Positions 1 to 64,000 of a DNA stretch of 64,000 nt are shown here, piece by piece. The DNA lies in NCBI RefSeq assembly GCF_019668485.1, contig NZ_AP024619.1:1239001-1303000 (forward strand), read 5' to 3'. The notes beneath the pieces were generated by a model. The model ran no database searches. It had not been told where the DNA came from and saw only the letters and a list, made by a program, of their open reading frames with translations. Origin of the DNA: Gelria sp. Kuro-4 (GTDB taxonomy: Bacteria; Bacillota; DTU030; DUMP01). Position 1 is the stretch's first letter. Each line of letters begins with the position of its first letter. Both the position numbers and the translations under genes were made by a program.

Positions 1-1
1 G

Positions 2-496
2 GCGGTGTTTTCGCGCGTGGCCGCCTTCCAGTGCCTGAAGGCGGGCGGGGCAGTGGAGGTGGAGGTGCTCTCAGAAGGCGGGACCCGCGCCGTGCGGCTG
101 GAAAAGGAGCCCGGAGCGCGCTCCGGGCTCGTCTTCGATTACGACCTGGCTCCCGAGGCGTGGCAGGAGTTTTGCCGCCTTATCCGGCGGGAGCGGGCGC
201 AGCGGGTGGTGGTGGCGACTTCCGAGCTCGCGGCACCGCTGGTGGCGGCGGCCGCCGGACGCGAGAACCTTCCCTGTGAGCTCAAGCTGTTGCCGGTGCC
301 CAGCCGCTTCTTTGGCGGCAGCATCGCCTGTGCCGGGCTCCTCACGGTGGCCGATTTCCGGGCGGCCATCGGCGAGCTGGCGGCGGATCTTATTGTCCTG
401 CCCGGCATCGCCTTCGACCAAAAAGGCCGGGACCTGGTAGGGGAGCTCTACCTGGAAGCGGCGCCGGGACGGAAGGTGGCTCTGCTGGAGACCTGA
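2..496 (+). CDS. DUF512-like protein, C-terminal part (5' end off window)
   Basis: The reading frame is open from the first bases, and the first possible start (GTG at 5) has no visible ribosome site, so this is probably the tail of a longer gene. Its C-terminal half carries FFGGSIACAGLL, then an LPGIAFD segment and a closing GELYLEA, which resembles the end of DUF512 proteins (radical-SAM-associated, usually about 440 aa, pattern FGGSI.V.GLLTG...LP). Function of the family is not settled. The fragment is about 163 aa. The next gene is convergent, so no operon partner is visible. Family assignment is from remembered pattern only and is moderate. Confidence 0.5.
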   Translation, partial: AVFSRVAAFQCLKAGGAVEVEVLSEGGTRAVRLEKEPGARSGLVFDYDLAPEAWQEFCRLIRRERAQRVVVATSELAAPLVAAAAGRENLPCELKLLPVPSRFFGGSIACAGLLTVADFRAAIGELAADLIVLPGIAFDQKGRDLVGELYLEAAPGRKVALLET

Positions 497-537
497 TCCG
501 GCGGCCGGTGAGTCAGTGCACGTGGTAGGTAAGGCGA

Positions 538-1131
538 TTACACCCCGCCCTTAATTTCAGCGTATTTCCCCACCTGCGCGCAGAAGGTTTCCACCTGTGA
601 CCGGGGTAAGGCTACGGTGAGCTGCGCCTCTTCCCCGTAAGCGGAAGCGACGACCGTCCCGCCCAGGCGCCCCAGCCAGTACAGACAGCGGTCCAGGTGC
701 GGGTAGGCCACCCGCAGGCTGAGGCGGCGGGTGATCACCTTGTCGACCTGACCGGCGGCGTCGAGCGCGGCGCCGGCTGTACCGCCGTAGGCGTCGATGA
801 GGCCGCGCACTCCCAGCTTCTTGCCGCCGAAGTAGCGCGTCACCACCACCGCCGTCTGGGTGAGGTCCCGGCTGAGGAGGGCACGGAGGATGGGCTCGCC
901 GGCGGTGCCGCTCGGTTCGCCGGCGTCGCTGGCGAAGCGAATGTCACGCTCCGGGTCCACGCGGTAGGCCCAGGCGTTGTGCGTGGCCTGGCGGTGTTCC
1001 TGGCTCACCTGAGCGATAAAGGTTTTGGCTTCGGCTTCACTTTCCACCGGGCGCGCCCGCCCGATAAAGCGGGAGCGCTCGATTTTTATTTCCACCTGCG
1101 CCTCGTGGGCGCTGGTGCGGTAAGTGTCCAT
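538..1131 (-). CDS. YigZ/IMPACT family protein
   Basis: A 197-aa protein with the UPF0029/IMPACT core: an N-terminal KIERSRFIGRARPV segment, then THNAWAYR, FASDAGEPSGTAGEPIL and VVVTRYFGGKKLGVRGLI. These are the hallmark blocks of the YigZ family, and the C-terminal 60 residues fit its second small alpha/beta domain. Length is close to the usual 200-215 aa. IMPACT proteins influence translation or GCN2 signalling in eukaryotes; the bacterial role is unclear. The ATG at 1131 is read from a promoter-like site about 40 bp upstream, divergent from the opu operon. Confidence 0.9.
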   Translation of the reverse strand: MDTYRTSAHEAQVEIKIERSRFIGRARPVESEAEAKTFIAQVSQEHRQATHNAWAYRVDPERDIRFASDAGEPSGTAGEPILRALLSRDLTQTAVVVTRYFGGKKLGVRGLIDAYGGTAGAALDAAGQVDKVITRRLSLRVAYPHLDRCLYWLGRLGGTVVASAYGEEAQLTVALPRSQVETFCAQVGKYAEIKGGV

Positions 1132-1169
1132 ACGTTCAACCTCCCAGCAGCTAGGAAACGCCTGCTTTT

Positions 1170-1197
1170 ATTCTATATCAGGATCTGAGTGCGGCAA
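1170..1197 (-). promoter_or_regulatory. Probable sigma-A promoter for the YigZ gene
   Basis: On the minus strand TTGCCG (1197-1192) and TAGAAT (1175-1170) are separated by 16 bp, just upstream of the gene starting at 1131. The match is fair rather than strong. Confidence 0.45.
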
Positions 1198-1224
1198 AAG
1201 CCCTCTGCCGGGACAAGTCTCCTA

Positions 1225-1254
1225 TTGACTTCCAGGAAACTTGGACTGTATAAT
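1225..1254 (+). promoter_or_regulatory. Sigma-A promoter of the opu operon
   Basis: TTGACT and a perfect TATAAT are separated by 18 bp. Transcription would start near 1261 and leave a leader of about 115 nt before the ATPase start. The 1132-1374 gap holds this promoter and the divergent one; I see no riboswitch in it. Confidence 0.75.
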
Positions 1255-1374
1255 TAAGTTGTCGGCAACCGTGACAAGGAAGACAAGTTATGGGAGGAGC
1301 GGCAGGTGGGCAGGGCGCTGCACGGGTATTCCGGCAGGGAAGGAATACGGACTGTAAGGTGAGGGGGGAAGCCA

Positions 1375-2547
1375 GTGGTTACCTTTGAGCATGTGACCAA
1401 AACTTACAAGGGCGGCACCCAGGCGGTGCGCGATCTCAACTTGACCATCGAAAAGGGCCGGTTTGTCGTCTTAATCGGCCCGAGCGGCTGCGGCAAAACC
1501 ACGACCCTTAAGATGGTCAACCGGCTTATCGAACCCACGTCGGGCGAGATCTACCTGGAGGGGCGGAAAACAAGCACCCTCAATCTGGTGCAGATGCGGC
1601 GCAACATCGGCTACGTTATCCAGCACATCGGGCTCTTGCCTCACCTGACGGTGGCTGCCAACATCGCCTTGGTGCCGGAGCTAAAGGGCTGGCCGCGCAA
1701 AAAGCGCGAGGAACGGGTGGACGAATTGCTTGCCATGGTCGGCATGGACCCGGCCGTGTACCGTAACCGTTTTCCGGCCCAGCTTTCCGGCGGGCAGCAG
1801 CAGCGCATAGGGGTGCTCCGGGCGCTGGCGGCGGACCCGGAGCTTATTCTTATGGATGAACCCTTCGGCGCGCTGGATCCTTTGACGCGCGAGCAGCTGC
1901 AGCTTGAGTTCAAGCGCCTCAAAGAGCGGCTCAAGAAAACCATTATCTTTGTAACCCACGACATGAACGAGGCCCTGCTCCTGGCCGACCGCATCATCCT
2001 CATGAAAGACGGCGTGGTGGTCCAGGACGATACGCCGGAGGGGTTGCTGCGCCACCCGGCCAACGACTTTGTGGCCAGTTTTGTCGGTCGCGCGGCTCAG
2101 CCGCAGGCAGCTGCAGACCTCCTGGTGCGGGATGTGATGAACCCTGCACCGGTCACCATTGAGGCCGAGCGTGGCCTGGGCGAAGCCCTGAAGCGCATGC
2201 AGAAGTACAAGGTGGACAGCCTGCTGGTGCTGAGTGACGGGCGGCTCATGGGCCTGGTGCAGGCGCGCGACCTTTACCCGTACCTCCTGAAAGACGAGAC
2301 GGTGCCGGTGGCACAGGTGGCGGTGCAGGCGGCGGTTACCGTATCTCCCGACCTGCCCCTCAGTCAGGCGGCGGAGAAACTGACAGCCGGCGGGGCGTAC
2401 CTGGTGCCGGTGGTGGGCGACGATGGGCGCCTCCTGGGCGTGCTCACGCGGGCCAGCCTGGTGGGCGTGCTGCTCGACGCTTGGAACGGCGGCAGCGGTT
2501 CAACAGAAGAGAAGAAGGCAGCGGCCGGAGGAGGTGGGGCGAAGTGA
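1375..2547 (+). CDS. opuCA: Compatible-solute ABC transporter ATPase with CBS domains
   Basis: ATP-binding subunit of a glycine betaine/carnitine/choline-type importer (390 aa). Walker A GPSGCGKT lies near residue 35, the signature LSGGQQQR near 137 and Walker B ILMDEP near 158, followed by an H-loop VTHD. From about residue 245 to 370 there are two CBS units (VRDVMNPAPVTIE..., then VAQVAVQAAVTVS...). In this family they sense ionic strength or cyclic dinucleotides and gate transport. It starts at GTG after a purine-rich stretch. The last codons overlap the permease start (GTGA), so the two are translationally coupled. Substrate is inferred from family only. Confidence 0.9.
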   Translation: MVTFEHVTKTYKGGTQAVRDLNLTIEKGRFVVLIGPSGCGKTTTLKMVNRLIEPTSGEIYLEGRKTSTLNLVQMRRNIGYVIQHIGLLPHLTVAANIALVPELKGWPRKKREERVDELLAMVGMDPAVYRNRFPAQLSGGQQQRIGVLRALAADPELILMDEPFGALDPLTREQLQLEFKRLKERLKKTIIFVTHDMNEALLLADRIILMKDGVVVQDDTPEGLLRHPANDFVASFVGRAAQPQAAADLLVRDVMNPAPVTIEAERGLGEALKRMQKYKVDSLLVLSDGRLMGLVQARDLYPYLLKDETVPVAQVAVQAAVTVSPDLPLSQAAEKLTAGGAYLVPVVGDDGRLLGVLTRASLVGVLLDAWNGGSGSTEEKKAAAGGGGAK

Positions 2548-3212
2548 CGTGGATCAAAATGTGGCAGTACCTGGTGGATAATCTGCCTGAAGTGCTCCTC
2601 GCCATCCAGGAGCATGTTTTGCTGCTGGTCGTTTTTCCGGTGGCGGTGGCGGTGCTGATTGCAGTGCCGCTGGGCATTGCAGCCACCCGCTGGGCCTGGC
2701 TGGAGAGAATAGTCCTCTCGGTGGTAAACGTCATCCAGACCATCCCCAGCCTGGCTATGATGGCCCTCTTTATCCCGCTGGGCCTGGGCATCGGCAACAA
2801 GCCGGCCATTGTGGCCCTGCTCCTTTACTCGCTCCTGCCCATTCTGCGCAACACCTACACGGGGATCAAGGGCGTGGATGCGGACCTTAAGGAGGCCGCC
2901 ACCGGCATGGGCATGACGGAGTTACAGCGGCTCATCCGGGTAGAGCTGCCGCTTTCGGTGCCGGTGATCATGGCCGGGGTGCGCACGGCGGCGGTGATCG
3001 CCATCGGGACGGCGACGCTGGCGGCCATGGTGGGGGGCGGCGGGTTGGGGCGGTATATCTACCGGGGCCTGCAGCTGATGCGCGACTACCTTATCCTGGT
3101 GGGAGCGGTGCCGGCGGCGGCGCTGGCGCTGGTGGCCGACTTTATCCTGGGCCGCCTGGAACACTGGGTGACCCCGGAAGGCCTGCGGCTCTCCCGGAAA
3201 AAGTACGAGTAG
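2544..3212 (+). CDS. opuCB: Compatible-solute ABC transporter permease
   Basis: A 222-aa integral membrane protein with about five to six hydrophobic helices and the EAA-type cytoplasmic loop (DLKEAATGMGMTELQ, about residue 115), typical of OpuCB/ProW permeases. I chose the GTG at 2544, which overlaps the ATPase stop and sits behind GGAGGTGGGG; a longer in-frame extension upstream lies inside the ATPase gene. Canonical OpuC systems have two permease genes (CB and CD). Only one is present here, so it would have to work as a homodimer. Confidence 0.9.
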   Translation: MTWIKMWQYLVDNLPEVLLAIQEHVLLLVVFPVAVAVLIAVPLGIAATRWAWLERIVLSVVNVIQTIPSLAMMALFIPLGLGIGNKPAIVALLLYSLLPILRNTYTGIKGVDADLKEAATGMGMTELQRLIRVELPLSVPVIMAGVRTAAVIAIGTATLAAMVGGGGLGRYIYRGLQLMRDYLILVGAVPAAALALVADFILGRLEHWVTPEGLRLSRKKYE

Positions 3213-3301
3213 ACCGCGGCGCCGCGCTCGCACGAACGGAGGACGGAAGGGGTAAATGGTACACCTTCTTGATCACGGCCACGGGAAGGAGGAGAAACTG
3301 C

Positions 3302-4255
3302 ATGCGGAAAAAGAGGTTTCCAGCGGTACTGGCGCTCGTTGTTGTCCTCACCCTGCTTGCCACCGGTTGCGCGGGCGGCGGGCAGGCGCCAGAGGCACCG
3401 GGCGGGCGGGCGGCCAACAAGCCGGGTGATGGCTCGACCTTGCGCATCGGCTCGCAGGGCTACGCCGAAGTGGAGATCCAGGGTGAGATCGCCAAGGCGC
3501 TCATCGAGGCTAAAACCAACCACAAGGTGGAGCACGTCAAGAACCTGGGCAGCGCCATGGCCCTGCATGAGGCGATGGTCAACGGCGATCTGGACATGGC
3601 GATTTCGTTCACCGGGACCTTGTTCCTGGGGCTGCTCCGGCAGAAGCTGACACCCGAGTGGCGTAATCCCGATAAGGTCTGGCAGTACGTGCACGATGAG
3701 ATGCTGAAGAAGTACGGCGTCTACACCTTCCCTGCCTATGGCTACAACAACGTCTACGCCATTGCCGTACCCAAGGCAACGGCGGAAAAGCTGAACCTGA
3801 AGAAGGTGAGCGACCTTAAGCCTTACGCCCAGGACATGGTGCTGGCCACCGATACCACGTGGCAGGATTACCCCGGCCAAGGGTATAAGGAGTTTCAGGA
3901 GCTGTACGGCTTCAAATTCAAGGACGCGCTGCCCATGGATTTCGGGCTCATGTACCGCGCCGTGAGGAGTGGGGAAGTCGATGCCGTCTGTACCTATTCC
4001 ACGGACGGCCGCAACATCTCGCACAACCTGGTGATCCTGGAGGACGATAAGGGGTTTAACCCGCCCTATTACGGCATCCTGGTGGCGCGCAATGACATGC
4101 TGGAGAAGTACCCGGAGGTCAAGGAGGCGCTGAAGCCCCTGGGCGGACTGATGGATACGGAAACGATGACCAAGCTCAACGCCAGGGTGGATGTGGACGA
4201 AGAGGAGCCGGCCAAGGTGGCGCGCGACTTCCTTAAGGAGAAGGGGTTGCTGTAG
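3302..4255 (+). CDS. opuCC: Glycine betaine-type substrate-binding lipoprotein
   Basis: A 317-aa extracytoplasmic receptor. The signal peptide ends in a lipobox (LLATGC, Cys23), so it is anchored to the membrane as a lipoprotein. The mature part starts with LRIGSQGYAEVEIQGEIAKA and has the QbsA/OpuAC-type fold elements, including FTGT and TYSTDGR. The ATG at 3302 follows AGGAGGAG; an upstream in-frame ATG lacks a ribosome site. It ends the opu operon and a strong hairpin follows about 110 bp later. Ligand could be glycine betaine, choline or another osmolyte. Confidence 0.88.
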   Translation: MRKKRFPAVLALVVVLTLLATGCAGGGQAPEAPGGRAANKPGDGSTLRIGSQGYAEVEIQGEIAKALIEAKTNHKVEHVKNLGSAMALHEAMVNGDLDMAISFTGTLFLGLLRQKLTPEWRNPDKVWQYVHDEMLKKYGVYTFPAYGYNNVYAIAVPKATAEKLNLKKVSDLKPYAQDMVLATDTTWQDYPGQGYKEFQELYGFKFKDALPMDFGLMYRAVRSGEVDAVCTYSTDGRNISHNLVILEDDKGFNPPYYGILVARNDMLEKYPEVKEALKPLGGLMDTETMTKLNARVDVDEEEPAKVARDFLKEKGLL

Positions 4256-4366
4256 AGGCTCGGTTCAGCGAACCCCGACCGGCCCCTGGAGGTCGGGCGC
4301 CGAAAAGGAGCACCGCCGGTGTTGGGTACTGCTTCACAGCGGGGGGCTGGGATAGAAAGCGCGGTG

Positions 4367-4400
4367 GCGGGGGACCGGTGCGCAGGCACCGGTCCCCCGC
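4367..4400 (+). terminator. Strong hairpin after the opu operon
   Basis: A perfect 15-bp G+C-rich stem (4367-4381 with 4386-4400) and a 4-nt loop. There is only a short T-containing tail, so termination is likely but not of the classic U-run type. The stem is symmetrical. Confidence 0.6.
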
Positions 4401-4432
4401 TCTGTTAGGACGGGGCGGTCAAGGGCTGCTCG

Positions 4433-4461
4433 TTGACGGCATTTGGACAATGTGGTAGCAT
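4433..4461 (+). promoter_or_regulatory. Sigma-A promoter of the LOR/SDH-IreB-MurA operon
   Basis: TTGACG (4433-4438) and TAGCAT (4456-4461) with 17-bp spacing, about 35 bp before the first start codon. It is the only clear promoter upstream of the four closely packed genes that follow. Confidence 0.6.
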
Positions 4462-4495
4462 GAGTGAAGGTAAAAGATAAGGGAGACAGGTTAAG

Positions 4496-5737
4496 GTGCA
4501 ACGGCGGATAATAGAGCTTAAAGGACATATCCTGGATTCCCATATTCTGCCACGCGTCCTCGATGCCATCGTCGAGCAGGGCGGCGATTTCAGCATCGAG
4601 CACATCAGCATCGGCAAGACCAACACCGACCCCAGTTACGCGCGGCTGGCCGTCGCCGCGGCCGACGAGGGCGTTTGGGAGCAGGTTTGGGAAGCGATTC
4701 AGCCCCTGGGGGCGGTACTACTTACGGAAAAGGAGGCGGAACTTAAGCCGGCGCCGCAGGACGGTGTTTTCCCGGACAACTTTTACACCACCACCAACCT
4801 GGAGACGCGCGTGCGCCTGGCCGGCGGCTGGGTACCCGTCGAAGGGATGGAGATGGATTGCGGCATTCGCGTGGATCCGCCGGCGGGCCGGGCGGTTTGC
4901 GTACCCATCCACCAGGTGCGCCGCGGCGACCTGATCGTGGTGGGGAACGAGGGGGTGCAGGTGACGCCTCTGGAGCGGCCGCGGCAGCGCGAGGTCTTCA
5001 GCTTTATGGGTAGCGCCGTCTCCAGCGAACGGCCGAAGGGCCTGGTAATTGCCGGTATTGCCCGGGAAATGCGGGCCGTGCGCCGGCGCGGCGGTAAGAT
5101 TCTGGTGGTACTGGGGCCGGCCGTCATCCACACGGGAGCGGGGCAGTACCTGGAGCGCTTGATCCGCGCCGGGTTTGTGCAAACCCTGTTTGCCGGTAAC
5201 GCGGTGGCCACGCATGACATTGAAAGCGCCCTGTACGGTACCTCCCTCGGGGTTTCCCTGGCCAGCGGCGAAGCCGTTCCCGAGGGGCACTCGCACCACC
5301 TGCGGGCGATCAACGCCATTCGGGGTGCCGGCGGCATCCGGCCGGCGGTCGCGAGCGGCCTCCTAACAAAAGGCGTTATGTATACTGCTGTGCAGACGGG
5401 TGTAGATTATGTGCTGGCGGGCTCCATCCGCGACGACGGGCCGCTTCCTGATGTTATCAGCGACACGCTGGCGGCGCAGGAGGCCATGCGGGCGCTGCTG
5501 CCCGGCACGGAGCTGGCCTTAATGCTGGGGACGATGCTCCACTCCATCGCCGTCGGGAACCTGCTGCCAGCCCGGGTGCGCCTCGTCTGCGTGGACATCA
5601 ATCCGGCGGTGGTGACGAAACTGGTGGACCGCGGGAGTTTCCAGGCGGTGGGCGTGGTGAGCGATGTGGAGTGGTTCTTAAGGCAACTGGCCTTTGAGCT
5701 GTTGGACAAAAAAGAACACCTGGCGAAGGGGGTTTGA
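4496..5737 (+). CDS. LOR/SDH-type (TIGR00300) protein, possible ornithine cyclodeaminase/arginine-metabolism enzyme
   Basis: A 413-aa protein starting at GTG behind GGGAGA. The N-terminal 100 residues (ELKGHILDSHILPRVLD...) match the LOR/SDH bifunctional-enzyme conserved domain. The remainder (from VFPDNFYTTTNLETRV) contains a Rossmann-like region and matches the TIGR00300 family. Members in archaea have been described as an ornithine cyclodeaminase unrelated to the mu-crystallin type, and cyanobacterial homologues act in arginine/ornithine turnover. Substrate here is not proven. It overlaps or abuts the next gene and is followed by IreB and MurA, an unusual setting. Confidence 0.8.
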   Translation: MQRRIIELKGHILDSHILPRVLDAIVEQGGDFSIEHISIGKTNTDPSYARLAVAAADEGVWEQVWEAIQPLGAVLLTEKEAELKPAPQDGVFPDNFYTTTNLETRVRLAGGWVPVEGMEMDCGIRVDPPAGRAVCVPIHQVRRGDLIVVGNEGVQVTPLERPRQREVFSFMGSAVSSERPKGLVIAGIAREMRAVRRRGGKILVVLGPAVIHTGAGQYLERLIRAGFVQTLFAGNAVATHDIESALYGTSLGVSLASGEAVPEGHSHHLRAINAIRGAGGIRPAVASGLLTKGVMYTAVQTGVDYVLAGSIRDDGPLPDVISDTLAAQEAMRALLPGTELALMLGTMLHSIAVGNLLPARVRLVCVDINPAVVTKLVDRGSFQAVGVVSDVEWFLRQLAFELLDKKEHLAKGV

Positions 5738-5739
5738 AG

Positions 5740-6372
5740 TTGGCACCGCACAAGAGCCTGGGGGTCCTTTCCCGTTACGAGCAGATTGCCCTCGACATTG
5801 CGGCGCGCATCCTGCGCGACGAGTACAAGGTAGGCGATAAGATCTTCGGCCGCTCTACCCTGGCCGGCCGTTACAAGGTTTCACCGGAAACCATCCGCCG
5901 GGCGGTTTCGCTCCTGGAGGACGCCGGCGTGGTGGAGACGGCGGCGGGCATGGGTGTCATCATCAAGTCCAAGAAGGCGGCGGAATCATATTTTCACCAG
6001 TTCCGCGGCCAGCAGGCCCTGGCCGACCTGCAGGAGAAATTGAGCCAGCTTTTTGTGGAAAAGCAGCGCTTGGACGAGGAGATCGAGACCACCACCCGGC
6101 AGATGGTGAACTACCTGTGGGGGATGCTGAACAACCTGCAGTACCTGGAGAAGGTGGAAATCCCGGAGAACTCCTGGCTGGTGGGGCAGTCGCTCTCTTC
6201 CAGCCGGCTGCGCTCGGAGACAGGGGCCACGGTGGTGGCCATTGAGCGCGACGGCAAAGAGTACTATTCCCCCTCCTCCGAGATGGCCTTTCAAGCCGGC
6301 GACCTGCTGCACGTGGTAGGGACGGTGGAGGCTAAAGGGTTGCTGCGCCGGCTGGTGGAACGGGAGGGCTAG
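5740..6372 (+). CDS. GntR-type regulator with C-terminal RCK (TrkA-C) domain
   Basis: About 210 aa. Residues 10-75 form a GntR winged helix (YEQIALDIAARILRDEYKVG..., STLAGRYKVSPETIRRAV). A coiled-coil-like stretch (about 85-125) follows, then a TrkA-C/RCK_C domain from VEIPENSWLVGQSL to the end. RCK_C domains bind small ligands such as cyclic di-AMP in some proteins, so a nucleotide- or ion-responsive regulator is plausible. TTG codons at 5734 and 5740 are both possible; 5740 has better spacing from GAAGGGGG. It is packed between the LOR/SDH gene and ireB. Confidence 0.8.
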   Translation: MAPHKSLGVLSRYEQIALDIAARILRDEYKVGDKIFGRSTLAGRYKVSPETIRRAVSLLEDAGVVETAAGMGVIIKSKKAAESYFHQFRGQQALADLQEKLSQLFVEKQRLDEEIETTTRQMVNYLWGMLNNLQYLEKVEIPENSWLVGQSLSSSRLRSETGATVVAIERDGKEYYSPSSEMAFQAGDLLHVVGTVEAKGLLRRLVEREG

Positions 6373-6374
6373 AA

Positions 6375-6668
6375 GTGGCAGCCAAGGATGACCGGCAGGA
6401 TACGATGCTCTTCTCTCCCCCTGCCCCGGAGAGTCCGGCGCGCGCTGTTCTCCTGGCGGTGGGGGCGGCGCTGGAGGAGCGGGGTTACGACCCGGTGGAC
6501 CAGCTGGTGGGCTATCTGCTCTCCGGTGACCCCACCTACATCACCAGCTACGGCAACGCGCGCAGCCTGATCCGCGGCCTGGGCCGGGAAGAACTGCTGG
6601 AGGAAATTGTGCGCGGCTATCTGGCGGCGGTGAAAGGGGGGCACGGCGGTGGAAAAGCTGGTGATTGA
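6375..6668 (+). CDS. ireB: IreB/ReoM family regulatory phosphoprotein (UPF0297)
   Basis: A 97-aa protein with the family core ALEERGYDPVDQLVGYLLSG, then DPTYITSYGNARSLIR and EELLEEIVRGYL. The threonine phosphorylated by the PASTA kinase in ReoM/IreB (in a DQTM context) has an equivalent here, Thr10 in QDTM. In Listeria and Enterococcus these proteins act downstream of the PrkA/IreK kinase, and ReoM controls ClpCP-dependent degradation of MurA. Start is GTG behind GGGAGGG. The 3' end overlaps the murA start by 20 nt, which couples the regulator to its reported target. The common neighbours ruvX and alaS are absent. Confidence 0.9.
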   Translation: MAAKDDRQDTMLFSPPAPESPARAVLLAVGAALEERGYDPVDQLVGYLLSGDPTYITSYGNARSLIRGLGREELLEEIVRGYLAAVKGGHGGGKAGD

Positions 6669-7905
6669 GGGCGGGCGCGCCCTAAACGGGTCCATCGTCG
6701 CGAGCGGGGCGAAGAACAGCGCCCTGCCGCTCCTCGTCGCAGCGGCCCTTGCCGAAGAGGAGTCCCTCCTGGAGAACGTCCCGCACGACACCGATGTGGA
6801 CGTGATGTGCGCTATTCTTAAGGCCCTGGGAGCCAGCGTGCGCGCCGACGGCCCCGGGCGCCTGCGGGTGAGCGGTGCCGGCCTGACGCAGGCGCAGGCT
6901 CCGTACGAGCTGGTGCGCCGGATGCGGGCTTCTTTTTATGTTGCCGGCCTCCTCCTGGGGCGCCTGGGACGGGCGGTGGTCGCCCTGCCGGGCGGCTGCT
7001 CCATCGGCTCGCGGCCGGTGGATTACCACATCAAGGGCTTTGAGGCCCTGGGGGCGAAGGTCTCCCTGGAGCACGGCTTCATGAAAGCTGAAGCACCGCG
7101 CCTCACAGGCTCCAAGTACTATGTCAGCCGCGCCAGCGTAGGGGCCACCATCAACACCATGCTGGCCGCGGTCCTGGCCAAGGGAACCACTATCCTGGAG
7201 AATGCCGCCCGCGAGCCGGAAGTGGTGGACGTGGCTAACTTTCTCAACACCATGGGGGCGCGGATTAAGGGCGCAGGCATGGATGTCATCCGTATTGAAG
7301 GCGTCAAGAAGCTTCATGGGGCCGAGCATGAGATTATCCCCGACCGGATTGAGGCCGGTTCCTACCTTATCCTGGGCGCCATGACCGGGGGTGAGGTGAC
7401 GGTGGTGAATGCCATGGGCGAACACCTCCGGGCGCTCCTATCCAGCCTGGAGGCCATCGGCGTGGCCGTTGAAGAGACCACCACGGCCGTTCGTGTAAAG
7501 AAAAAGGAGCCCCTGGCTCCTCTTAATGTAGTCACCCAGCCCTATCCGGGCTTTCCCACCGACCTACAGGCACCTTTGGCGGTGCTCCTCACCCAGGCCG
7601 ATGGCGTGAGCACCCTGCGCGAGACCATCTTTGACGGCCGCTTCAAGTACGTGGACGAGCTCCGGCGCATGGGTGCGGACGTCAAGGTGGAACGGGACAC
7701 GGCCATCATTACCGGGCCGGCCAAGCTAACCGGGGCCCCGGTGGAGGCCACGGACCTCCGGGGCGGCATGGCGCTGGTGATTGCCGCGCTGGCGGCCGAG
7801 GGGCGCAGCGAGGTCAGCGGCCTCGAGCACATCGACCGCGGTTATGAGCACCTCTCCGCCAAGCTGCAGGCCCTGGGGGCCAAGGTGGAGCGGATCAGGG
7901 TGTAA
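6649..7905 (+). CDS. murA: UDP-N-acetylglucosamine 1-carboxyvinyltransferase
   Basis: A 418-aa enzyme that adds the enolpyruvyl group of PEP to UDP-GlcNAc, the first committed step of peptidoglycan synthesis in the cytoplasm. The N-terminal [20 protein letters not shown] and the active-site loop [16 protein letters not shown] are present. The loop cysteine, alkylated by fosfomycin in most bacteria, is kept. Inverse repeats of the EPSP-synthase fold fill the whole length. It starts at GTG inside ireB, with its ribosome site (AAAGGGGGG) also inside ireB. It looks like the last gene of the operon starting at 4496; the next gene is on the other strand. Confidence 0.96.
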
Positions 7906-7916
7906 GGCCGGCACCG

Positions 7917-8162
7917 CTAACGCAGCGAAAGGCTGGCGGCGGTGACGCCGGGGAGCCGGCGCAGGTCGGCCGCCACGGCCTCGGCGCGCGCCTGATCGGC
8001 GGCCAGGGTGAGGGTGATGATCCCATTTTCCTTGTCGCCGTCGGGGAGTCCGGCCCGGCTTAAAATGGCGTCGCCGTGGCGCGTCAGCACTTCCTGCACC
8101 TGAGGACCGAGCTCTGCCCGGTGGGGGACGAGAATCCCCACTACGCTGATGTGTTGGTACAT
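7917..8162 (-). CDS. TM1266-type small regulator (ACT-like)
   Basis: An 81-aa protein beginning MYQHISVVGILV with GLPDGDKENGIITLTL, matching the TM1266 family often called iron-only hydrogenase system putative regulator, a small ferredoxin-like/ACT-like fold. The start at 8162 is set by GGGAGGTGATG immediately upstream; a longer frame has no support. In many Clostridia such genes sit near HydE/F/G, but no hydrogenase gene is in this window. It is convergent with murA, and its 5' end is about 100 bp from the divergent hydrolase gene. Confidence 0.8.
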   Translation of the reverse strand: MYQHISVVGILVPHRAELGPQVQEVLTRHGDAILSRAGLPDGDKENGIITLTLAADQARAEAVAADLRRLPGVTAASLSLR

Positions 8163-8269
8163 GCCATCACCTCCCGCAGCTCTGTTTTCCATTGTACACC
8201 GGGAAAGAGGCAGGACAGGTCGGAGCCCAAGCAGCGCGCGCCGCAAAAGGAGTAAAGGAGAGTCGGTTA

Positions 8270-9009
8270 TGGAACTCACCGTTCTCGGCCGCTACGGGCC
8301 CTATCCGGCAGCGGGCGGGGCCTGTTCGGGTTATCTTGTCACGGCCGGCACCACGCGCCTGCTGGTGGACTGCGGGGCGGGGGTCCTGAGCCGGTTGGCC
8401 GCCCACCTGCCCCTGGAAGGCCTTACGGGGGTTATCCTCTCCCATCTCCACAGCGATCATACCAGCGATTACTTTGTCCTGCGCTACGCTCTGGAGGTGG
8501 CCCAGTTTCAGGGCCGGCGCCGGGAACCCCTGCCCGTGTGGGCGCCGCCCGAGCCGGCGGAGGAGTTCGGCCGCCTGGGTTACCGCAACGTTTTCACCGT
8601 GCGCCCGGTGCTGGAAGGGCAGGCCGTCCAGGTAGGGGAACTGACGGCGGTCCCCTTTGCCGGCAGGCACAGCGTCCCGGCTTTCGGGTGGCTTTTCACG
8701 GCGGGCGGGGCGAAGCTCGCCTACTCGGGCGACACAGAGCTGTACCCGGACTTCCCTGCCCGTGTGCAGGGGGCGGACCTTTTCCTCTGCGAGGCCACCT
8801 ACACAGAGACGCAGCTGAGCCAGGGGGCGCGGAATCACCTGGCGGCGGGCCAGGCGGCCCGGGCGGCGCGGGCGGCCGGTGTGAAGCGTCTCTTGCTTAC
8901 CCACCTTTCGCCGCCGCAGGATCACCGGGTGCTGCTTCAGGAAGCGCAGGCGGAGTTTCCCGCCGCTGAACTTGCAGCGGAAGGAAAAACGTACAGCGTT
9001 TCGGCATAG
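8270..9009 (+). CDS. Metallo-beta-lactamase-fold hydrolase (RNase Z-like)
   Basis: A 246-aa single-domain hydrolase. The metal motif SHLHSDHTSD (about residues 60-70) is followed by GRHSVPAFG, a YSGDTELYPDF aspartate motif and a late LTHLSP histidine. This order fits the MBL-fold phosphodiesterase/RNase Z-like group rather than true beta-lactamases. It lacks the extra exosite arm expected of RNase Z, so a tRNA 3'-end role is not claimed. ATG at 8270 is preceded by AAAGGAG. The VanW gene follows closely and may be cotranscribed. Confidence 0.85.
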
Positions 9010-9093
9010 GTATTGAGGGGGCTGAAGAATTTACCTTTCCGTAACCGCGGCTTAATTTTTACCCTCTATTCTGAAGGAGAGAGCCTGGAAAGG

Positions 9094-10536
9094 GTGGACA
9101 GCGTGCCCGAACCGATGAGTCGACTACCTCGACCTTACCTCCTGGCTGCCCTGGCCTTAACCCTGCTCTTTTTCCTGAGCTTCGGCACCGCCCTCGTGCT
9201 GAGCAGCTACCTGGCGCCGGACAAGATTGTGCCGGGGGTCCAGGTGGAAGGGCTGGACCTTTCCGGCCTGACGGCTGCCCAGGCGGAGGAACGCCTGGCG
9301 CTGCGGGCGGCGGCCCTGGCGGCGACCGAGCTCTTTCTCCAGGCCAAGGAACGCACTTATACCGTGAAAGCGGCGGACATCGGCATCGGCGCCGACGTAG
9401 CACAAACGGTGCAAAACGCCCTGGCGGTGGGCCACAGCGGCACCTTGTGGCAGCAGCTTTACGAACGCCGCCGGGTGCGACGGGAAGGCCGGCATCTACC
9501 CCTTGAACTCAGCCTGGATACCCGGAAGCTGCAGGGATATCTTATGCAACTGGCGCAGGATGTGGACAGCCCGCCTCGGGATGCGCGGCTTGTTCTTAAT
9601 GAAAAGAACGAAGCCGGACCGGTGGCGGGGAAGGCCGGCTGCGCGCTGGCTCTGCCGGAATCCGAGGAGCGGATAGTTACGGCGGTACGCCGGGGCGGCG
9701 GGCGCGTAGAGCTGGCCGTGCAGGAAATACCGCCGAAGCAGACGGTGGCGGATCTGTGGCGCCTGGGCATCCGCGATGTGGTGGCCCTTTACACCACCCG
9801 CTTCCAGGCCGGCAACCGCGACCGTACCTACAACTTGAAGCTCGGCGCCGCGGCCATTGACGGTCACATCGTGGCTCCGGGGGAGGTTTTTTCTTTTAAT
9901 GAGGTGGTGGGTCCCCGGGAGGAAGAGCAGGGGTACCGCGAGGCGCCGGTGATCATTAAAAACGAGCTGGTGCCGGGGATCGGCGGCGGCATCTGCCAGG
10001 TTTCCAGCACGCTGTATAACGCCGTGCTCCTCGCCGGGCTTGACCCGGTGGAAAGGAGTAACCACTCTTTGCCCAGCGCTTACATCGGCCTGGGCCGCGA
10101 TGCCACGGTGGCTTACGGCAGCATTGACTTCAAGTTCAAGAACACCCGGCCCGAGCCGGTGATGCTCGGCAGCCGCGTGCACGGCGACGAGCTGACCATC
10201 GCCGTCTTCGGCACGCCGCGGGAAGAAAGGGTGGAGATCATCACCGCGGTCGAAGAGGAGATTCCCTTTCCCGTGCTGTTCCAAGAAGACCCGGCCTTAA
10301 AGCCGGGAGAAAACAAGCTCAAGCAGGAAGGCAAACCGGGTTACAAGGTCACCGTGCGCCGGCGCTTCCGGCGGGGCGGGCAGGTGGTGCGCGAGGAGGT
10401 TTTGTCGCGTGACACCTACCATCCCCAGCCCGAGGTGCACCTGGTCGGCCCGGTGCCGGCGGCGCCGCCGGCCGGCGCACCGGGGCGGGTGCCGCAGCCC
10501 GTCCCGACCCAGAATGCCCGCCACGCGCCGGGATAA
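9094..10536 (+). CDS. VanW family protein with N-terminal membrane anchor and G5-like tail
   Basis: About 480 aa. One transmembrane helix near residues 10-35 (LLAALALTLLFFLSFGTALV) is followed by a peptidoglycan-binding-4-like region (about 60-200). The VanW domain carries AAAIDGHIVAPGEVFSFN and GGGICQVSSTLYNAVLLAGL. The C-terminal KPGYKVTVRRRF...EEVLSRDTY looks like a G5 domain, then a proline-rich tail. It probably acts at the outer face of the membrane in cell-wall biology; the biochemical role of VanW is unknown. Starts at GTG 9094, GTG 9103 or ATG 9115 are all possible; GAAGGAGAG lies 12-18 nt before the first two. Confidence 0.85.
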   Translation: MDSVPEPMSRLPRPYLLAALALTLLFFLSFGTALVLSSYLAPDKIVPGVQVEGLDLSGLTAAQAEERLALRAAALAATELFLQAKERTYTVKAADIGIGADVAQTVQNALAVGHSGTLWQQLYERRRVRREGRHLPLELSLDTRKLQGYLMQLAQDVDSPPRDARLVLNEKNEAGPVAGKAGCALALPESEERIVTAVRRGGGRVELAVQEIPPKQTVADLWRLGIRDVVALYTTRFQAGNRDRTYNLKLGAAAIDGHIVAPGEVFSFNEVVGPREEEQGYREAPVIIKNELVPGIGGGICQVSSTLYNAVLLAGLDPVERSNHSLPSAYIGLGRDATVAYGSIDFKFKNTRPEPVMLGSRVHGDELTIAVFGTPREERVEIITAVEEEIPFPVLFQEDPALKPGENKLKQEGKPGYKVTVRRRFRRGGQVVREEVLSRDTYHPQPEVHLVGPVPAAPPAGAPGRVPQPVPTQNARHAPG

Positions 10537-10542
10537 AAAAGA

Positions 10543-10598
10543 GGAGCAGTTAAGGCCTGCTCCGCCAAGAAAAGGGGGAGGCTTAGTAGAACTAAGCC
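10543..10598 (+). terminator. Two short hairpins after the VanW gene
   Basis: A 7-bp stem (10543-10549 with 10557-10563) is followed by another 7-bp stem with a 5-nt loop (10580-10586 with 10592-10598). Neither has a good U-run, so attenuation or weak termination is the most that can be said. Confidence 0.35.
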
Positions 10599-10695
10599 CA
10601 AGGAAATTAAGTGCACTTATTGTAACAAAGCGAACATGAAAAGTCAAGCAAGTGGACAGACTTAATCTTCAGTTTTGTGAAAGCCGCGCCCTTTC

Positions 10696-10724
10696 TTGAC
10701 AGGCCGTCAGCGGTTGGTTAAGAT
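10696..10724 (+). promoter_or_regulatory. Sigma-A promoter of guaA
   Basis: A consensus -35 TTGACA (10696-10701), 17-bp spacer and TAAGAT (10719-10724), about 32 bp before the guaA start. Upstream, AAAGCGAACAT near 10630 weakly resembles a PurR half-box, but no second half at the right distance is seen. Confidence 0.8.
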
Positions 10725-10756
10725 CAGAAAGAAAACTCGGGAAGGGAAGATGCGAC

Positions 10757-12295
10757 GTGGTGCTTGAGGATATAGAGCGAATCATCATCCTGGACTTTGG
10801 CGGGCAGTACGCCCAGCTTATTGCCCGGCGCGTGCGGGAGCAAAAGGTTTACGCCGAGATCCTTCCTTTCAGCACACCGCTGGCGGAGATTGCCGCGCGT
10901 CGGCCGCAGGGCATTATCTTCTCCGGCGGTCCGGCTACGGTCTTCGCCCCGGGCGCGCCGCAGTGCGATCCGGGTCTTCTGGCGCTGAACGTGCCCGTGC
11001 TGGGGATCTGCTATGGCCACCAGCTCATGGCTTACCTCTTGGGCGGCAAGGTGGGGCGGGCGGAGCGGCGCGAATACGGCCGGACGGTGGTGACGGTGGA
11101 CGAACCGCGCGGCATCCTCAAGGACTGGGGACGGCAGGAACAGTGCTGGATGAGCCACGGGGTAGAGGTGGAGGAGCCGCCGGCGGGCTTTAAGGTACTG
11201 GCCCACACCGGCACCACGCCGGTCGCCGCCATGGCCGACTTCGCGCGCAACCTGTATGGCGTGCAGTTCCACCCGGAGGTGGTGCACACCCCCAAGGGCG
11301 AGGCCTTGATTCGCCGCTTCCTCTTTGACGTCTGCGGCTGCACCGGTAAGTGGGATTTGGGATCGTTTGCCGAGGAAACCATTGCCGCCATCAAAAAGCA
11401 GGTGGGTGGGGGCCAGGTCATCTGCGCTTTGAGCGGTGGGGTGGACTCCTCGGTGGCGGCCACCCTGGTCCACCGGGCCGTAGGCGACCAGCTCACCAGC
11501 ATCTTCGTGGACCACGGGCTCCTGCGCCAGGGCGAGGCGGAGCAGGTGGCGGCCACTTTCCGGGAACGCGGCTTCCGGCTGGTGCACGTAGACGCCCGCG
11601 AGCGTTTCCTCAAGCGACTGGAAGGCGTCGCCGACCCGGAAAAGAAGCGCAAGATTATCGGCGCGGAGTTCATCCGCGTCTTCGAGGAGGAAGCGCGCCG
11701 CCTGGGGCAGGTTGACTTTCTGGTCCAAGGTACCGTCTATCCAGATGTGATCGAGAGCGGCACGGCCACGGCGGCCACCATCAAGTCGCACCACAACGTC
11801 GGTGGGCTGCCGGCGGAGATGAACCTTCGGCTCATCGAACCCCTGCGCCTGCTCTTTAAGGATGAAGTGCGCAGGCTGGGTGAAGAGCTGGGCCTTCCCG
11901 AGGAGATCGTCTGGCGCCAGCCTTTCCCGGGACCGGGCCTGGCCATCCGCGTTTTGGGCGCGGTTACGGCTCAGAAGCTGGAGATCCTGCGGCGGGCCGA
12001 TGCCATCGTCACCGAGGAAATCCGCTCGGCCGGGCTTTACCGCAAGATCTGGCAGGCCTTTGCCGTGCTGCCGGACATCCGCAGCGTGGGAGTGATGGGC
12101 GACGAGCGCACCTATGCCCACACGGTGGCGGTGCGCGCGGTGGAAAGCACCGACGGCATGACGGCCGATTGGGTGCGCCTGCCGTATGAGGTGCTGGACC
12201 GGATTGCGGCGCGCATCGTAGGCGAGGTACCGCACGTGAACCGCGTGGTCTACGACATCACATCCAAACCGCCGGCCACTATCGAGTGGGAATAA
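10757..12295 (+). CDS. guaA: GMP synthase (glutamine-hydrolysing)
   Basis: A 512-aa enzyme converting XMP to GMP with ATP and glutamine. Residues 1-195 are a class I glutamine amidotransferase: [10 protein letters not shown] at the start, nucleophile Cys in [15 protein letters not shown], and His/Glu in VQFHPEV. The ATP-pyrophosphatase domain follows with the PP-loop [12 protein letters not shown], and the dimerisation domain ends in [11 protein letters not shown], the universal GuaA C-terminus. Tandem GTG codons (10757, 10760) are both possible starts. It has its own promoter and terminator and is separate from the purine operon that follows. Confidence 0.97.
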
Positions 12296-12312
12296 AACTG
12301 ATCAAAGGAGCG

Positions 12313-12339
12313 GGAGCGTCGCCTGACGCTCCTCTTTTT
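12313..12339 (+). terminator. Rho-independent terminator of guaA
   Basis: An 8-bp stem GGAGCGTC/GACGCTCC with a 4-nt loop followed by TCTTTTT, about 18 bp after the guaA stop. Confidence 0.9.
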
Positions 12340-12349
12340 CACCCCCGGT

Positions 12350-12393
12350 GGTGACGAACGTTTAACATAAACAAATAGAAAAAGTTCGGTTTT
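12350..12393 (+). promoter_or_regulatory. Paired PurR boxes upstream of the purine operon
   Basis: The second box, AAAGTTCGGTTTT (12381-12393), matches the inverted form of the Bacillus PurBox (AWWWCCGAACWWT) at every position. The first box around CGAAC at 12355-12359 is degenerate. The CGAAC and GTTCG cores are 24 nt apart, close to the 22-23 nt of Bacillus operators. The pair ends 4 bp before the -35, so PurR bound here would block the promoter, relieved by PRPP. No purR gene is in the window. Confidence 0.75.
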
Positions 12394-12397
12394 ACCC

Positions 12398-12426
12398 TTG
12401 ACAGGAAATTTCCCGTCTGTTACCAT
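12398..12426 (+). promoter_or_regulatory. Promoter of the purine operon
   Basis: TTGACA (12398-12403), 17-bp spacer, TACCAT (12421-12426). The leader to purE is about 140 nt. It has a possible 6-bp stem (CACGGC with GCCGTG near 12475-12505) but no purine riboswitch core that I can recognise. Confidence 0.75.
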
Positions 12427-12573
12427 GACCTTGGGTGAAGAAGCCTCAGGCACGAGCGGACGGCGGCAGATTGAGCACGGCCCGGGAAACGAAGATTGCC
12501 GTGGGGCTTTGATTTTGCACGCCGGCAAACGAAAGACCAAAGGAAGGCAGGTACATAAAAGGGGGCAGTAAAG

Positions 12574-13092
12574 ATGGGCGAGCCCGTGGTGGGGATTGTC
12601 CTGGGGAGCGACTCTGATTTACCGCTGGGCCGGGAAGCAGCCCGGGTGCTGGCGGAGTTCGACGTGCCCTGCGAGGTGGTGATTGCCTCGGCGCACCGCA
12701 CGCCGGAGAAAGCGGGTCGCTACGCCCGGGAGGCGGCAGGGCGGGGTCTCAAGGTCATCATCGCGGTGGCCGGGCTGGCGGCGCACCTGCCCGGCGTGCT
12801 GGCGGCGCAGACCACGCTCCCGGTGATTGGGGTGCCGGTGGCAGCCGGGACGCTGGGGGGAATCGATGCGCTCCTCGCCATGGCCCAAATGCCCGGCGGG
12901 GTGCCGGTGGCCACGGTGGGCATCGGCGCGGCGAAGAACGCGGCGCTCCTGGCGGTGGCCGTAATTGCGACCGCGGAACCAGGCCTGGCCGCGCGCCTGG
13001 TACAGTACCGGAAGGGGCTGGCAGAACAGGTGGAGGCCAAAGACCGGAGGCTTGGGGGACAGGGCTGGCAGCTTGAGGAGGGACAGGCATGA
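12574..13092 (+). CDS. purE: 5-(Carboxyamino)imidazole ribonucleotide mutase
   Basis: A 172-aa class I PurE: GSDSD near the N-terminus, ASAHRTPEK with the catalytic His, [20 protein letters not shown] and the [12 protein letters not shown] block. It converts N5-CAIR to CAIR. Class I enzymes normally need PurK to make N5-CAIR, yet no purK follows as it does in Bacillus. The ATG at 12574 follows AAAGGGGGCAG. The gene overlaps purB by 4 nt and leads an eleven-gene operon. Confidence 0.95.
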
Positions 13093-14381
13093 TCGAGCGC
13101 TACACGTATCCGGAAATGGCCCGGATCTGGACGCAAGAGAACAAGATGCAGAAGTGGCTCGAGGTGGAGGTGCTGGCCTGCGAGGCCATGGCTGAGCTGG
13201 GCCAGATCCCGCAGGAGGCCGCGGCAGCCGTCCGCGAACGCGCCGGCTTTGACGTGGCGCGTGTCAAGGAGATCGAGCGGGTGACCCGGCACGATGTGGC
13301 GGCCTTTGTGGAGTGCGTGGCCGAGCGCGTGGGCGAGGCCGGCAAGTACGTCCACCGGGGCCTTACCTCTTCGGACGTGCTGGACACCGGGCTGGCGCTG
13401 CAGATGAAAGAGGCGGCCCAGCTTTTGCTGGGTGACGTGGAGCGCCTTCTCAGGGTGCTCAAGGAGGAGGCGGCGGCGCACAAGTACACGGTGATGATCG
13501 GCCGCACCCACGGGGTGCATGCCGAGCCCACCACCTGGGGGCTGAAGCTGCTTCTCTGGGCGGCGGAGATGGAGCGGGCGCGCGACCGGCTCAGCCACGC
13601 CCTGGCCACGATCAGCGTCGGGAAGATCTCCGGCGCGGTGGGCACCTACGCCAACGTGGACCCGCGTGTGGAGAGCTACGTCTGCGCGCGCCTGGGCCTC
13701 AAGGCGGCCGAGGTATCGACGCAGATCCTGCAGCGCGACCGGCACGCCGAGTACCTCACGGCGTTGGCCCTGGTAGGAAGTTCCCTGGAGAAGTTCGCCA
13801 CCGAGATCCGCAGCCTGCAGCGCACCGAGATTTTGGAGGTGGAGGAGTCCTTCCACAAGGGGCAAAAAGGGTCTTCGGCTATGCCGCACAAGCGCAACCC
13901 GGTGAACTGCGAGCGCATCGCCGGTCTGGCCCGGCTGCTCAGGGGGAACGCCCAGGCGGCCATGGAAAACGTCAGCCTCTGGCACGAGCGCGACATCAGC
14001 CACTCCTCGGTAGAGCGCGTGATCATCCCCGACTCCTGCCTGGTGCTCGACTTCATGCTGCGCCAGTTCACCACCATCATGGAAAACCTCATCGTTTACC
14101 CGGAGCGCATGCGCGCCAACCTGGAGCGCACCGGCGGGTTGATTTACTCGCAGCGGGTGCTCTTGGCCTTGGTGGACAAGGGCGTCGCCCGCAGCGACGC
14201 CTACGCCTGGGTGCAGGAGCAGGCCATGGCCACCTGGCAGGAGGGCGGCAGCTTCAAGGAGCGGGTGCTGGGCGACGCACGCATCCGCGGCCACCTTACC
14301 GCCGAGGAGATCGAGGGCCTCTTCGATTACCGCTACCACCTGCGCCACGTGGACGAGATCTTTGCCCGCTTCGGGTTATAA
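13089..14381 (+). CDS. purB: Adenylosuccinate lyase
   Basis: A 430-aa lyase of the fumarase/aspartase superfamily. It splits SAICAR to AICAR and adenylosuccinate to AMP, releasing fumarate. The signature [13 protein letters not shown] (about residues 260-272) is intact, as are TSSDVLDTG and [12 protein letters not shown], which carry active-site Ser/His residues. The ATGA overlap with purE couples translation. Length is normal for the Firmicute form (about 430 aa). Confidence 0.97.
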
Positions 14382-14396
14382 GGGAGGAGGACCGCC

Positions 14397-15113
14397 ATGG
14401 AAAAGCGCGAGCAGCTGTATGAGGGCAAGGCCAAGATAGTGTACCGTACCGACGATCCCGAGCGCTACATCGTGTACTATAAGGACGACGCCACCGCCTT
14501 CAACGGCCTCAAAAAGGGCACCATCACCGGCAAGGGCGAGCTCAACAACCGCATCTCCGCCCACTTCTTCGCCCTGCTGGAAGAGCACGGCATCCCCACC
14601 CACTTCGAAAAACTCCTTTCCCCCCGCGAGATGCTGGTGAAGAAGGTCACCATCCTCCCCATTGAGGTTGTGGTGCGCAACATCGCCGCCGGCAGCCTGG
14701 CCAAGCGCCTGGGGCTGGCTGAAGGGACGCCCCTGGCGCGCCCTGTGCTCGAGTTTTACTACAAAAGCGACGCGCTGGGCGACCCCATGATCAACGAGTA
14801 CCATGTTTACGCGCTGAACCTGGCGAGCGCGGGCGAGCTCAGGGCACTTTCCGATTACGCCTTGAAGGTGGACTCCATCCTGAGCGCATACCTGGCGGAG
14901 CGGGGCCTGGAGCTGGTGGACTTTAAGCTCGAGTTCGGCCGCACCGCCGCCGGCCGGGTGATCCTCGCCGATGAGATTTCCCCCGATACCTGCCGCTTCT
15001 GGGACAAGGCGACGCACGAGAAGCTCGATAAGGACCGCTTCCGCCGCGACATGGGCGGCGTGGAGGAGGCCTACCAGGAAATCTGGCGCCGGTTGACGGG
15101 AGGGACGGAATGA
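14397..15113 (+). CDS. purC: SAICAR synthetase
   Basis: A 238-aa phosphoribosylaminoimidazole-succinocarboxamide synthase, joining CAIR and aspartate with ATP. Seen are [10 protein letters not shown] at the N-terminus, [18 protein letters not shown], and [11 protein letters not shown]...[14 protein letters not shown]. Size matches bacterial PurC. ATG at 14397 is behind GGGAGGAGG. Its stop overlaps the purS start (ATGA). Confidence 0.97.
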
Positions 15114-15363
15114 TGTACTTGGTTAAGGTCTATGTGACCTTCAAGAAAGGGATCCTTGACCCGCAGGGCGTCACCATTCAGGGAGCGCTGGAAGCGCTCG
15201 ACTACAAGAGCGTCCGCGACGTGCGCACCGGCAAGTACATGGAACTCAGACTGGAGGCGCCCACGGCCGAGGCGGCCCGGGAGCAAGCCGAGGAGATGGC
15301 CCGGCGGCTCCTCGCCAACCCGGTGATCGAGGACTACCGCCTGGAAGTGGAGGAGGCGCAGGC

Positions 15364-15367
<4 letters not shown>
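15110..15367 (+). CDS. purS: FGAM synthase subunit PurS
   Basis: An 85-aa small subunit of the three-part formylglycinamidine synthase (PurS-PurQ-PurL). It shows [22 protein letters not shown] and the paired beta-alpha-beta pattern ending [11 protein letters not shown]. It bridges PurQ and PurL for ammonia transfer. Two tandem ATG codons (15110 and 15113) are possible starts; the first overlaps purC. The 3' end overlaps purQ by 4 nt. Confidence 0.96.
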
Positions 15368-16064
<697 letters not shown>

Positions 16065-16068
<4 letters not shown>

Positions 16069-18254
16069 CCGGCAGGTGGCGCAGCATGGGCCTCAGCGAC
16101 CAGGAGTACAGCCGCATCCTGGAACTCATGGGCCGGGAACCGAATGAAACGGAGCTCGGGATGTTCGCCGTGATGTGGTCCGAACACTGCGGCTACAAGA
16201 ACTCGCGGCCGCTGCTCAAGCTTTTCCCCACCCAGGGGCCGCGCGTGCTGCAGGGGCCGGGCGAGAACGCCGGCGTCATCGACATCGGGGACGGCCAGGC
16301 CGTGGTGTTCAAGATGGAAAGCCACAACCACCCCTCGGCCATCGAGCCCTACCAGGGGGCGGCTACCGGGGTGGGCGGCATTGTGCGCGACATTTTTGCC
16401 ATGGGGGCGCGTCCCATCGCCTGCCTGGACTCCCTGCGCTTCGGCGACTTGAAGGACCGGCGCACCGCCTACCTTTTTTCCGGCGTCGTGGCCGGCATCG
16501 CCGGCTACGGCAACGCCATCGGCGTGCCCACCGTGGGCGGCGAGGCCTTCTTCAGCCCCTCCTACCAGGGCAATCCCCTGGTGAACGCGATGTGCGTGGG
16601 CCTTTTAGAGGGGGCCCCCGCTAAAGGAATTGCCGCCGGCGTGGGCAACCCGGTGCTCCTGGTGGGCGCCAAGACCGGGCGCGACGGTATCCACGGGGCC
16701 ACCTTTGCGTCGGAAGAGCTGGGTGAGGGGTCGGAGGAGCGGCGCCCGGCCGTGCAGGTGGGCGACCCCTTCCGTGAAAAGCTCCTCATTGAGGCCTGCC
16801 TGGAGATCCTCAAGACGGACTACGTGGTGGGCATCCAGGACCTGGGCGCGGCGGGGATCACCTCTTCGGCGGTGGAAATGGCCGGCCGCGCCGGTACCGG
16901 CATGCGCCTCGATATTTCCCGCGTGCCGCGGCGCGAGCCCGGCATGACCCCTTATGAGGTGATGCTTTCCGAGTCCCAGGAGCGGATGCTCCTCGTCATT
17001 AAGAAAGGGTATGAAGACGCGGCCAGGCGGGTTTTCTCCCGCTGGGGGCTCGATGCCACGGTGATCGGCCACGTCACCGACGACGGCGTGATGCGGGTGT
17101 GGGACGGGGAGACGCCGGCGGCTGAGATCCCGGTGCGCTACCTCACCGACGAGGTACCGACCTATGTGCGCACGGGCCGCGTCCCGGCCTACCTCAAGGA
17201 GGCGCAGGCCTTCGACTGGCACGTCCTGCCCGAGCCGGCCGACTACAACGCGGCGCTCCTTAAGCTCATCGCTTCTCCGAACATCGCCAGCCACGAGTGG
17301 ATCTGGCGCCAGTACGACCACATGGTACAGGCGAACACGGTGGTGCTGCCGGGTTCCGACGCGGCGGTGCTGCGCGTTAAGAGCACGCCGAAGGGGCTGG
17401 CCCTCACCACCGACGGCAACGGCCGCTACACCTACCTTGACCCGTACACCGGCGGGATGATCGCCGTGGCCGAGGCGGCGCGCAACCTGGCCGCCTGCGG
17501 CGCTGAGCCCCTGGGGATCACCGACTGCCTCAACTTCGGAAACCCGGAGAAGCCCGAGGTGTACTGGCAGCTCCAGCAGGCCGTCGAGGGCATGGCGGAC
17601 GCCTGCCGGGCGCTCGGCATCCCGGTGGTGAGCGGCAACGTCAGCCTTTACAACGAGACCGAGGGACGCCCCATCTTCCCGACGCCGGTGGTGGGCATGG
17701 TGGGCCTGCTGCCGGATATCGCGAAGCGGGCGGTGCAGGGCTTCCGCGGGCCGGGAGACGTGATTGTGCTCCTCGGCTCCACCGAGGATGAACTGGGCGG
17801 GAGCGAGTACCTCTACGCCCTCCACGGCGTAGAGCAGGGCCGGCCGCCCCGGCTGCACCTGGAGCGCGAGGCGCGGGTGCAGGAGGCCTGCCGCACGGCC
17901 GTCCGCCGCGCGCTGCTCGCTTCGGCCCACGACCTCTCGGAAGGGGGCCTGGTGGTGGCGCTGGCCGAGTGCTGCCTGGCGGGCCGGCAGGGGCCGGTCG
18001 GCGCCCGCGTAACTGTGCCGCGGGGTGAGCTTTCCCGCACCAGCGCATACTTCAGCGAGACCCAGTCGCGCATCCTGGTTTCGCTGCCGGAGGAGAACCT
18101 GCCGCAGCTTGCTGAGATTGTGCAGCGCTTAGGGGTGCCGTACCAGGTGCTGGGCCGGACGGGGGGCGAGCGGCTGGAGGTGGACGACGCCATTTCCCTG
18201 CCCCTGGCGGCGCTCCAAGAGGCCTGGAGGGAGGGGCTGGCATGCCACCTCTAG
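16065..18254 (+). CDS. purL: FGAM synthase, synthetase subunit (small PurL)
   Basis: A 729-aa ATP-dependent subunit converting FGAR to FGAM. It is the small PurL type that needs PurS and PurQ; the 1,300-aa fused form is absent. It has [16 protein letters not shown], the [23 protein letters not shown]-binding region and a second AIR-synthase-like half ([18 protein letters not shown]). GTG at 16065 overlaps purQ; ATG at 16086 (MGLSDQEY) is the alternative and fits usual PurL N-termini well. Confidence 0.97.
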
Positions 18255-19642
18255 AGGCGGACAAGCTGCACGAGGAGTGCGGGGTCTTCGGGGTCTACGC
18301 TCCGGGAGAGGATGTCGGCCGCCTGACCTACATGGGGCTGTTCGCCCTGCAGCACCGCGGGCAGGAGAGCGCCGGCATCGCCGTGACCGACGGGCGCAGC
18401 ATCGCCTTGGAGCGCGGCCTGGGCCTGGTGGGCGAGGTGTTTAACGAAAAGCTCTTGGCGGGGCTCCAGGGGAAGATTGCCATCGGCCATGTGCGTTACT
18501 CCACCGCCGGAGGCGGGGGTCTGAATAACGCCCAGCCGCTGGCGGTGGCCTCGCGGCGCGGCTCCCTGGCCCTGGCGCACAACGGCAACCTGGTGAACGC
18601 CGCCGCGTTGCGCGAGGAGCTGAGCGAGCGCGGGTACCTCTTTCAAACCACCAGCGACACCGAGGTCATCGCCAGCCTGACGGCGCAGGCGGAGGCGCGG
18701 GATACAACCTGGGCGCTCATCAGCGCGCTGAGCCAGGTGGAAGGGTCCTTCGCCCTGGTGGTGCTCACGCCGGACCGGCTGTTGGGCGTGCGGGACCCGC
18801 ACGGCATGCGCCCGCTCTGCCTGGGGCGGCTGGGATCCGGTCACGTGCTCGCCTCGGAGAGCTGTGCTTTGGATACGGTGGGGGCGCAGTTCGTGCGCGA
18901 TGTGGAACCGGGGGAGCTGGTGAGCATCGGGCCGGACGGGGTGAGCTCCATCCGTTATGCGGCGCCCCACAAGGCGTTCTGCATCTTCGAATTCATTTAT
19001 TTTGCCCGCCCGGACAGCCGCATTGAGGGCGTGGGCGTGCACGAGGCCCGGCGGCGGGCCGGGCGCCGGCTGGCCCAGGAGTGGCCGGCGGCGGCAGACC
19101 TGGTGGTGCCGGTGCCGGACTCGGGCATCTCGGCCGCTCTGGGCTACGCGGAAGCTTCCGGGATTCCTTACGCCGTGGGCCTTATCAAGAACCGCTACGT
19201 AGGGCGCACCTTCATCCAGCCGGCGCAGAAGACGCGGGAATTCGGTGTGCACTTGAAGCTCAATCCCATCCGCGAGGTGCTGGACGGCAGGCGCATCGTC
19301 CTGGTGGACGATTCCATCGTGCGCGGGACCACCAGCCGGCGCATTGTGCGGCTGCTGCGGAGCGCCGGAGCGCGGGAGGTGCACGTGCGGGTGAGTTCGC
19401 CGCCCATCGTGAGCCCTTGCTACTACGGCATCGACACGCCCACTACGGCGGAGCTGATCGGGGCGCGCTGCCCGGTGGAGGAGATACGCCGGGCGATCGA
19501 TGCGGACTCGCTGGGGTACCTGAGCCTCGACGGGCTCAAGGAAGCGGTGGGGCTTCCGGGCGAGCCGTACTGCCTGGCCTGCTTTAATGGCAACTACCTC
19601 GCCGGCCGTTGCCCGAGGGAAGGAGGAGAACCCGATGCCTGA
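18242..19642 (+). CDS. purF: Amidophosphoribosyltransferase
   Basis: A 466-aa enzyme of the first purine step (PRPP plus glutamine to phosphoribosylamine). An 11-12 residue propeptide ([12 protein letters not shown]) precedes the catalytic Cys of CGVFGVY, as in the Bacillus enzyme. Cys residues in [16 protein letters not shown] and [14 protein letters not shown] fit the 4Fe-4S cluster of that class. The PRPP loop [15 protein letters not shown] is present. It overlaps purL by 13 nt. Confidence 0.97.
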
Positions 19643-20687
19643 GGAGGGTTGGAGCTATGCGCGGGCGGGGGTGGACATCGACGCCGGGAATAAGGCCGTA
19701 GAGCGGATCAAGCGGCACGTGGCGGCCACCGCCCGCCCCGGCGTCCTGGGCGGCATCGGCGGGTTTGCGGGGCTGTTCCAGCTGGAGTGGGGCCGGTTTC
19801 GTGACCCGGTGCTGGTCGCAGGCTGCGATGGGGTCGGGACTAAGCTCAAAGTGGCCTTCGCCCTGGGGCGGCACGACACGGTGGGCATCGATGCCGTGGC
19901 CATGTGCGTGAACGACATCCTGGTGCAGGGAGCGGAGCCGCTCTTTTTCCTGGATTACCTGGCCGTGGGGCGCTTGGAGCCGGCGCAGGTGGAGCAGGTG
20001 GTGGCGGGCGTGGCCGCCGGCTGCCGCGCGGCGGGCTGTGCCCTCCTAGGTGGGGAGACGGCGGAGATGCCCGGCTTTTACCCGCCCGGCGAGTACGACC
20101 TGGCCGGCTTTGCCGTGGGTGTGGCGGAGAAGGCGGCGCTGGTGGACGGGAGCGCGATCCGGCCGGGCGATGTGGTGCTGGGCCTGGCCTCGGCCGGCCT
20201 GCACAGCAACGGGTTTTCCCTGGCGCGGCGCGTGCTCCTGGAAGAAGCAGGGCTCAGCCTTAGGGACCGGCTGCCCGCGCTGGGCTGCACGCTGGGTGAG
20301 GAGCTGCTGCGGCCGACGCGCATCTACGTGCGGCCGGTCCGGGAACTCATGCGGCAAGTCAAAGTAAAGGGCATGGCGCACATAACGGGCGGGGGGCTCC
20401 TGGAGAACATCCCGCGCGTGCTGCCGCCCGGCACGCGGGTGCGCCTTGCGGCCGGCAGCTGGCCGGTGCCGCCTATTTTCCAGCTGCTGCGCACCAAGGG
20501 TAACGTGCCCGAGCCGGAGATGCTGCGCACCTTCAACGTCGGGATCGGCTACGTGCTGATTGTCGCTCGGGAGGATAAAGAAGAAGCACTAGAGGTCCTG
20601 ACCGCCGCCGGCGAAAAAGCGATGGTCATCGGTGCGGTAACAGCCGGCGAACCGGGTGTGGAGGTGGAGGGGAGGGTCTTCCCGTGA
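19635..20687 (+). CDS. purM: Phosphoribosylformylglycinamidine cyclo-ligase
   Basis: A 350-aa AIR synthetase closing the imidazole ring with ATP. It shows [32 protein letters not shown] and [11 protein letters not shown]...[10 protein letters not shown] chose ATG 19635, behind AGGAGGAGAA, over an upstream frame that runs through purF. It overlaps purN by 4 nt (GTGA). Confidence 0.97.
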
Positions 20688-21307
20688 CGGCGAACCTGGC
20701 GGTGCTGGCCTCGGGGCGCGGGACGAACCTGCAGGCCATCATAGAGGCCTGGCAGGCGGGCCGGCTGCCCGTGGACATCGTTGGCGTGGTGAGCGATAAT
20801 CCGGATGCACAGGCCCTGGAGCGCGCCCGGGCGCACGGGCTGCGCGCCGCCGTACTCCCGGCGGCGCTGTACCCGGACCGGCGGGCGTACGGGGCGGCTT
20901 TGGTGGAACTCTTGAAGTCCTGGGGAACAGATATGGTGGCGCTGGCAGGGTTCATGCGCCTGGTGGACCCGGTGGTGGTTCGAGCTTTTCCCAACCGCAT
21001 TCTCAACATTCACCCGGCGCTGCTGCCGGCCTTTCCGGGGCTCCACGCGCAGCGCCAGGCGTTGCAGTACGGGGTGCGGGTGTCGGGCTGCACGGTGCAT
21101 CTGGTGGACGAGGGGATGGACACGGGGCCGATTGTGCTGCAGGCGGCGGTGCCGGTGTTCCCGGATGACACGGAAGAAACCCTGGCCGCCCGCATCCTCA
21201 AGGAGGAGCACCGCCTCTACCCGGAGGCGATCCGCCTCCTGGCTGCCGGGCGCCTCAAGGTGGAGGGGCGGCGGGTGTACATTTCGCCGGAGGAGGTTAC
21301 CTTATGA
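20684..21307 (+). CDS. purN: Phosphoribosylglycinamide formyltransferase
   Basis: A 207-aa folate-dependent GAR transformylase using 10-formyl-THF, a product of Fhs encoded at 30.8 kb. Seen are [12 protein letters not shown], the [10 protein letters not shown] active-site His and [16 protein letters not shown] with the catalytic Asp. GTG start overlaps purM and the end overlaps purH (ATGA). Confidence 0.96.
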
Positions 21308-22836
21308 TCACCGTTAAACGCGCTTTGCTTTCGGTATCGGATAAGGATGGCATCGTCGAGTTCGCGCGGGGACTGGCCGAACTGGGCGTAGAGATTATCT
21401 CCTCGGGTGGCACGGCGCAGGCGCTGGCGGAGGCCGGGGTTCCGGTACGCCGGGTGGAGGAGGTTACCGGGTTTCCGGAGATCCTGGACGGGCGTGTCAA
21501 AACGCTGCACCCGGCCATTCACGCCGGCATTCTGGCCCGGCGTGACGTCCAGGAACACCTGGCCAAACTTGCGGAGCTGGGCATCCAACCCATCGACCTT
21601 GTTGCGGTGAACCTCTATCCCTTCGCGGCCACCATCGCCAAGCCGAACGTGACGCTGGAAGAGGCCATCGAGAACATCGACATCGGCGGGCCGACCCTCA
21701 TCCGGGCGGCGGCCAAGAACCACCAAGGCGTGGCCGTGGTAGTGAACCCGGTGCGCTATGAAGAAGTCCTGCGGGAGCTGCGCGTAAAAGGCGGCATCAG
21801 CCCTGAGACGGCCTACCACCTGGCTGCCGAGGCCTTTGCCCACACCGCACAGTACGACAGCGTCATCGCCTCCTACCTGGCCGGGCGCCGCGAAGCCTTC
21901 CCGGCGCGCCTCCCCCTTACTTACACCAAGCTGCGCGACCTGCGCTACGGGGAGAACCCGCACCAGAAGGCGGCCCTTTACGCCCAGCCGGGCGCGCAGG
22001 GGGGCATCACCTTTGCCCGCCGGCTGCACGGCAAGGAACTTTCCTTCAACAACATCAGCGACGCCAACGCCGCCTGGGAGCTGGTGCAGGAGTTCAGTGC
22101 GCCCTGTGCCGTGGGCGTAAAGCACATGAACCCGTGCGGCGTGGGGACGGGTCCGGACCTCCTGGCGGCTTGGCGGAAGGCTTATGCGGGCGACCCCGTC
22201 TCCATCTTCGGCGGCATCGTGGCCTTTAACCGCGAGGTGACGGCGGAACTGGCCCGGGCGCTGAGTGAGATCTTCCTCGAGGTGGTCATTGCGCCGGGCT
22301 TCAGCGACGCGGCGCTGGAGGTTCTCAAGGAAAAGAAAAACCGGATCCTGCTGGCTGCCGAGCCCGGCCGGTCGCCGCAGGCCTGGGACCTGCGGGCGGT
22401 GCGCGGCGGTCTCCTGGTGCAGGAGCTGGACGGGCGCGATTACGACCCGGCGGACCTTAAGGTGGTGACACGGCGCGCGCCGTCGGAAGAGGAGCTGGCG
22501 GACCTGACCTTTGCCTGGAAGGTGGTTAAGTATGTGAAGTCCAATGCCGTCGTCCTGGCGCGGGACAGCGGCACGGTGGGCGTGGGCGCCGGGCAGATGA
22601 ACCGCGTGGGGGCGGTGGAGATCGCCGTGCGCCAGGCGGGGGAGAAGGCGCAGGGCGCAGTGCTGGCCTCAGATGCGTTCTTCCCGATGCCGGACTCGGT
22701 GGAAGCGGCGGCGCGGGCCGGGGTGACGGCCATCATCCAGCCGGGCGGCTCCATCCGCGATGCGGACTCCATCCGCGCGGCGGACGCGGCCGGCATCGCC
22801 ATGGTCTTCACCGGCATCCGCCACTTCCGGCACTGA
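21304..22836 (+). CDS. purH: AICAR transformylase/IMP cyclohydrolase
   Basis: A 510-aa bifunctional enzyme for the last two steps to IMP. Residues 1-140 form the MGS-like cyclohydrolase domain ([26 protein letters not shown]). The rest is the transformylase domain with [22 protein letters not shown] and SNAVVLA, ending FTGIRHFRH. It uses 10-formyl-THF. Confidence 0.97.
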
Positions 22837-22851
22837 GTGGAGGTGAGCCGG

Positions 22852-24123
22852 ATGAAGGTGCTTGTGGTGGGTGCAGGCGGGCGGGAGCACGCGCTGGTGT
22901 GGAAGCTGGCGCAGAGCCCGCGGGTGAAGAAGGTGTACTGCGCGCCGGGCAACGCCGGGACGGCGGAGCTGGCGGAGAACGTGCCCATCGGCGCCACGGA
23001 TGTCGCCACGCTCACGGAGTGGGCGGCGGCGCACGACATCGACCTCACCGTGGTCGGCCCGGAGGCGCCGCTCACGGCGGGGCTGGTGGATGCCTTCAGG
23101 GCGCGGGGACTTTCAGCGTATGGGCCCACCCGCAAGGCGGCGGCCATTGAAGGCAGCAAGGTCTTCAGCAAAAACCTGATGCACAAGTACGGGATACCCA
23201 CCGCTGAATACCGGGTGTTTACCGATGCGGAAGAAGCCCGCCGCTATGTCAGAGCAAAGGGCGCTCCACTCGTTCTCAAGGCCGAAGGCTTGGCCGCCGG
23301 CAAGGGAGTTATCGTAGCGCCGACCGAAGAAGAAGCCCTTGACGCCATCCATACGATCCTCGAAGAGCAGGCCTTCGGGGCCGCAGGTGAGCGCCTCATC
23401 ATCGAAGAGTACCTCGAGGGTGAAGAGGTAACCGTGCTGGCCTTCGCCGACGGCGAGCACGTCCTTATGCTGGCGCCGTCCCAGGACCACAAGCGGGCGT
23501 TTGACGGCGACCGGGGTCCCAACACCGGCGGCATGGGCGCCTACTCGCCGGTGCCGGCGCTCACGCCGGACACAGCGTGCCGCGTCGAGGCCGAGATCCT
23601 GCGGCCCACCGTTGCGGCCCTGGCCGCAGAAGGCTCCCCCTACCGCGGCGTGCTCTACGCCGGCCTGATGCTTACGGCTGCGGGTCCCAAGGTGCTCGAA
23701 TTCAACGCGCGCTTCGGCGACCCGGAGGCGCAGGCCGTCCTGCCGCGCCTGGCGACGGACCTGGTGGAGGTGGCTGAGGCCACGCTGGCCGGCCGCCTGG
23801 ACCGCATCAGCCTCGCCTGGCGCCCCGCAGCGGCCTTGGCCGTGGTCTTGGCCTCAGGCGGTTACCCGGGGCACTATGAGACGGGCTTTCCCATCCAGGG
23901 GCTCAAAGAGGCGGCGGCACAGCCGGACACCCTGGTCTTTTACGCCGGTACGCGCCGGGAAGGAAACCAGGTCGTCACCGCCGGAGGCCGCGTGCTGGCC
24001 GTAACCGCTCTCGGCTCCGACCTCAAAGCCGCCCGGGAGCGTGCCTACCAGGCGGTGGAAATGATCCGGTTTTCCGGCCGCCGCTTCCGCCGCGACATCG
24101 GCTGGCGGGCCCTCCGCAGCTAG
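22852..24123 (+). CDS. purD: Phosphoribosylamine-glycine ligase
   Basis: A 423-aa ATP-grasp enzyme joining phosphoribosylamine and glycine. It has the N-terminal MKVLVVGAGGREHAL, ATP-grasp elements LKAEGLAAGKGVIVAPT and EEYLEGEEVTVLAF, and VLEFNARFGDPE with metal-binding residues. ATG 22852 follows GGAGGTGAG; an upstream in-frame GTG lies before that site. Last gene of the operon, followed by a long hairpin. Confidence 0.97.
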   Translation: MKVLVVGAGGREHALVWKLAQSPRVKKVYCAPGNAGTAELAENVPIGATDVATLTEWAAAHDIDLTVVGPEAPLTAGLVDAFRARGLSAYGPTRKAAAIEGSKVFSKNLMHKYGIPTAEYRVFTDAEEARRYVRAKGAPLVLKAEGLAAGKGVIVAPTEEEALDAIHTILEEQAFGAAGERLIIEEYLEGEEVTVLAFADGEHVLMLAPSQDHKRAFDGDRGPNTGGMGAYSPVPALTPDTACRVEAEILRPTVAALAAEGSPYRGVLYAGLMLTAAGPKVLEFNARFGDPEAQAVLPRLATDLVEVAEATLAGRLDRISLAWRPAAALAVVLASGGYPGHYETGFPIQGLKEAAAQPDTLVFYAGTRREGNQVVTAGGRVLAVTALGSDLKAARERAYQAVEMIRFSGRRFRRDIGWRALRS

Positions 24124-24135
24124 CCTGAAAGTGCG

Positions 24136-24178
24136 CACTCGAGCAGGAGGGGGCGGTCAGCCCCCTCCTGCTCGAGTG
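24136..24178 (+). terminator. 19-bp perfect stem at the end of the purine operon
   Basis: Arms 24136-24154 and 24160-24178 pair perfectly around a 5-nt loop. It lies between the convergent ends of purD and the M20 gene and is symmetrical, so it may stop both, although neither side has a clear U-run. Confidence 0.7.
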
Positions 24179-24194
24179 TGAGTTGCACTGGATT

Positions 24195-25436
24195 CTAATA
24201 GTGCGCGGCACCGGCCCCGTTCAGGAATTCCAGGATGGCAAGCGCATACAGGCGGGTTGTTTCCAGCAGCTGATCGATGTCCACCCATTCATCGTACTGG
24301 TGGGGTACCTCGCGAACCCCGGACCCGGTTACCACTACGGGGATGTTCTTCCAAGCCGAGAGGAAGGTGCCGTCCGTCGCGCCTGGAACACCGTCGTACA
24401 CGGGTTCCCGGCCGGTGAGCAGGCGGTAGGCGGCAGCGACGGCTTGTACGATGGGTTCTTCCAGCGCTGTAGCGGTAACCGGCCGGTCTTCAATCCACTC
24501 AAGCTCGATGCGCGCCTTCTCGGGGTCGGCATCCTCTAAGCGGCGGGCGATACCTTGCAGGTCCTTGTAAATCTGTTCATGGTTTTGGCCGGAAACCGTG
24601 CGGATGTCATAGGCGACCAGGCAGTCGGCCGGCAACACGTTCAGCTGCCCTTCGCCTTCGGCCGGAGCTTTAACCACGGTGGGAGTGAGACTTGGAACGC
24701 CCAGGTAAGGGTGCCGCCCCAGGCGCTGGACCTCTTGCTGCTCGTAGGCCGCCACCTCCAGGATGAATTTGGCCATCCGGGTGTTCGGGTTAACGCCGGC
24801 GAAAGGCATGCAGCCGTGGGCTTGTTTGCCTTTGACGTGCACCAGCACGCGCATGGCGCCTTTCTGGGCCACGCAGATGCGGTTATCCTCCGGCTCGCAA
24901 ATCAACGCAGCATCAACAGAATCGGCCCAGCCTTGTTCGATGAAGTGCTTGATCCCGAGCATCATACCCTCTTCGTCAACGGGGATGGCCAGCATGATCG
25001 ACCCAGGGAAGTCCACGCCACTTTCGAGGACGCCCTTCACCGCCATAACCGCGGAGGTGATGCCGTTCTTCGTGTCGCAGGCACCGCGCCCGTAAAGACG
25101 CCGGCCGACGATCTCCGCACCGAAGGGAGCGTGGGTCCAGCCGGCAGGGTTTCCGGGCGTCACAACGTCGCTGTGGGCTTCGAGGAGAAGGCAGGGGCCG
25201 GGCCGCGTGCCGCGGACGATGCCGATCACGTTGGGGCGTCCCGGCGCCACTTCTTCAACGTGTACCTCAACTCCCATGTTGCGCAGGAAGGCGGCTACGT
25301 AATCGGCGACACGTTCTTCATTCCGGCCGGGTTCGTCGGGGCTGTATACGCTGGGAATTCTCACCAGATCCTGCAGGAGGGAAACCACGTCCCCTTCGCT
25401 GATGGCGGCCAGCACCTTTTGGTAATCAGGTTTCAC
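24195..25436 (-). CDS. M20 family metallohydrolase (ArgE/DapE/peptidase type)
   Basis: A 413-aa zinc hydrolase. Metal-site blocks are in order: LLLEAHSDVVTPG (His), LYGRGACDTKNG (Asp), IPVDEEGMMLG (Glu-Glu), ICEPEDN, and a late VPHQYDEWVD (His). A lid/dimerisation domain sits between about 190 and 310. Members remove acyl groups from amino acids or cleave small peptides; substrate is not fixed by sequence. GTG start with AAAGGAG 10 nt upstream. It is 21 bp downstream of the PanF-like gene, so the pair may import and hydrolyse one compound. Confidence 0.85.
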   Translation of the reverse strand: MKPDYQKVLAAISEGDVVSLLQDLVRIPSVYSPDEPGRNEERVADYVAAFLRNMGVEVHVEEVAPGRPNVIGIVRGTRPGPCLLLEAHSDVVTPGNPAGWTHAPFGAEIVGRRLYGRGACDTKNGITSAVMAVKGVLESGVDFPGSIMLAIPVDEEGMMLGIKHFIEQGWADSVDAALICEPEDNRICVAQKGAMRVLVHVKGKQAHGCMPFAGVNPNTRMAKFILEVAAYEQQEVQRLGRHPYLGVPSLTPTVVKAPAEGEGQLNVLPADCLVAYDIRTVSGQNHEQIYKDLQGIARRLEDADPEKARIELEWIEDRPVTATALEEPIVQAVAAAYRLLTGREPVYDGVPGATDGTFLSAWKNIPVVVTGSGVREVPHQYDEWVDIDQLLETTRLYALAILEFLNGAGAAHY

Positions 25437-25457
25437 TGCGTATGGACTCCTTTCTTC

Positions 25458-26933
25458 CTAGTCTTCGGCATAGCCCCAGAATTTCTTGATTGTTTCGCAC
25501 TTGGGTTCCTGCGTCAGGGCAGTGACGAGCAGGAAGGAGCCCAGACTGATGAGCAGAGTAGGGACGATGGGGTGAAGCCCCAACGGCCTGGGCACGAAAG
25601 CACTGAACCAAACGAACGCCAACACACCGCCGACTTGGGAGGCGACGGCACCTGCAGCGTTAGCCCGTTTCCAGTACAGTCCTAACAGCAGCGGCCAGAA
25701 AAAGGCAGCCTGGAGGCCGCCAAAAGCAAAGAGATTCACCCAGATGATTAGGCTGGGTGGTTTAAGAGCCAAGGCAAGGATCAGAAGACTGAGCAGGATG
25801 TTGCACGCCTGGCTTAGGCGTTTCAAACAATTTTCATCGGCGGATGGATTGATGTAGTTGAGATAGATGTCTTTAATTATGGTTCCGGCCATGTAGATAA
25901 GCTGGGAATCCACTGTGGACATGATGGCCGCCAGAGGTGCTGCGAGAACAAGCGCGGCAAGGAAGGGGGGCAGGACCTGGAGCGCCAGTGTGGGGATGGT
26001 CATGTCCGTGACGGTAACCTTGGGGATGACGGCCTGGGCGAATACACCAACAAGGTGCATGCCCAGCATGAGAGCACCCGTGACCACGGTACCGATGACT
26101 ATGGCGCTGTGCATTGCACGTGAATCGCGGTAGGCCATGGCGCGCACCGCATTTTGCGGTAGGCCGAGAAGCCCGATGCAAACAAGCACCCAGAATGACG
26201 AAATCCAAGGAAGGCTGATAAAATGCTTGACCCCGAAGGGGGTGAGCAGCTCAGGATTCTTTGCCGCCAGTTGTTGAACGATAGCAGCTGTGCCTCCGCC
26301 TGCTTTGACAGTGGCTACCAGCAAGACTATCGTGCCGACAAACATGATGGTTCCGTTGATTGAGTCGTTCAACACCACCGCTAGGAAGCCACCGAGTGTA
26401 ACATAGATCATCACTACAAAACTAAAGAGAATTAGAGAGAGGACGTAATCAAATCTGGTAACCGATTGGAACAGGCGGGCACCGCCAATAAATTGCGCTA
26501 CCACGGCGGCAACTAAGAACACTACAACAAAGAAGGCGGAGCTAAGGACGACTAATTTGTTGCCGTCGTAACGTTCACGCAAGAAGTCGACCACCGTGAT
26601 AGCCTTGATTCTGCGAGCGATGATGGCGAAGCGCTTTCCGAGGATGCCAAGTGTTAGGTACATGGCCGGCAATTGAATCATGGCCAGCAGAACCCAGCCC
26701 AAGCCTTGTTGATAGGCCGTACCGGGACCACCGAGAAAACTGCTGGCACTGATGTAGGTGGCAACCAGAGTCATGGCCAGGACAAAGCCGTTTAAGCCGC
26801 GGCCACCCAGAAAGTACCCGGCGATGAAGCCGCCACCTTCTTTCTGCCGTATGCGTGCAGCATATACGCCTACGCCCACTAAAACGCCCAAGTAAACAAA
26901 CACCAGTGTTGTAAGAAGTGCTTGCTCGTTCAT
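25458..26933 (-). CDS. panF: Sodium:solute symporter, PanF (pantothenate) type
   Basis: A 491-aa SSS-family carrier with about 13 hydrophobic helices. The block FVLAMTLVATYISASSFLGG, then GPGTAYQQGLGWVLLAMIQ, is very close to the E. coli PanF sequence as I remember it, and the adjacent YhdT-like gene is the normal PanF partner. Sodium-driven pantothenate uptake is therefore the best guess, but SSS specificity is hard to assign. It overlaps yhdT by 4 nt and is followed by the M20 hydrolase. Base composition here is visibly lower in G+C than in the flanking operons. Confidence 0.75.
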   Translation of the reverse strand: MNEQALLTTLVFVYLGVLVGVGVYAARIRQKEGGGFIAGYFLGGRGLNGFVLAMTLVATYISASSFLGGPGTAYQQGLGWVLLAMIQLPAMYLTLGILGKRFAIIARRIKAITVVDFLRERYDGNKLVVLSSAFFVVVFLVAAVVAQFIGGARLFQSVTRFDYVLSLILFSFVVMIYVTLGGFLAVVLNDSINGTIMFVGTIVLLVATVKAGGGTAAIVQQLAAKNPELLTPFGVKHFISLPWISSFWVLVCIGLLGLPQNAVRAMAYRDSRAMHSAIVIGTVVTGALMLGMHLVGVFAQAVIPKVTVTDMTIPTLALQVLPPFLAALVLAAPLAAIMSTVDSQLIYMAGTIIKDIYLNYINPSADENCLKRLSQACNILLSLLILALALKPPSLIIWVNLFAFGGLQAAFFWPLLLGLYWKRANAAGAVASQVGGVLAFVWFSAFVPRPLGLHPIVPTLLISLGSFLLVTALTQEPKCETIKKFWGYAED

Positions 26934-27226
26934 TGTTCCCCATCGCCTCCCTCGGCGGTGTGCGTGTCATCCAGAGGGATGTCCCGGAAGAAAACCCGTA
27001 CAGCCAACCAAGCCAGGACACTGAAAACGAGATAACCGAGGACGCAGCTATAGAAAAACCAATCAGGCAGGCCAAGAACATAGCCATATGTTTCAACTGG
27101 ACGAGAACCAAGGCCGTATGCGAAACCATACCACCAGACGACATTGAGGACAAAGAGGGCCAACATTATTAGTGCTTCTTTACCACACTGCCGAAAACGA
27201 TAGTCTCCCTGTACCTTGCCTTTCAT
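26930..27226 (-). CDS. yhdT: YhdT/DUF997 small membrane protein
   Basis: A 98-aa protein with two hydrophobic helices (ALIMLALFVLNVVWWYGFAY and a second near residues 58-78). It matches the DUF997/YhdT family that precedes panF in enterobacteria. Start ATG at 27226 is behind GGGGAGGAG. It may be an accessory subunit of the symporter; role unproven. Leads the three-gene minus-strand operon. Confidence 0.8.
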   Translation of the reverse strand: MKGKVQGDYRFRQCGKEALIMLALFVLNVVWWYGFAYGLGSRPVETYGYVLGLPDWFFYSCVLGYLVFSVLAWLAVRVFFRDIPLDDTHTAEGGDGEQ

Positions 27227-27757
27227 ACGCGCTCCTCCCCCAGTTGGCATCGTGTTTCAGCCGCTAAACGGTCGCTGTTGCTTCTTTCACTCTCCTTTTC
27301 CTCTTTTCAAAACTACTCAAAAATATCACTACAAAATTCGGTTACCTTAGGGCAACCCCTCTAAAGTTAATTGACCTCATATTACCACATAATTGCTTTT
27401 TTTGCTACACTACCCTGCTGATCGGACGGCACGAAAGCGTGGTCCCAACTACCTGTGCCGGGCAATAACCTGCGCCTTTTTGGACAGGTTCTGGACAAAA
27501 GGTGATTCTGAAACCATGTCGAATAGTAAACCAACGCGCAGGTTGAAGGTGTTGATGCTCTGGAAGGTGTGTCCTCCGTGACGGCGCTTCAAGTGGTAAA
27601 TGAGCAAAGGTGGCGGAGAGGCGTTTTTAAGCGGCTGACGGGTGTTTTGCCCAGCGAATACAGGGGTAGGGCCAGAGCGCCGTCCAGGAAAGGGGGGGAT
27701 GCCCGGGGAACGGTAGGCCTAGACAGTTGAAAAGAAAACAGGAGGTGGAAAAACACG
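27227..27757 (+). other. Intergenic region, no gene recognised
   Basis: About 530 bp between divergent yhdT and dctP. The part from 27290 to 27410 is A+T-rich. Short open frames, such as one starting near 27393, lack ribosome sites or recognisable protein character. It must carry promoters for both directions but I cannot pick convincing -35/-10 pairs. Confidence 0.5.
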
Positions 27758-28774
27758 TTGACTAGAAAGGGCTTCATGGTGGTGGGGACCGTTGTCCTCG
27801 TACTCACGCTTGTTCTGACCGGTTGCCAAACCAGCGCTCCTAAGTCCGGCGGTGAGGCAGGGAAAACGCAAACAGTCACTCTTAAGGCCGGCCACCCGGT
27901 GGCGGAAACCCATCCGTACCACTTGGGCCTGGTGAAGTTCGCCGAATTGGTGGACCAGAAAACCAACGGTCAGATTAAGATCGACATCTATGCCAACGGT
28001 CAGCTCGGCAACGAGCGCGACATGATCGAGGGTCTGCAGCTCGGCACCCTTGACCTGGTGGTCACCTCCACCGGCCCGGTGAGCAACTTCGTGCCGGAGA
28101 TGGGTGTGGTGGACCTGCCGTTCCTCTTCCGCGACCGCCGGCATGCGTACAATGTGCTCGATGGCCCGATCGGACAAGACCTCTTGAAGAAGTTCGCGGC
28201 CAAGAACATCGTGGGCCTGGCGTTTTGGGAGAACGGCTTCCGGCACCTGACCAACTCCAAGCACCCGGTGAATGCCCCGGCCGATGTGCAGGGTCTCAAG
28301 GTGCGCACCATGGAAAACCCGGTACACCAGGAGACTTTCCGTGTGCTGGGGGCCGACCCTACGCCCATGGCCTGGAGCGAGGTGTTTACGGCGCTGCAGC
28401 AGAAGACCATCGACGGTCAGGAGAACCCCATCCCCATCATTTACAATCAGAAGATCTACGAGGCGCAGAAGTATCTGGCCCTCACCGGGCACTTCTACTC
28501 GCCGTCGCTCCTTCTTATGAGCAAGGCGGCCTTCGATAAGCTTACTCCTGAACAACAAAAGATCATCCAGGAAGCGGCGATTGAGGCCGCCAACTACGAG
28601 CGTGAGCAAATAAAGAAGCAAGAGGACGAACAGGTGGACAAGCTGAAGGCGGCCGGCATGGAGATCACCGAGCCGGATCGCGCGGCTTTCCAGGAAGCAA
28701 CGAAGAGCGTTTATGATAAATTTGCACCGCAATTCGGCCAAGAACTGATCCAGAAGATTCTGAACACGAATTGA
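27758..28774 (+). CDS. dctP: TRAP transporter substrate-binding lipoprotein, DctP type
   Basis: A 338-aa receptor. Signal peptide with lipobox VLTGC (Cys23), then the DctP fold: KAGHPVAETHPYHLGLVKFA, NGQLGNERDMIEGLQLGTLD, VRTMENPVHQETFRVLGADP and the Arg of KVRTMENP, which in this family binds the ligand carboxylate. It captures an organic acid outside the membrane for DctQM. Start TTG 27758 lies behind CAGGAGGTGG. The ligand cannot be named; C4-dicarboxylates, sugar acids and 2-oxoacids are all possible. Confidence 0.9.
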   Translation: MTRKGFMVVGTVVLVLTLVLTGCQTSAPKSGGEAGKTQTVTLKAGHPVAETHPYHLGLVKFAELVDQKTNGQIKIDIYANGQLGNERDMIEGLQLGTLDLVVTSTGPVSNFVPEMGVVDLPFLFRDRRHAYNVLDGPIGQDLLKKFAAKNIVGLAFWENGFRHLTNSKHPVNAPADVQGLKVRTMENPVHQETFRVLGADPTPMAWSEVFTALQQKTIDGQENPIPIIYNQKIYEAQKYLALTGHFYSPSLLLMSKAAFDKLTPEQQKIIQEAAIEAANYEREQIKKQEDEQVDKLKAAGMEITEPDRAAFQEATKSVYDKFAPQFGQELIQKILNTN

Positions 28775-28834
28775 CGTGCTAAGTCGGGCGGGGACGGGAG
28801 GCAGTGCCCGTCCCCGCAAAGGAGCGTGAACGAC

Positions 28835-29314
28835 ATGCGTTTTCTCAGCCGGCTCAGCCAGATGCTTGCGTCTCTCTCGGAAAGCCTGCTCTACTTCCTC
28901 TTGGCCGTCATGGTGGCGACCACCTTCCTGCAGGTCTTTTTCCGTTACGTCATCTTTCATTCCCTGCCCTGGTCGGAGGAGGTCTCCCGCTATGCCCTGG
29001 TGTGGCTTACCTTTATCGGCGCCAGCTACGGATTAAGGTGCGGGGTTCACGTGGCGGTGGAGGCCCTGGTGGAGGCGTTACCGCCGGGGGCGAGACGGCT
29101 GCTCAAGGCGGGCAGCTATGCCCTCACTGCTTTCCTAGGGGCGGTTCTGGCGGTCTACGGCTTTAAGCTGGCTCAGGTGAACATGGGCCAGCTTTCCCCG
29201 TCGCTGCACATTCCCATCGGCCTGGCCTACGCGGCGGTGCCGGTGGGGGGCGTGTGCCTTTTCATCCATGCCCTTGCCCTGCTTAAGCCGTCGCCGGAGG
29301 AGGTCGAAAGCTGA
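28835..29314 (+). CDS. dctQ: TRAP transporter small permease
   Basis: A 159-aa membrane protein with four helices and the DctQ motifs FFRYVIFHSLPWSEEVSRY and ALVWLTFIGASYGLR. ATG 28835 has the better spacing from GGAG (28821); GTG 28826 is too close. It overlaps dctM by one base. Confidence 0.9.
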   Translation: MRFLSRLSQMLASLSESLLYFLLAVMVATTFLQVFFRYVIFHSLPWSEEVSRYALVWLTFIGASYGLRCGVHVAVEALVEALPPGARRLLKAGSYALTAFLGAVLAVYGFKLAQVNMGQLSPSLHIPIGLAYAAVPVGGVCLFIHALALLKPSPEEVES

Positions 29315-30600
29315 TGTCTGCGGTTGCTTTTGTGCTCTTAGCCCTCCTCGTGGTGTTTACGGCCCTGGGTATACCCATTGCCTTCTCCCTCGCCCTGGCG
29401 TCCCTCGGGGCGCTCATCGCGCAGGGGGCGGTCCCCTTGGTGGTGGTGCCGCAGCGCCTCTTTACAGCGGCGGACTCTTTCGCTCTCCTGGCGGTGCCTT
29501 TCTTCATCCTGGCGGGCGAGATCATGCAGCAGGGCGGCATTTCGCGGCGCCTGGTGGCCTTCGCCAACGACCTCTTGGGCTGGATCAGCGGCGGCCTGGC
29601 CCTGGTTTCCATTGCCGCCAGCGCCTTCTTCGCCGCCATCTCAGGTTCAGGAGCGGCCACCACGGCGGCCATCGGCGGGGTGATGTACCCGGAAATGAAG
29701 AAGCGGGGCTATGCTCCTGATTTCGCCGCCGCCATTCAGGCCCTGGGCGGTACCCTAGGCATCGTGATCCCGCCCAGCATTCCTTTTGTGGTTTACGGCA
29801 TCATCACCGGGGCTTCCGTGGGGGCGCTCTTTCTCTCTGGGGTGATTCCCGGCGTTTTAGGAGCGCTGGCGTATATGTTCCTGGCCTACGCCCTCAGCCG
29901 TCGGGCGGGTTACCACAGCGGGGAACGGGCCGGCTTTGGGCGGCTCTGGCGCTCCTTCCGCGAGGCGTTCTGGGGCCTCCTCATGCCGCTCATCATCCTG
30001 GGCGGCATCTACGGGGGTGTGTTCACCCCCACCGAGGCGGCGGTGGTGGCGGTGGTTTACGCGTTGGCGGTGGCACTCCTCATTTACCGGGAAATCGGGC
30101 TCCAGGACCTGCGAGGCATCTTCGTGAGTGCCGGACTCACCAGCGCCATGGTGATGCTCCTCATCGCGACGGCCGCCCTCTTCGGCTGGGTGATGACGCG
30201 CGAAAACATTCCACAGCAGCTGGCCAGAGCCATCATCGGCATAGCCGGCACGCCGCTTGCCTTCCTGCTCCTCGTGAATGTGATTTACTTTATTGCCGGG
30301 ATGCTGCTCGATACCGTGGCCGTCATCCTGCTTCTCGTCCCCATTCTCTACCCTATTGCGGCCCAGCTCGGAATTGATCCGGTGCACTTCGGCCTGGTCA
30401 CGGTGTTCAACCTGGGCATCGGACAGATTACCCCGCCTTTCGGCGTCTGCCTTTTTGTGTCTTCCGGCATTTCCGGGATCTCGCTGGAAAAGATCACGCG
30501 CGCCATCTGGCCCTTCTTCGTCTTGGCTGCCGCGCTAATTATTCTCTACACCTACGTTCCCGCCCTCAGTCTGTGGCTGCCGGCTTTCCTGAAAGGTTGA
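29314..30600 (+). CDS. dctM: TRAP transporter large permease
   Basis: A 428-aa, about 12-helix carrier subunit. Typical blocks: ALGIPIAFSLALASL, AVPFFILAGEIMQQGGIS, SGSGAATTAAIGGVMYPEM, GTLGIVIPPSIPFVVYG and the C-terminal FNLGIGQITPPFGVCLFV. It drives uptake with the sodium or proton gradient. Start overlaps the dctQ stop. Confidence 0.93.
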   Translation: MSAVAFVLLALLVVFTALGIPIAFSLALASLGALIAQGAVPLVVVPQRLFTAADSFALLAVPFFILAGEIMQQGGISRRLVAFANDLLGWISGGLALVSIAASAFFAAISGSGAATTAAIGGVMYPEMKKRGYAPDFAAAIQALGGTLGIVIPPSIPFVVYGIITGASVGALFLSGVIPGVLGALAYMFLAYALSRRAGYHSGERAGFGRLWRSFREAFWGLLMPLIILGGIYGGVFTPTEAAVVAVVYALAVALLIYREIGLQDLRGIFVSAGLTSAMVMLLIATAALFGWVMTRENIPQQLARAIIGIAGTPLAFLLLVNVIYFIAGMLLDTVAVILLLVPILYPIAAQLGIDPVHFGLVTVFNLGIGQITPPFGVCLFVSSGISGISLEKITRAIWPFFVLAAALIILYTYVPALSLWLPAFLKG

Positions 30601-30843
30601 GCCTGTTTGTCTGCCCCGAACAAAGCGGTGGCCCTGCGACAGGGGAAGGCCTGAGCGCCTCAGCCTTTCATCCTTTGCTGGTGACGCTGGCAGCCCGGAG
30701 GGCTATCTTAAGCGCCGCCGAGTAGAAAGGAAGTGACAAACAGCAAGCTTTTCGACCTGCAGCGCATGAAACTGGGTAGGAGATTGCCCTGCCGGGAGAG
30801 AATAGCAGGGATCGAAGCCAGATTTAAGGAAGAGGTGCAAGGA

Positions 30844-32511
30844 ATGCTTTCCGACATCGAAATCGCCCAGGCGGCCCCGATGCAGCCCATCACGGAGGTG
30901 GCCGCCGCCCTCGGCCTGGCGCCTGAGGAACTGGAACTCTACGGCCGCTACAAGGCCAAGGTGAGCCCGGCGGTGTGGGAGCGGGTAAAGGAGCGGCCGG
31001 ACGGGAAGCTGATCCTGGTGACGGCCATCAACCCCACACCGGCCGGTGAAGGCAAGACGACAACCACCGTGGGCCTGGGACAGGCCCTGGCCCGGCGGGG
31101 GAAGAAAGTGGCCATCGCCCTGCGCGAACCCTCCCTGGGGCCGAGCTTCGGCGTGAAGGGCGGCGCCGCCGGCGGCGGGTACTCCCAGGTGGTGCCCATG
31201 GAGGACATCAACCTGCACTTCACCGGCGACATCCACGCCGTGACCACGGCCCACAACCTTCTTTCCGCCCTCATCGACAATCACCTGCAGCAGGGGAATG
31301 CCCTGGGGCTGGACCCGCGGCGCATCACCTGGAAGCGGGTCCTCGACATGAACGACCGGGCGCTCAGGCACATCGTCATCGGCCTGGGGGGTAGGGCCCA
31401 GGGCGTCCCGCGCGAAGACGGCTTCGACATCTCCGTGGCCTCCGAAGTGATGGCCATCCTCTGCCTTGCCGGCAGCCTCAGCGAGCTCAAGGAGCGCCTG
31501 GCGCGGATCGTGGTGGGCTACACCGAGGGCGGCCGCCCCGTGACGGCCGGCGACCTCAAGGCCCAGGGGGCGATGGCGCTTCTTCTTAAGGACGCCTTAA
31601 AGCCCAACCTGGTCCAGACCTTAGAGCACGTCCCGGCCTTCATCCACGGCGGTCCCTTCGCCAACATCGCCCACGGCTGCAACTCCATCCAGGCCACGCG
31701 GCTGGGGCTCAAGCTGGCCGACTACTTCGTCACAGAGGCCGGCTTCGGCGCCGACTTGGGGGCGGAGAAGTTCTTCGACATCAAGTGCCGCGTAGCCGGC
31801 CTTAAGCCCAGCGCCGCCGTGGTGGTGGCCACAGTGCGCGCCCTCAAGCTCCACGGCGGGGTACCCAAGGCCGAGCTGGGGCGGGAGAACCTGGACGCCC
31901 TCGAGGCGGGCTTCGCCAACCTGGAAAAGCAGGTGGAGAACGTGCGCCTCTTCGGCGTGCCGCCGGTGGTGGCCATCAACCGCTTTCCCACCGACAGCGA
32001 CAGAGAGCTTTCCCTGCTGGCGGAGCTCTGCAGGCGCCTCAATGTGCCCTTTGCCCTCTCGGAGGTCTGGGCCAAAGGCGGTGCCGGGGGGATCGAACTG
32101 GCCGAGAAGGTTCTTACCGCCTGTGAAGGGCCGGCCGACTTCCACTTTCTCTACGACCCCACGGAAGAGCCCAAGGCGAAGATCGCCGCCATCGCCCGGA
32201 AGGTTTACGGCGCCGCGCGGGTGGAGTACACCCCCGAGGCGGAGCGCGATCTCAAGGCCATCCACGACCAGGGCCTGGATAACCTCCTCATCTGCATGGC
32301 GAAAACCCAGTACTCCCTCTCGGACGACCCGGCCCTCCTAGGGCGTCCGGAAGGCTTTCCCCTTACCGTGCGCGAGGTGCGTCTTTCCGCCGGCGCCGGG
32401 TTTATCATCCCGGTTACGGGCCAGATCATGACCATGCCCGGTCTTCCTAAGCACCCGGCGGCGCTCGACATGGACATAGACGACACAGGGCGCATCACCG
32501 GCCTCTTTTAG
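30844..32511 (+). CDS. fhs: Formate-tetrahydrofolate ligase
   Basis: A 555-aa enzyme activating formate as 10-formyl-THF with ATP, central in acetogens and a source of formyl groups for PurN and PurH. The N-terminus [16 protein letters not shown] is that expected for Fhs. The P-loop [18 protein letters not shown] is near residue 65, and [20 protein letters not shown] and [20 protein letters not shown] are intact. The frame extends 111 nt further upstream, but those residues are unlike any Fhs; ATG 30844 is the natural start. The 30601-30843 gap shows no clear riboswitch. Confidence 0.97.
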
Positions 32512-32547
32512 GCCGGCCAAGAGATCTTTAAGGCAGGAGGGCGGGAA

Positions 32548-33414
32548 ATGAGGGCGGAGATTCTCGACGGCAGGAAGGTGGCGGCGCAGGTTAAGGCTGC
32601 GCTCAAAGAAGAGGTGACACAGCTGAAAGGCCGGGGCCTGACCCCCGGCCTGGCGGTGATCCTGGTGGGGGACGACCCGGCCTCCCAGGTGTACGTAGGG
32701 AACAAAGAGAAGGCCTGCCGGGCGGTGGGCATTGCCTCCTTTCCCCACCGGTTGCCGGCGGCTACCGGCGAGGAACACCTGCTGCAGCTCATCGGGCGCC
32801 TCAACGCCGACCCGGCCGTGCACGGGATCCTGGTCCAGCTGCCCCTGCCGCGCCAACTGGACGCGAACCGGGTGATCCAGGCCATCGACCCGGCCAAGGA
32901 CGTGGACGGCTTCCACCCCGTGAACGCCGGCCGGCTGGCGGCGGGTTTGCCGGCCTTTGTACCCTGCACGCCCCAGGGGGTTATGCACCTGCTCGCAGCC
33001 TATAACATCCCGGTTGCGGGGCGGCACGCCGTGGTGGTGGGGCGGAGCAACATCGTGGGCAAACCCCTGGTGCAGCTTCTCCTGGCCGCGGATGCCACCG
33101 TCACCGTCTGCCACAGCAAGACCAGGGACCTGGCCGCCTTCACCCGCACGGCCGATATCCTGGTGGCGGCGGTGGGTAGGCCGCGCCTTATCACCCGCGA
33201 CATGGTAAAACCCGGGGCGGTGGTGGTGGACGTGGGCATCAACCGGCTGCCGGAAGGGCTGGTGGGCGACGTGGATTTCGAGGCGGTGCGCGAGGTGGCG
33301 CGTTACATTACGCCCGTTCCGGGCGGCGTAGGCCCCCTGACCATCGCCATGCTGCTTAAGAACACGCTTGCGGCGGCCCTGGCCGGCCGAGGCGGCGGGC
33401 CGCGGGGCGAGTAG
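32548..33414 (+). CDS. folD: Methylene-THF dehydrogenase/methenyl-THF cyclohydrolase
   Basis: A 288-aa bifunctional enzyme interconverting methylene-, methenyl- and formyl-THF with NADP. The motifs [34 protein letters not shown] and [17 protein letters not shown] (nucleotide-binding Rossmann part) are present, ending [23 protein letters not shown] behind GCAGGAGGGCGGG. It lies 36 bp after fhs, so the two are probably one operon. Confidence 0.97.
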
Positions 33415-33541
33415 ACTTTCGTCGGCCCTGACTGCTTATACGGGCATGCGGAGAATTGGGCTTGGCTGCGCGCCGCTTGGGCGCCTACCCCGGTGCATAT
33501 AAAGAGCCGGCAAGCCAGCACATTACAGGAGGCGAACAGAT

Positions 33542-34378
33542 ATGGAAAAGCGTAAAGTGGCGATCCCACAGCTTAAGGAAATGAAAAAGGCCGGGCAGAA
33601 GCTGAAAATGGTTACGGCCTACGATTACCCGACGGCGGTAATTATTGACAAGAGCCCTATTGAAATGATCCTGGTGGGGGACTCTCTGGGCATGGTGGTC
33701 CTGGGCTACGAAGGCACCGTACCCGTCACCATGGAAGACATGATCCACCACATCCGCCCGGTGGTGAAAGGTGCGCCGCACACCCTGGTGGTGGGCGACA
33801 TGCCCTTTATGTCCTACAACGTGAGCCGCGAAGAAGCCATCCGGAACGCCGGCCGGCTGCTGAAGGAGGGCGGGGCGGACTGTGTGAAGCTCGAAGGCGG
33901 CCAAGTGGTGGCGCCGACCGTGCGGGCCATCGTGGATGCCGGCATTCCGGTGATGGCCCACATCGGGCTGACGCCCCAGACGGCCTCTGCCCTGGGCGGC
34001 TTCAAGGTGCAGGGTAAGGATGCGGTTATGGCCGCGCAGCTCCTGGCCGATGCCCAGGCGCTGGAGGAAGCCGGGGCCTGCGCCATTGTGCTCGAGTGTA
34101 TTCCGGCGCAGCTGGCGCGGCTGATTACCGAAAAACTTACCATTCCGACCATCGGCATCGGCGCCGGTCCGTGGTGCGACGGGCAGGTGCTGGTGACGCA
34201 GGATATGATGGGGCTCTTTGACCGTTTTGTCCCGAAATTTGTGAAGCAGTACGCCAACATAGGCAAGATCATGCTGGAGGCGTTTGAGAAATACGCCGCT
34301 GAGGTGGATGCCGGCGCCTTCCCGGACATGGAGCACTCTTTCACCATGAAGGAAGAGGAACTGCGCAAACTCGAGTAA
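33542..34378 (+). CDS. panB: 3-Methyl-2-oxobutanoate (ketopantoate) hydroxymethyltransferase
   Basis: A 278-aa enzyme adding a hydroxymethyl group from methylene-THF to 2-oxoisovalerate, the first step to pantothenate. Hallmarks: VTAYDYPTA, LVGDSLGMVVLGYEGTVPVT (metal Asp), VVGDMPFMSY, CVKLEGG and the Glu in VLECIPAQLA. ATG after CAGGAGGCGAAC. It is placed after folD, which makes its cosubstrate. Confidence 0.97.
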   Translation: MEKRKVAIPQLKEMKKAGQKLKMVTAYDYPTAVIIDKSPIEMILVGDSLGMVVLGYEGTVPVTMEDMIHHIRPVVKGAPHTLVVGDMPFMSYNVSREEAIRNAGRLLKEGGADCVKLEGGQVVAPTVRAIVDAGIPVMAHIGLTPQTASALGGFKVQGKDAVMAAQLLADAQALEEAGACAIVLECIPAQLARLITEKLTIPTIGIGAGPWCDGQVLVTQDMMGLFDRFVPKFVKQYANIGKIMLEAFEKYAAEVDAGAFPDMEHSFTMKEEELRKLE

Positions 34379-34399
34379 TGTTAAGGGGGAGGGGTCGGG

Positions 34400-35314
34400 A
34401 TGCGGATCGCGGTGGTGGGCGCGGGAGCCATGGGGTGCATCTTCGGCGGTACCATGTCGGAAGCCGGGCATGAAGTGACCCTGATCGATGTCTGGGCGGA
34501 ACACGTCAACGCCCTCAACGCGCGGGGACTGAGACTTACCGGCGTGAGCGGCGACCGGACCATTCCCGTGCATGCCGTCACCAGCCCCGCCGGGCTGCCT
34601 GTGCAGGACGTGGTGATCGTGTTTGTCAAGTCCGCTTTCACGGAGACGGCGGTGCGCCAGGCGGCCGCGCTGATCGGCCCGGAGACCACGGTGCTCACGC
34701 TCCAGAACGGCCTGGGCAACGCCGATAAAATCGGGGCCATCGTCGGGGCGGAGAAGGTGGTGGCCGGGGTTACCTCGCACGGGGGCACCATGCTCGGCCC
34801 TGGTGAGGTACGCCACGCGGGACGCGGCGAAACGGTGCTGGGGGAGCTGAGGGGCGGGCTGACGCCCCGGCTGGAGCGGCTGGCCGCTGCCTTTACCGCC
34901 GCCGGCCTGGAAGCGCGGGCGGTGGAGAACGTAGACAGCCTGGTGTGGAGCAAGCTCCTGGTGAACGTGGGGATCAACGCCGTAACGGCCGTCCTGCGGG
35001 TTGCCAACGGGGAACTGCCGAAACACGAGGCCACGCGAGAGCTGGTGCGTTTGGCGGTGGAAGAAGGGGCGCGCGTGGCGGCGGCCAAAGGCATAAAGCT
35101 TATCCACGCCGACCCGGTGGCCAACTGTCTTAAGGTGGCCGAGCTCACCGGCCCCAACCTGTCTTCCATGCATCAAGACGTGCGGGCCAAACGGCGGACG
35201 GAAGTAGACGTGATCAACGGCGCCATCGTGGCCGAAGGGGAGAAACTCGGCATCCCCACACCGGTGAATAAGGTCCTCACCAACCTGATCAAGGCCATTG
35301 AGGCCACGTACTAG
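34400..35314 (+). CDS. panE: 2-Dehydropantoate 2-reductase
   Basis: A 304-aa NADPH-dependent ketopantoate reductase. The N-terminal RIAVVGAGAMGCIFGG is the dinucleotide fold; LQNGLGNADKI and the SLVWSKLLVNVGINAVTA block (catalytic Lys) follow, with SSMHQDVRAKRRTEVDVINGA near the C-terminus. It follows panB by 21 bp and ends at a hairpin terminator. panC and panD are not in the window. Confidence 0.95.
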   Translation: MRIAVVGAGAMGCIFGGTMSEAGHEVTLIDVWAEHVNALNARGLRLTGVSGDRTIPVHAVTSPAGLPVQDVVIVFVKSAFTETAVRQAAALIGPETTVLTLQNGLGNADKIGAIVGAEKVVAGVTSHGGTMLGPGEVRHAGRGETVLGELRGGLTPRLERLAAAFTAAGLEARAVENVDSLVWSKLLVNVGINAVTAVLRVANGELPKHEATRELVRLAVEEGARVAAAKGIKLIHADPVANCLKVAELTGPNLSSMHQDVRAKRRTEVDVINGAIVAEGEKLGIPTPVNKVLTNLIKAIEATY

Positions 35315-35351
35315 GCGTGGTTTCCTCTTTTACCGGCAGCCCGGCGGGTGC

Positions 35352-35388
35352 AAAAAAGCAGCTCAGGCTTTTTCCTGGCTGCTTTTTT
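35352..35388 (+). terminator. Bidirectional terminator between panE and the DUF2933 gene
   Basis: AAAAAAGCAGC pairs with GCTGCTTTTTT around an inner CAGG/CCTG stem with a one-base bulge. The A-run and T-run on either side make it a good terminator in both directions. Confidence 0.88.
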
Positions 35389-35403
35389 CGCCCGAAAACA
35401 GAT

Positions 35404-35643
35404 TCAGTCCTGTTGTTCGGCAGGCCTTTTATCCAGCTGGGCCGGCGCCTTTTCATGGCAGTTTCCCGGCTGGTGCTGTCCGCCGTGCAGGCCGTGCATC
35501 ATGAAGACGTGCATGAGCGGGCAGAGCAGGAACAGACCGTACGGCAGGAGGCGGGCGAAGACGCTCGGCCCGGCCAGGAAGAGAGCTCCGCCGAGGATGA
35601 CGGCCCCAAGGAGCAGAGGCACCAGGTAGCGGTTACGGTCCAT
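35404..35643 (-). CDS. DUF2933 small membrane protein
   Basis: A 79-aa protein with two hydrophobic stretches (YLVPLLLGAVILGGALFLAG and LLPYGLFLLCPLMHVFMM). The Cys-Pro-Leu-Met-His-x-Phe-Met motif and a His-rich tail are typical of DUF2933, often found near copper or other metal-handling genes. ATG at 35643 is behind GGGGGTAG; longer frames cross the promoter described next. It is a single-gene unit. Metal binding is inferred from the Cys/Met/His cluster. Confidence 0.7.
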   Translation of the reverse strand: MDRNRYLVPLLLGAVILGGALFLAGPSVFARLLPYGLFLLCPLMHVFMMHGLHGGQHQPGNCHEKAPAQLDKRPAEQQD

Positions 35644-35671
35644 CGTTTCTACCCCCATTCGGCTGCTCGAA

Positions 35672-35720
35672 TACCCATACCATCTAGGGGTAGTATATCT
35701 GACCCAGACCTGAAAGTCAA
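35672..35720 (-). promoter_or_regulatory. Promoter with CsoR-like operator for the DUF2933 gene
   Basis: On the minus strand TTGACT (35720-35715), a 17-bp spacer and TATACT (35697-35692) form a near-consensus promoter. Just downstream TACCC and GGGTA form an inverted repeat (35672-35692), similar to operators of copper-sensing CsoR repressors. The operator identity is inference. Confidence 0.6.
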
Positions 35721-35755
35721 GGCACAAGAACCTACGAGTGAGGGGAAGCTTGCGC

Positions 35756-36682
35756 CTACACGTCGGCGAAAAGCGGAGTGGAGAGATACCGCTCCCCTGT
35801 ATCTGGGAAGATGGCCACGATCAGCTTCCCCTTGTTCTCTGGCCGGGCGGCGAGCTTGGCGGCCGCCCAGGCGGCGGCGCCGGCGGAAATCCCGGTGAGG
35901 ATGCCCTCTTCGCGCGCCAGGCGGCGGGCCATGGCGAACGCCTCCTCGTCGGGCACAGGGATGATCTCGTCCAGAAGGTCGCGGTTCAGCACTGCGGGCA
36001 CAAAACCGGCGCCGATGCCCTGGATGCCGTGCCGCCCCGGGGTGCCGCCGGAGAGAACGGGGGAGGCGGCCGGCTCGACGGCTACGGCCCGGAAACCGGG
36101 TTTACGCGCCTTGATTACCTCGGCGATTCCGGTGATGGTGCCGCCTGTGCCCACTCCGGCGACGACCATGTCTACTTTACCGTCGGTATCCTGCCAGATC
36201 TCCTCGGCCGTGGTTTCTCGATGGGCGGCCGGGTTGGCGGCGTTTTCAAATTGCTGGGGAATGAAATACCGCGGGTCTTCGGCGGCCAGCTGCTGGGCGC
36301 GGGCGACGGCGCCTTTCATTCCCTCGTCGCCGGGCGTGAGGACGAGCTCGGCGCCCAAAGCCTTTAGGATTTGTTGCCGCTCGCGGCTCATGGTCTCGGG
36401 CATCACCAGAACGCAGCGTATGCCGCGCGCGGCGCAGGCGAAGGCCAGCCCGATGCCGGTGTTGCCGCTGGTAGGTTCAACTACCACCGAGTCCGGGCCT
36501 AGTTTCCCGGCGCGGGCCGCCTCGTCCAGCATGCGCACGGCGATGCGATCTTTCACGCTCCCTAAGGGGTTAAAGAATTCCAGCTTCGCAACGACCGTGG
36601 CGCCCTGCGGCGGCACCACCCGCCGCAGGCGCACCAGCGGCGTGCGCCCCACCAGTTCCGTGATATCATTGGCGATTTTCAT
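35756..36682 (-). CDS. cysK: Cysteine synthase (O-acetylserine sulfhydrylase)
   Basis: A 308-aa PLP enzyme making cysteine from O-acetylserine and sulfide. The PLP lysine lies in [11 protein letters not shown] (Lys44), the phosphate/substrate loop is [10 protein letters not shown] (about 71-80), and [11 protein letters not shown] binds PLP phosphate. The C-terminal [11 protein letters not shown] and [14 protein letters not shown] are standard. It lies 15 bp after cysE, so both share the T-box-controlled transcript. Confidence 0.96.
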
Positions 36683-36697
36683 CGCAGGGTCTCCTTT

Positions 36698-37375
36698 CTA
36701 GATGTAGTACTCCGGTTCGACGCGGCGGCGCGGCGGGCGCCGGCCGGCAGCGGCGGCAGCAGATCCCGCCTCCGTCCAGAGGGCCTCCCAGGCCGCCACG
36801 CGCCGTTCCAGAAAAGCCAGCCGCTGTGCCAGCGGCGCCCACGCCTCTGCCTCAGCCAGGGCGCGCGGACGCACCGTGCGTGCCGGTACACCCACCACAG
36901 TGCTCCCGGGGGCCACGTCCCGCACCACCACGGCGCCGGCGCCGATCTTCGCGCCGTCGCCGATGTGGATCGGCCCCAGGATCTGCGCCCCGGCGCCGAT
37001 GAAGACGTCGTTGCCCACGATGGGGTGGCGCTTCCCTGTATCTTTTCCGGTGCCGCCCAGCGTCACCCCGTGGTACAAGGTGACGTTGTCGCCGATTTCG
37101 GCCGTCTCACCGATGACAATGCCGGCGCCGTGGTCGATAAAGAGGTTGCGCCCGATGCGGGCCCCGGGATGGATTTCAATCCCGGTGAGGTGGCGGTTGA
37201 CCTGCGACACCAGCCGCGCCCCAAAGCGCAACCGCCGTACATAAAACCAGTGGGCGATGCGGTGCAAAAAGACGGCGTGCAGCCCCGGATAGCAAAAGAC
37301 GACTTCCAGCAGGCTAGGGCGCGCCGGGTCCCGGGCCTGGATGGCCCGTGCCAGCTGCCAGAGCTCGCCGAGCAT
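36698..37375 (-). CDS. cysE: Serine O-acetyltransferase
   Basis: A 225-aa acetyltransferase of the short (EpsC-like) type. An N-terminal helical part ([20 protein letters not shown]) is followed by left-handed beta-helix hexapeptide repeats, including [36 protein letters not shown] and a VVGVPAR end. It feeds CysK. ATG at 37375 lies behind AAAGGAGGAA. A Cys-rich frame starts upstream behind an excellent ribosome site and overlaps the first 62 nt of cysE. Transcription is governed by a cysteine T-box. Confidence 0.95.
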
Positions 37376-37505
37376 AAAGGGTTCCTCCTTTCAAACTTCG
37401 CATGTACCGGTGTTCGCAAAGCCGGAGCGAACAGCCCGCACAACAGCTGTCGTCTTCTCGGTCGTGTTCACTGCGGTCTGCCTCTGGACATCGCGCGTAC
37501 CGCAC
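37314..37505 (-). CDS. Cysteine-rich upstream ORF overlapping cysE (possible leader peptide)
   Basis: A 63-codon frame between the T-box terminator and cysE. GTG at 37505 has AGGAGG with 8-nt spacing, better placed than most gene starts here. The first 30 residues contain five cysteines (positions 6, 21, 22, 25, 30) in the setting [15 protein letters not shown]. The frame then runs over the cysE ribosome site and start in another frame, ending 62 nt inside cysE. I know no family match. It may be a translational attenuator sensing Cys-tRNA, a small metal-binding protein, or chance. Confidence 0.45.
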
Positions 37506-37522
37506 CAGGCCCACCTCCTTCC

Positions 37523-37789
37523 AAAAGAAAAACCTCCGCCTCTTCAGAGGCGAAGGTTTGCTTCGCGGTTCCACTCTGCTTGGGCATAGACGCCCACCTC
37601 GGCAAGGAGGACTATCATCCCCCGCGGCTTTTAACGGGCCTTCCCGGCGGCACCTACTTCCTTCGGTACCGCGGCTCCGGAGTGCACTTCAGCTGCTTTC
37701 CCTGGGCACTGCTTTCAGCCGCCGGCAGCACCTCTCTGACAGGTACCTGCAACCTACTCTACCCCGTCTGTGCCTTGCTCAGCTAATTT
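37523..37789 (-). ncRNA. T-box leader, cysteine specifier (UGC)
   Basis: The leader has Stem I sequences (GGGGTAGAGTAGG, AGAGAGG), a specifier-type stretch GAAGTGCACTCC with UGC at 37686-37684, and the T-box AGAGTGGAACCGCG (complement of 37564-37577). The terminator stem AACCTTCGCCTC/GAGGCGGAGGTT ends in TTTTTCTTTT (to 37523). Uncharged tRNA-Cys would stabilise the antiterminator and allow cysE-cysK transcription. The specifier matches the pathway. Confidence 0.93.
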
Positions 37790-37795
37790 GACAGC

Positions 37796-37824
37796 ATTAT
37801 AGCACGCCGGTTGAACCAAGTCAA
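37796..37824 (-). promoter_or_regulatory. Promoter of the cys T-box operon
   Basis: TTGACT (37824-37819), 17-bp spacer, TATAAT (37801-37796). Predicted start near 37789. Confidence 0.9.
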
Positions 37825-37869
37825 TGTTTTTCTCGCCTGCTGCCTGGCGCGGCGACAGTGGGCGCACGT

Positions 37870-38322
37870 TCAGCCTTCCACCTGCGAGATGGCCTGCTGG
37901 GGTGTGAGGTTGCCGTAAATCACACCCATGATCCCGGGCAGGTAACGGTCCATGGTGCTCAGGTTGGCGTAAACCAGGTTCTTGACGAGCGCCGGGGTGA
38001 GTTCGGCGTCCTCGACGTCGATGGAGGTCTTGTAGCGCACCTCGCCGTCGCGAAAGTCCAGTTCAAAGTTGCCGATCACCAGGCCGTAATTGGCCCGGGT
38101 AAGGTATTCGGCCACCGCCGCTCGCTTTCCCTCCGGAACCTTCACCGGACACACGGAGAAAAACAAAAACTGCTGCTGCTCTTCCCGGGCTTCGGCCCAG
38201 CACTGCCAGTTGCCGTTGTGGCCGCTGCAGGGCAGGCTGAGGATGGGCTTGCCTTCGATACGGGTAAATTTCCAGTCATCTTCCGTAAAGAAGCGAACGG
38301 CTGTCTCCAAAATCGGGCCCAT
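37870..38322 (-). CDS. YbjN domain-containing protein
   Basis: A 150-aa protein beginning MGPILETAVRFFTEDDW, with LPCSGHNGNWQCWAEAREEQ and a C-terminal helical part (ALVKNLVYANLSTMDRYLPGIMGVIYG). This is the YbjN (sensory-transduction-like, type III chaperone-like) fold; function unknown. ATG 38322 has AGGAGG with 8-nt spacing; an in-frame GTG at 38331 overlaps that site. No operon partner is evident; the small gene at 38491 lies upstream on the same strand. Confidence 0.75.
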   Translation of the reverse strand: MGPILETAVRFFTEDDWKFTRIEGKPILSLPCSGHNGNWQCWAEAREEQQQFLFFSVCPVKVPEGKRAAVAEYLTRANYGLVIGNFELDFRDGEVRYKTSIDVEDAELTPALVKNLVYANLSTMDRYLPGIMGVIYGNLTPQQAISQVEG

Positions 38323-38463
38323 ACGGCCCACCTCCTAGGAAGAGGATAGTTTTCGAGGTGAAGTACTAGAGTGTATTCGCCACGGTGGAGGCAGGTTCCT
38401 GCAAGGGGGCGGCCCGATTGCGAAGAAGTACAAGCTGGGCGTGTGTGCTGCGCCCCGGCGTGC

Positions 38464-38487
38464 GGCGGGGGTTTTCGCCCCCCCGCC
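38464..38487 (-). terminator. G+C-rich hairpin after the small gene at 38491
   Basis: GGCGGGGG (38464-38471) pairs with CCCCCGCC (38480-38487) around an 8-nt loop, immediately downstream of the minus-strand stop codon. No U-run follows on the minus strand, so this is weak. Confidence 0.35.
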
Positions 38488-38490
38488 TCG

Positions 38491-38682
38491 TTAGAGTTCA
38501 AGATCTGCCAGGCTTTCCGCCTTGAACGATTCTACCACCAGGGTGCCGTTCTTAAGGCGTTCCAGCACAGCCCGGCAGGCCTTAAGCCGCGCTGCGTCGA
38601 GGGGAGTGAAGCCGGGGGTGCCTTCGCGGGCTTCGAGCCCCGCAATCATTTCCCGCAGTTCCTCGACGTTGACACCGGTCAT
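38491..38682 (-). CDS. Small hypothetical protein (63 aa)
   Basis: Not recognised. It begins MTGVNVEELREMIAGLEA, has a Pro/Gly-containing turn near 21-27 and a second amphipathic helix, ending acidic (SLADLEL). It reads as a two-helix soluble protein. AGAGGAGGG seven bases before the ATG gives good support for translation. It lies upstream of the YbjN gene on the same strand, 170 bp away. Confidence 0.55.
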   Translation of the reverse strand: MTGVNVEELREMIAGLEAREGTPGFTPLDAARLKACRAVLERLKNGTLVVESFKAESLADLEL

Positions 38683-39104
38683 GTCTGAGCCCTCCTCTCA
38701 AAAAGTGCGGCGGCCGGCACGTGCAGCGCGGCCAGCCGACCAGGATGTCGGCGCTGCCGAGATAGGTTGTGGTGTCGGTCCGGCCACGGTGTCGGCGGTG
38801 GAGTACGGTGACCGGGGTGTGAGGTCGATGCCGGGGGCGTGTCACTTACGGTAACGGCCGCCGGCTGCGTACCGCGGAAGGTGTCGATGCTGGAGATGTG
38901 CCCCGCGGTCGCGTGGGTGACGCGGTTCCTGGAGGCCAGGTGCCGAAACGTTTTCTGCCTGTCACAGTGTATTCCGGCCCGGCACGGCAGGTGAACGCAC
39001 CCTGGAGGGGAGCAATGACAAAAGCCTGGAGACCAGGCAGGATTCGGCCGGAGAGTGGCGAACGTTACGAAGGAGTTTTCTTTTAGCTGAGGAGGTTTTC
39101 AAAT
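38683..39104 (+). other. Intergenic region, mostly non-coding
   Basis: About 420 bp with no recognisable conserved gene. Between 38755 and 38840 the + strand is rich in irregular GTGTCGG/GGTGTGAG-like words. A 23-codon frame with a ribosome site lies at 39015-39086 (listed separately). I see no convincing promoter for the aldo/keto reductase gene. Confidence 0.5.
39015..39086 (+). CDS. Possible very small protein (23 aa)
   Basis: ATG preceded by GGAGGGGAGCA. The peptide MTKAWRPGRIRPESGERYEG plus VFF contains an RPG...PxSGxY pattern reminiscent of the YjzC-like small-protein family, but is shorter. It stops 18 bp before the aldo/keto reductase gene and may only serve as a leader for it. Weak call. 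Confidence 0.3.
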   Translation: MTKAWRPGRIRPESGERYEGVFF

Positions 39105-40115
39105 ATGGAAAAGAGGAGGCTCGGCCGAACCGGGCTTGAGGTTTCGCTCATCGGGATGGGCGGCATACCCATCCAGCGGGTGGGTAATGAAGCAGCGGCA
39201 GAGATTCTCCGGGCCGCGCTGGCGGCCGGCATCAACTTCTTCGATACAGCGCGCGGCTACACCGACAGCGAGGAGAAGTTTGGCTTGGTGCTCGGCAGGC
39301 AAGGACCGCGCCCCGTCATCGCCACTAAATCCATGGCCCGCACGCGGGAGGGCATGACGGCGGATATCGAGCGCAGTCTGGCCGAGCTCAAGGTGGATTA
39401 CATCGACCTCTACCAGCTGCACAACGTCCGCTCCCGGGAAGAGCTCCAGCAGGTCCTGGCGCCCGACGGCGCCCTGGCTGCCCTGCGCACGGCCCAGGCG
39501 GCGGGGAAGGTGCGGCACGTGGGCATCACCGGGCACGTGGTGGACACGCTGGTGGAAGCTGTGCAGACGGGCGAGTTCGAAACGATTCAGTTTCCTTTCA
39601 ACGCAGTGGAAACGGAAGGGGCGGAGCGGCTGCTCCCGCTGGCGGAGAAGCTGGACCTGGGTGTCATCGTCATGAAACCGCTGGCCGGCGGAGCGCTGCG
39701 CCCGGCCGCCTTGGCGCTGCGTTTCCTGCTTGCTTACCCGGTTTCCACCATCATCCCGGGCGTCGATTCCGTGGAGCAGGTGCAGGAAAACGCCGCCTTG
39801 GGGGAGTACGCTGTCCCCCTTAGTGCGGCGGAAAAAGAGGAGCTTAAGGCGCAGATCGCACGGCTCGGCAACCGCTTCTGCCGCCGCTGTGAGTACTGCC
39901 TGCCCTGCCCGCAGGGCATCCGCATCCCCCTTGTGTTTACCTTTGATGGGTACTGGACGCGCTACGGGCTTAAGGAATGGGCGGAGGAGCGTTACCGCGC
40001 CCTGGACGTCAAAGCCGGCGCCTGCGTAGAGTGCGGCACCTGCGAGCGCCGCTGCCCCTACAGCCTGCCCATCCGCGAGATGCTCAAGGAGGCAGTGAAC
40101 CATTTCGGCGAATAG
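39105..40115 (+). CDS. Aldo/keto reductase with C-terminal 2x[4Fe-4S] domain
   Basis: A 336-aa oxidoreductase. The barrel part has GRTGLEVSLIGMGGIP, FFDTARGYTDSEEKFG (catalytic Asp and Tyr), IATKSM (Lys) and YQLHNV (His). The last 80 residues carry two cysteine clusters, CRRCEYCLPCPQG and CVECGTCERRCPYSLPI, as in the COG1453 ferredoxin-linked aldo/keto reductases of anaerobes. Substrate unknown; electrons probably pass through the clusters. ATG behind GAGGAGG. Confidence 0.9.
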   Translation: MEKRRLGRTGLEVSLIGMGGIPIQRVGNEAAAEILRAALAAGINFFDTARGYTDSEEKFGLVLGRQGPRPVIATKSMARTREGMTADIERSLAELKVDYIDLYQLHNVRSREELQQVLAPDGALAALRTAQAAGKVRHVGITGHVVDTLVEAVQTGEFETIQFPFNAVETEGAERLLPLAEKLDLGVIVMKPLAGGALRPAALALRFLLAYPVSTIIPGVDSVEQVQENAALGEYAVPLSAAEKEELKAQIARLGNRFCRRCEYCLPCPQGIRIPLVFTFDGYWTRYGLKEWAEERYRALDVKAGACVECGTCERRCPYSLPIREMLKEAVNHFGE

Positions 40116-40118
40116 GGC

Positions 40119-40148
40119 TTGACAAAGCCCGGGCGGCTGTGATAGGGT
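40119..40148 (+). promoter_or_regulatory. Promoter of the trp T-box/trpP unit
   Basis: TTGACA directly after the upstream stop codon, 18-bp spacer, then TAGGGT (40143-40148). The -10 is imperfect, but the position fits the start of the T-box leader. Confidence 0.6.
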
Positions 40149-40154
40149 AAAAGA

Positions 40155-40452
40155 CAATCAAGGGGAACTTCAATGAGCGGGAAGAGTAGGCCGCGCGGGC
40201 GTGCCGAGAGAGCCGGGGAAGGTGGAAACCCGGTCACGCGAGCGGGGACCGAATGGACCCGGGAGAAGCAGATCGAAACGCGCCTCAGGGCCGGCCGGCA
40301 GGAGGCGCGGAGTAGTGGCTGCCGGCGGTCCGCCGTTACAAGGACAGGGTATCGGGCACAGGCCCCGTACCTTACGAGTGGGGCCTTTCCGGCCCAAGCA
40401 GGGTGGTACCGCGAGCAAACCTCTCGTCCCTTTTCGGAACGAGAGGTTTTTT
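40155..40452 (+). ncRNA. T-box leader, tryptophan specifier (UGG)
   Basis: Stem I marks: GGGAAGAGTAGG (about 40178), GAGAGAGCCGG, and the specifier stretch CCGAATGGACCCGGG with UGG at 40254-40256. The T-box GGGTGGTACCGCG is at 40401-40413. The terminator AACCTCTCGT/ACGAGAGGTT (40418-40427 with 40439-40448) runs into TTTTTT. Uncharged tRNA-Trp would allow read-through into the transporter gene, consistent with a tryptophan transporter. Confidence 0.95.
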
Positions 40453-40537
40453 GTTACCGGAGGAGGCGAACGGCATGACGTGAAGGGCGGAGCAGACCAT
40501 TAAGGCGCCGATTCTTAACAAACGAGGAGTGGATAAC

Positions 40538-41068
40538 GTGAAAGTCAAAGAAATGGCCGTCACCGCCTTGTTTCTGGCGCTGGGGCTTATCCTTCACCAA
40601 ATCACTGTCGGCCTCCTGGCTGGGATGAAGCCGGATTTTGTCATCACCATGCTGTTTGTCTCCTTCCTTATCATCCGCAACGCGCGCCTCACGCTGCCGG
40701 CAGGCCTGGCGGCGGGCATCATCGCCGCGCTCACCACCTCCATGCCGGGTGGCCAGCTTCCGAACATCATCGATAAGCTCATCACCGCTGCCGTGGCCAT
40801 GGGGTTGATCAAACTTCTGGGTGGACGACTGAACACTTACCTGCTGGCGGGTCTGGTGGGTTTCCTCGGTACCATCGTGAGCGGCCTGGCCTTTATCACC
40901 GCAGTCGCTTTCATCGTCGGCCTGCCGGCACCGTTTATGGCCCTTTTCGTGACGGTGGTGGTCCCCACGGCGGTGATCAATACCTTCCTGACCCCCTTCC
41001 TCTACGGCCTTGCCCTGGCCCCGGCGCGTTCGTTGGGCCTGGCAGGACGCGCGAAGCACTCAGCCTGA
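40538..41068 (+). CDS. trpP: Tryptophan transporter TrpP family
   Basis: A 176-aa, about five-helix membrane protein: VTALFLALGLILHQI, GMKPDFVITMLFVSFLI, and ALTTSMPGGQLPNIIDKLIT, the last a hallmark of TrpP/YhaG proteins. GTG at 40538 has GAGGAG with 8-nt spacing; a GTG at 40529 overlaps that site. The upstream tryptophan T-box independently supports the substrate. Fold resembles ECF S-components, but no energising module is nearby. Confidence 0.92.
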   Translation: MKVKEMAVTALFLALGLILHQITVGLLAGMKPDFVITMLFVSFLIIRNARLTLPAGLAAGIIAALTTSMPGGQLPNIIDKLITAAVAMGLIKLLGGRLNTYLLAGLVGFLGTIVSGLAFITAVAFIVGLPAPFMALFVTVVVPTAVINTFLTPFLYGLALAPARSLGLAGRAKHSA

Positions 41069-41073
41069 AACTA

Positions 41074-41157
41074 CCCGCCCCGGCCCTTCAGCCGAGGCGG
41101 GGTGACACCGCGTTTACTGCCTCAGACTGCGCGCCGGTCTGGGGCCGTTTCTTTTCT
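41074..41157 (+). terminator. Tandem hairpins after trpP
   Basis: The first stem (41074-41084 with 41091-41101) has one mismatch in 11 bp. The second (GCCTCAGAC with GTCTGGGGC, 41119-41145) is followed by TTTCTTTTCTT and is the better terminator. Confidence 0.75.
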
Positions 41158-41175
41158 TAGGGCATATCTACCTAC

Positions 41176-41204
41176 TTGACCATAGCTTCCCTCCCGGGTA
41201 TACT
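41176..41204 (+). promoter_or_regulatory. Promoter of the chemoreceptor gene
   Basis: TTGACC (41176-41181), 17-bp spacer, TATACT (41199-41204); start codon 44 bp downstream of the -10. The spacer is occupied by one arm of a 12-bp inverted repeat. Confidence 0.85.
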
Positions 41205-41244
41205 TAAATAGTAAGAAGTACGATTATAATTACCGGGAGGGAAG
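41186..41244 (+). repeat. 12-bp inverted repeat over promoter spacer and ribosome site
   Basis: CTTCCCTCCCGG (41186-41197) lies between -35 and -10; its exact complement CCGGGAGGGAAG (41233-41244) contains the Shine-Dalgarno sequence. The arms are 35 nt apart. Because the first arm is upstream of the transcription start, this cannot be an RNA hairpin and looks like a two-site DNA operator. Confidence 0.6.
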
Positions 41245-41247
41245 TCA

Positions 41248-42678
41248 ATGCTTCTGCCTTGGTCAAAGGGGACTGCCCACTCCGGCTCCCAAGATCCCTG
41301 CGGCGCTAAAGAGGCGGTCTTCCTTGCGGAACTCACGGCCGTCGTACGGCAGGGCTTGGTGGCCCCGGCGGCCCCCGTGTCCTCTCTCACCGACCGCGCG
41401 CTTGCGGTACTCAACCGGCCGTGGCAGGCGGCCCGAACCCTGGTGAGCGGTTTCAGCGCGGGTTTGGTCGGCTTGGCCGGCCGCGCCGTCGCCCTGCAGC
41501 TGAAGGTGGATGATCTGACGGCGGCCAGTTCCCGGCAGAGCGAGAGCCTGCAGCAGGCAGCGGCGGCGGTGGAGGAACTGGCGGCCGCGGCCACCGAGGT
41601 GGCCCAGGCCGCCAACCAGGCCTCAGAGGACGCGGTAACGGCGGGCGAACAGGCCACGGCCAACATCCAGGCCGTCCGCCGGGCGCTGGCGGCGTTCGGC
41701 ACGCTGCAAAGTGAGATGCTGGCGGTGAAGGACGAGGTCCTGGGACTGGTGGAAGTGGCGCGTGGCATCGAAGAGGTGGCCGCCTTCATCGCGGACGTTT
41801 CCGATCAAACGCGCCTCCTGGCTCTTAATGCCAAGATCGAAGCGGCGCGCGCCGGAGAAGCGGGGCGCGGTTTTGCGGTGGTGGCGGATGAAGTGGGTAG
41901 CCTTTCGCGCCGCACTCAGGAAGGAGCGCGGCGGGTACGCGAGCTGGTGAGCGAGATCACGCAGCGCCTGGGAGCGGCCGCCCGGCGGGCCGAGGAGCTG
42001 GCCGGACGGGCATCCGCGGCCGGGGCAGAGATGGCGCAGGCACCGACGGAGCTTACGGCCATCCAGGAGCACCTGCACAGCATCACCGGGCACCTGGAAA
42101 GCATGGCCGCGGCGACGGAAGAGCAGGCGGCCGCCAGCGAAGAGGCGGCCGGCAGCCTGCAGGAGGCGGGTAACCTGGCACGCTCCCTGGCCCAGAGTGT
42201 CCGAGGGGCCGGGGAGGAGCTGGCGCAGCTGGCGGTGCAGGTAGAGGGGCTCCGGCGGTTGACGGCCATCGGCGACCTCCCTTTGAGCGGCCACGACATG
42301 CTGGCCCTGGCCAAGGTGGACCACCTGGCTTGGATCCAGCGTTTGCACAACTTGTTCGAAGGCCGGGAGAGTTTGAGCGCGGCGGAGGTCACCTCCGACC
42401 GCGAGTGCCGCTTCGGCCGGTGGTATCACGGTCCGGGGCGGGCCGCGTTCGGCTCTTACCCCAGTTTTGCAGCGCTCGCTGCCCCCCACGCGCGGGTCCA
42501 TGCCCTGGCCCGGGAAATCACAGCGGCTTGGGGTGCAGGCGAAAAACAAAAGGCCCGCGCGCTCTTTCTGGAGCTGCAGCAGGTCTCGGGCGAACTCATG
42601 CAGATTATCGCCGACCTGGAACGGGAAGCAGAAAGCGGCCGGGAAAACAGCCCCGCGTCCTTGGACCTGGCCGGCTAG
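41248..42678 (+). CDS. Soluble methyl-accepting chemotaxis protein with CZB domain
   Basis: A 476-aa receptor with no transmembrane helix. Residues about 85-350 are the coiled-coil signalling domain; the hairpin tip reads [20 protein letters not shown] then AVVADEV, with Lys in place of the usual Ala in LNAAIEA. The C-terminal 110 residues form a CZB zinc-binding domain: [27 protein letters not shown] and H..VHALARE. CZB receptors respond to zinc-linked oxidants such as hypochlorite. No other chemotaxis gene is in the window, so partners are elsewhere. Confidence 0.9.
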
Positions 42679-43130
42679 CTGCTTCGCGCCTCAGTCAGAT
42701 TGACGGTTGCCTTCTCCAGGAGGGCCGTCAGGGTGCTGATTTCCCTTGGCGTCAGCGAGGCGAAGGCGGCGGCGATCAGCTGGGTGCGGGCGGCCTGTTT
42801 GGCCGCCAGCACTTGCTCGCCGCGCGGTGTAAGGCGCACCAGCACCAGGCGCCGGTCTTCCTCACTGTGCCGGCGTTCCACCAGCTCATCGTTCACCAAG
42901 CGGTCCACCAGGCTGGTGACTGCGCTCAGGCTCACCCCCAGCACGGCGGCGAGATCGGAAATGGTGCTTTCACCCTGACAGGCCACGTGACGCAAGACAA
43001 AGAACTGCGCGGGGGTGAGCGAATCGGCGGCGGCACTGCGGTAACGAGCATGCAGCAGGCGGATAAAGCGGCTCAGGGTGTTATCTAGCTGAGCCAGCAG
43101 TTCTCTCTCGGATTCATGGCCTTCGGACAT
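42675..43130 (-). CDS. MarR family transcriptional regulator
   Basis: A 151-aa winged-helix repressor: [40 protein letters not shown] (recognition helix) and the wing [17 protein letters not shown]. Convergent with the chemoreceptor gene, the stops overlapping by 4 nt. ATG behind GGGAGGG. Its own promoter contains a dyad, so autoregulation is likely. Ligand unknown. Confidence 0.92.
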
Positions 43131-43163
43131 GGCAAAACCCTCCCATGACTTGAAGAGGTTAAT

Positions 43164-43206
43164 GGTTGGATGCCTTAAGTATATGCCAACCTCTGCCGAA
43201 ACTCAA
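43164..43206 (-). promoter_or_regulatory. marR-type promoter with overlapping dyad
   Basis: Minus-strand TTGAGT (43206-43201), 17-bp spacer, TATACT (43183-43178). GGTTGG (43164-43169) and CCAACC (43186-43191) flank the -10, placing a candidate MarR operator across the start region. Confidence 0.65.
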
Positions 43207-43515
43207 GGCGGGAACGGTTAAGGATAGTATCCCTTACGGTGGAGCTCTCGACGCAAGAAAACGCCCGGAGTTCCGGGCGCTATATTCTGATGCCGCGCCT
43301 AAGCGATGAACCGCTTAACCGCATCGGCCAAGAACTCAGCCCGGGGGGTAGCCGCCGGTCGGGCGAGCTTATGATTCAGCTGGGAAAGATTGTCAAGGCG
43401 AGTGCGGCGGGTCGGCCCGGCCGTAAATACTAATTAAGTGGAACCTTTGGCGGTGCGCCAACGTCAATAAGGAGGCAGCGGAGCTAAACTGGAGAGAAAG
43501 GTGAGGAGACGACGG
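43207..43515 (+). other. Intergenic region with two dyads
   Basis: No supported gene. CGCCCGGA/TCCGGGCG (43262-43279) forms a stem whose minus-strand flank is TTTTCTT, like a minus-direction terminator although no minus gene ends here. A second dyad TTGGCG/CGCCAA is at 43447-43461, before the zinc-ribbon gene. Confidence 0.4.
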
Positions 43516-43710
43516 GTGGAGAAGACATGCACGTCCTGCAGTACGCCTTTGGAGTTCATCGGAAGCGAACAGTTCCGTGTCGGCGGGACGACGGGCGGTT
43601 GGAAGCTCCTCTTTGGCGAGTGGGCTGAGCTGGGGGAAGGGATGATCGAGCTCGCAGTCTGGACCTGTCCTAAGTGCCGCAAGGTGGAGTTCTATTTGCC
43701 GGAGAAGTAG
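43516..43710 (+). CDS. Small zinc-ribbon protein
   Basis: A 64-aa protein starting MEKTCTSCSTPLEFIG, with CxxC near the N-terminus and CPKCRKVEFYLPEK at the C-terminus, so four cysteines could bind one zinc. The middle is Gly/Trp-rich (VGGTTGGWKLLFGEW). GTG 43516 has GAGGAG with 7-nt spacing, better than GTG 43501. It stands alone; role unknown. Confidence 0.75.
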   Translation: MEKTCTSCSTPLEFIGSEQFRVGGTTGGWKLLFGEWAELGEGMIELAVWTCPKCRKVEFYLPEK

Positions 43711-43865
43711 CCTGCCGGCGGAAGCGTCTCAAACGGGCATCAAAATAGTGGGGACATCATTTCCTGCGGTGACGTGGGCGAGGAGGGCCCGGGAGACCTG
43801 CGCGGCGTCAGGGCGCTCTTCCGCGGCTCTCATCAAGAAGTGCCTGTCAGGGTCAGGGGATCTCA

Positions 43866-43892
43866 GAAAAAAGAGCCCGGCCGGGGGCCGGA
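43866..43892 (-). terminator. Terminator of ylmH
   Basis: Stem GTCCGGCC/GGCCGGGC with one mismatch and a 3-nt loop, followed on the minus strand by TCTTTTTT, directly after the stop codon. Confidence 0.85.
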
Positions 43893-44663
43893 CTAGAGAT
43901 AGCGCTCGAGGACCGCGATGACGCGGCCTCTTTTTGTGTTACCGCCCAGTTCCACCAGGCGGGCCCGCCCCAGGCCGCGCACCGAGAGGACGGCGCCAGG
44001 CGGCACCGCAGCCGCCGGGTCGGTGACGGGTACGAAGTTCACCTCGACCCGTTCACTGGTGATGAGCGGTACGGCCTTGGTGCGCGAAAGGCCGTAAGCG
44101 GCCGCCAGGATGCTGTCCAGCCGCGGGGAGGCGACGGTGGTGCGGATCTCCTTCACCGGGCGCGGCGGTGGGGTGAGCTCGGCCGGGGAAAGGGGGACGA
44201 CGCTCACCGGCGCGCGGCCGGCGCTTTTCAGGTTGGCGGCCACGTACGGCGCGATCTCCCTAAGGACCAGCACTTGGGCGCGCCCCTCTTCCACCAGGAT
44301 GTCGCCCACCTGTTCCCGCTTTATCCCCAGCCCCAGGACGGCCCCCAGAAGATCGCGGTGGCGCAGGGTGTAAAAGCGCGCCGGCCAGGTGATAAGAAGA
44401 ACGGCAAAGGGCGGGGTGCTTGCCAGTTCTGCCTCCGGGTCCAGGTATTCCGGACAAAGGAGCAGCACCTGGCGCTCGGCGTCGGCGTAGCCGCCACTTA
44501 AGGCGAAGCGCAGGTCGGCCGCTTCGCCTTTGAGGTAGCGGGCGGCGGCGGCGGCTTCCGCCGGATCGAGAAAGGGAGTGCTGCGCACCCGCCCGGTACG
44601 GCGCACCCAGCCGGCGGCGTCGGCGAGGCGCGCCTGCAGAAGCTTTAACGCTTCATTTTCCAC
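43893..44663 (-). CDS. ylmH: YlmH-like S4-domain RNA-binding protein
   Basis: A 256-aa protein with the YlmH layout: an N-terminal alpha/beta part (STPFLDPAEAAAAARYL), a middle region with FYTLRHRDLLGAVLGLGIKR then EQVGDILVEEGRAQV, and a C-terminal S4 domain from about 183 (RLDSILAAAYGLSRTKA, GAVLSVRGLGR). YlmH binds ribosomes and in Bacillus can act in ribosome-associated quality control. It usually sits in the ylm-divIVA cluster near ftsZ; that context is missing. GTG start at 44663. Confidence 0.88.
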   Translation of the reverse strand: MENEALKLLQARLADAAGWVRRTGRVRSTPFLDPAEAAAAARYLKGEAADLRFALSGGYADAERQVLLLCPEYLDPEAELASTPPFAVLLITWPARFYTLRHRDLLGAVLGLGIKREQVGDILVEEGRAQVLVLREIAPYVAANLKSAGRAPVSVVPLSPAELTPPPRPVKEIRTTVASPRLDSILAAAYGLSRTKAVPLITSERVEVNFVPVTDPAAAVPPGAVLSVRGLGRARLVELGGNTKRGRVIAVLERYL

Positions 44664-44699
44664 GGCTGTTTTCCTTCCCTTCCTGTGGGCTGTGGGAGA

Positions 44700-44849
44700 T
44701 CAGGCGCTGATGGTCCGATAGCGCCGTTCGGCGTAATGCACGGTGCCGTAGTCGAGCACCAGGCCGGCCAGGAGGAAAAGGAGCGCCGCCACGCCGTAAA
44801 GCGCGACGAAGGAGCCGAAAACTCGTGAAGTTTCGGGGTCAGGTATCAA
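44700..44849 (-). pseudogene. Remnant of a membrane-protein gene
   Basis: An open frame of about 50 codons that begins inside the repeat at 44833. Its last 40 residues read like a genuine C-terminus: VFGSFVALYGVAALLFLLAG, then LVLDYGTVHYAERR and a short polar end. No ribosome site or start is visible, so the 5' part seems lost at the repeat. Family not recognised; it could be chance. Confidence 0.35.
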
Positions 44850-44880
44850 CTTTCCACAGTTTTTCTCAGGTTTGCGAAAA
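44833..44880 (+). repeat. Direct repeat, copy 1
   Basis: Begins TCGGGGTCAGGTATCAACTT; shares the first 21 nt exactly with copy 2, then GTTTTTCTCA and TGC-AAAA-like sequence. The GGGGTCAGGTAT core resembles short repeats tied to RAYT-type transposases, but no transposase is present. Confidence 0.65.
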
Positions 44881-44906
44881 AGGCCGGCAGGCCCCGTCTG
44901 TGCTTT

Positions 44907-45539
44907 CTACTGGAGCCGGCGCCAGAGCAGGTAGGAATGAACCAGGGGGACGATCCCGGCCACGCTGAGGGCGATGATGAGAAGCGGCATGCCGATGGCG
45001 GGTGGGAACAGCGCGCCCACGGCCCCGACCAGGCCGGCCGCCACCCAAAGCCGCGCCGCTGCGCGGTGGGTGCGCTGCCAGACCTCCTCGCTGGCCAGGG
45101 TCCACGGAGTTTTAATACCCACGAAGTAGTTGTGCCGGATTTGCCCCATGACGTTGCCGAAGAAGATGAAAAGGAGCGGCAGCCCCAGACGAAGGAAAAG
45201 CGTCGGGCCGGACACATACCCCAGTGCTGTACCCAGGATGGCGAGCTGCATCCCGGACAGAAAGACAACCAGCAGCACCTTGATAACCTGGTAGGTGCCG
45301 GCGAAGCGGGCGTAGTTGGCGCGGTGCGGGTCCACCCGCGGTAAGACAAGGAAGAGCAGGTAGAGACCAGCTGTCAGCAGCGGCTGAAAGAGCACGGCAA
45401 ACGTACGGCCGGCATACCCGTCCACCTCGCCGCGCCAGTTCCAGTGGCTGGGGACCTGCGCTGGCAGCCGCGGCTCCAGGTAAAGGCCCAGAGCCAGCGT
45501 TCCAACCATAAGCAACCACAAGGGCCAGTCTTTCTTCAC
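44907..45539 (-). CDS. sdpI: SdpI family membrane protein (DUF1648)
   Basis: A 210-aa protein with about six helices. The N-terminal DUF1648-like part (LPAQVPSHWNWRGEVDGYAG) and the SdpI motif IRHNYFVGIKTPWTLASEEVWQRTHR are present. In Bacillus SdpI confers immunity to the SdpC killing factor and works with SdpR to sense it. GTG start with GGAAG upstream. The gene lies between two 45-nt direct repeats. An sdpR-like gene is 145 bp upstream. No sdpABC toxin genes are visible. Confidence 0.88.
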   Translation of the reverse strand: MKKDWPLWLLMVGTLALGLYLEPRLPAQVPSHWNWRGEVDGYAGRTFAVLFQPLLTAGLYLLFLVLPRVDPHRANYARFAGTYQVIKVLLVVFLSGMQLAILGTALGYVSGPTLFLRLGLPLLFIFFGNVMGQIRHNYFVGIKTPWTLASEEVWQRTHRAAARLWVAAGLVGAVGALFPPAIGMPLLIIALSVAGIVPLVHSYLLWRRLQ

Positions 45540-45560
45540 TTCCGCCCAACTTCCTTTCTA

Positions 45561-45608
45561 TCGGGGTCAGGTATCAACTTTTTGCTGTTTTTCTCAACTC
45601 TGCAAAAG
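45561..45608 (+). repeat. Direct repeat, copy 2
   Basis: Second copy of the repeat at 44833, 728 bp away in the same orientation, between sdpR and sdpI. Confidence 0.65.
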
Positions 45609-45683
45609 GCAGTCAGGGTAAAGTAAACCCACTACCAGCGAAGGAACGATGGCTTTCAGCAGGGAACAAATAACCACTTGGCG

Positions 45684-46040
45684 TTAGCGTTCCCGATCGC
45701 CCGTTTCCCTTAAAGGATTCTTCGGCGGAGCAGGACCATCCTCCATCCCGGTGCCGGCCAGTTCCAGCAGCCAGGCGAGGGCTTCTTGAAAGACAGTGGT
45801 GTTAAGGGAATAGACGATGTTTTGCCCTTGCCGCTCGTCGCTCACCAGGTTGGCCTGCTTGAGAATGCCCAGGTGGTGGGAGATGCTGGGTTTCGAGATC
45901 GCAAAGTGGGCCGCGATTTCTCCTGCTGTTAAATCCTTCTCCCTGAGGAGCTCCAAAATGCGCCGCCGCGTCCCGTCCGCCAGCGCTTTGAATACCAGAT
46001 TGAACGGCGTGTTCCCCACCTCTCTTCCCCGTGCTGACAT
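45684..46040 (-). CDS. sdpR: ArsR-type autorepressor, SdpR-like
   Basis: A 118-aa winged-helix protein: FKALADGTRRRILELLREKD, TAGEIAAHFAISKPSISHHL (recognition helix) and YSLNTTVFQEALAWLLEL. The combination with SdpI identifies it as SdpR-like rather than a metal sensor; no metal-binding CxC is seen. Proline-rich 20-residue tail. ATG 46040 has a poor ribosome site; GTG 46019 (VGNTPFNLVF) is an alternative. Its promoter carries a perfect palindrome. Confidence 0.85.
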   Translation of the reverse strand: MSARGREVGNTPFNLVFKALADGTRRRILELLREKDLTAGEIAAHFAISKPSISHHLGILKQANLVSDERQGQNIVYSLNTTVFQEALAWLLELAGTGMEDGPAPPKNPLRETGDRER

Positions 46041-46080
46041 CCGGATTAAAAGTGGTTACGAGACCGCGGACTGAAGTTAA

Positions 46081-46127
46081 ATAATTAGATACATATCTAA
46101 TTATATCCGGCTGTGGGGCAATGTCAA
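46081..46127 (-). promoter_or_regulatory. sdpR promoter with palindromic operator
   Basis: Minus-strand TTGACA (46127-46122), 16-bp spacer, TATAAT (46105-46100), a consensus pair. ATAATTAGATA-CA-TATCTAATTAT (46081-46104) is an 11-bp-arm perfect palindrome overlapping the -10 and start site, the expected place for autorepression. Confidence 0.88.
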
Positions 46128-46185
46128 GACGGTACAGCGCGCAGCTCCTGGGAAAATAATTTAACAAGGCGGGTGCAGGGGTCGG

Positions 46186-46770
46186 GTGAACTGCTGCCGT
46201 CTATATAGCAGGGAGGAGGGAGCGGCGATTACCGAGCAAGAGGCCGTGGCCAGGGTGCTGGCCGGCGACAAGGAAGCCTATGCCTTCCTGGTAAATGAAT
46301 ACAGCGGCTACGTCCTGGCCGTGGTGCTGCCGGTGGTACCGAGCCCGGCTGAAGCGGAAGATGCAGCCCAGGAGGCCTTCTTCCGCGCCTACGAAAACCT
46401 GGCCGATTTTCGCGGCGGCAGCTTCAAGGCCTGGTTGGGACGGATCGCCCTGAACTGTGCGCTCGACAGCCGGCGCCGGGCCAGGCGCCGGGCGGCTCTC
46501 TTCGCCCGCATGGCGCAAGAGGCGACCGACCTGGACCGAAGCGCAGGGACACCCGCCGGGCCGGCGACCGAGGAACGGCTGACCCTGACGGCTCTCTTGG
46601 CCCGCCTGCCGCCCCAACAGAAAGAAGTGGCCTACCTGTACTACTTTTGTGAACTCAGTTACCAAGAGATCGCTGCGCGGCTGGGGATCAGTAAAAAGAC
46701 GGTGGAGTCGAGCCTTTACCGCGCCCGCCGCTGGCTGCGGGCAAGGTGGCAGGGAAAGGAGGAGGGGTAG
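46186..46770 (+). CDS. ECF-type RNA polymerase sigma factor
   Basis: About 190 aa. Region 2 has EYSGYVLAVVLPVV, AEDAAQEAFFRAYENL and FRGGSFKAWLGRIALNCALD; region 4 has LPPQQKEVAYLYYFCELSYQ and EIAARLGISKKTVESSLYRA. The start is uncertain: GTG 46186 has a weak site, whereas GGAGGAGGG lies inside the frame just before an ATT codon (ITEQEAVARVL). It is adjacent to a zinc-finger anti-sigma gene, so it is probably held inactive at the membrane. Confidence 0.9.
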   Translation: MNCCRLYSREEGAAITEQEAVARVLAGDKEAYAFLVNEYSGYVLAVVLPVVPSPAEAEDAAQEAFFRAYENLADFRGGSFKAWLGRIALNCALDSRRRARRRAALFARMAQEATDLDRSAGTPAGPATEERLTLTALLARLPPQQKEVAYLYYFCELSYQEIAARLGISKKTVESSLYRARRWLRARWQGKEEG

Positions 46771-47319
46771 GTGCGGCACTATCAAGAAGAGGAATGGCGA
46801 CGGCTGCGCGCCGGGACACTGGAAGCCGGGAAGGAGCAGGCCATGCTGGAACACCTCGCGATCTGTCCGGCCTGCCGGGATGGTTACCTGGCGTCCGTAA
46901 CGCCGCGGGCGGAGGAGGCGGCCGCTCTGCTGCTGCCCGATGACTTCACCGGGAAAATCATGCGCGGCTTACCTGCCGCCCGGAGGCACGCCGCGCCGGT
47001 GAAGAAAGCGGAGCCGGAGCGGCACGCAGAGCGCAGCCGGCGCTGGCGGCTGGTCTCCTATGCGGTGGCGGCGACGCTGACCATGGCCCTCACCCTGGGC
47101 GGCGCCTTCAGCCAACTGGCGGACCTGCCCCAGGTGCGGCTGGGCGAACTGCTGCCCGAAGCGCTGCAGCACCAGGAGGACCGGTTGACAACCGTTTCAT
47201 CGGCACCCTGGCCTGTCCGCTCAGCCGAGCGGCTGCTCCCCGCGGCCGATCGCCCGTTGGCGCTGCCGCCGCTCAAGGAGGTCATCACGAGGAGGTTTGA
47301 GGATAGTGCGAAGAAGTAA
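46771..47319 (+). CDS. Zinc-finger anti-sigma factor
   Basis: A 182-aa single-pass membrane protein. The N-terminal zf-HC2 motif HLAICPACRDGYL (H-x3-C-x2-C) would bind the sigma factor. One transmembrane helix is near residues 93-112 (LVSYAVAATLTMALTLGGAF), leaving about 65 residues outside. GTG start at 46771 directly follows the sigma gene stop. The inducing signal is unknown. Confidence 0.82.
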   Translation: MRHYQEEEWRRLRAGTLEAGKEQAMLEHLAICPACRDGYLASVTPRAEEAAALLLPDDFTGKIMRGLPAARRHAAPVKKAEPERHAERSRRWRLVSYAVAATLTMALTLGGAFSQLADLPQVRLGELLPEALQHQEDRLTTVSSAPWPVRSAERLLPAADRPLALPPLKEVITRRFEDSAKK

Positions 47320-48424
47320 GGCGGTTACCTTTCTGCTGGGGGTGATCCCCGGGCTGCCGCAGATCTACCTGGGCTACAGCGGGCGGGGCATTCTCATCAT
47401 GGCTCTGACGGCATTTTATACCCTTGGGGTCATCTTTCTGGCTGCAGCCGTGGGGAGCAGTAATTTCTTGGTGCTCTTGCTCCCCCTGCCTTTCGTGTGG
47501 CTGGGAGCCTTGGTGGATGCCTTTCTCCTCTTCCCCGGGCGCGCGGCGGAACCGGCACAGCAGCTGACCGGCCGCACTGACACCCTCCAGCGGGAGCTGC
47601 TCATTCTCGCCGCCCTCGTACCGGGCGGCGGGCAGATGTACCTGGGGGAGATGGACCGCGGCCTGCCACTGGCCGTCTTTTTCTTCGGGTGGTTGACCTT
47701 TGTCGGCTTTCTGGCGGCGGGAGTGGCCGGCGGCTTCATCACCCTCTGGGGGCTCCTGCCCATCATCTGGGTGTACAGCTTTTTTGATGCGCTCGAGGGC
47801 TGGCGCGCGCGGGAACGAGGGGTCGGTGCTTCCCGGCCCGGCCTTGTGGCAGAATTAGATACAGCGCTCCTGCACGGAGGCAGAAGCGGGGCCGTCGCCG
47901 CGGCGCTGAGCCTGGTGCCCGGCGTCGGGCACATGTACCTGGGACAAATGGAAAAAGGGCTCAGCCTGCTGGGCGGCTTTCTCTTGGTGCTCTTCGTCAA
48001 CAATCTACTGCGCCTCAACCTGGCCTTTGTCGCTCTGCCGCTGCTCTGGTTTTACAGCGCGTTCGACGTGCTGGGTGAGCTGCCGCTCCTTGCGGAAACG
48101 AGCGGGCCGAATGCGGCGCGCTTCTCCAGCGGGAGCCAACGCACAGTCCAACGCTGGCTGGGTTACGCCCTGGTGGGTGCGGGACTCCTTCTTCTGGCGG
48201 ACCGGCTGCTGGTACCGCAGCTTAATCCCCGGTTGGTACGGTACCTGCAGCCTGTAGCGGTGGCGGTCATCCTCATGGTTGTCGGCGTGAGACTCCTCCT
48301 GGGGACGCGCGTGCCGGGCCGAGCCGCAGAGAAAGGCGCGGCAGGGCGAAGTGCGGTTGAGGAGGATGCGGCTGAGAAGGAGCCGAATGAGAATAACAGC
48401 GAGAGGGAAGGTGGAGGCGCATGA
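47306..48424 (+). CDS. Membrane protein with three TM2-like repeats
   Basis: About 372 aa and 10-11 hydrophobic helices. The pattern P-G-x-G/P-Q/H-x-Y-L-G, then about 6 residues and a helix, occurs three times (VIPGLPQIYLGYSGRG, LVPGGGQMYLGEMDRG, LVPGVGHMYLGQMEKG), so it arose by triplication of a TM2-like hairpin. Two more helices and a charged tail follow. GTG 47306 has AGGAGG with 10-nt spacing; it overlaps the anti-sigma gene by 14 nt. Likely cotranscribed; function unknown. Confidence 0.75.
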   Translation: MRRSKAVTFLLGVIPGLPQIYLGYSGRGILIMALTAFYTLGVIFLAAAVGSSNFLVLLLPLPFVWLGALVDAFLLFPGRAAEPAQQLTGRTDTLQRELLILAALVPGGGQMYLGEMDRGLPLAVFFFGWLTFVGFLAAGVAGGFITLWGLLPIIWVYSFFDALEGWRARERGVGASRPGLVAELDTALLHGGRSGAVAAALSLVPGVGHMYLGQMEKGLSLLGGFLLVLFVNNLLRLNLAFVALPLLWFYSAFDVLGELPLLAETSGPNAARFSSGSQRTVQRWLGYALVGAGLLLLADRLLVPQLNPRLVRYLQPVAVAVILMVVGVRLLLGTRVPGRAAEKGAAGRSAVEEDAAEKEPNENNSEREGGGA

Positions 48425-48461
48425 GGCAGTGGCGCGACCTTTCGGCCGAGGGGAGGTTGAT

Positions 48462-48821
48462 GTGACGTACGATCTGGTGGTCCCGCGCGCTTGCGGTCTG
48501 GAGTTGAACAGCCAAGGCTGGGAGGGGCTGGAGCTTAGGCCGGGCGCTTTGAGCCAGGACTGGCGGGTGACTGCCGGCGGTGACGTCTGCATTACGGTGC
48601 CGAAGGGCACCAACCTGGCGGTGGAAGCCCAGGTGGACCACCGCGGCGCTCTCGCAGGGAACGCCCCTTGGCAGATAGCCGGCGCGGACACGCCGCCGGG
48701 GCCGGACCGGGAACGCGCGGCCGAAGCGGAGGGGCCGGTGGAGGCTCGTGCCGTCTTCGGGCAAGGGAAACCAAGCCTTCGGGTTCATACCAGGGGTTCG
48801 GTGACCGTTTATACCGACTGA
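48462..48821 (+). CDS. Hypothetical beta-rich protein of the sigma operon
   Basis: About 119 aa from GTG 48462, which follows GGGGAGG; earlier in-frame GTGs at 48411 and 48429 are possible. The sequence alternates short beta-like strands (LELNSQGWEGLELRPG, DVCITVPKGTNLAVEAQV, SLRVHTRGSVTVY), like the DUF4097/toast-rack adhesin domains that often accompany anti-sigma operons. No signal peptide is visible. Identification is tentative. Confidence 0.5.
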   Translation: MTYDLVVPRACGLELNSQGWEGLELRPGALSQDWRVTAGGDVCITVPKGTNLAVEAQVDHRGALAGNAPWQIAGADTPPGPDRERAAEAEGPVEARAVFGQGKPSLRVHTRGSVTVYTD

Positions 48822-48843
48822 GTGACCAATCGGCCTGCAGCGG

Positions 48844-48875
48844 AAAGGCCCCGGCATTCGACCGGGGCCTTTTGT
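48844..48875 (+). terminator. Terminator of the sigma-factor operon
   Basis: AAGGCCCCGG pairs with CCGGGGCCTT around a 7-nt loop, followed by TTTTGTT. Confidence 0.9.
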
Positions 48876-48998
48876 TACCCTTTTGTCACGGAGACTTGCC
48901 AGGGCACCCTCGGTTGGTAACCCCGGTCGCGGGGGCGCCAGAGGACAAGGAGGAGTCTCGCGTCCAACCGGCAACGGAAACGCCAGCGCCGCAAGAGC

Positions 48999-49682
48999 CT
49001 AGAGAAAGAGGTTGACCACACCTTCCGGCTCGAGGTACTTGAGCAGTTCAGCCGCTGCTTTTATGCGGTGTTCTTCCACCAGCTTGCCGGCTTCTTCTGC
49101 GTCGCGAGCCTTGAGGGCCGCGACAATGGCTTCGTGCTCACGCAGGGATTCCGCCGCCCGCGTAGGGGAAAGGAGGAAAACGGCCCGCAGGCGGTCGCGC
49201 CGCGCCCAGAGATCGTCGAGGATCTTAAGCAGGTGGTTGTTGCCGGCACAGGCGTGGATGGTGCGGTGAAACTCTTTATTTAAGACTCCGTACTCCGCCG
49301 GCCGATTGTTTGCCACATACAGCCGCATGGTTCCCAGCATGCTTTCCAGTTGTTCGAGTACCGCGGGCGTCAGGTGGCGGGTAGCTTCCCGCGTTGCCAG
49401 CCCCTCCAGCTCGCGCAGGATGGGGATGTCCTCCTTGAGGTCCGCGATCGAAATGCCGGAAACTACGGCACCCACGTTGAGGGTCCAGTTCACGTAGCCT
49501 TCCGTGTCCAAACGCTTTAGCGCCTCGCGCACGGGCTGCGTGCTGACGTGCAGCTTTTCGGCAATATCGGCCATGACCAGACGGACTCCCGGCTTGAGTT
49601 CGCCGCTGATGATGGCTTCCTTTATGGCGTGATAAACCCGTTCGCTCTTTGACCTGTACTGGTTTAGCGGCTGCTGAAGCAG
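48999..49682 (-). CDS. GntR/FCD family regulator, apparent CTG start
   Basis: About 227 aa. The winged helix (SERVYHAIKEAIISGELKPG, then EKLHVSTQPVREALKRLDTE) is followed by an FCD ligand domain with the metal-site pattern LNKEFHRTIHACAGN...EHEAIVAALKARD. The first ATG (49574) would cut off half of the DNA-binding domain. Upstream there is no in-frame ATG, GTG or TTG, but a CTG at 49682-49680 has GGGGAGG with 8-nt spacing. It is divergent from the dehydratase gene it probably controls. Confidence 0.88.
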   Translation of the reverse strand: MLQQPLNQYRSKSERVYHAIKEAIISGELKPGVRLVMADIAEKLHVSTQPVREALKRLDTEGYVNWTLNVGAVVSGISIADLKEDIPILRELEGLATREATRHLTPAVLEQLESMLGTMRLYVANNRPAEYGVLNKEFHRTIHACAGNNHLLKILDDLWARRDRLRAVFLLSPTRAAESLREHEAIVAALKARDAEEAGKLVEEHRIKAAAELLKYLEPEGVVNLFL

Positions 49683-49810
49683 TTGAGATTCCTCCCCTTC
49701 GCCGGTGCGAACACCAAAACCACTCTGCAGGTGTTTAGCTTACCTTCATTTTTCCACACAGCCCCGGCAATTCCTTCGCCCACCTTAACAAAAAGATGAC
49801 AGGAAGATAT

Positions 49811-49831
49811 TCTTGTCTAAACTGCACAAGA
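49811..49831 (+). promoter_or_regulatory. Candidate GntR operator between the divergent genes
   Basis: TCTTGT (49811-49816) and ACAAGA (49826-49831) form a dyad with 9-nt spacing. FadR-subfamily sites often have the TNGTNNNACNA form, so the fit is partial. No clear -35/-10 pair for the dehydratase gene was found. Confidence 0.4.
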
Positions 49832-49901
49832 GATCTGAGGAGGAAAAGCCTGAGTACCGTAGTATGTATCCAGTATGATAGATGGGAATGAGGTGCAGGC
49901 G

Positions 49902-51581
49902 ATGGAGAAGAAACCCTTTCGCAGCAGCATCATCGTAGACGGCATCGACCGAGCCGGCATGCGGGCCCACCTGAAGGCCATCGGCCTCCTCGACGATGAA
50001 CTTAGCCGTCCCTTTATCGGCGTGGTCAACTCCTGGAACGAGATGCATCCCGGGCACAAACACCTGCGCGAAGTGGCCCAGGCGGTCAAGGACGGGATCC
50101 GCCTGGCGGGCGGGGTGCCGTTTGAGTTTAATACGGTAAGTATCTGCGACGGCATTGCTCAAGGTCACATCGGCATGTGTTACGTGCTGCCCAGCCGGGA
50201 GGTGATTGTAGACTCTGTGGAAGTGGTGGCTGAGGCCCAGCAGCTCGATGGCCTGGTGCTCATCGCCTCCTGTGACAAGATCGTTCCGGCAATGCTCATG
50301 GCTGCAGGCCGGCTTAACCTGCCGGCAGTGGTGGTGACCGGGGGACCGATGCTTCCCGGGAAGTTCCAGGGCCGGGACCTGGCCATCTACGAAATCCGGG
50401 AGGCGGCCGGGCTGCTTAAGGCCGGTAAAATGACCCCGGAAGAGTTTAAGGAAATGGAAGAGAACATCTGCCCCTCGGCCGGCTCCTGCGCCATGATGGG
50501 CACGGCGAATACCATGTCCTGTGTGGCCGAGGCCTTAGGGCTTACCGTGCCGGGGTGCGCTACAACCCATGCGGTGTATTCCCGTAAACTCCGGCAAGCG
50601 AAAGAGAGCGGCATGCTCGCGGTAGAGCTGGTGAAGAAGGGGATCCGGCCGCGAGATATTGTGACGCGTTCTTCCTTCGCCAATGCCCTCACCGTAGCCA
50701 TGGCCTTGGGAGGCTCTACCAACACCCTGCTTCACATCCCGGCGGTGGCCCACGAATTCGGCTATACGGTGACGGCGGACGACTTCGAGGAGACCAGCCG
50801 GCGCACGCCGCATCTGGTGAACGTGAAGCCTTCGGGCAAGTACACCCTCTTCGACTTCGATCTGGCGGGCGGGGTTCCCGCGCTCATGAAGGAACTCGGC
50901 GAGAAGTACCTCGACTTGGACGCGCGGACGGTATCCGGCAAGACCTGGCGGGAGATTTTGCCCGGCTTCCGTAACCGTGACGAGCGGGTGATCACGCCGC
51001 TTTCGCAGCCCCTTCACGAACAGGGCAGCCTGGCCATCCTCAAGGGGAACCTGGCGCCGGAGGGGGCGGCAGTCAAACAATCGGCCGTCTCGCCCACCAT
51101 GCTCGTGCACACCGGTCCGGCCCGGGTATTCAATTCCCAGGAAGAGGCCGTCGCCGCCATGTTCGCCGGGAAGATAAACCGGGGCGACGTTATTGTCATC
51201 CGTTACGAGGGCCCCAAGGGCGGACCGGGCATGCGGGAGATGCTCGCTGCGACCTCGGTACTCATGGGGCTCGGGCTGGGCGACAGTACGGCCCTCGTTA
51301 CCGACGGCCGTTTTTCCGGGGCAACGCGAGGGCCGTGTATCGGCCACGTGGCACCGGAGGCGGCGCTGGGCGGAACCATCGGCCTGGTTGAGGAGGGAGA
51401 CCTCATCACTATTGACATACCGGCCCGCACCCTCACGCTGCATGCGAGCGAGGAAGAGCTTGCGCGGCGGCGTGAGAGGTGGGTCCCCCTTCCGCCCAAG
51501 GTACAGAGCAGATACCTGCGCCGCTACAGCCAGCTGGTGGACAGCGTTTGGCGCGGCGCCGTGCTCAAGGAAAAGGCCTGA
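49902..51581 (+). CDS. ilvD: IlvD/Edd family dehydratase (dihydroxy-acid dehydratase type)
   Basis: A 559-aa Fe-S dehydratase. Cluster and substrate motifs: CDKIVPAMLMAAGRLNLP, CPSAGSCAMMGTANTMSCVA, GLTVPGCATTHAV and GRFSGATRGPCIGHVAPEA. ATG 49902 has GAGGTG at good spacing and gives the usual length; an in-frame ATG at 49875 lacks a site. IlvD acts in valine/isoleucine synthesis, but homologues dehydrate sugar acids. The neighbouring GntR/FCD regulator and SSS carrier, and the lack of other ilv genes, favour a catabolic substrate. Confidence 0.85.
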   Translation: MEKKPFRSSIIVDGIDRAGMRAHLKAIGLLDDELSRPFIGVVNSWNEMHPGHKHLREVAQAVKDGIRLAGGVPFEFNTVSICDGIAQGHIGMCYVLPSREVIVDSVEVVAEAQQLDGLVLIASCDKIVPAMLMAAGRLNLPAVVVTGGPMLPGKFQGRDLAIYEIREAAGLLKAGKMTPEEFKEMEENICPSAGSCAMMGTANTMSCVAEALGLTVPGCATTHAVYSRKLRQAKESGMLAVELVKKGIRPRDIVTRSSFANALTVAMALGGSTNTLLHIPAVAHEFGYTVTADDFEETSRRTPHLVNVKPSGKYTLFDFDLAGGVPALMKELGEKYLDLDARTVSGKTWREILPGFRNRDERVITPLSQPLHEQGSLAILKGNLAPEGAAVKQSAVSPTMLVHTGPARVFNSQEEAVAAMFAGKINRGDVIVIRYEGPKGGPGMREMLAATSVLMGLGLGDSTALVTDGRFSGATRGPCIGHVAPEAALGGTIGLVEEGDLITIDIPARTLTLHASEEELARRRERWVPLPPKVQSRYLRRYSQLVDSVWRGAVLKEKA

Positions 51582-51596
51582 GGCGAGGGAACGCAG

Positions 51597-51812
51597 ATGG
51601 GGGAGAGCGAGGAATGGAGGTACCGAATGTGCCGGACGGCGCCCGTAGCCGGTCAGCTCTGCGCCGGCTGCGAACGCTTTTATTCCAGATTTCCTCGGAC
51701 CGAGCGAAGGGTGCCGGCAGGTGAGCGGCCTGACCACGGCTCACATGGTGAGCATAATAGCAACCCTCAGCCTGGTTACTGCGGTCGGGGTGTATTCCGG
51801 TCGCAGGATTAA
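51597..51812 (+). CDS. Possible small Cys-containing protein
   Basis: A 71-codon frame whose first 40 codons fill the gap between the dehydratase and symporter genes; the rest overlaps the symporter start. ATG is preceded by AGGGA with 6-nt spacing. The segment MCRTAPVAGQLCAGCERFY has three cysteines that could bind metal. Not recognised; may be translated or may only be spacer. Confidence 0.3.
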   Translation: MGESEEWRYRMCRTAPVAGQLCAGCERFYSRFPRTERRVPAGERPDHGSHGEHNSNPQPGYCGRGVFRSQD

Positions 51813-53133
51813 ATCGGCCGCGGACTTTTCTCTCGGCGGCCGCCGCGCCGGCTCCGTGCTGGTGGCCGCCACCATCATGGGGACGCTGGTGGGCGGCGCT
51901 TCCACCATTGGCACGGCGCAGCTGGCCTTCCGCTACGGCCTTTCGGCCTGGTGGTTCACCCTGGGCGGCGGTATCGCCTGCCTGATTCTGGGTCTGGCCT
52001 TGGCCGGGCCGCTGCGCGCGACGGAAAACGAAACCATGCCGGAACTCTTGGGCAAAGCGTACGGCGGTTACGCCTCGGTGACGGCCAGCCTGTTTTCTTC
52101 GGTGGGCACTTTTCTCAACCTCGTGGCCCAGGTGCTGGCGGCGGTGGCACTACTCACCTCAATGCTGGCGCTGCCCGCCTGGGCGGCCGCCCTGGCCGCG
52201 GCGGGGCTTATGGTGGCATACGTGGCGTTCGGCGGCGTTTGGGGTACGGGGCTCGTCGGCCTGGCCAAACTTGCGCTGCTCTACGGGATACTCCTGATTA
52301 CCGGCGCGCTGGCCTACACCGGGTTAGGGGGTTGGGAGGGGCTGCGGGCCACTTTCCCCGCCCATCCCTGGTTCAGCCTGCTGGGGCGCGGCGCAGCCGC
52401 AGACCTCGCGGCCGGTTTTTCCTTGCTTGTCGGCGTGCTTTCCACCCAAACATACATTCAGGCCATGTTCTCCGCCCGGAGCATTGGGGCGGCCCGGAGC
52501 GGCGCACTGCTCGCGGCCTTCTTAATTCCTCCGGCCGGGGTTCCCGGCATCCTTATCGGGCTTTTCATGCGCAAGAATTTTCCTGATTTGGACCCGGCTC
52601 AGGCCTTCCCGGCCTTTGTGCTGCGCTTTCTCCCGGCGCCGCTCGCCGGCGTAGCCCTGGCTACTCTGCTCGTCGCCGTGGTAGGGACGGGGGCGGGGCT
52701 GGCCCTCGGCATCAGCACCATGGTCACCAAGGATATCTACCGGCGTTACTTTCCAGGTGCCGCGGGAGCGGACCGGAGCCTCCTCGTCTCCCGCCTGGTG
52801 ATCGTTGCGGTCACGGGCCTGAGCCTGGTGGTGGTGCTGAGCGGCAACCTCAAGAGTCTCATCCTGGAATGGACGTATCTTTCCATGGGGCTGAGGGGGG
52901 CGACGGTATGCCTGCCTCTTCTCGCCGCGTTGTTTTGGCCCGGCCGTATAGCGCGGCCGGCAGGGCGGCTGGCCGTCATCTTGGGCCCCTTGACGGCCAT
53001 CCTCTGGAAGGTGGGCGGCGCGGCGGCCGATCCGCTCTATCCCGGCCTCCTGGTGAGCTTCCTCACCCTGGCGTTGGGTGCTTTCCGAACAAGTCCCGGC
53101 GCGGCGGGCGAGGTGAGACGGCACCGGACCTAG
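51721..53133 (+). CDS. Sodium:solute symporter (SSS family)
   Basis: A 470-aa carrier with about 13 helices. N-terminal VGVYSGRRIKSAADFSLGGR, then TIMGTLVGGASTIGTAQLAF, are typical SSS blocks. The sequence differs clearly from the PanF-like carrier at 25.5 kb. Starts at GTG 51721. With the dehydratase and GntR regulator it probably forms an uptake and dehydration pathway for a hydroxy acid; substrate unknown. Confidence 0.85.
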   Translation: MSGLTTAHMVSIIATLSLVTAVGVYSGRRIKSAADFSLGGRRAGSVLVAATIMGTLVGGASTIGTAQLAFRYGLSAWWFTLGGGIACLILGLALAGPLRATENETMPELLGKAYGGYASVTASLFSSVGTFLNLVAQVLAAVALLTSMLALPAWAAALAAAGLMVAYVAFGGVWGTGLVGLAKLALLYGILLITGALAYTGLGGWEGLRATFPAHPWFSLLGRGAAADLAAGFSLLVGVLSTQTYIQAMFSARSIGAARSGALLAAFLIPPAGVPGILIGLFMRKNFPDLDPAQAFPAFVLRFLPAPLAGVALATLLVAVVGTGAGLALGISTMVTKDIYRRYFPGAAGADRSLLVSRLVIVAVTGLSLVVVLSGNLKSLILEWTYLSMGLRGATVCLPLLAALFWPGRIARPAGRLAVILGPLTAILWKVGGAAADPLYPGLLVSFLTLALGAFRTSPGAAGEVRRHRT

Positions 53134-53153
53134 GGGAACCTGTAAAAGATAGC

Positions 53154-53180
53154 GCCTCTCTCCCAAGGGAGGGGCTTTTT
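53154..53180 (+). terminator. Terminator after the SSS gene
   Basis: An imperfect 8-bp stem (CTCTCTCCC with GGGAGGGG, two G-T pairs, 2-nt loop) followed by CTTTTT. Confidence 0.75.
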
Positions 53181-53207
53181 GCGAAGGCATCCTAACTTTA
53201 CAGCACG

Positions 53208-53241
53208 ACCACCGCCGCTTATGTCCGGCGGTGGTAGTTTT
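53208..53241 (+). terminator. Second terminator-like hairpin
   Basis: A perfect 10-bp stem ACCACCGCCG/CGGCGGTGGT with an 8-nt loop followed by AGTTTTT, oriented as a plus-strand terminator between convergent genes. Confidence 0.75.
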
Positions 53242-53289
53242 TCGGTCTGCCTCTTTCCTTGGTTGACATTCCGGAGGCTTCCCGCCCGC

Positions 53290-54159
53290 CTAACGTCCGC
53301 CCTTCCTCGTCCGGCCGAGGTAAAAACGGTGCGGGTCGACTTCGAGGCGGAGCACCCTGAGCTCTTCTTCGCTCGGCGGGCGGAAGGGCCGGGCGTGGGA
53401 GACGTCCAAGTCCCACCCCGTGTTTTCCCGCACCTCTTCCGGGGTGACTCCGGGGAAGACCTCGTCGAGAACGAGGATGCCGGTGACCGGGTCCGGCTTG
53501 AGCGTGCAGAGGTCGGTTATAACCTTAAGCTCCCCGCCCCGAAAGAGGCCGTAATCAAAACGGCTTTCGCCCGCCGGGCCGCGGCGGCCGGCGACGGTGG
53601 TGACGTAGCTCACGCGCGGGGGAAAACGCCGCTTTTCGTGGACCATCATCACGACGACCTTATCGGCCAAAGCGGCGATGGAATTGGCCCCGCCGCTGCC
53701 GGTGAGGCGAACGTCCGGCCCCCTGCCGGTCGGCGAGATGCCGGCCGGAAAGGGGCTGCCGATGGCCGTAGAGTTCAGGTTGCCGTACATATCGCACTCG
53801 GCCGCGCCCAGGACACCCAATGTACAGTAGCCGCGGGCGGCGATGGTACCAAAGGCGTCGGCCAGGGTGCCCAGGGTTGCGGCGCCAAAGGCCGCGCGCG
53901 GATCGGCCACCGAAATGGGGAGGTCGGCGATCTCCGGGTCGAACGTTCCTGCCTCGAGGATAATGGTAAGCGAAGGGGCCGTAGTCTTCTTGGCCAGCGT
54001 GGCCGCCAGAAGAGGAAGCCCCGTCCCGACGAAGGCAAAGGCTCCGTCCGTAAGTTCGCGGGCCACCGCGCAGGCGAGAAGCTCCATCGGCGTAAACTCG
54101 GAGGCCGTGAGGCCGTGCTGGGCGAGGTAGGCTTCGTACTTCGCATCGAGCGCGCACAT
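53290..54159 (-). CDS. CoA-transferase beta subunit (GctB-like)
   Basis: A 289-aa family I CoA-transferase subunit. FTPMELLACAVARELTDGAF and VGTGLPLLAATLAKKT lead to ILEAGTFDPEI, where the family's catalytic Glu would lie (Glu in LEAG). GGANSIAALADKVVVMM and a C-terminal DPHRFYLGR follow. It resembles glutaconate CoA-transferase subunit B and the related steroid-degradation IpdB proteins. It follows the alpha-subunit gene by about 14 bp. Substrate unknown. Confidence 0.83.
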   Translation of the reverse strand: MCALDAKYEAYLAQHGLTASEFTPMELLACAVARELTDGAFAFVGTGLPLLAATLAKKTTAPSLTIILEAGTFDPEIADLPISVADPRAAFGAATLGTLADAFGTIAARGYCTLGVLGAAECDMYGNLNSTAIGSPFPAGISPTGRGPDVRLTGSGGANSIAALADKVVVMMVHEKRRFPPRVSYVTTVAGRRGPAGESRFDYGLFRGGELKVITDLCTLKPDPVTGILVLDEVFPGVTPEEVRENTGWDLDVSHARPFRPPSEEELRVLRLEVDPHRFYLGRTRKGGR

Positions 54160-54173
54160 CTTCTATCATCCCT

Positions 54174-55292
54174 CTACTTAAATCGGCCAAGCTCGGGGTT
54201 ATAGTGGTGGCGTGGATCGGCGCGCAGCGCGGCCAGGCGCTTAAGGCCCACGCGGTTTGAAAGGTAGTCCCAGTCGTCACGGGTGGTCGCCACCTGTTCG
54301 TGCCAGTACGCGCGCACCTCGGCCAGGGTTCGGCCGCGCACGGCCTGCCCGTACTCGCGGAACCATTCGTAGTCGTAGTCGTAATAATTCGGGACGGCGG
54401 TGGGATAGCCTCCGAACGGCTGCTCGACGATGGCGCTGACGAAGTGGCCGGGGATCTGATTGTGTTCCGGGACGGCCCTGAGCTCTTCCGGTGGGCAGAT
54501 GCGCTCGCACTCAACTATAAGGATGCGACCGGCGAGGGATTGATCTACGTCCGGCCCGAGCAGGCCTTCAATTCTCACCGTTCCGTCCAGGGCGACCCGC
54601 TGCGCCCGGACCACCGTGACCTCCGGCAAAAGCGGCGGAACCAAAGCCACTTTGACCCCGGGCTTCCCGGTATACGCGGCGGGAAGCGAGTCGGCCCGGC
54701 GGTAGGCGTTGCTCCTGTTGGCACAGGTGTCGGGGCCGCTCCGGTACTCCCGCGGCCGCAGCCCCCAGCCCTCAAACGGATCATCCACGACCGCATACTT
54801 GCGCGGGGGGATTCCGGGATGCAGCCAGCGACCATTCTCGTCCCGTCCGCGCAGCCCGGCCCTGCCGAAGGTATCGTGGGTGAGAAGGTCGCTGCCCAGG
54901 TCGCTCAGGCACGGCATAAAGGGTAAGCCGTAGCGCGCGGCCACCGTCCGCAGGGCGAAGCTCCAGTTGCTGTAATCCTCCACCAGCTCGATCTCGCCCT
55001 GCTCGATGGCCTGCCGCACGGCGTAGGCCACCGGCATGCCGCCTTCCATGCCCAGATAAGTGGTTTCTAACCACTTGATCAGGCCGGCACCGGCCAGCAT
55101 CTCTTCCACCGTGGTGCCGCCGTTCATGGTGACAAAAAGATCCCCGATGCCCTGGCGTACGATTTCCCGAGCAATGGTCATGGGGCGTCGTAGGATGGCA
55201 AAGCCGCCGAAGGCGATATGAGTGCCGGGCCGAATAAAGTGGTTCACTGCTTCTCTGGCTGTCATGATTTTAGGGTAAAGTTTGGTTTTCAC
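54174..55292 (-). CDS. CoA-transferase alpha subunit (GctA-like)
   Basis: A 372-aa subunit starting KTKLYPKIMTAREAVNHFIRP, with GTHIAFGGFAILRRPMTIAREI and TMNGGTTVEEMLAGAGLIKW. The C-terminal half is long, with YPTAVPNYYDYDYEWFREYG then a helical tail, as in GctA/IpdA-like proteins. GTG 55292 follows a GGGGGG tract; the frame extends further upstream without support. Works with the beta subunit to move CoA between acids. Confidence 0.8.
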   Translation of the reverse strand: MKTKLYPKIMTAREAVNHFIRPGTHIAFGGFAILRRPMTIAREIVRQGIGDLFVTMNGGTTVEEMLAGAGLIKWLETTYLGMEGGMPVAYAVRQAIEQGEIELVEDYSNWSFALRTVAARYGLPFMPCLSDLGSDLLTHDTFGRAGLRGRDENGRWLHPGIPPRKYAVVDDPFEGWGLRPREYRSGPDTCANRSNAYRRADSLPAAYTGKPGVKVALVPPLLPEVTVVRAQRVALDGTVRIEGLLGPDVDQSLAGRILIVECERICPPEELRAVPEHNQIPGHFVSAIVEQPFGGYPTAVPNYYDYDYEWFREYGQAVRGRTLAEVRAYWHEQVATTRDDWDYLSNRVGLKRLAALRADPRHHYNPELGRFK

Positions 55293-55569
55293 GGACAGCC
55301 CCCCCGGCGGCGGCCAGCCTGGCGGCCAGCGCAGTGCGCGCTTTTTCAAAGCGGTTGAGTTCGGAATGCAGAAACTGCCACCGGTCGTCCGGCAGCTCGG
55401 TGCTGCGGAGAAAGCAAACCGCCTCCGGTAGCGTAGCGGTTATTTCGGCAAGCAGGTCGTCCACCTCTATAAAGCTGACGGCAGCGGCATTGAGCAACCA
55501 GGCCACGCGCATCAGAACAGTATCGGGGGAGGATTCAACGGAGAGCGTACTTGGCGGGTTCTGCACCAA
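55270..55569 (-). CDS. Hypothetical helical protein between HTH and CoA-transferase genes
   Basis: A 99-aa frame overlapping both neighbours (35 nt with the HTH gene, 23 nt with the GctA-like gene). It is predicted mostly helical: DTVLMRVAWLLNAAAVSFIE, then DDLLAEITATLPEAV and WQFLHSELNRFEKARTALAA. GTG start with GGAGGGG about 12 nt upstream. No family recognised. The coupled position suggests a real gene, possibly a partner of the CoA-transferase. Confidence 0.5.
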   Translation of the reverse strand: MVQNPPSTLSVESSPDTVLMRVAWLLNAAAVSFIEVDDLLAEITATLPEAVCFLRSTELPDDRWQFLHSELNRFEKARTALAARLAAAGGAVRENQTLP

Positions 55570-55954
55570 GGTTCTTGCCCCTCCTCAAAAAGCCGCCACT
55601 GTTCTGCCCATTGTTTTGCTGCCAAAGCAGGAGAGCGAGCTTGAGTTCCAGCGCCTGTTCAAAATTGCGCGGATCAAGGCCGGTCAAGCTACGGATTTTG
55701 GCCAGGCGATACAGCAGGGTATTGCGGTGTAAATAGAGATGCTTGGCGGCCTGGGACACATTAAGGTTGTCGGCCAGGTATTGCTCAAGGGTTCGAATCA
55801 GCTCGGGACCGTAAGCGCTGTTCGCTAAGGGGCCGATAACAGGGCTGGTCACATCTTCTCGTGCGGCATGGCTCATGCCGGCGAAGATAGTCTCTAGTAT
55901 AGCCTGCGGCTCGGAACGCACCACTTTTTCTTTGCTCAGAAGCAAATGATGCAC
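55535..55954 (-). CDS. Stand-alone PucR/CdaR-type HTH protein (truncated?)
   Basis: A 139-aa protein whose centre is a PucR C-terminal HTH domain: LIRTLEQYLADNLNVSQAAK, HLYLHRNTLLYRLAKIRSLT, then a final helix. Full PucR/CdaR regulators are 370-550 aa with a ligand-sensing N-terminus, which is missing. The 35 residues before the HTH look like the linker (VTSPVIGPLANSAYGPE). Start GTG 55954 or TTG 55945 (better spacing from AGGGGG). Either a natural short form or a remnant. It lies before the CoA-transferase genes. Confidence 0.7.
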   Translation of the reverse strand: MHHLLLSKEKVVRSEPQAILETIFAGMSHAAREDVTSPVIGPLANSAYGPELIRTLEQYLADNLNVSQAAKHLYLHRNTLLYRLAKIRSLTGLDPRNFEQALELKLALLLWQQNNGQNSGGFLRRGKNLGAEPAKYALR

Positions 55955-56032
55955 CCCCTTCTTACTCGTGTGGACGGGTACACTCTGTGGTTTCGCTACT
56001 ATGATTTCTCCAACGATGTGTAAACTCCTGCT

Positions 56033-56048
56033 AAATCATATATGATTT
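56033..56048 (+). promoter_or_regulatory. 16-bp perfect palindrome, candidate operator
   Basis: AAATCATATATGATTT is perfectly self-complementary; TATGATTT occurs again at 56000-56007. Its place between divergent operons suggests an operator used by one or both. Confidence 0.5.
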
Positions 56049-56338
56049 TATATGTGATGGTAGGCAAAGAGTACGATACAGCCTGAGGAAAGTAAACTTT
56101 GTGCAATATAAACAAAAGAAGGGCAGAGTTTTATGTGGGGACCGCCCAATACTGTCTCTCAGGAAGCGCCGTGCCGGGAGGTCTGTGGCCGACAGGTCGC
56201 GCCGCGGCTCATATGCGGGCTGCAGCGCCACCTGGTACTATTTCCCCAGTTCAGACCTTAGGGGATTTGTGCATATTGGCCAAAGGTATTGGATTGTGAA
56301 GCACGAACCTTGACAACAAAGTGGCGGCATAAACCGAC

Positions 56339-56369
56339 GGAAGGCTGCTGCTTGGCGTGGCAGCCTTCC
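56339..56369 (+). other. Hairpin in the kor leader
   Basis: GGAAGGCTGC pairs perfectly with GCAGCCTTCC around an 11-nt loop, 36 bp before korD. No U-run follows, so it is not a standard terminator; it may stabilise or attenuate the message. Confidence 0.45.
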
Positions 56370-56405
56370 CTAATTGGCTTTCGGCTGCGTATGGAGGTGA
56401 GAGAG

Positions 56406-56606
56406 GTGCGCTATCAAGTCAAGGTTAACAAAGCATGGTGCAAGGCCTGCGGGATTTGCGTGGAGTTTTGCCCCAAGGGAGTCTTGGCTTTGGGACAGGA
56501 CGGCAAAGTAGACGTGGTTAACCAGACCGAGTGTACAGGTTGCGGACTTTGCGAACTGAGGTGTCCGGACTTTGCGCTTGAGGTGGGAGGAGTAGAAAAT
56601 GAGTGA
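56406..56606 (+). CDS. korD: 2-Oxoacid:ferredoxin oxidoreductase delta subunit (2x[4Fe-4S] ferredoxin)
   Basis: A 66-aa bacterial ferredoxin with two complete clusters, CKACGICVEFCPKG and CTGCGLCELRCPD. As the first gene of korDABC it is the electron-carrying delta subunit of a KorABCD/VorABCD-type enzyme. GTG 56406 follows GGAGGTGA; upstream frames contain no ferredoxin-like sequence. It overlaps korA by 8 nt. Confidence 0.92.
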   Translation: MRYQVKVNKAWCKACGICVEFCPKGVLALGQDGKVDVVNQTECTGCGLCELRCPDFALEVGGVENE

Positions 56607-57744
56607 TAACGGTAGGGTGCGGCTGATGCAGGGCAACGAGGCCTGCGCCGAGGCGGCCCTGGCGGCCGGCTGCCGTTTCTTCGCCGGCTACCCCATCACG
56701 CCGGCGACGGAGATCGCCGAGATCCTGGCGGCCCGGCTGCCCCAGGTGGGCGGCACCTTTATCCAGATGGAGGATGAACTCGGCAGCATGGCGGCGGTGA
56801 TCGGAGCTTCCATCGGCGGCAAGAAGGCGCTTACGGCCACCAGCGGCCCCGGCTTTACGCTGAAACAGGAGAACATCGGCTACGCAGCCATGACGCAGAT
56901 CCCTTGTGTCATCGTGGATGTCCAGCGCGGGGGACCGAGCACGGGCCTGCCCACGCTGCCGGCTCAAGGGGATGTCATGCAGGCACGCTGGGGCACCCAC
57001 GGCGACCACCCCATCATCGTGCTGGCGCCGTCCACCGTCCGCGAGACGTACGATCTCACCGTCACCGCCTTTAACTTCGCAGAGAAGTTCCGCACGCCGG
57101 TGATTCTCCTGTCCGATGCGGTCGTCGGTCACCTCAGGGAGAAGGTGGTCCTGCCCGACCCAAGCGAGATCGCCCTGGTGGAGCGCAAGGCGCCGACGGT
57201 CCCGCCCGGCGAGTACACCCCCTTCCGGCCGGATGCTGACGGCATACCACCCTTTGTGCCGGTGGGGCGGGGCTACCGCTACCACATGACCAGCAACGTC
57301 TACGACGAAGGCGGCTTCCCCGCGACCAACAACCACGCCGTCGCCCGGCAGCTGATGGAACGCCTGCACCAGAAGATCGATCAGCATCTGGATGAGATCG
57401 TCCTGACCGACGAAATCGCCACTCAAGACGCAGAGGTTCTCGTCTTCGCCTACGGCGCGAGCGCCCGTTCCGGCAAAGCCGCGGTCAAGCTGGCGCGCGG
57501 ACAGGGCATCAAGGCCGGTCTTCTCAAGGCGAAGACCCTCTGGCCGTTCCCGGCGGCGCAAGTGAAGCGCCTGGGCGAGCGCGTGAAGGCCATCATCGTG
57601 CCCGAGATGAACACGGGACAGCTTGTGGGCGAGGTGGAGCGGGCCGTGCGCCGGCTGCCGGTGGAGGTACTGCCGCTTAACCGCTACGACGGCCTGATGA
57701 TCAGCCCCGAGCAGATCCTAGCCAAGATCAAAGAGGTGATGTGA
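56599..57744 (+). CDS. korA: 2-Oxoacid:ferredoxin oxidoreductase alpha subunit
   Basis: A 381-aa subunit with the pyrimidine-binding domain motif GYPITPATEIAE, EDELGSMAAVIGASIGG and ATSGPGFTLKQENIGYA, then GGPSTGLPTLPAQGD. It forms the active site with KorB and TPP, converting a 2-oxoacid plus CoA to acyl-CoA, CO2 and reduced ferredoxin. 2-Oxoglutarate is the likely substrate because sucCD follow, but branched-chain 2-oxoacids cannot be excluded. Confidence 0.93.
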   Translation: MSDNGRVRLMQGNEACAEAALAAGCRFFAGYPITPATEIAEILAARLPQVGGTFIQMEDELGSMAAVIGASIGGKKALTATSGPGFTLKQENIGYAAMTQIPCVIVDVQRGGPSTGLPTLPAQGDVMQARWGTHGDHPIIVLAPSTVRETYDLTVTAFNFAEKFRTPVILLSDAVVGHLREKVVLPDPSEIALVERKAPTVPPGEYTPFRPDADGIPPFVPVGRGYRYHMTSNVYDEGGFPATNNHAVARQLMERLHQKIDQHLDEIVLTDEIATQDAEVLVFAYGASARSGKAAVKLARGQGIKAGLLKAKTLWPFPAAQVKRLGERVKAIIVPEMNTGQLVGEVERAVRRLPVEVLPLNRYDGLMISPEQILAKIKEVM

Positions 57745-57745
57745 T

Positions 57746-58573
57746 TTGGCCAGCGCGACGTTCAAGTACCTGCGCCCAAACAGGCTCCCCCACATCTGGT
57801 GTCCGGGCTGCGGCGACGGTATCATCGTCGGCGCTCTTGTCCGCGCCATCGACAAACTGGGCTGGAGCAAAGACGAAACCGTCGTCGTCACCGGCATCGG
57901 CTGTTCTGCTCGTTCGAACGCCATCATAGACTTTAATACCTTCCAGACAACCCACGGGCGCGCCTTGGGCTTCGCCACGGGGCTCAAGCTTGCCCGCCCC
58001 GAACTTAAGGTGGTCGTGGTCACCGGCGACGGCGACGGCGCCGGCATCGGCGGGAACCATCTCATCCACACGGCCCGGCGCAACGTCGATCTCACCACCA
58101 TCCTGGTCAACAACAGCATCTACGGCATGACCGGCGGCCAGTACTCACCGCTTACGCCCACGGGGAGCTTCGCCACCACCGCGCCGTACGGCATGGTGGA
58201 GCCCGCCTTCGATGTCTGCAGGCTCGTCGAGGGAGCAGGGGCTTCCTTCGTGGCCCGCGGCACCGTCTACCACGTCCGCCAGTTGGAGGAGCTCATCGGC
58301 GCGGCTCTCACCCACAAAGGCTTTTCCTTCGTCGAGGTTGTGGCCCAGTGCCCGACCGGCTTCGGCCGCCGCAACAGGATGAAGAGTCCCGCCGAAATGA
58401 TGAAATGGCAGCGCGATCACGCCGTGACCGTAGAGGCGGCCGAGAAACTGCCCCCCGAGAAGCTCGCAGGCAAGTTCCTCACGGGCGTGCTGCATCACGA
58501 AGACCGGCCCGAGTACACCGAGATGTACCGGCAGGTAATCGCTCAGGCCGGTCAGGAAGGGGGGCGGGAGTAA
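57746..58573 (+). CDS. korB: 2-Oxoacid:ferredoxin oxidoreductase beta subunit
   Basis: A 275-aa TPP-binding subunit. WCPGCGDGIIVGAL is the N-terminal hallmark; the TPP/Mg motif is GDGDGAGIGGNHLIHTARRN then ILVNN. YGMTGGQYSPLTPTG and CPTGFGRRN are also typical. TTG start (57746) directly after korA, with AGAGGTGAT upstream. Confidence 0.94.
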   Translation: MASATFKYLRPNRLPHIWCPGCGDGIIVGALVRAIDKLGWSKDETVVVTGIGCSARSNAIIDFNTFQTTHGRALGFATGLKLARPELKVVVVTGDGDGAGIGGNHLIHTARRNVDLTTILVNNSIYGMTGGQYSPLTPTGSFATTAPYGMVEPAFDVCRLVEGAGASFVARGTVYHVRQLEELIGAALTHKGFSFVEVVAQCPTGFGRRNRMKSPAEMMKWQRDHAVTVEAAEKLPPEKLAGKFLTGVLHHEDRPEYTEMYRQVIAQAGQEGGRE

Positions 58574-59121
58574 TGGCACGGCAGGAGATTCTCCTCACCG
58601 GCTCCGGCGGCCAGGGGCTGATCCTGGCCGGGATCATCCTGGCGGAAGCGGCCGCCGTCTACGACGGCGCCAACGCCATTCACAACCAGTCCTACGGGCC
58701 GGAGGCCCGCGGCGGGGCCAGCAAATCGGAAGTGATCATCAGCGATGAAGACATCGACTTTCCGGAAATCACCAGCCCCGACATCCTTCTGGCCATGACG
58801 CAGCTGGCGGCCGACAAGTACAGCGGCCAGCTTAAAGCCGGCGGCACCCTCATTGTCGACCCGCTCTTTGTCAAGAACATCCCGGCGAGCAAAGCGGCCA
58901 AGGTCGTCAAGATTCCTCTCACCCAGGTAGCCCGGGAAGAGGTGGGCCGCGAGCTGGTGGCGAACATCGTGGCGGTGGGGGCCATCGCGGTGCTCACCCG
59001 GCTGGTCAGCCGGGAGGCTGCGGAGAAGGCCGTCCTGAAGCGTGTTCCCAAAGGCACCGAGGAACTGAACCGCAAAGCCCTCATGGCGGGCTTCGCCGCC
59101 GCCGAGAAAGTCCTCGGCTAG
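58573..59121 (+). CDS. korC: 2-Oxoacid:ferredoxin oxidoreductase gamma subunit
   Basis: A 182-aa subunit (MARQEILLTGSGGQGLILAG, NQSYGPEARGGASKSEVIIS), the gamma domain that contacts CoA and ferredoxin in this family. ATG 58573 overlaps the korB stop region by one base and lies behind GGGGCGGGAG. It completes the four-subunit enzyme in the order D-A-B-C. Confidence 0.93.
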   Translation: MARQEILLTGSGGQGLILAGIILAEAAAVYDGANAIHNQSYGPEARGGASKSEVIISDEDIDFPEITSPDILLAMTQLAADKYSGQLKAGGTLIVDPLFVKNIPASKAAKVVKIPLTQVAREEVGRELVANIVAVGAIAVLTRLVSREAAEKAVLKRVPKGTEELNRKALMAGFAAAEKVLG

Positions 59122-59142
59122 GGCCGGGAGAGGAGAGACCAG

Positions 59143-60285
59143 ATGCGACTGCTTGAGTACCAAGGCAAAGAGATACTCCGGCGCCACGGGGTGGCCACGC
59201 CCCAAGGCCGCCTCGCCCGGACCCCCGCGGAGGCCCGGGAGGCGGCGGCCGAGCTCGGGCCTGTGGTCGTGAAAGTGCAGATACCGAGCGGCGGCCGCGG
59301 CAAGGCCGGCGGTATCCGGCCTGCCGCCGACCCGGTGCAGGCCGGGGAGCGCGCGTCCGAGCTTCTGGGCAGCACCATCAAGGGATTTCCCGTCGAGACC
59401 GTCCTCGTCGAGGAGAAGGTGGCGCTCCGGGAGGAGCTCTACCTCGGCCTCACCATCGACAACCGCCGCGGCGCAGCCGTCCTCATGTTCTGCGCTTCCG
59501 GCGGGATGGACATCGAAGAAGTGGCCCAGAGCCATCCGGAATCGGTGTACAAGCTCGAGCTTCCGGCCGGTGCGGAGCTCAAGGACTACGAAGCCCGGCA
59601 GCTCATTCGTAAGGCGGGCTTTCAGGGCAAGACCCTGGTGCGGCTGGCACAGGTGGCCGCCCAGCTCTACCAGTGCTTCTCCCGGTATGATCTGGTCGTG
59701 GCCGAAATCAACCCCCTGGGCATCCTGGCGGATGGACAGGTGGTGGCGGCCGACTGCAAGATGGAAGTGGACGACAACAGCCTGTTCCGGCATCCAGAGT
59801 TCGGGAGCGAAAAGGACGAGCTCCAGGATCCCCTGGAGCGTGAAGCCCGGGAGATCGGCGTCACCTACATCAAGCTGGACGGCGACATCGGCATCATCGC
59901 GAGCGGCGCGGGGCTGGGTATGAACACCATGGATCTCATCCTCGCGGCCGGGCACCGCCCCGCCAACTTCCTGGAGACAGGCGGCGGCATCACCCGCGAA
60001 CTCATGCGCCGCGCCGTGCAGCTGGTGGCCAGGCACGAAGGGGTGCGTGGACTTATCGTCAACCTCTACGGTGGCGTCAACCCGCTCGTCGCCGCCGCGG
60101 AAGGCGTGGTGGACGGCGTCAGCGCCCTGCCTGTACGCCTGCCGGTCGTCGTGAAGGCCCTGGGCAACCAACAGGGTGAGGCCCATGCTGTACTCGAGTC
60201 CGCCGGTATTCCGGTGGTGAAATCGATCCGCACCGAGGACGCGGTCGCCGAGCTGGTGCGGCAATTGGAGGGACAGAGCGCATGA
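59143..60285 (+). CDS. sucC: Succinate-CoA ligase beta subunit
   Basis: A 380-aa ATP-grasp subunit: LLEYQGKEILRRHGVATPQG, VVVKVQIPSGGRGKAGGI, VAEINPLGILADGQVVAADC and FLETGGGITRELM, then LYGGVNP. With SucD it converts acyl-CoA (succinyl-CoA is typical), ADP and phosphate into acid, CoA and ATP. It follows korC by 21 bp, which points to energy conservation from the Kor product. Some homologues use other acyl-CoAs. Confidence 0.92.
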   Translation: MRLLEYQGKEILRRHGVATPQGRLARTPAEAREAAAELGPVVVKVQIPSGGRGKAGGIRPAADPVQAGERASELLGSTIKGFPVETVLVEEKVALREELYLGLTIDNRRGAAVLMFCASGGMDIEEVAQSHPESVYKLELPAGAELKDYEARQLIRKAGFQGKTLVRLAQVAAQLYQCFSRYDLVVAEINPLGILADGQVVAADCKMEVDDNSLFRHPEFGSEKDELQDPLEREAREIGVTYIKLDGDIGIIASGAGLGMNTMDLILAAGHRPANFLETGGGITRELMRRAVQLVARHEGVRGLIVNLYGGVNPLVAAAEGVVDGVSALPVRLPVVVKALGNQQGEAHAVLESAGIPVVKSIRTEDAVAELVRQLEGQSA

Positions 60286-61166
60286 GCATTCTCCTGACGG
60301 AAGAGACGCGGGCCATTGTCCAGGGGGCGACCGGGCGGATCGGCCAGGTGCAGGTGCGCTGGATGCTGGAGTATGGGACGAACATTGTCGCCGGCGTAAC
60401 CCCTGGGCAGGGTGGCGCGGTCGTGCACGGCGTGCCCGTGTACGACAACGTGGCCGAGGCGGTGGAGAAGGAAGGCGCCGACGCGACCGTGCTTTTCGTG
60501 CCGGCGCCCTACACGAAGGACGCGGTGCTCGAGGCGATCGCGGCCGGCATAAGGCTGGTCGTGGCCGTGCCGGAGCACGTACCGGTGCACGACGCCATGG
60601 CGATGCGGCGGGCGGCGCGGGAGGCCGGGGTCTGGCTGCTGGGCCCCAACACACCGGGCATCATCAGCCCCGGCATCGGCAAGCTGGGGATCATGCCGGG
60701 GAACATGTTTAAGCCCGGCCGGATCGGCATCATCTCGCGTTCCGGCACCCTGGCCTACGAGGTGGCCGGCTACGTCAACGAGGCCGGCTACGGCGAGAGC
60801 ACGCTCCTCGGCATCGGCGGCGATCCAGTCATTGGTCCGGACATCCCGGATATCCTGGCGGCGTTTGAGAAAGACCCGGGAACGGACGCCGTGGTTCTTG
60901 TGGGAGAAATCGGCGGGAGCGCGGAAGAAGAGGCGGCCCCCTTCATCGCCCGCATGCAGAAGCCGGTGGTCGCCTACATCGCCGGCCGTTCCGCGCCGCC
61001 CGGGCGGCGCATGGGGCACGCGGGAGCAATCATCCGCGCCGGCCAGGGTACGGTGCAAGACAAGACACGGGCGCTGAGCGCGGCCGGGGCGGCTGTAGCC
61101 ACAGCCATTGCAGAGGTGCCGCGCCTCTTGGGCCAAAGGCTGCAGGGCAGAACGAAAGCGAGGTGA
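60282..61166 (+). CDS. sucD: Succinate-CoA ligase alpha subunit
   Basis: A 294-aa subunit with a CoA-binding Rossmann part ([35 protein letters not shown]) and [11 protein letters not shown]. The phosphohistidine lies in [11 protein letters not shown] (His246, the same number as in E. coli). It overlaps sucC by 4 nt. Standard length. Confidence 0.93.
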
Positions 61167-61236
61167 TGGCCGGGGGAGAACCGCATAAAGAGAGCGTTCT
61201 ATCGTTGTACCGAAGAGAGAAGATGGAGGGAAAACA

Positions 61237-62274
61237 ATGAAGAGAAAGACATGGATAGCCGCGTTGGCCCTCGTCCTCGTGGTCAGTCTTATCGGCGGCT
61301 GCGCCGGCAAACCGGCGGCGCAGCCCGAGGGGCAAAAGCCGAGCACAGAGCAGCAGTCCAGCGGCGGGGATAAACAGACCTTTGTCACCATCGCCGGCGC
61401 AACCAGCGGCGGGACCTATTTCCTCCTGGCCAATGCCATGGCCAAGATCCTAAACGATAAGCTGGGATCACAGGGCTGGAAGGCCTCGGCCCAGTCCACG
61501 CCTGGAACCCCCACCAACATTAAGCTCCTGGGAGAAAAACAGATTGAGTTTGCTTTCGGGCAGGCCGGAGTAGCCTATGAGGCTTATAACGGTGTAGGCT
61601 CCTACGCAGGTAAGCCGAAAGCCGAGTACCTGCGCGCGGTGATGTACATGTATCCGAACGTGCTGCAGATGGTGGCGACGAAAAAGTCCGGTATCAAGTC
61701 TTTGGCCGATGTCAAGGGCAAGACGGTGTGCGTCGGCGCCGCCGGCAGTGCTACCGAACTCAACTCCCGCGATCTGTTTGCACAGTACGGCTTAGACTAC
61801 ATCAACCGTAAGGACTTCAAGGCCGAGTACACCAGCGAGTCGCAGTCGGTGGAACTTCTCAAGAACGGTCAGGCCGACGTAGCCAACCTTGTCGCCGCCG
61901 TACCCTCGGCCGCCATGATGGACCTGACCAGCGCCGGCGAAGTCATTCTTCTCTCCATCGGACCGGATATAGCTGACAAACTCCACAACATCAACCCGGC
62001 CTACTATGCTGACAAGGTGCCGGCCGGTGCGTACCCCGGTTTGGACAAAGATGTCCCTGTCGTTTCCGTGGCCAACTGGATCTTCACCCGTGCGGATGTG
62101 CCGGATGAGGTTGTTTACAACTTCGTAAAGGCCATGTACGAGAACCACGACGACCTGGTTGCTGCCCACAAGGTGGCTCAAAACACCACTCTCGAGAACG
62201 CCCTCGACGGACAGACAATTCCGCTCCATCCCGGCGCCGAGAAGTACTTCAAGGAAAAAGGCGTCCTAAAATAG
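61237..62274 (+). CDS. TAXI family TRAP transporter binding protein
   Basis: A 345-aa lipoprotein receptor (lipobox SLIGGC, Cys22, then a Gln/Ser/Gly linker). The core starts VTIAGATSGGTYFLLANAMA, with a STPGTPTNIKLL element and VCVGAAGSATELNSRDLF, the pattern of TAXI proteins, which bind amino acids, 2-oxoacids or dicarboxylates. It is 70 bp after sucD, so it is probably part of the same operon or expressed with it. Confidence 0.9.
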   Translation: MKRKTWIAALALVLVVSLIGGCAGKPAAQPEGQKPSTEQQSSGGDKQTFVTIAGATSGGTYFLLANAMAKILNDKLGSQGWKASAQSTPGTPTNIKLLGEKQIEFAFGQAGVAYEAYNGVGSYAGKPKAEYLRAVMYMYPNVLQMVATKKSGIKSLADVKGKTVCVGAAGSATELNSRDLFAQYGLDYINRKDFKAEYTSESQSVELLKNGQADVANLVAAVPSAAMMDLTSAGEVILLSIGPDIADKLHNINPAYYADKVPAGAYPGLDKDVPVVSVANWIFTRADVPDEVVYNFVKAMYENHDDLVAAHKVAQNTTLENALDGQTIPLHPGAEKYFKEKGVLK

Positions 62275-62307
62275 GCCGGCTGGGCGAGCCGAATCGTGCC
62301 GAGTATC

Positions 62308-62335
62308 AAGCTGGGCGGCATTGGCCGCCCAGCTT
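62308..62335 (+). other. Intercistronic hairpin between TAXI receptor and permease
   Basis: A perfect 12-bp stem (AAGCTGGGCGGC/GCCGCCCAGCTT) with a 4-nt loop and no U-run. Such stems commonly stabilise the upstream message so that receptor is made in excess over permease. Confidence 0.6.
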
Positions 62336-62364
62336 CCGTGCGGAAAGGTTAAGGAGGCACTTGT

Positions 62365-64000
62365 ATGGCCAACGACCACGACAAGTTCAGCGTGGAGTCC
62401 ATGACCGAGCAAAACGCGATCAACCTTGACGAACTCGTTAAGAAATACGACACCGAGTCAAGGTTCCGCAGTCTGGCGGGGTGGCAGGAAAAGGTCGCCT
62501 CAGCAGTGGCGATCCTCTTGTCCGCATACCTCTTTGTCGCCAACTACTTCGGTAACGTTCCCTCCACCCAGCTGCGTTCAGCCGCGCTGGGCCTTAGCAC
62601 CTTCCTGGTTTTCATGCTGTATCCTGCCAGCGGCAAAGCGAGCAAGACAAAGGGTGCCGGACCGGTGGATGTGCTGCTGGCGCTTATCAGCTCGGCCTCA
62701 ATTCTTTACCTCTTCGTCAACTATAACGCCATTGCCACCCGGGGTGGCTTTGGTACGACCACCGACCAGGTCGTTGGTGCCGTGGCGATGATTCTGCTCT
62801 TGGAGGCCGGACGCCGCATCGTGGGCAAAGAGCTGTCCATCATGGCAATCGTTTTCATGCTCTATGCCTACCTGGGTCCCCACCTGCCCAGCTTCCTGGC
62901 CCACCGCGGCTACCCGATCACTCGCCTGATTGATCACATGTATATTTCTTCCGAGGGTATCTTCGGTATTCCTCTGGGCGTGGCCGCCACCTACATCTTC
63001 TTGTTCATTCTTTTCGGCTCTTTCTTGCAGGAGACCGGCCTGGGCGAGATGTTCACCAACCTGGCCATTGCCCTGGCCGGGGGCAGTCCGGGTGGGCCGG
63101 CGAAGGTGGCCGTCGTGGCCAGCGGGCTTCTCGGCATGATCAACGGAAGCGCGGCCGCCAACGTGGTCACCACCGGCACGTTCACCATCCCCCTGATGAA
63201 GAGCGTAGGCTACAAGCCCCACTTTGCCGGTGCCGTGGAGGCGGTGGCTTCTACGGGCGGGCAGATCATGCCGCCTGTCATGGGGGCGGCGGCCTTTATC
63301 ATGGCCGAGTTCCTGAACATTCCTTACGGCAAGGTGATGCTGGCCGCAGCCATCCCCGCCTTTCTCTACTACCTGGCGGTGTTCGTCATGGTACATCTGG
63401 AAGCGAGACGGCTGGGCCTGCAGGGGCTGCCGCGTGATCGCCTGCCTGATGTCTGGAAGATTCTCCGTGAGCGGGGGCACCTGCTGGTGCCGATCGTTCT
63501 CCTCATGTATATGCTCATCCGGGGCTACACGCCGATCTACGCCGCCAACTACAGCATCTTCGCCCTGATCGCGGTGAGTTTCCTGCGCCGGGAAACGCGC
63601 ATCACTTGGAAGGGATTCTTGAAGGCCCTGGAGGGTGCCGCCCGCGGATCCCTCAGTGTGACCATCGCCTGCGGCGTGGTGGGCTTTGTAGTGGGCGTGA
63701 TTTCGCTCACCGGCCTGGGCCTTATGGCGGCCAACTATATCATAACCCTGGCGGGTGGAGTGCTCTTCTTTACCCTGGTGCTCACGATGGTTGCCTCGAT
63801 CATCCTCGGCATGGGGCTGCCGACCTCGGCGTGCTACATCGTCACCGCGACGGTGGCGGTGCCGGCCCTTGTGAAGATGGGTGTTGCGCCGATCGCGGCG
63901 CACCTGTTTGCCCTCTACTTCGGCTGCCTCTCCGCCATCACCCCGCCTGTCGCCTTGGCGGCCTACGCCGGCGCGGGCATCGCGGGGGCGAACCCGAGCA
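62365..64000 (+). CDS. TRAP transporter fused permease (3' end off window)
   Basis: At least 545 aa in an open frame running off the window. ATG 62365 follows AAGGAGG. A soluble N-terminus of about 50 residues precedes a DctQ-like four-helix part. A DctM-like region follows, with GIPLGVAATYIFLFILFGSF, GMINGSAAANVVTTGTFTIP, STGGQIMPPVMGAAAFIMAE, GMGLPTSACYIVTA and SAITPPVALAAYAGAG. Fused permeases of this form pair with TAXI receptors. With the upstream kor and suc genes it suggests import of the oxidised acid or a precursor. Confidence 0.92.
   Translation, partial: MANDHDKFSVESMTEQNAINLDELVKKYDTESRFRSLAGWQEKVASAVAILLSAYLFVANYFGNVPSTQLRSAALGLSTFLVFMLYPASGKASKTKGAGPVDVLLALISSASILYLFVNYNAIATRGGFGTTTDQVVGAVAMILLLEAGRRIVGKELSIMAIVFMLYAYLGPHLPSFLAHRGYPITRLIDHMYISSEGIFGIPLGVAATYIFLFILFGSFLQETGLGEMFTNLAIALAGGSPGGPAKVAVVASGLLGMINGSAAANVVTTGTFTIPLMKSVGYKPHFAGAVEAVASTGGQIMPPVMGAAAFIMAEFLNIPYGKVMLAAAIPAFLYYLAVFVMVHLEARRLGLQGLPRDRLPDVWKILRERGHLLVPIVLLMYMLIRGYTPIYAANYSIFALIAVSFLRRETRITWKGFLKALEGAARGSLSVTIACGVVGFVVGVISLTGLGLMAANYIITLAGGVLFFTLVLTMVASIILGMGLPTSACYIVTATVAVPALVKMGVAPIAAHLFALYFGCLSAITPPVALAAYAGAGIAGANPS

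Follow-up and report, generated by a model that had tools for sequence, protein, structure and literature searches.

A GntR/FCD regulator gene in Gelria sp. Kuro-4 with a probable CTG start codon

The regulator gene, its domains and its neighbours

We analysed a 64,000-nucleotide stretch of the Gelria sp. Kuro-4 genome (contig NZ_AP024619.1, positions 1,239,001 to 1,303,000), here called the window; positions without a prefix refer to it. Its minus strand carries a gene for a GntR/FCD regulator, whose proposed full length (48999..49682; 227 codons and a stop) is supported by the reading frame, by Pfam matches to GntR and FCD, and by orthologues that are 70–76% identical. The frame ends at 48999 and is open back to 49739, with a stop codon immediately upstream. 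Its codon list contains no ATG, GTG or TTG from 49739 down to the ATG at 49572..49574 (minus strand), an internal Met of the proposed protein. This ATG is where a conventional gene caller starts, and the conventional open reading frame is accordingly listed as 48999–49574.

The proposed start codon is the CTG at 49680..49682 (minus strand). Ahead of the first canonical start it is the sole in-frame non-canonical candidate led by a Shine–Dalgarno sequence: GGGGAGG (49691..49697, minus strand) stands 8 nt (aatctcaa) before it. This spacing is at the mode of the genome, where the 132 tallied starts led by AGGAGG or GGAGG are most often spaced by 7 nt (47) or 8 nt (43). Within 463 kb of this genome GGAGG lies 5–10 nt before 221 of 18,815 CTG triplets, and GGGGAGG lies at exactly 8 nt before three of them, the regulator CTG included. 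The initial annotation had claimed both the missing canonical codons upstream of the CTG and the GGGGAGG at 8-nt spacing, and we find both in the sequence. RNA folding over the start segment gave nothing unusual (z 0.33). A small out-of-frame open reading frame (49664–49759, minus strand), running from GTG 49759 or 49723 to a stop at 49664, overlaps the CTG start and could couple translation to the regulator; a DNA alignment gave no sign of its conservation, the congeners being gapped over part of it.

The regulator belongs to the FCD subfamily of the GntR family, with both domains scoring above curated cut-offs. The GntR winged helix-turn-helix domain (PF00392; residues 13–74, 49461..49646, minus strand) scores 58.9 bits on the CTG-started protein (cut-off 27) and spans profile positions 2–64 of 64, whereas the protein started at ATG 49574 scores 30.2 bits and retains positions 29–64 only. 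The FCD ligand/oligomerisation domain (PF07729; residues 89–205, 49068..49418, minus strand) scores 93.5 bits against a cut-off of 24.3. Three structures of FCD-subfamily GntR proteins (PDB 7u5q, 7xp0 and 6z74) match the regulator from residue 12–17 through the FCD part, so that the first helix belongs to the shared fold. The match to TIGR03338 (PhnR) is far below the cut-off of that model. The domain question can be regarded as settled by these sequence matches to Pfam and PDB, and two earlier statements stand with it: that the complete DNA-binding domain is encoded only from 49682, and that the start favoured by gene callers at 49574 loses half of the helix-turn-helix.

Divergent from the regulator is a gene for an ilvD-type dihydroxy-acid dehydratase (49875..51581, plus strand; TIGR00110 over cut-off), which is also the divergent neighbour in both congeners (G001 and G002) and is probably the target of the regulator. 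It is followed by a gene for a sodium:solute symporter family protein (51721..53133, plus strand; PF00474), probably co-regulated, and by one for a CoA-transferase family subunit (53290..54159, minus strand; PF01144), both of which also follow ilvD in G001. The alpha (56599–57744) and beta (57746–58573) genes of a 2-oxoacid:acceptor oxidoreductase (56599..58573, plus strand; NCBIfam) lie further on. The ilvD-type and regulator genes are close together in four relatives. In G006 both point the same way; in G001, G002 and G005 they are divergent, and in G005 another gene separates them. The ilvD-type gene of the window is one of six full-length homologues in the own genome, and the strongest is at G000:1090233 rather than in the window, so the window copy may be catabolic. 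A broken ilvD-type copy with many stops is found at G000:C1:1651002-1651995.

A 17-bp candidate operator, TTGTGCAGTTTAGACAA, is located between the regulator and the ilvD-type gene (49813..49829, minus strand), where it overlaps promoter-like matches on the ilvD side. Counterparts precede the regulator gene in G001, G002 and G005, and G006 has a less similar one. A second candidate, TTGTGCAATATAAACAA (56099..56115, plus strand), lies between open reading frames upstream of the 2-oxoacid:acceptor oxidoreductase genes, a possible second target on the strength of this site; its position suggests a small regulon. At the corresponding place in G001 no counterpart of the 56099 site was found. TTGTGCAN6ACAA has two matches in the 2.88 Mb genome, both near the regulator cluster (none in the backwards control), and TTGT-N9-ACAA has three in the window and none in the other 399 kb sampled; because some of the sites recovered had served to build the motif, finding it there is by construction, and the new information lies solely in how rare it is elsewhere. 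In its relaxed form, TNGTGCANNNTNNACAA, it also occurs at one unrelated-looking place each in G001, G005 and G006.

Start sites in orthologues and in the genome sample

Orthologues were sought in eight genomes of the family, the own genome included, and close ones were found in four of the seven others (G001, G002, G005 and G006). In the protein alignment, with the CTG numbered as residue 1 and the preceding codon as 0, the starts are TTG at 0 in G001 and in G002, GTG at 0 in G006, and ATG or TTG at –3 or –1 in G005. Thus three of the relatives start one codon upstream of the CTG, and all four orthologue loci start within four codons of it. In a DNA alignment anchored on the Shine–Dalgarno sequence, the CTG stands opposite the TTG of both congeners, all three having GGAGG and 8 nt of spacing, and a 3-nt gap follows the start column, inside an unconserved tail. 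By either alignment, DNA or protein, the start site is the same. The N-terminal coding regions of G001 and G002 are identical, so there are at most three independent comparisons among these orthologues.

The pattern of substitution changes across the proposed start. Relative to G002, codons 10–36 differ 4, 2 and 13 times at first, second and third positions, which identifies them as protein-coding since the differences are mostly at third positions; in the 25 codons ahead of the start the differences number 18, 16 and 18, and the codons upstream of residue 1 seem to be non-coding. Within codons 10–36, the codons with nonsynonymous differences number 5, 7 and 9 in pairs that include the regulator and 7, 8 and 11 among the relatives, and with a count not above that of the relatives there is no sign of decay of the regulator.

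The CTG itself is conserved in none of the relatives found, and the exact start codon is beyond proof by alignment because residues 1–9 are not conserved. The initial annotation had placed the start at CTG and had proposed an alignment with orthologues as a check; the four orthologue starts do cluster in the CTG region. Initiation at or within about one codon of the CTG is well supported by the orthologue starts, the spacing and the codon-position conservation, with the CTG itself as the best inference.

The own locus is the exception among its homologues. The regulator protein matched 35 loci, its own included, and all the 34 others have a canonical start upstream of residue 14 while its own has none (32 of these others are distinct, L031 and L032 being duplicate records of L002 and L003). 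Canonical starts are also present in all ten paralogues examined, out of 12 other family members in the own genome. For 313 predicted genes (463 kb, 16% of the genome) we used codon usage to look for coding sequence that extends ahead of the first canonical start. The strict form of the scan returned the regulator alone (1 of 313 genes). The looser form returned 11, of which only two have a non-canonical codon led by a Shine–Dalgarno sequence: the regulator (CTG) and infC (IF3; L060:16358-16885, minus strand, in G000:C1:2060001-2080000), where an ATT start lies behind a Shine–Dalgarno sequence with no earlier canonical start. The recovery of infC, a textbook example of such a start, serves as a positive control: the scan is able to detect real non-canonical starts. 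Two of the other nine rows are the duplicated folD. Most of this folD-type gene is found twice in the genome, in a 935-bp stretch at 32432-33366 of the window and at L057:4715-5649 (99.0% identity), which appears to be a recent duplication or conversion; the second copy shares its sampled stretch (L057) with the broken ilvD-type copy. That CTG starts are common in this genome is ruled out by the scan for the 463-kb sample.

Alternative accounts of the start codon

The absence of a canonical start could also be due to an error at the base 49682, the true codon being TTG, GTG or ATG and the start an ordinary one. The congeners hold TTG in this exact column, so a single wrong base would suffice. 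Finished genomes typically carry errors at about 1e-5 per base. Rare as CTG starts are, their quoted frequency (0.024% of the starts in bacteria; PMC11497404) exceeds such a rate, and the genome is a single contig of 2,880,462 bases that is 100% complete; we regard a base error as unlikely. An indel that hides a normal start is ruled out, as the orthologues start here and no canonical codon is nearby: no frame holds an ATG, GTG or TTG between the Shine–Dalgarno sequence and codon 12, so an indel there could not unmask one. Alternatively, the start codon may have been lost by recent mutation, leaving a regulator that is hardly made or inactive and targets that are constitutive. By figures quoted in PMC11497404, none of the other three NTG starts is as weak as CTG, and decayed genes do exist in the genome, one being the broken ilvD-type copy (G000:1651002-1651995). 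But the remaining frame is intact and without a stop, the lineage of the regulator has no nonsynonymous excess, and the Shine–Dalgarno sequence and its spacing are retained; a very recent loss would look the same in all these respects, so they lower the likelihood of a lost start, which we also consider small, but do not remove it.

Translation from ATG 49574 would yield 191 residues and truncate the DNA-binding domain. This codon is the first canonical in-frame start and has a short GGAG-like sequence upstream, but conservation as protein extends over the codons before it, the starts of all four orthologues lie further upstream, and GntR profile positions 2–28 would be lost. Moreover, the Met is an internal residue that G001, G002 and G005 share; G006 has a CTG codon in its place. 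We consider a start at this ATG very improbable. Initiation near 49682 on some other codon, or reinitiation from the out-of-frame upstream reading frame, can claim the presence of that frame; however, only the CTG combines the NTG form with optimal spacing, and the gaps of the congeners over part of the upstream frame also tell against it, making this the least likely of the alternatives considered.

A putative weak start and its precedents

We therefore favour, as the probable reading, an intact FCD-subfamily GntR regulator that uses CTG as its start codon in this lineage. The codon is one T/C transition from the TTG used by the congeners at the same place. The strong Shine–Dalgarno sequence at optimal spacing would place fMet-tRNA on the CTG, with initiation at a reduced rate, giving a 227-residue product with a complete winged helix-turn-helix, probably at low level. 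This protein would most likely bind a TTGT-N9-ACAA-type operator in the stretch separating its own gene from the divergent ilvD-type gene, and might also occupy a second site ahead of the 2-oxoacid oxidoreductase operon. Repression of these catabolic genes would last until the FCD domain binds a small carboxylic acid; we infer the ligand and the direction of control from the FCD class.

It is plausible that the CTG keeps the repressor level low, given the weak output of CUG (0.86% of that of AUG; PMC11497404) and the precedents of ccpN and lacI. More speculatively, the regulator may have evolved toward ever weaker starts (from GTG or TTG to CTG) as a tuned setting, in which the optimal Shine–Dalgarno sequence compensates and a handful of repressor molecules per cell leave the ilvD/2-oxoacid pathway leaky and quickly induced; we hold this to be possible but doubtful. 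The CTG and the TTG of a relative, one transition apart, form a clean natural pair for relating start-codon strength to repressor level. Standard gene callers accept ATG, GTG and TTG only, so natural bacterial CTG starts are easily missed, and the alignment of orthologue starts can mend annotations that truncate DNA-binding domains.

In the literature available to our search, nothing was found that joins a CTG start codon with GntR, and a broader search led to work on Salmonella Rhs. The kind of case is nonetheless already known. A non-canonical start with a Shine–Dalgarno sequence is shared with infC (IF3; AUU or AUA start), whose copy in this genome uses ATT. The infC start codon takes part in IF3 feedback, whereas no feedback loop is suggested for the regulator CTG. 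One precedent is ccpN (Staphylococcus aureus and Bacillus subtilis), although its product is presumably a different repressor and not a GntR/FCD protein. Like the regulator, ccpN is described as a Bacillota metabolic repressor gene with a non-canonical start, a strong Shine–Dalgarno sequence and appropriate spacing (PMC13009471). The same article reports that S. aureus AUA and AUU starts with an extended Shine–Dalgarno sequence give about 10% of AUG output, the ccpN AUA about 10% in poor medium and as much as 30% when the medium is rich (PMC13009471). The two cases differ in that the ccpN codon is AUA rather than CTG, that its non-canonical start is kept across genera, and that it was demonstrated by ribosome profiling and reporters (PMC13009471), whereas the regulator CTG is proposed from sequence. 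The lacI gene of Escherichia coli is likewise a repressor gene with a weak start codon: its GTG start lowers LacI and speeds lactose use, less repressor giving higher basal expression of the target (PMC11445065). Its GTG, in contrast to CTG, is an ordinary bacterial start, and its effect was proven by mutants and by competition in mice (PMC11445065).
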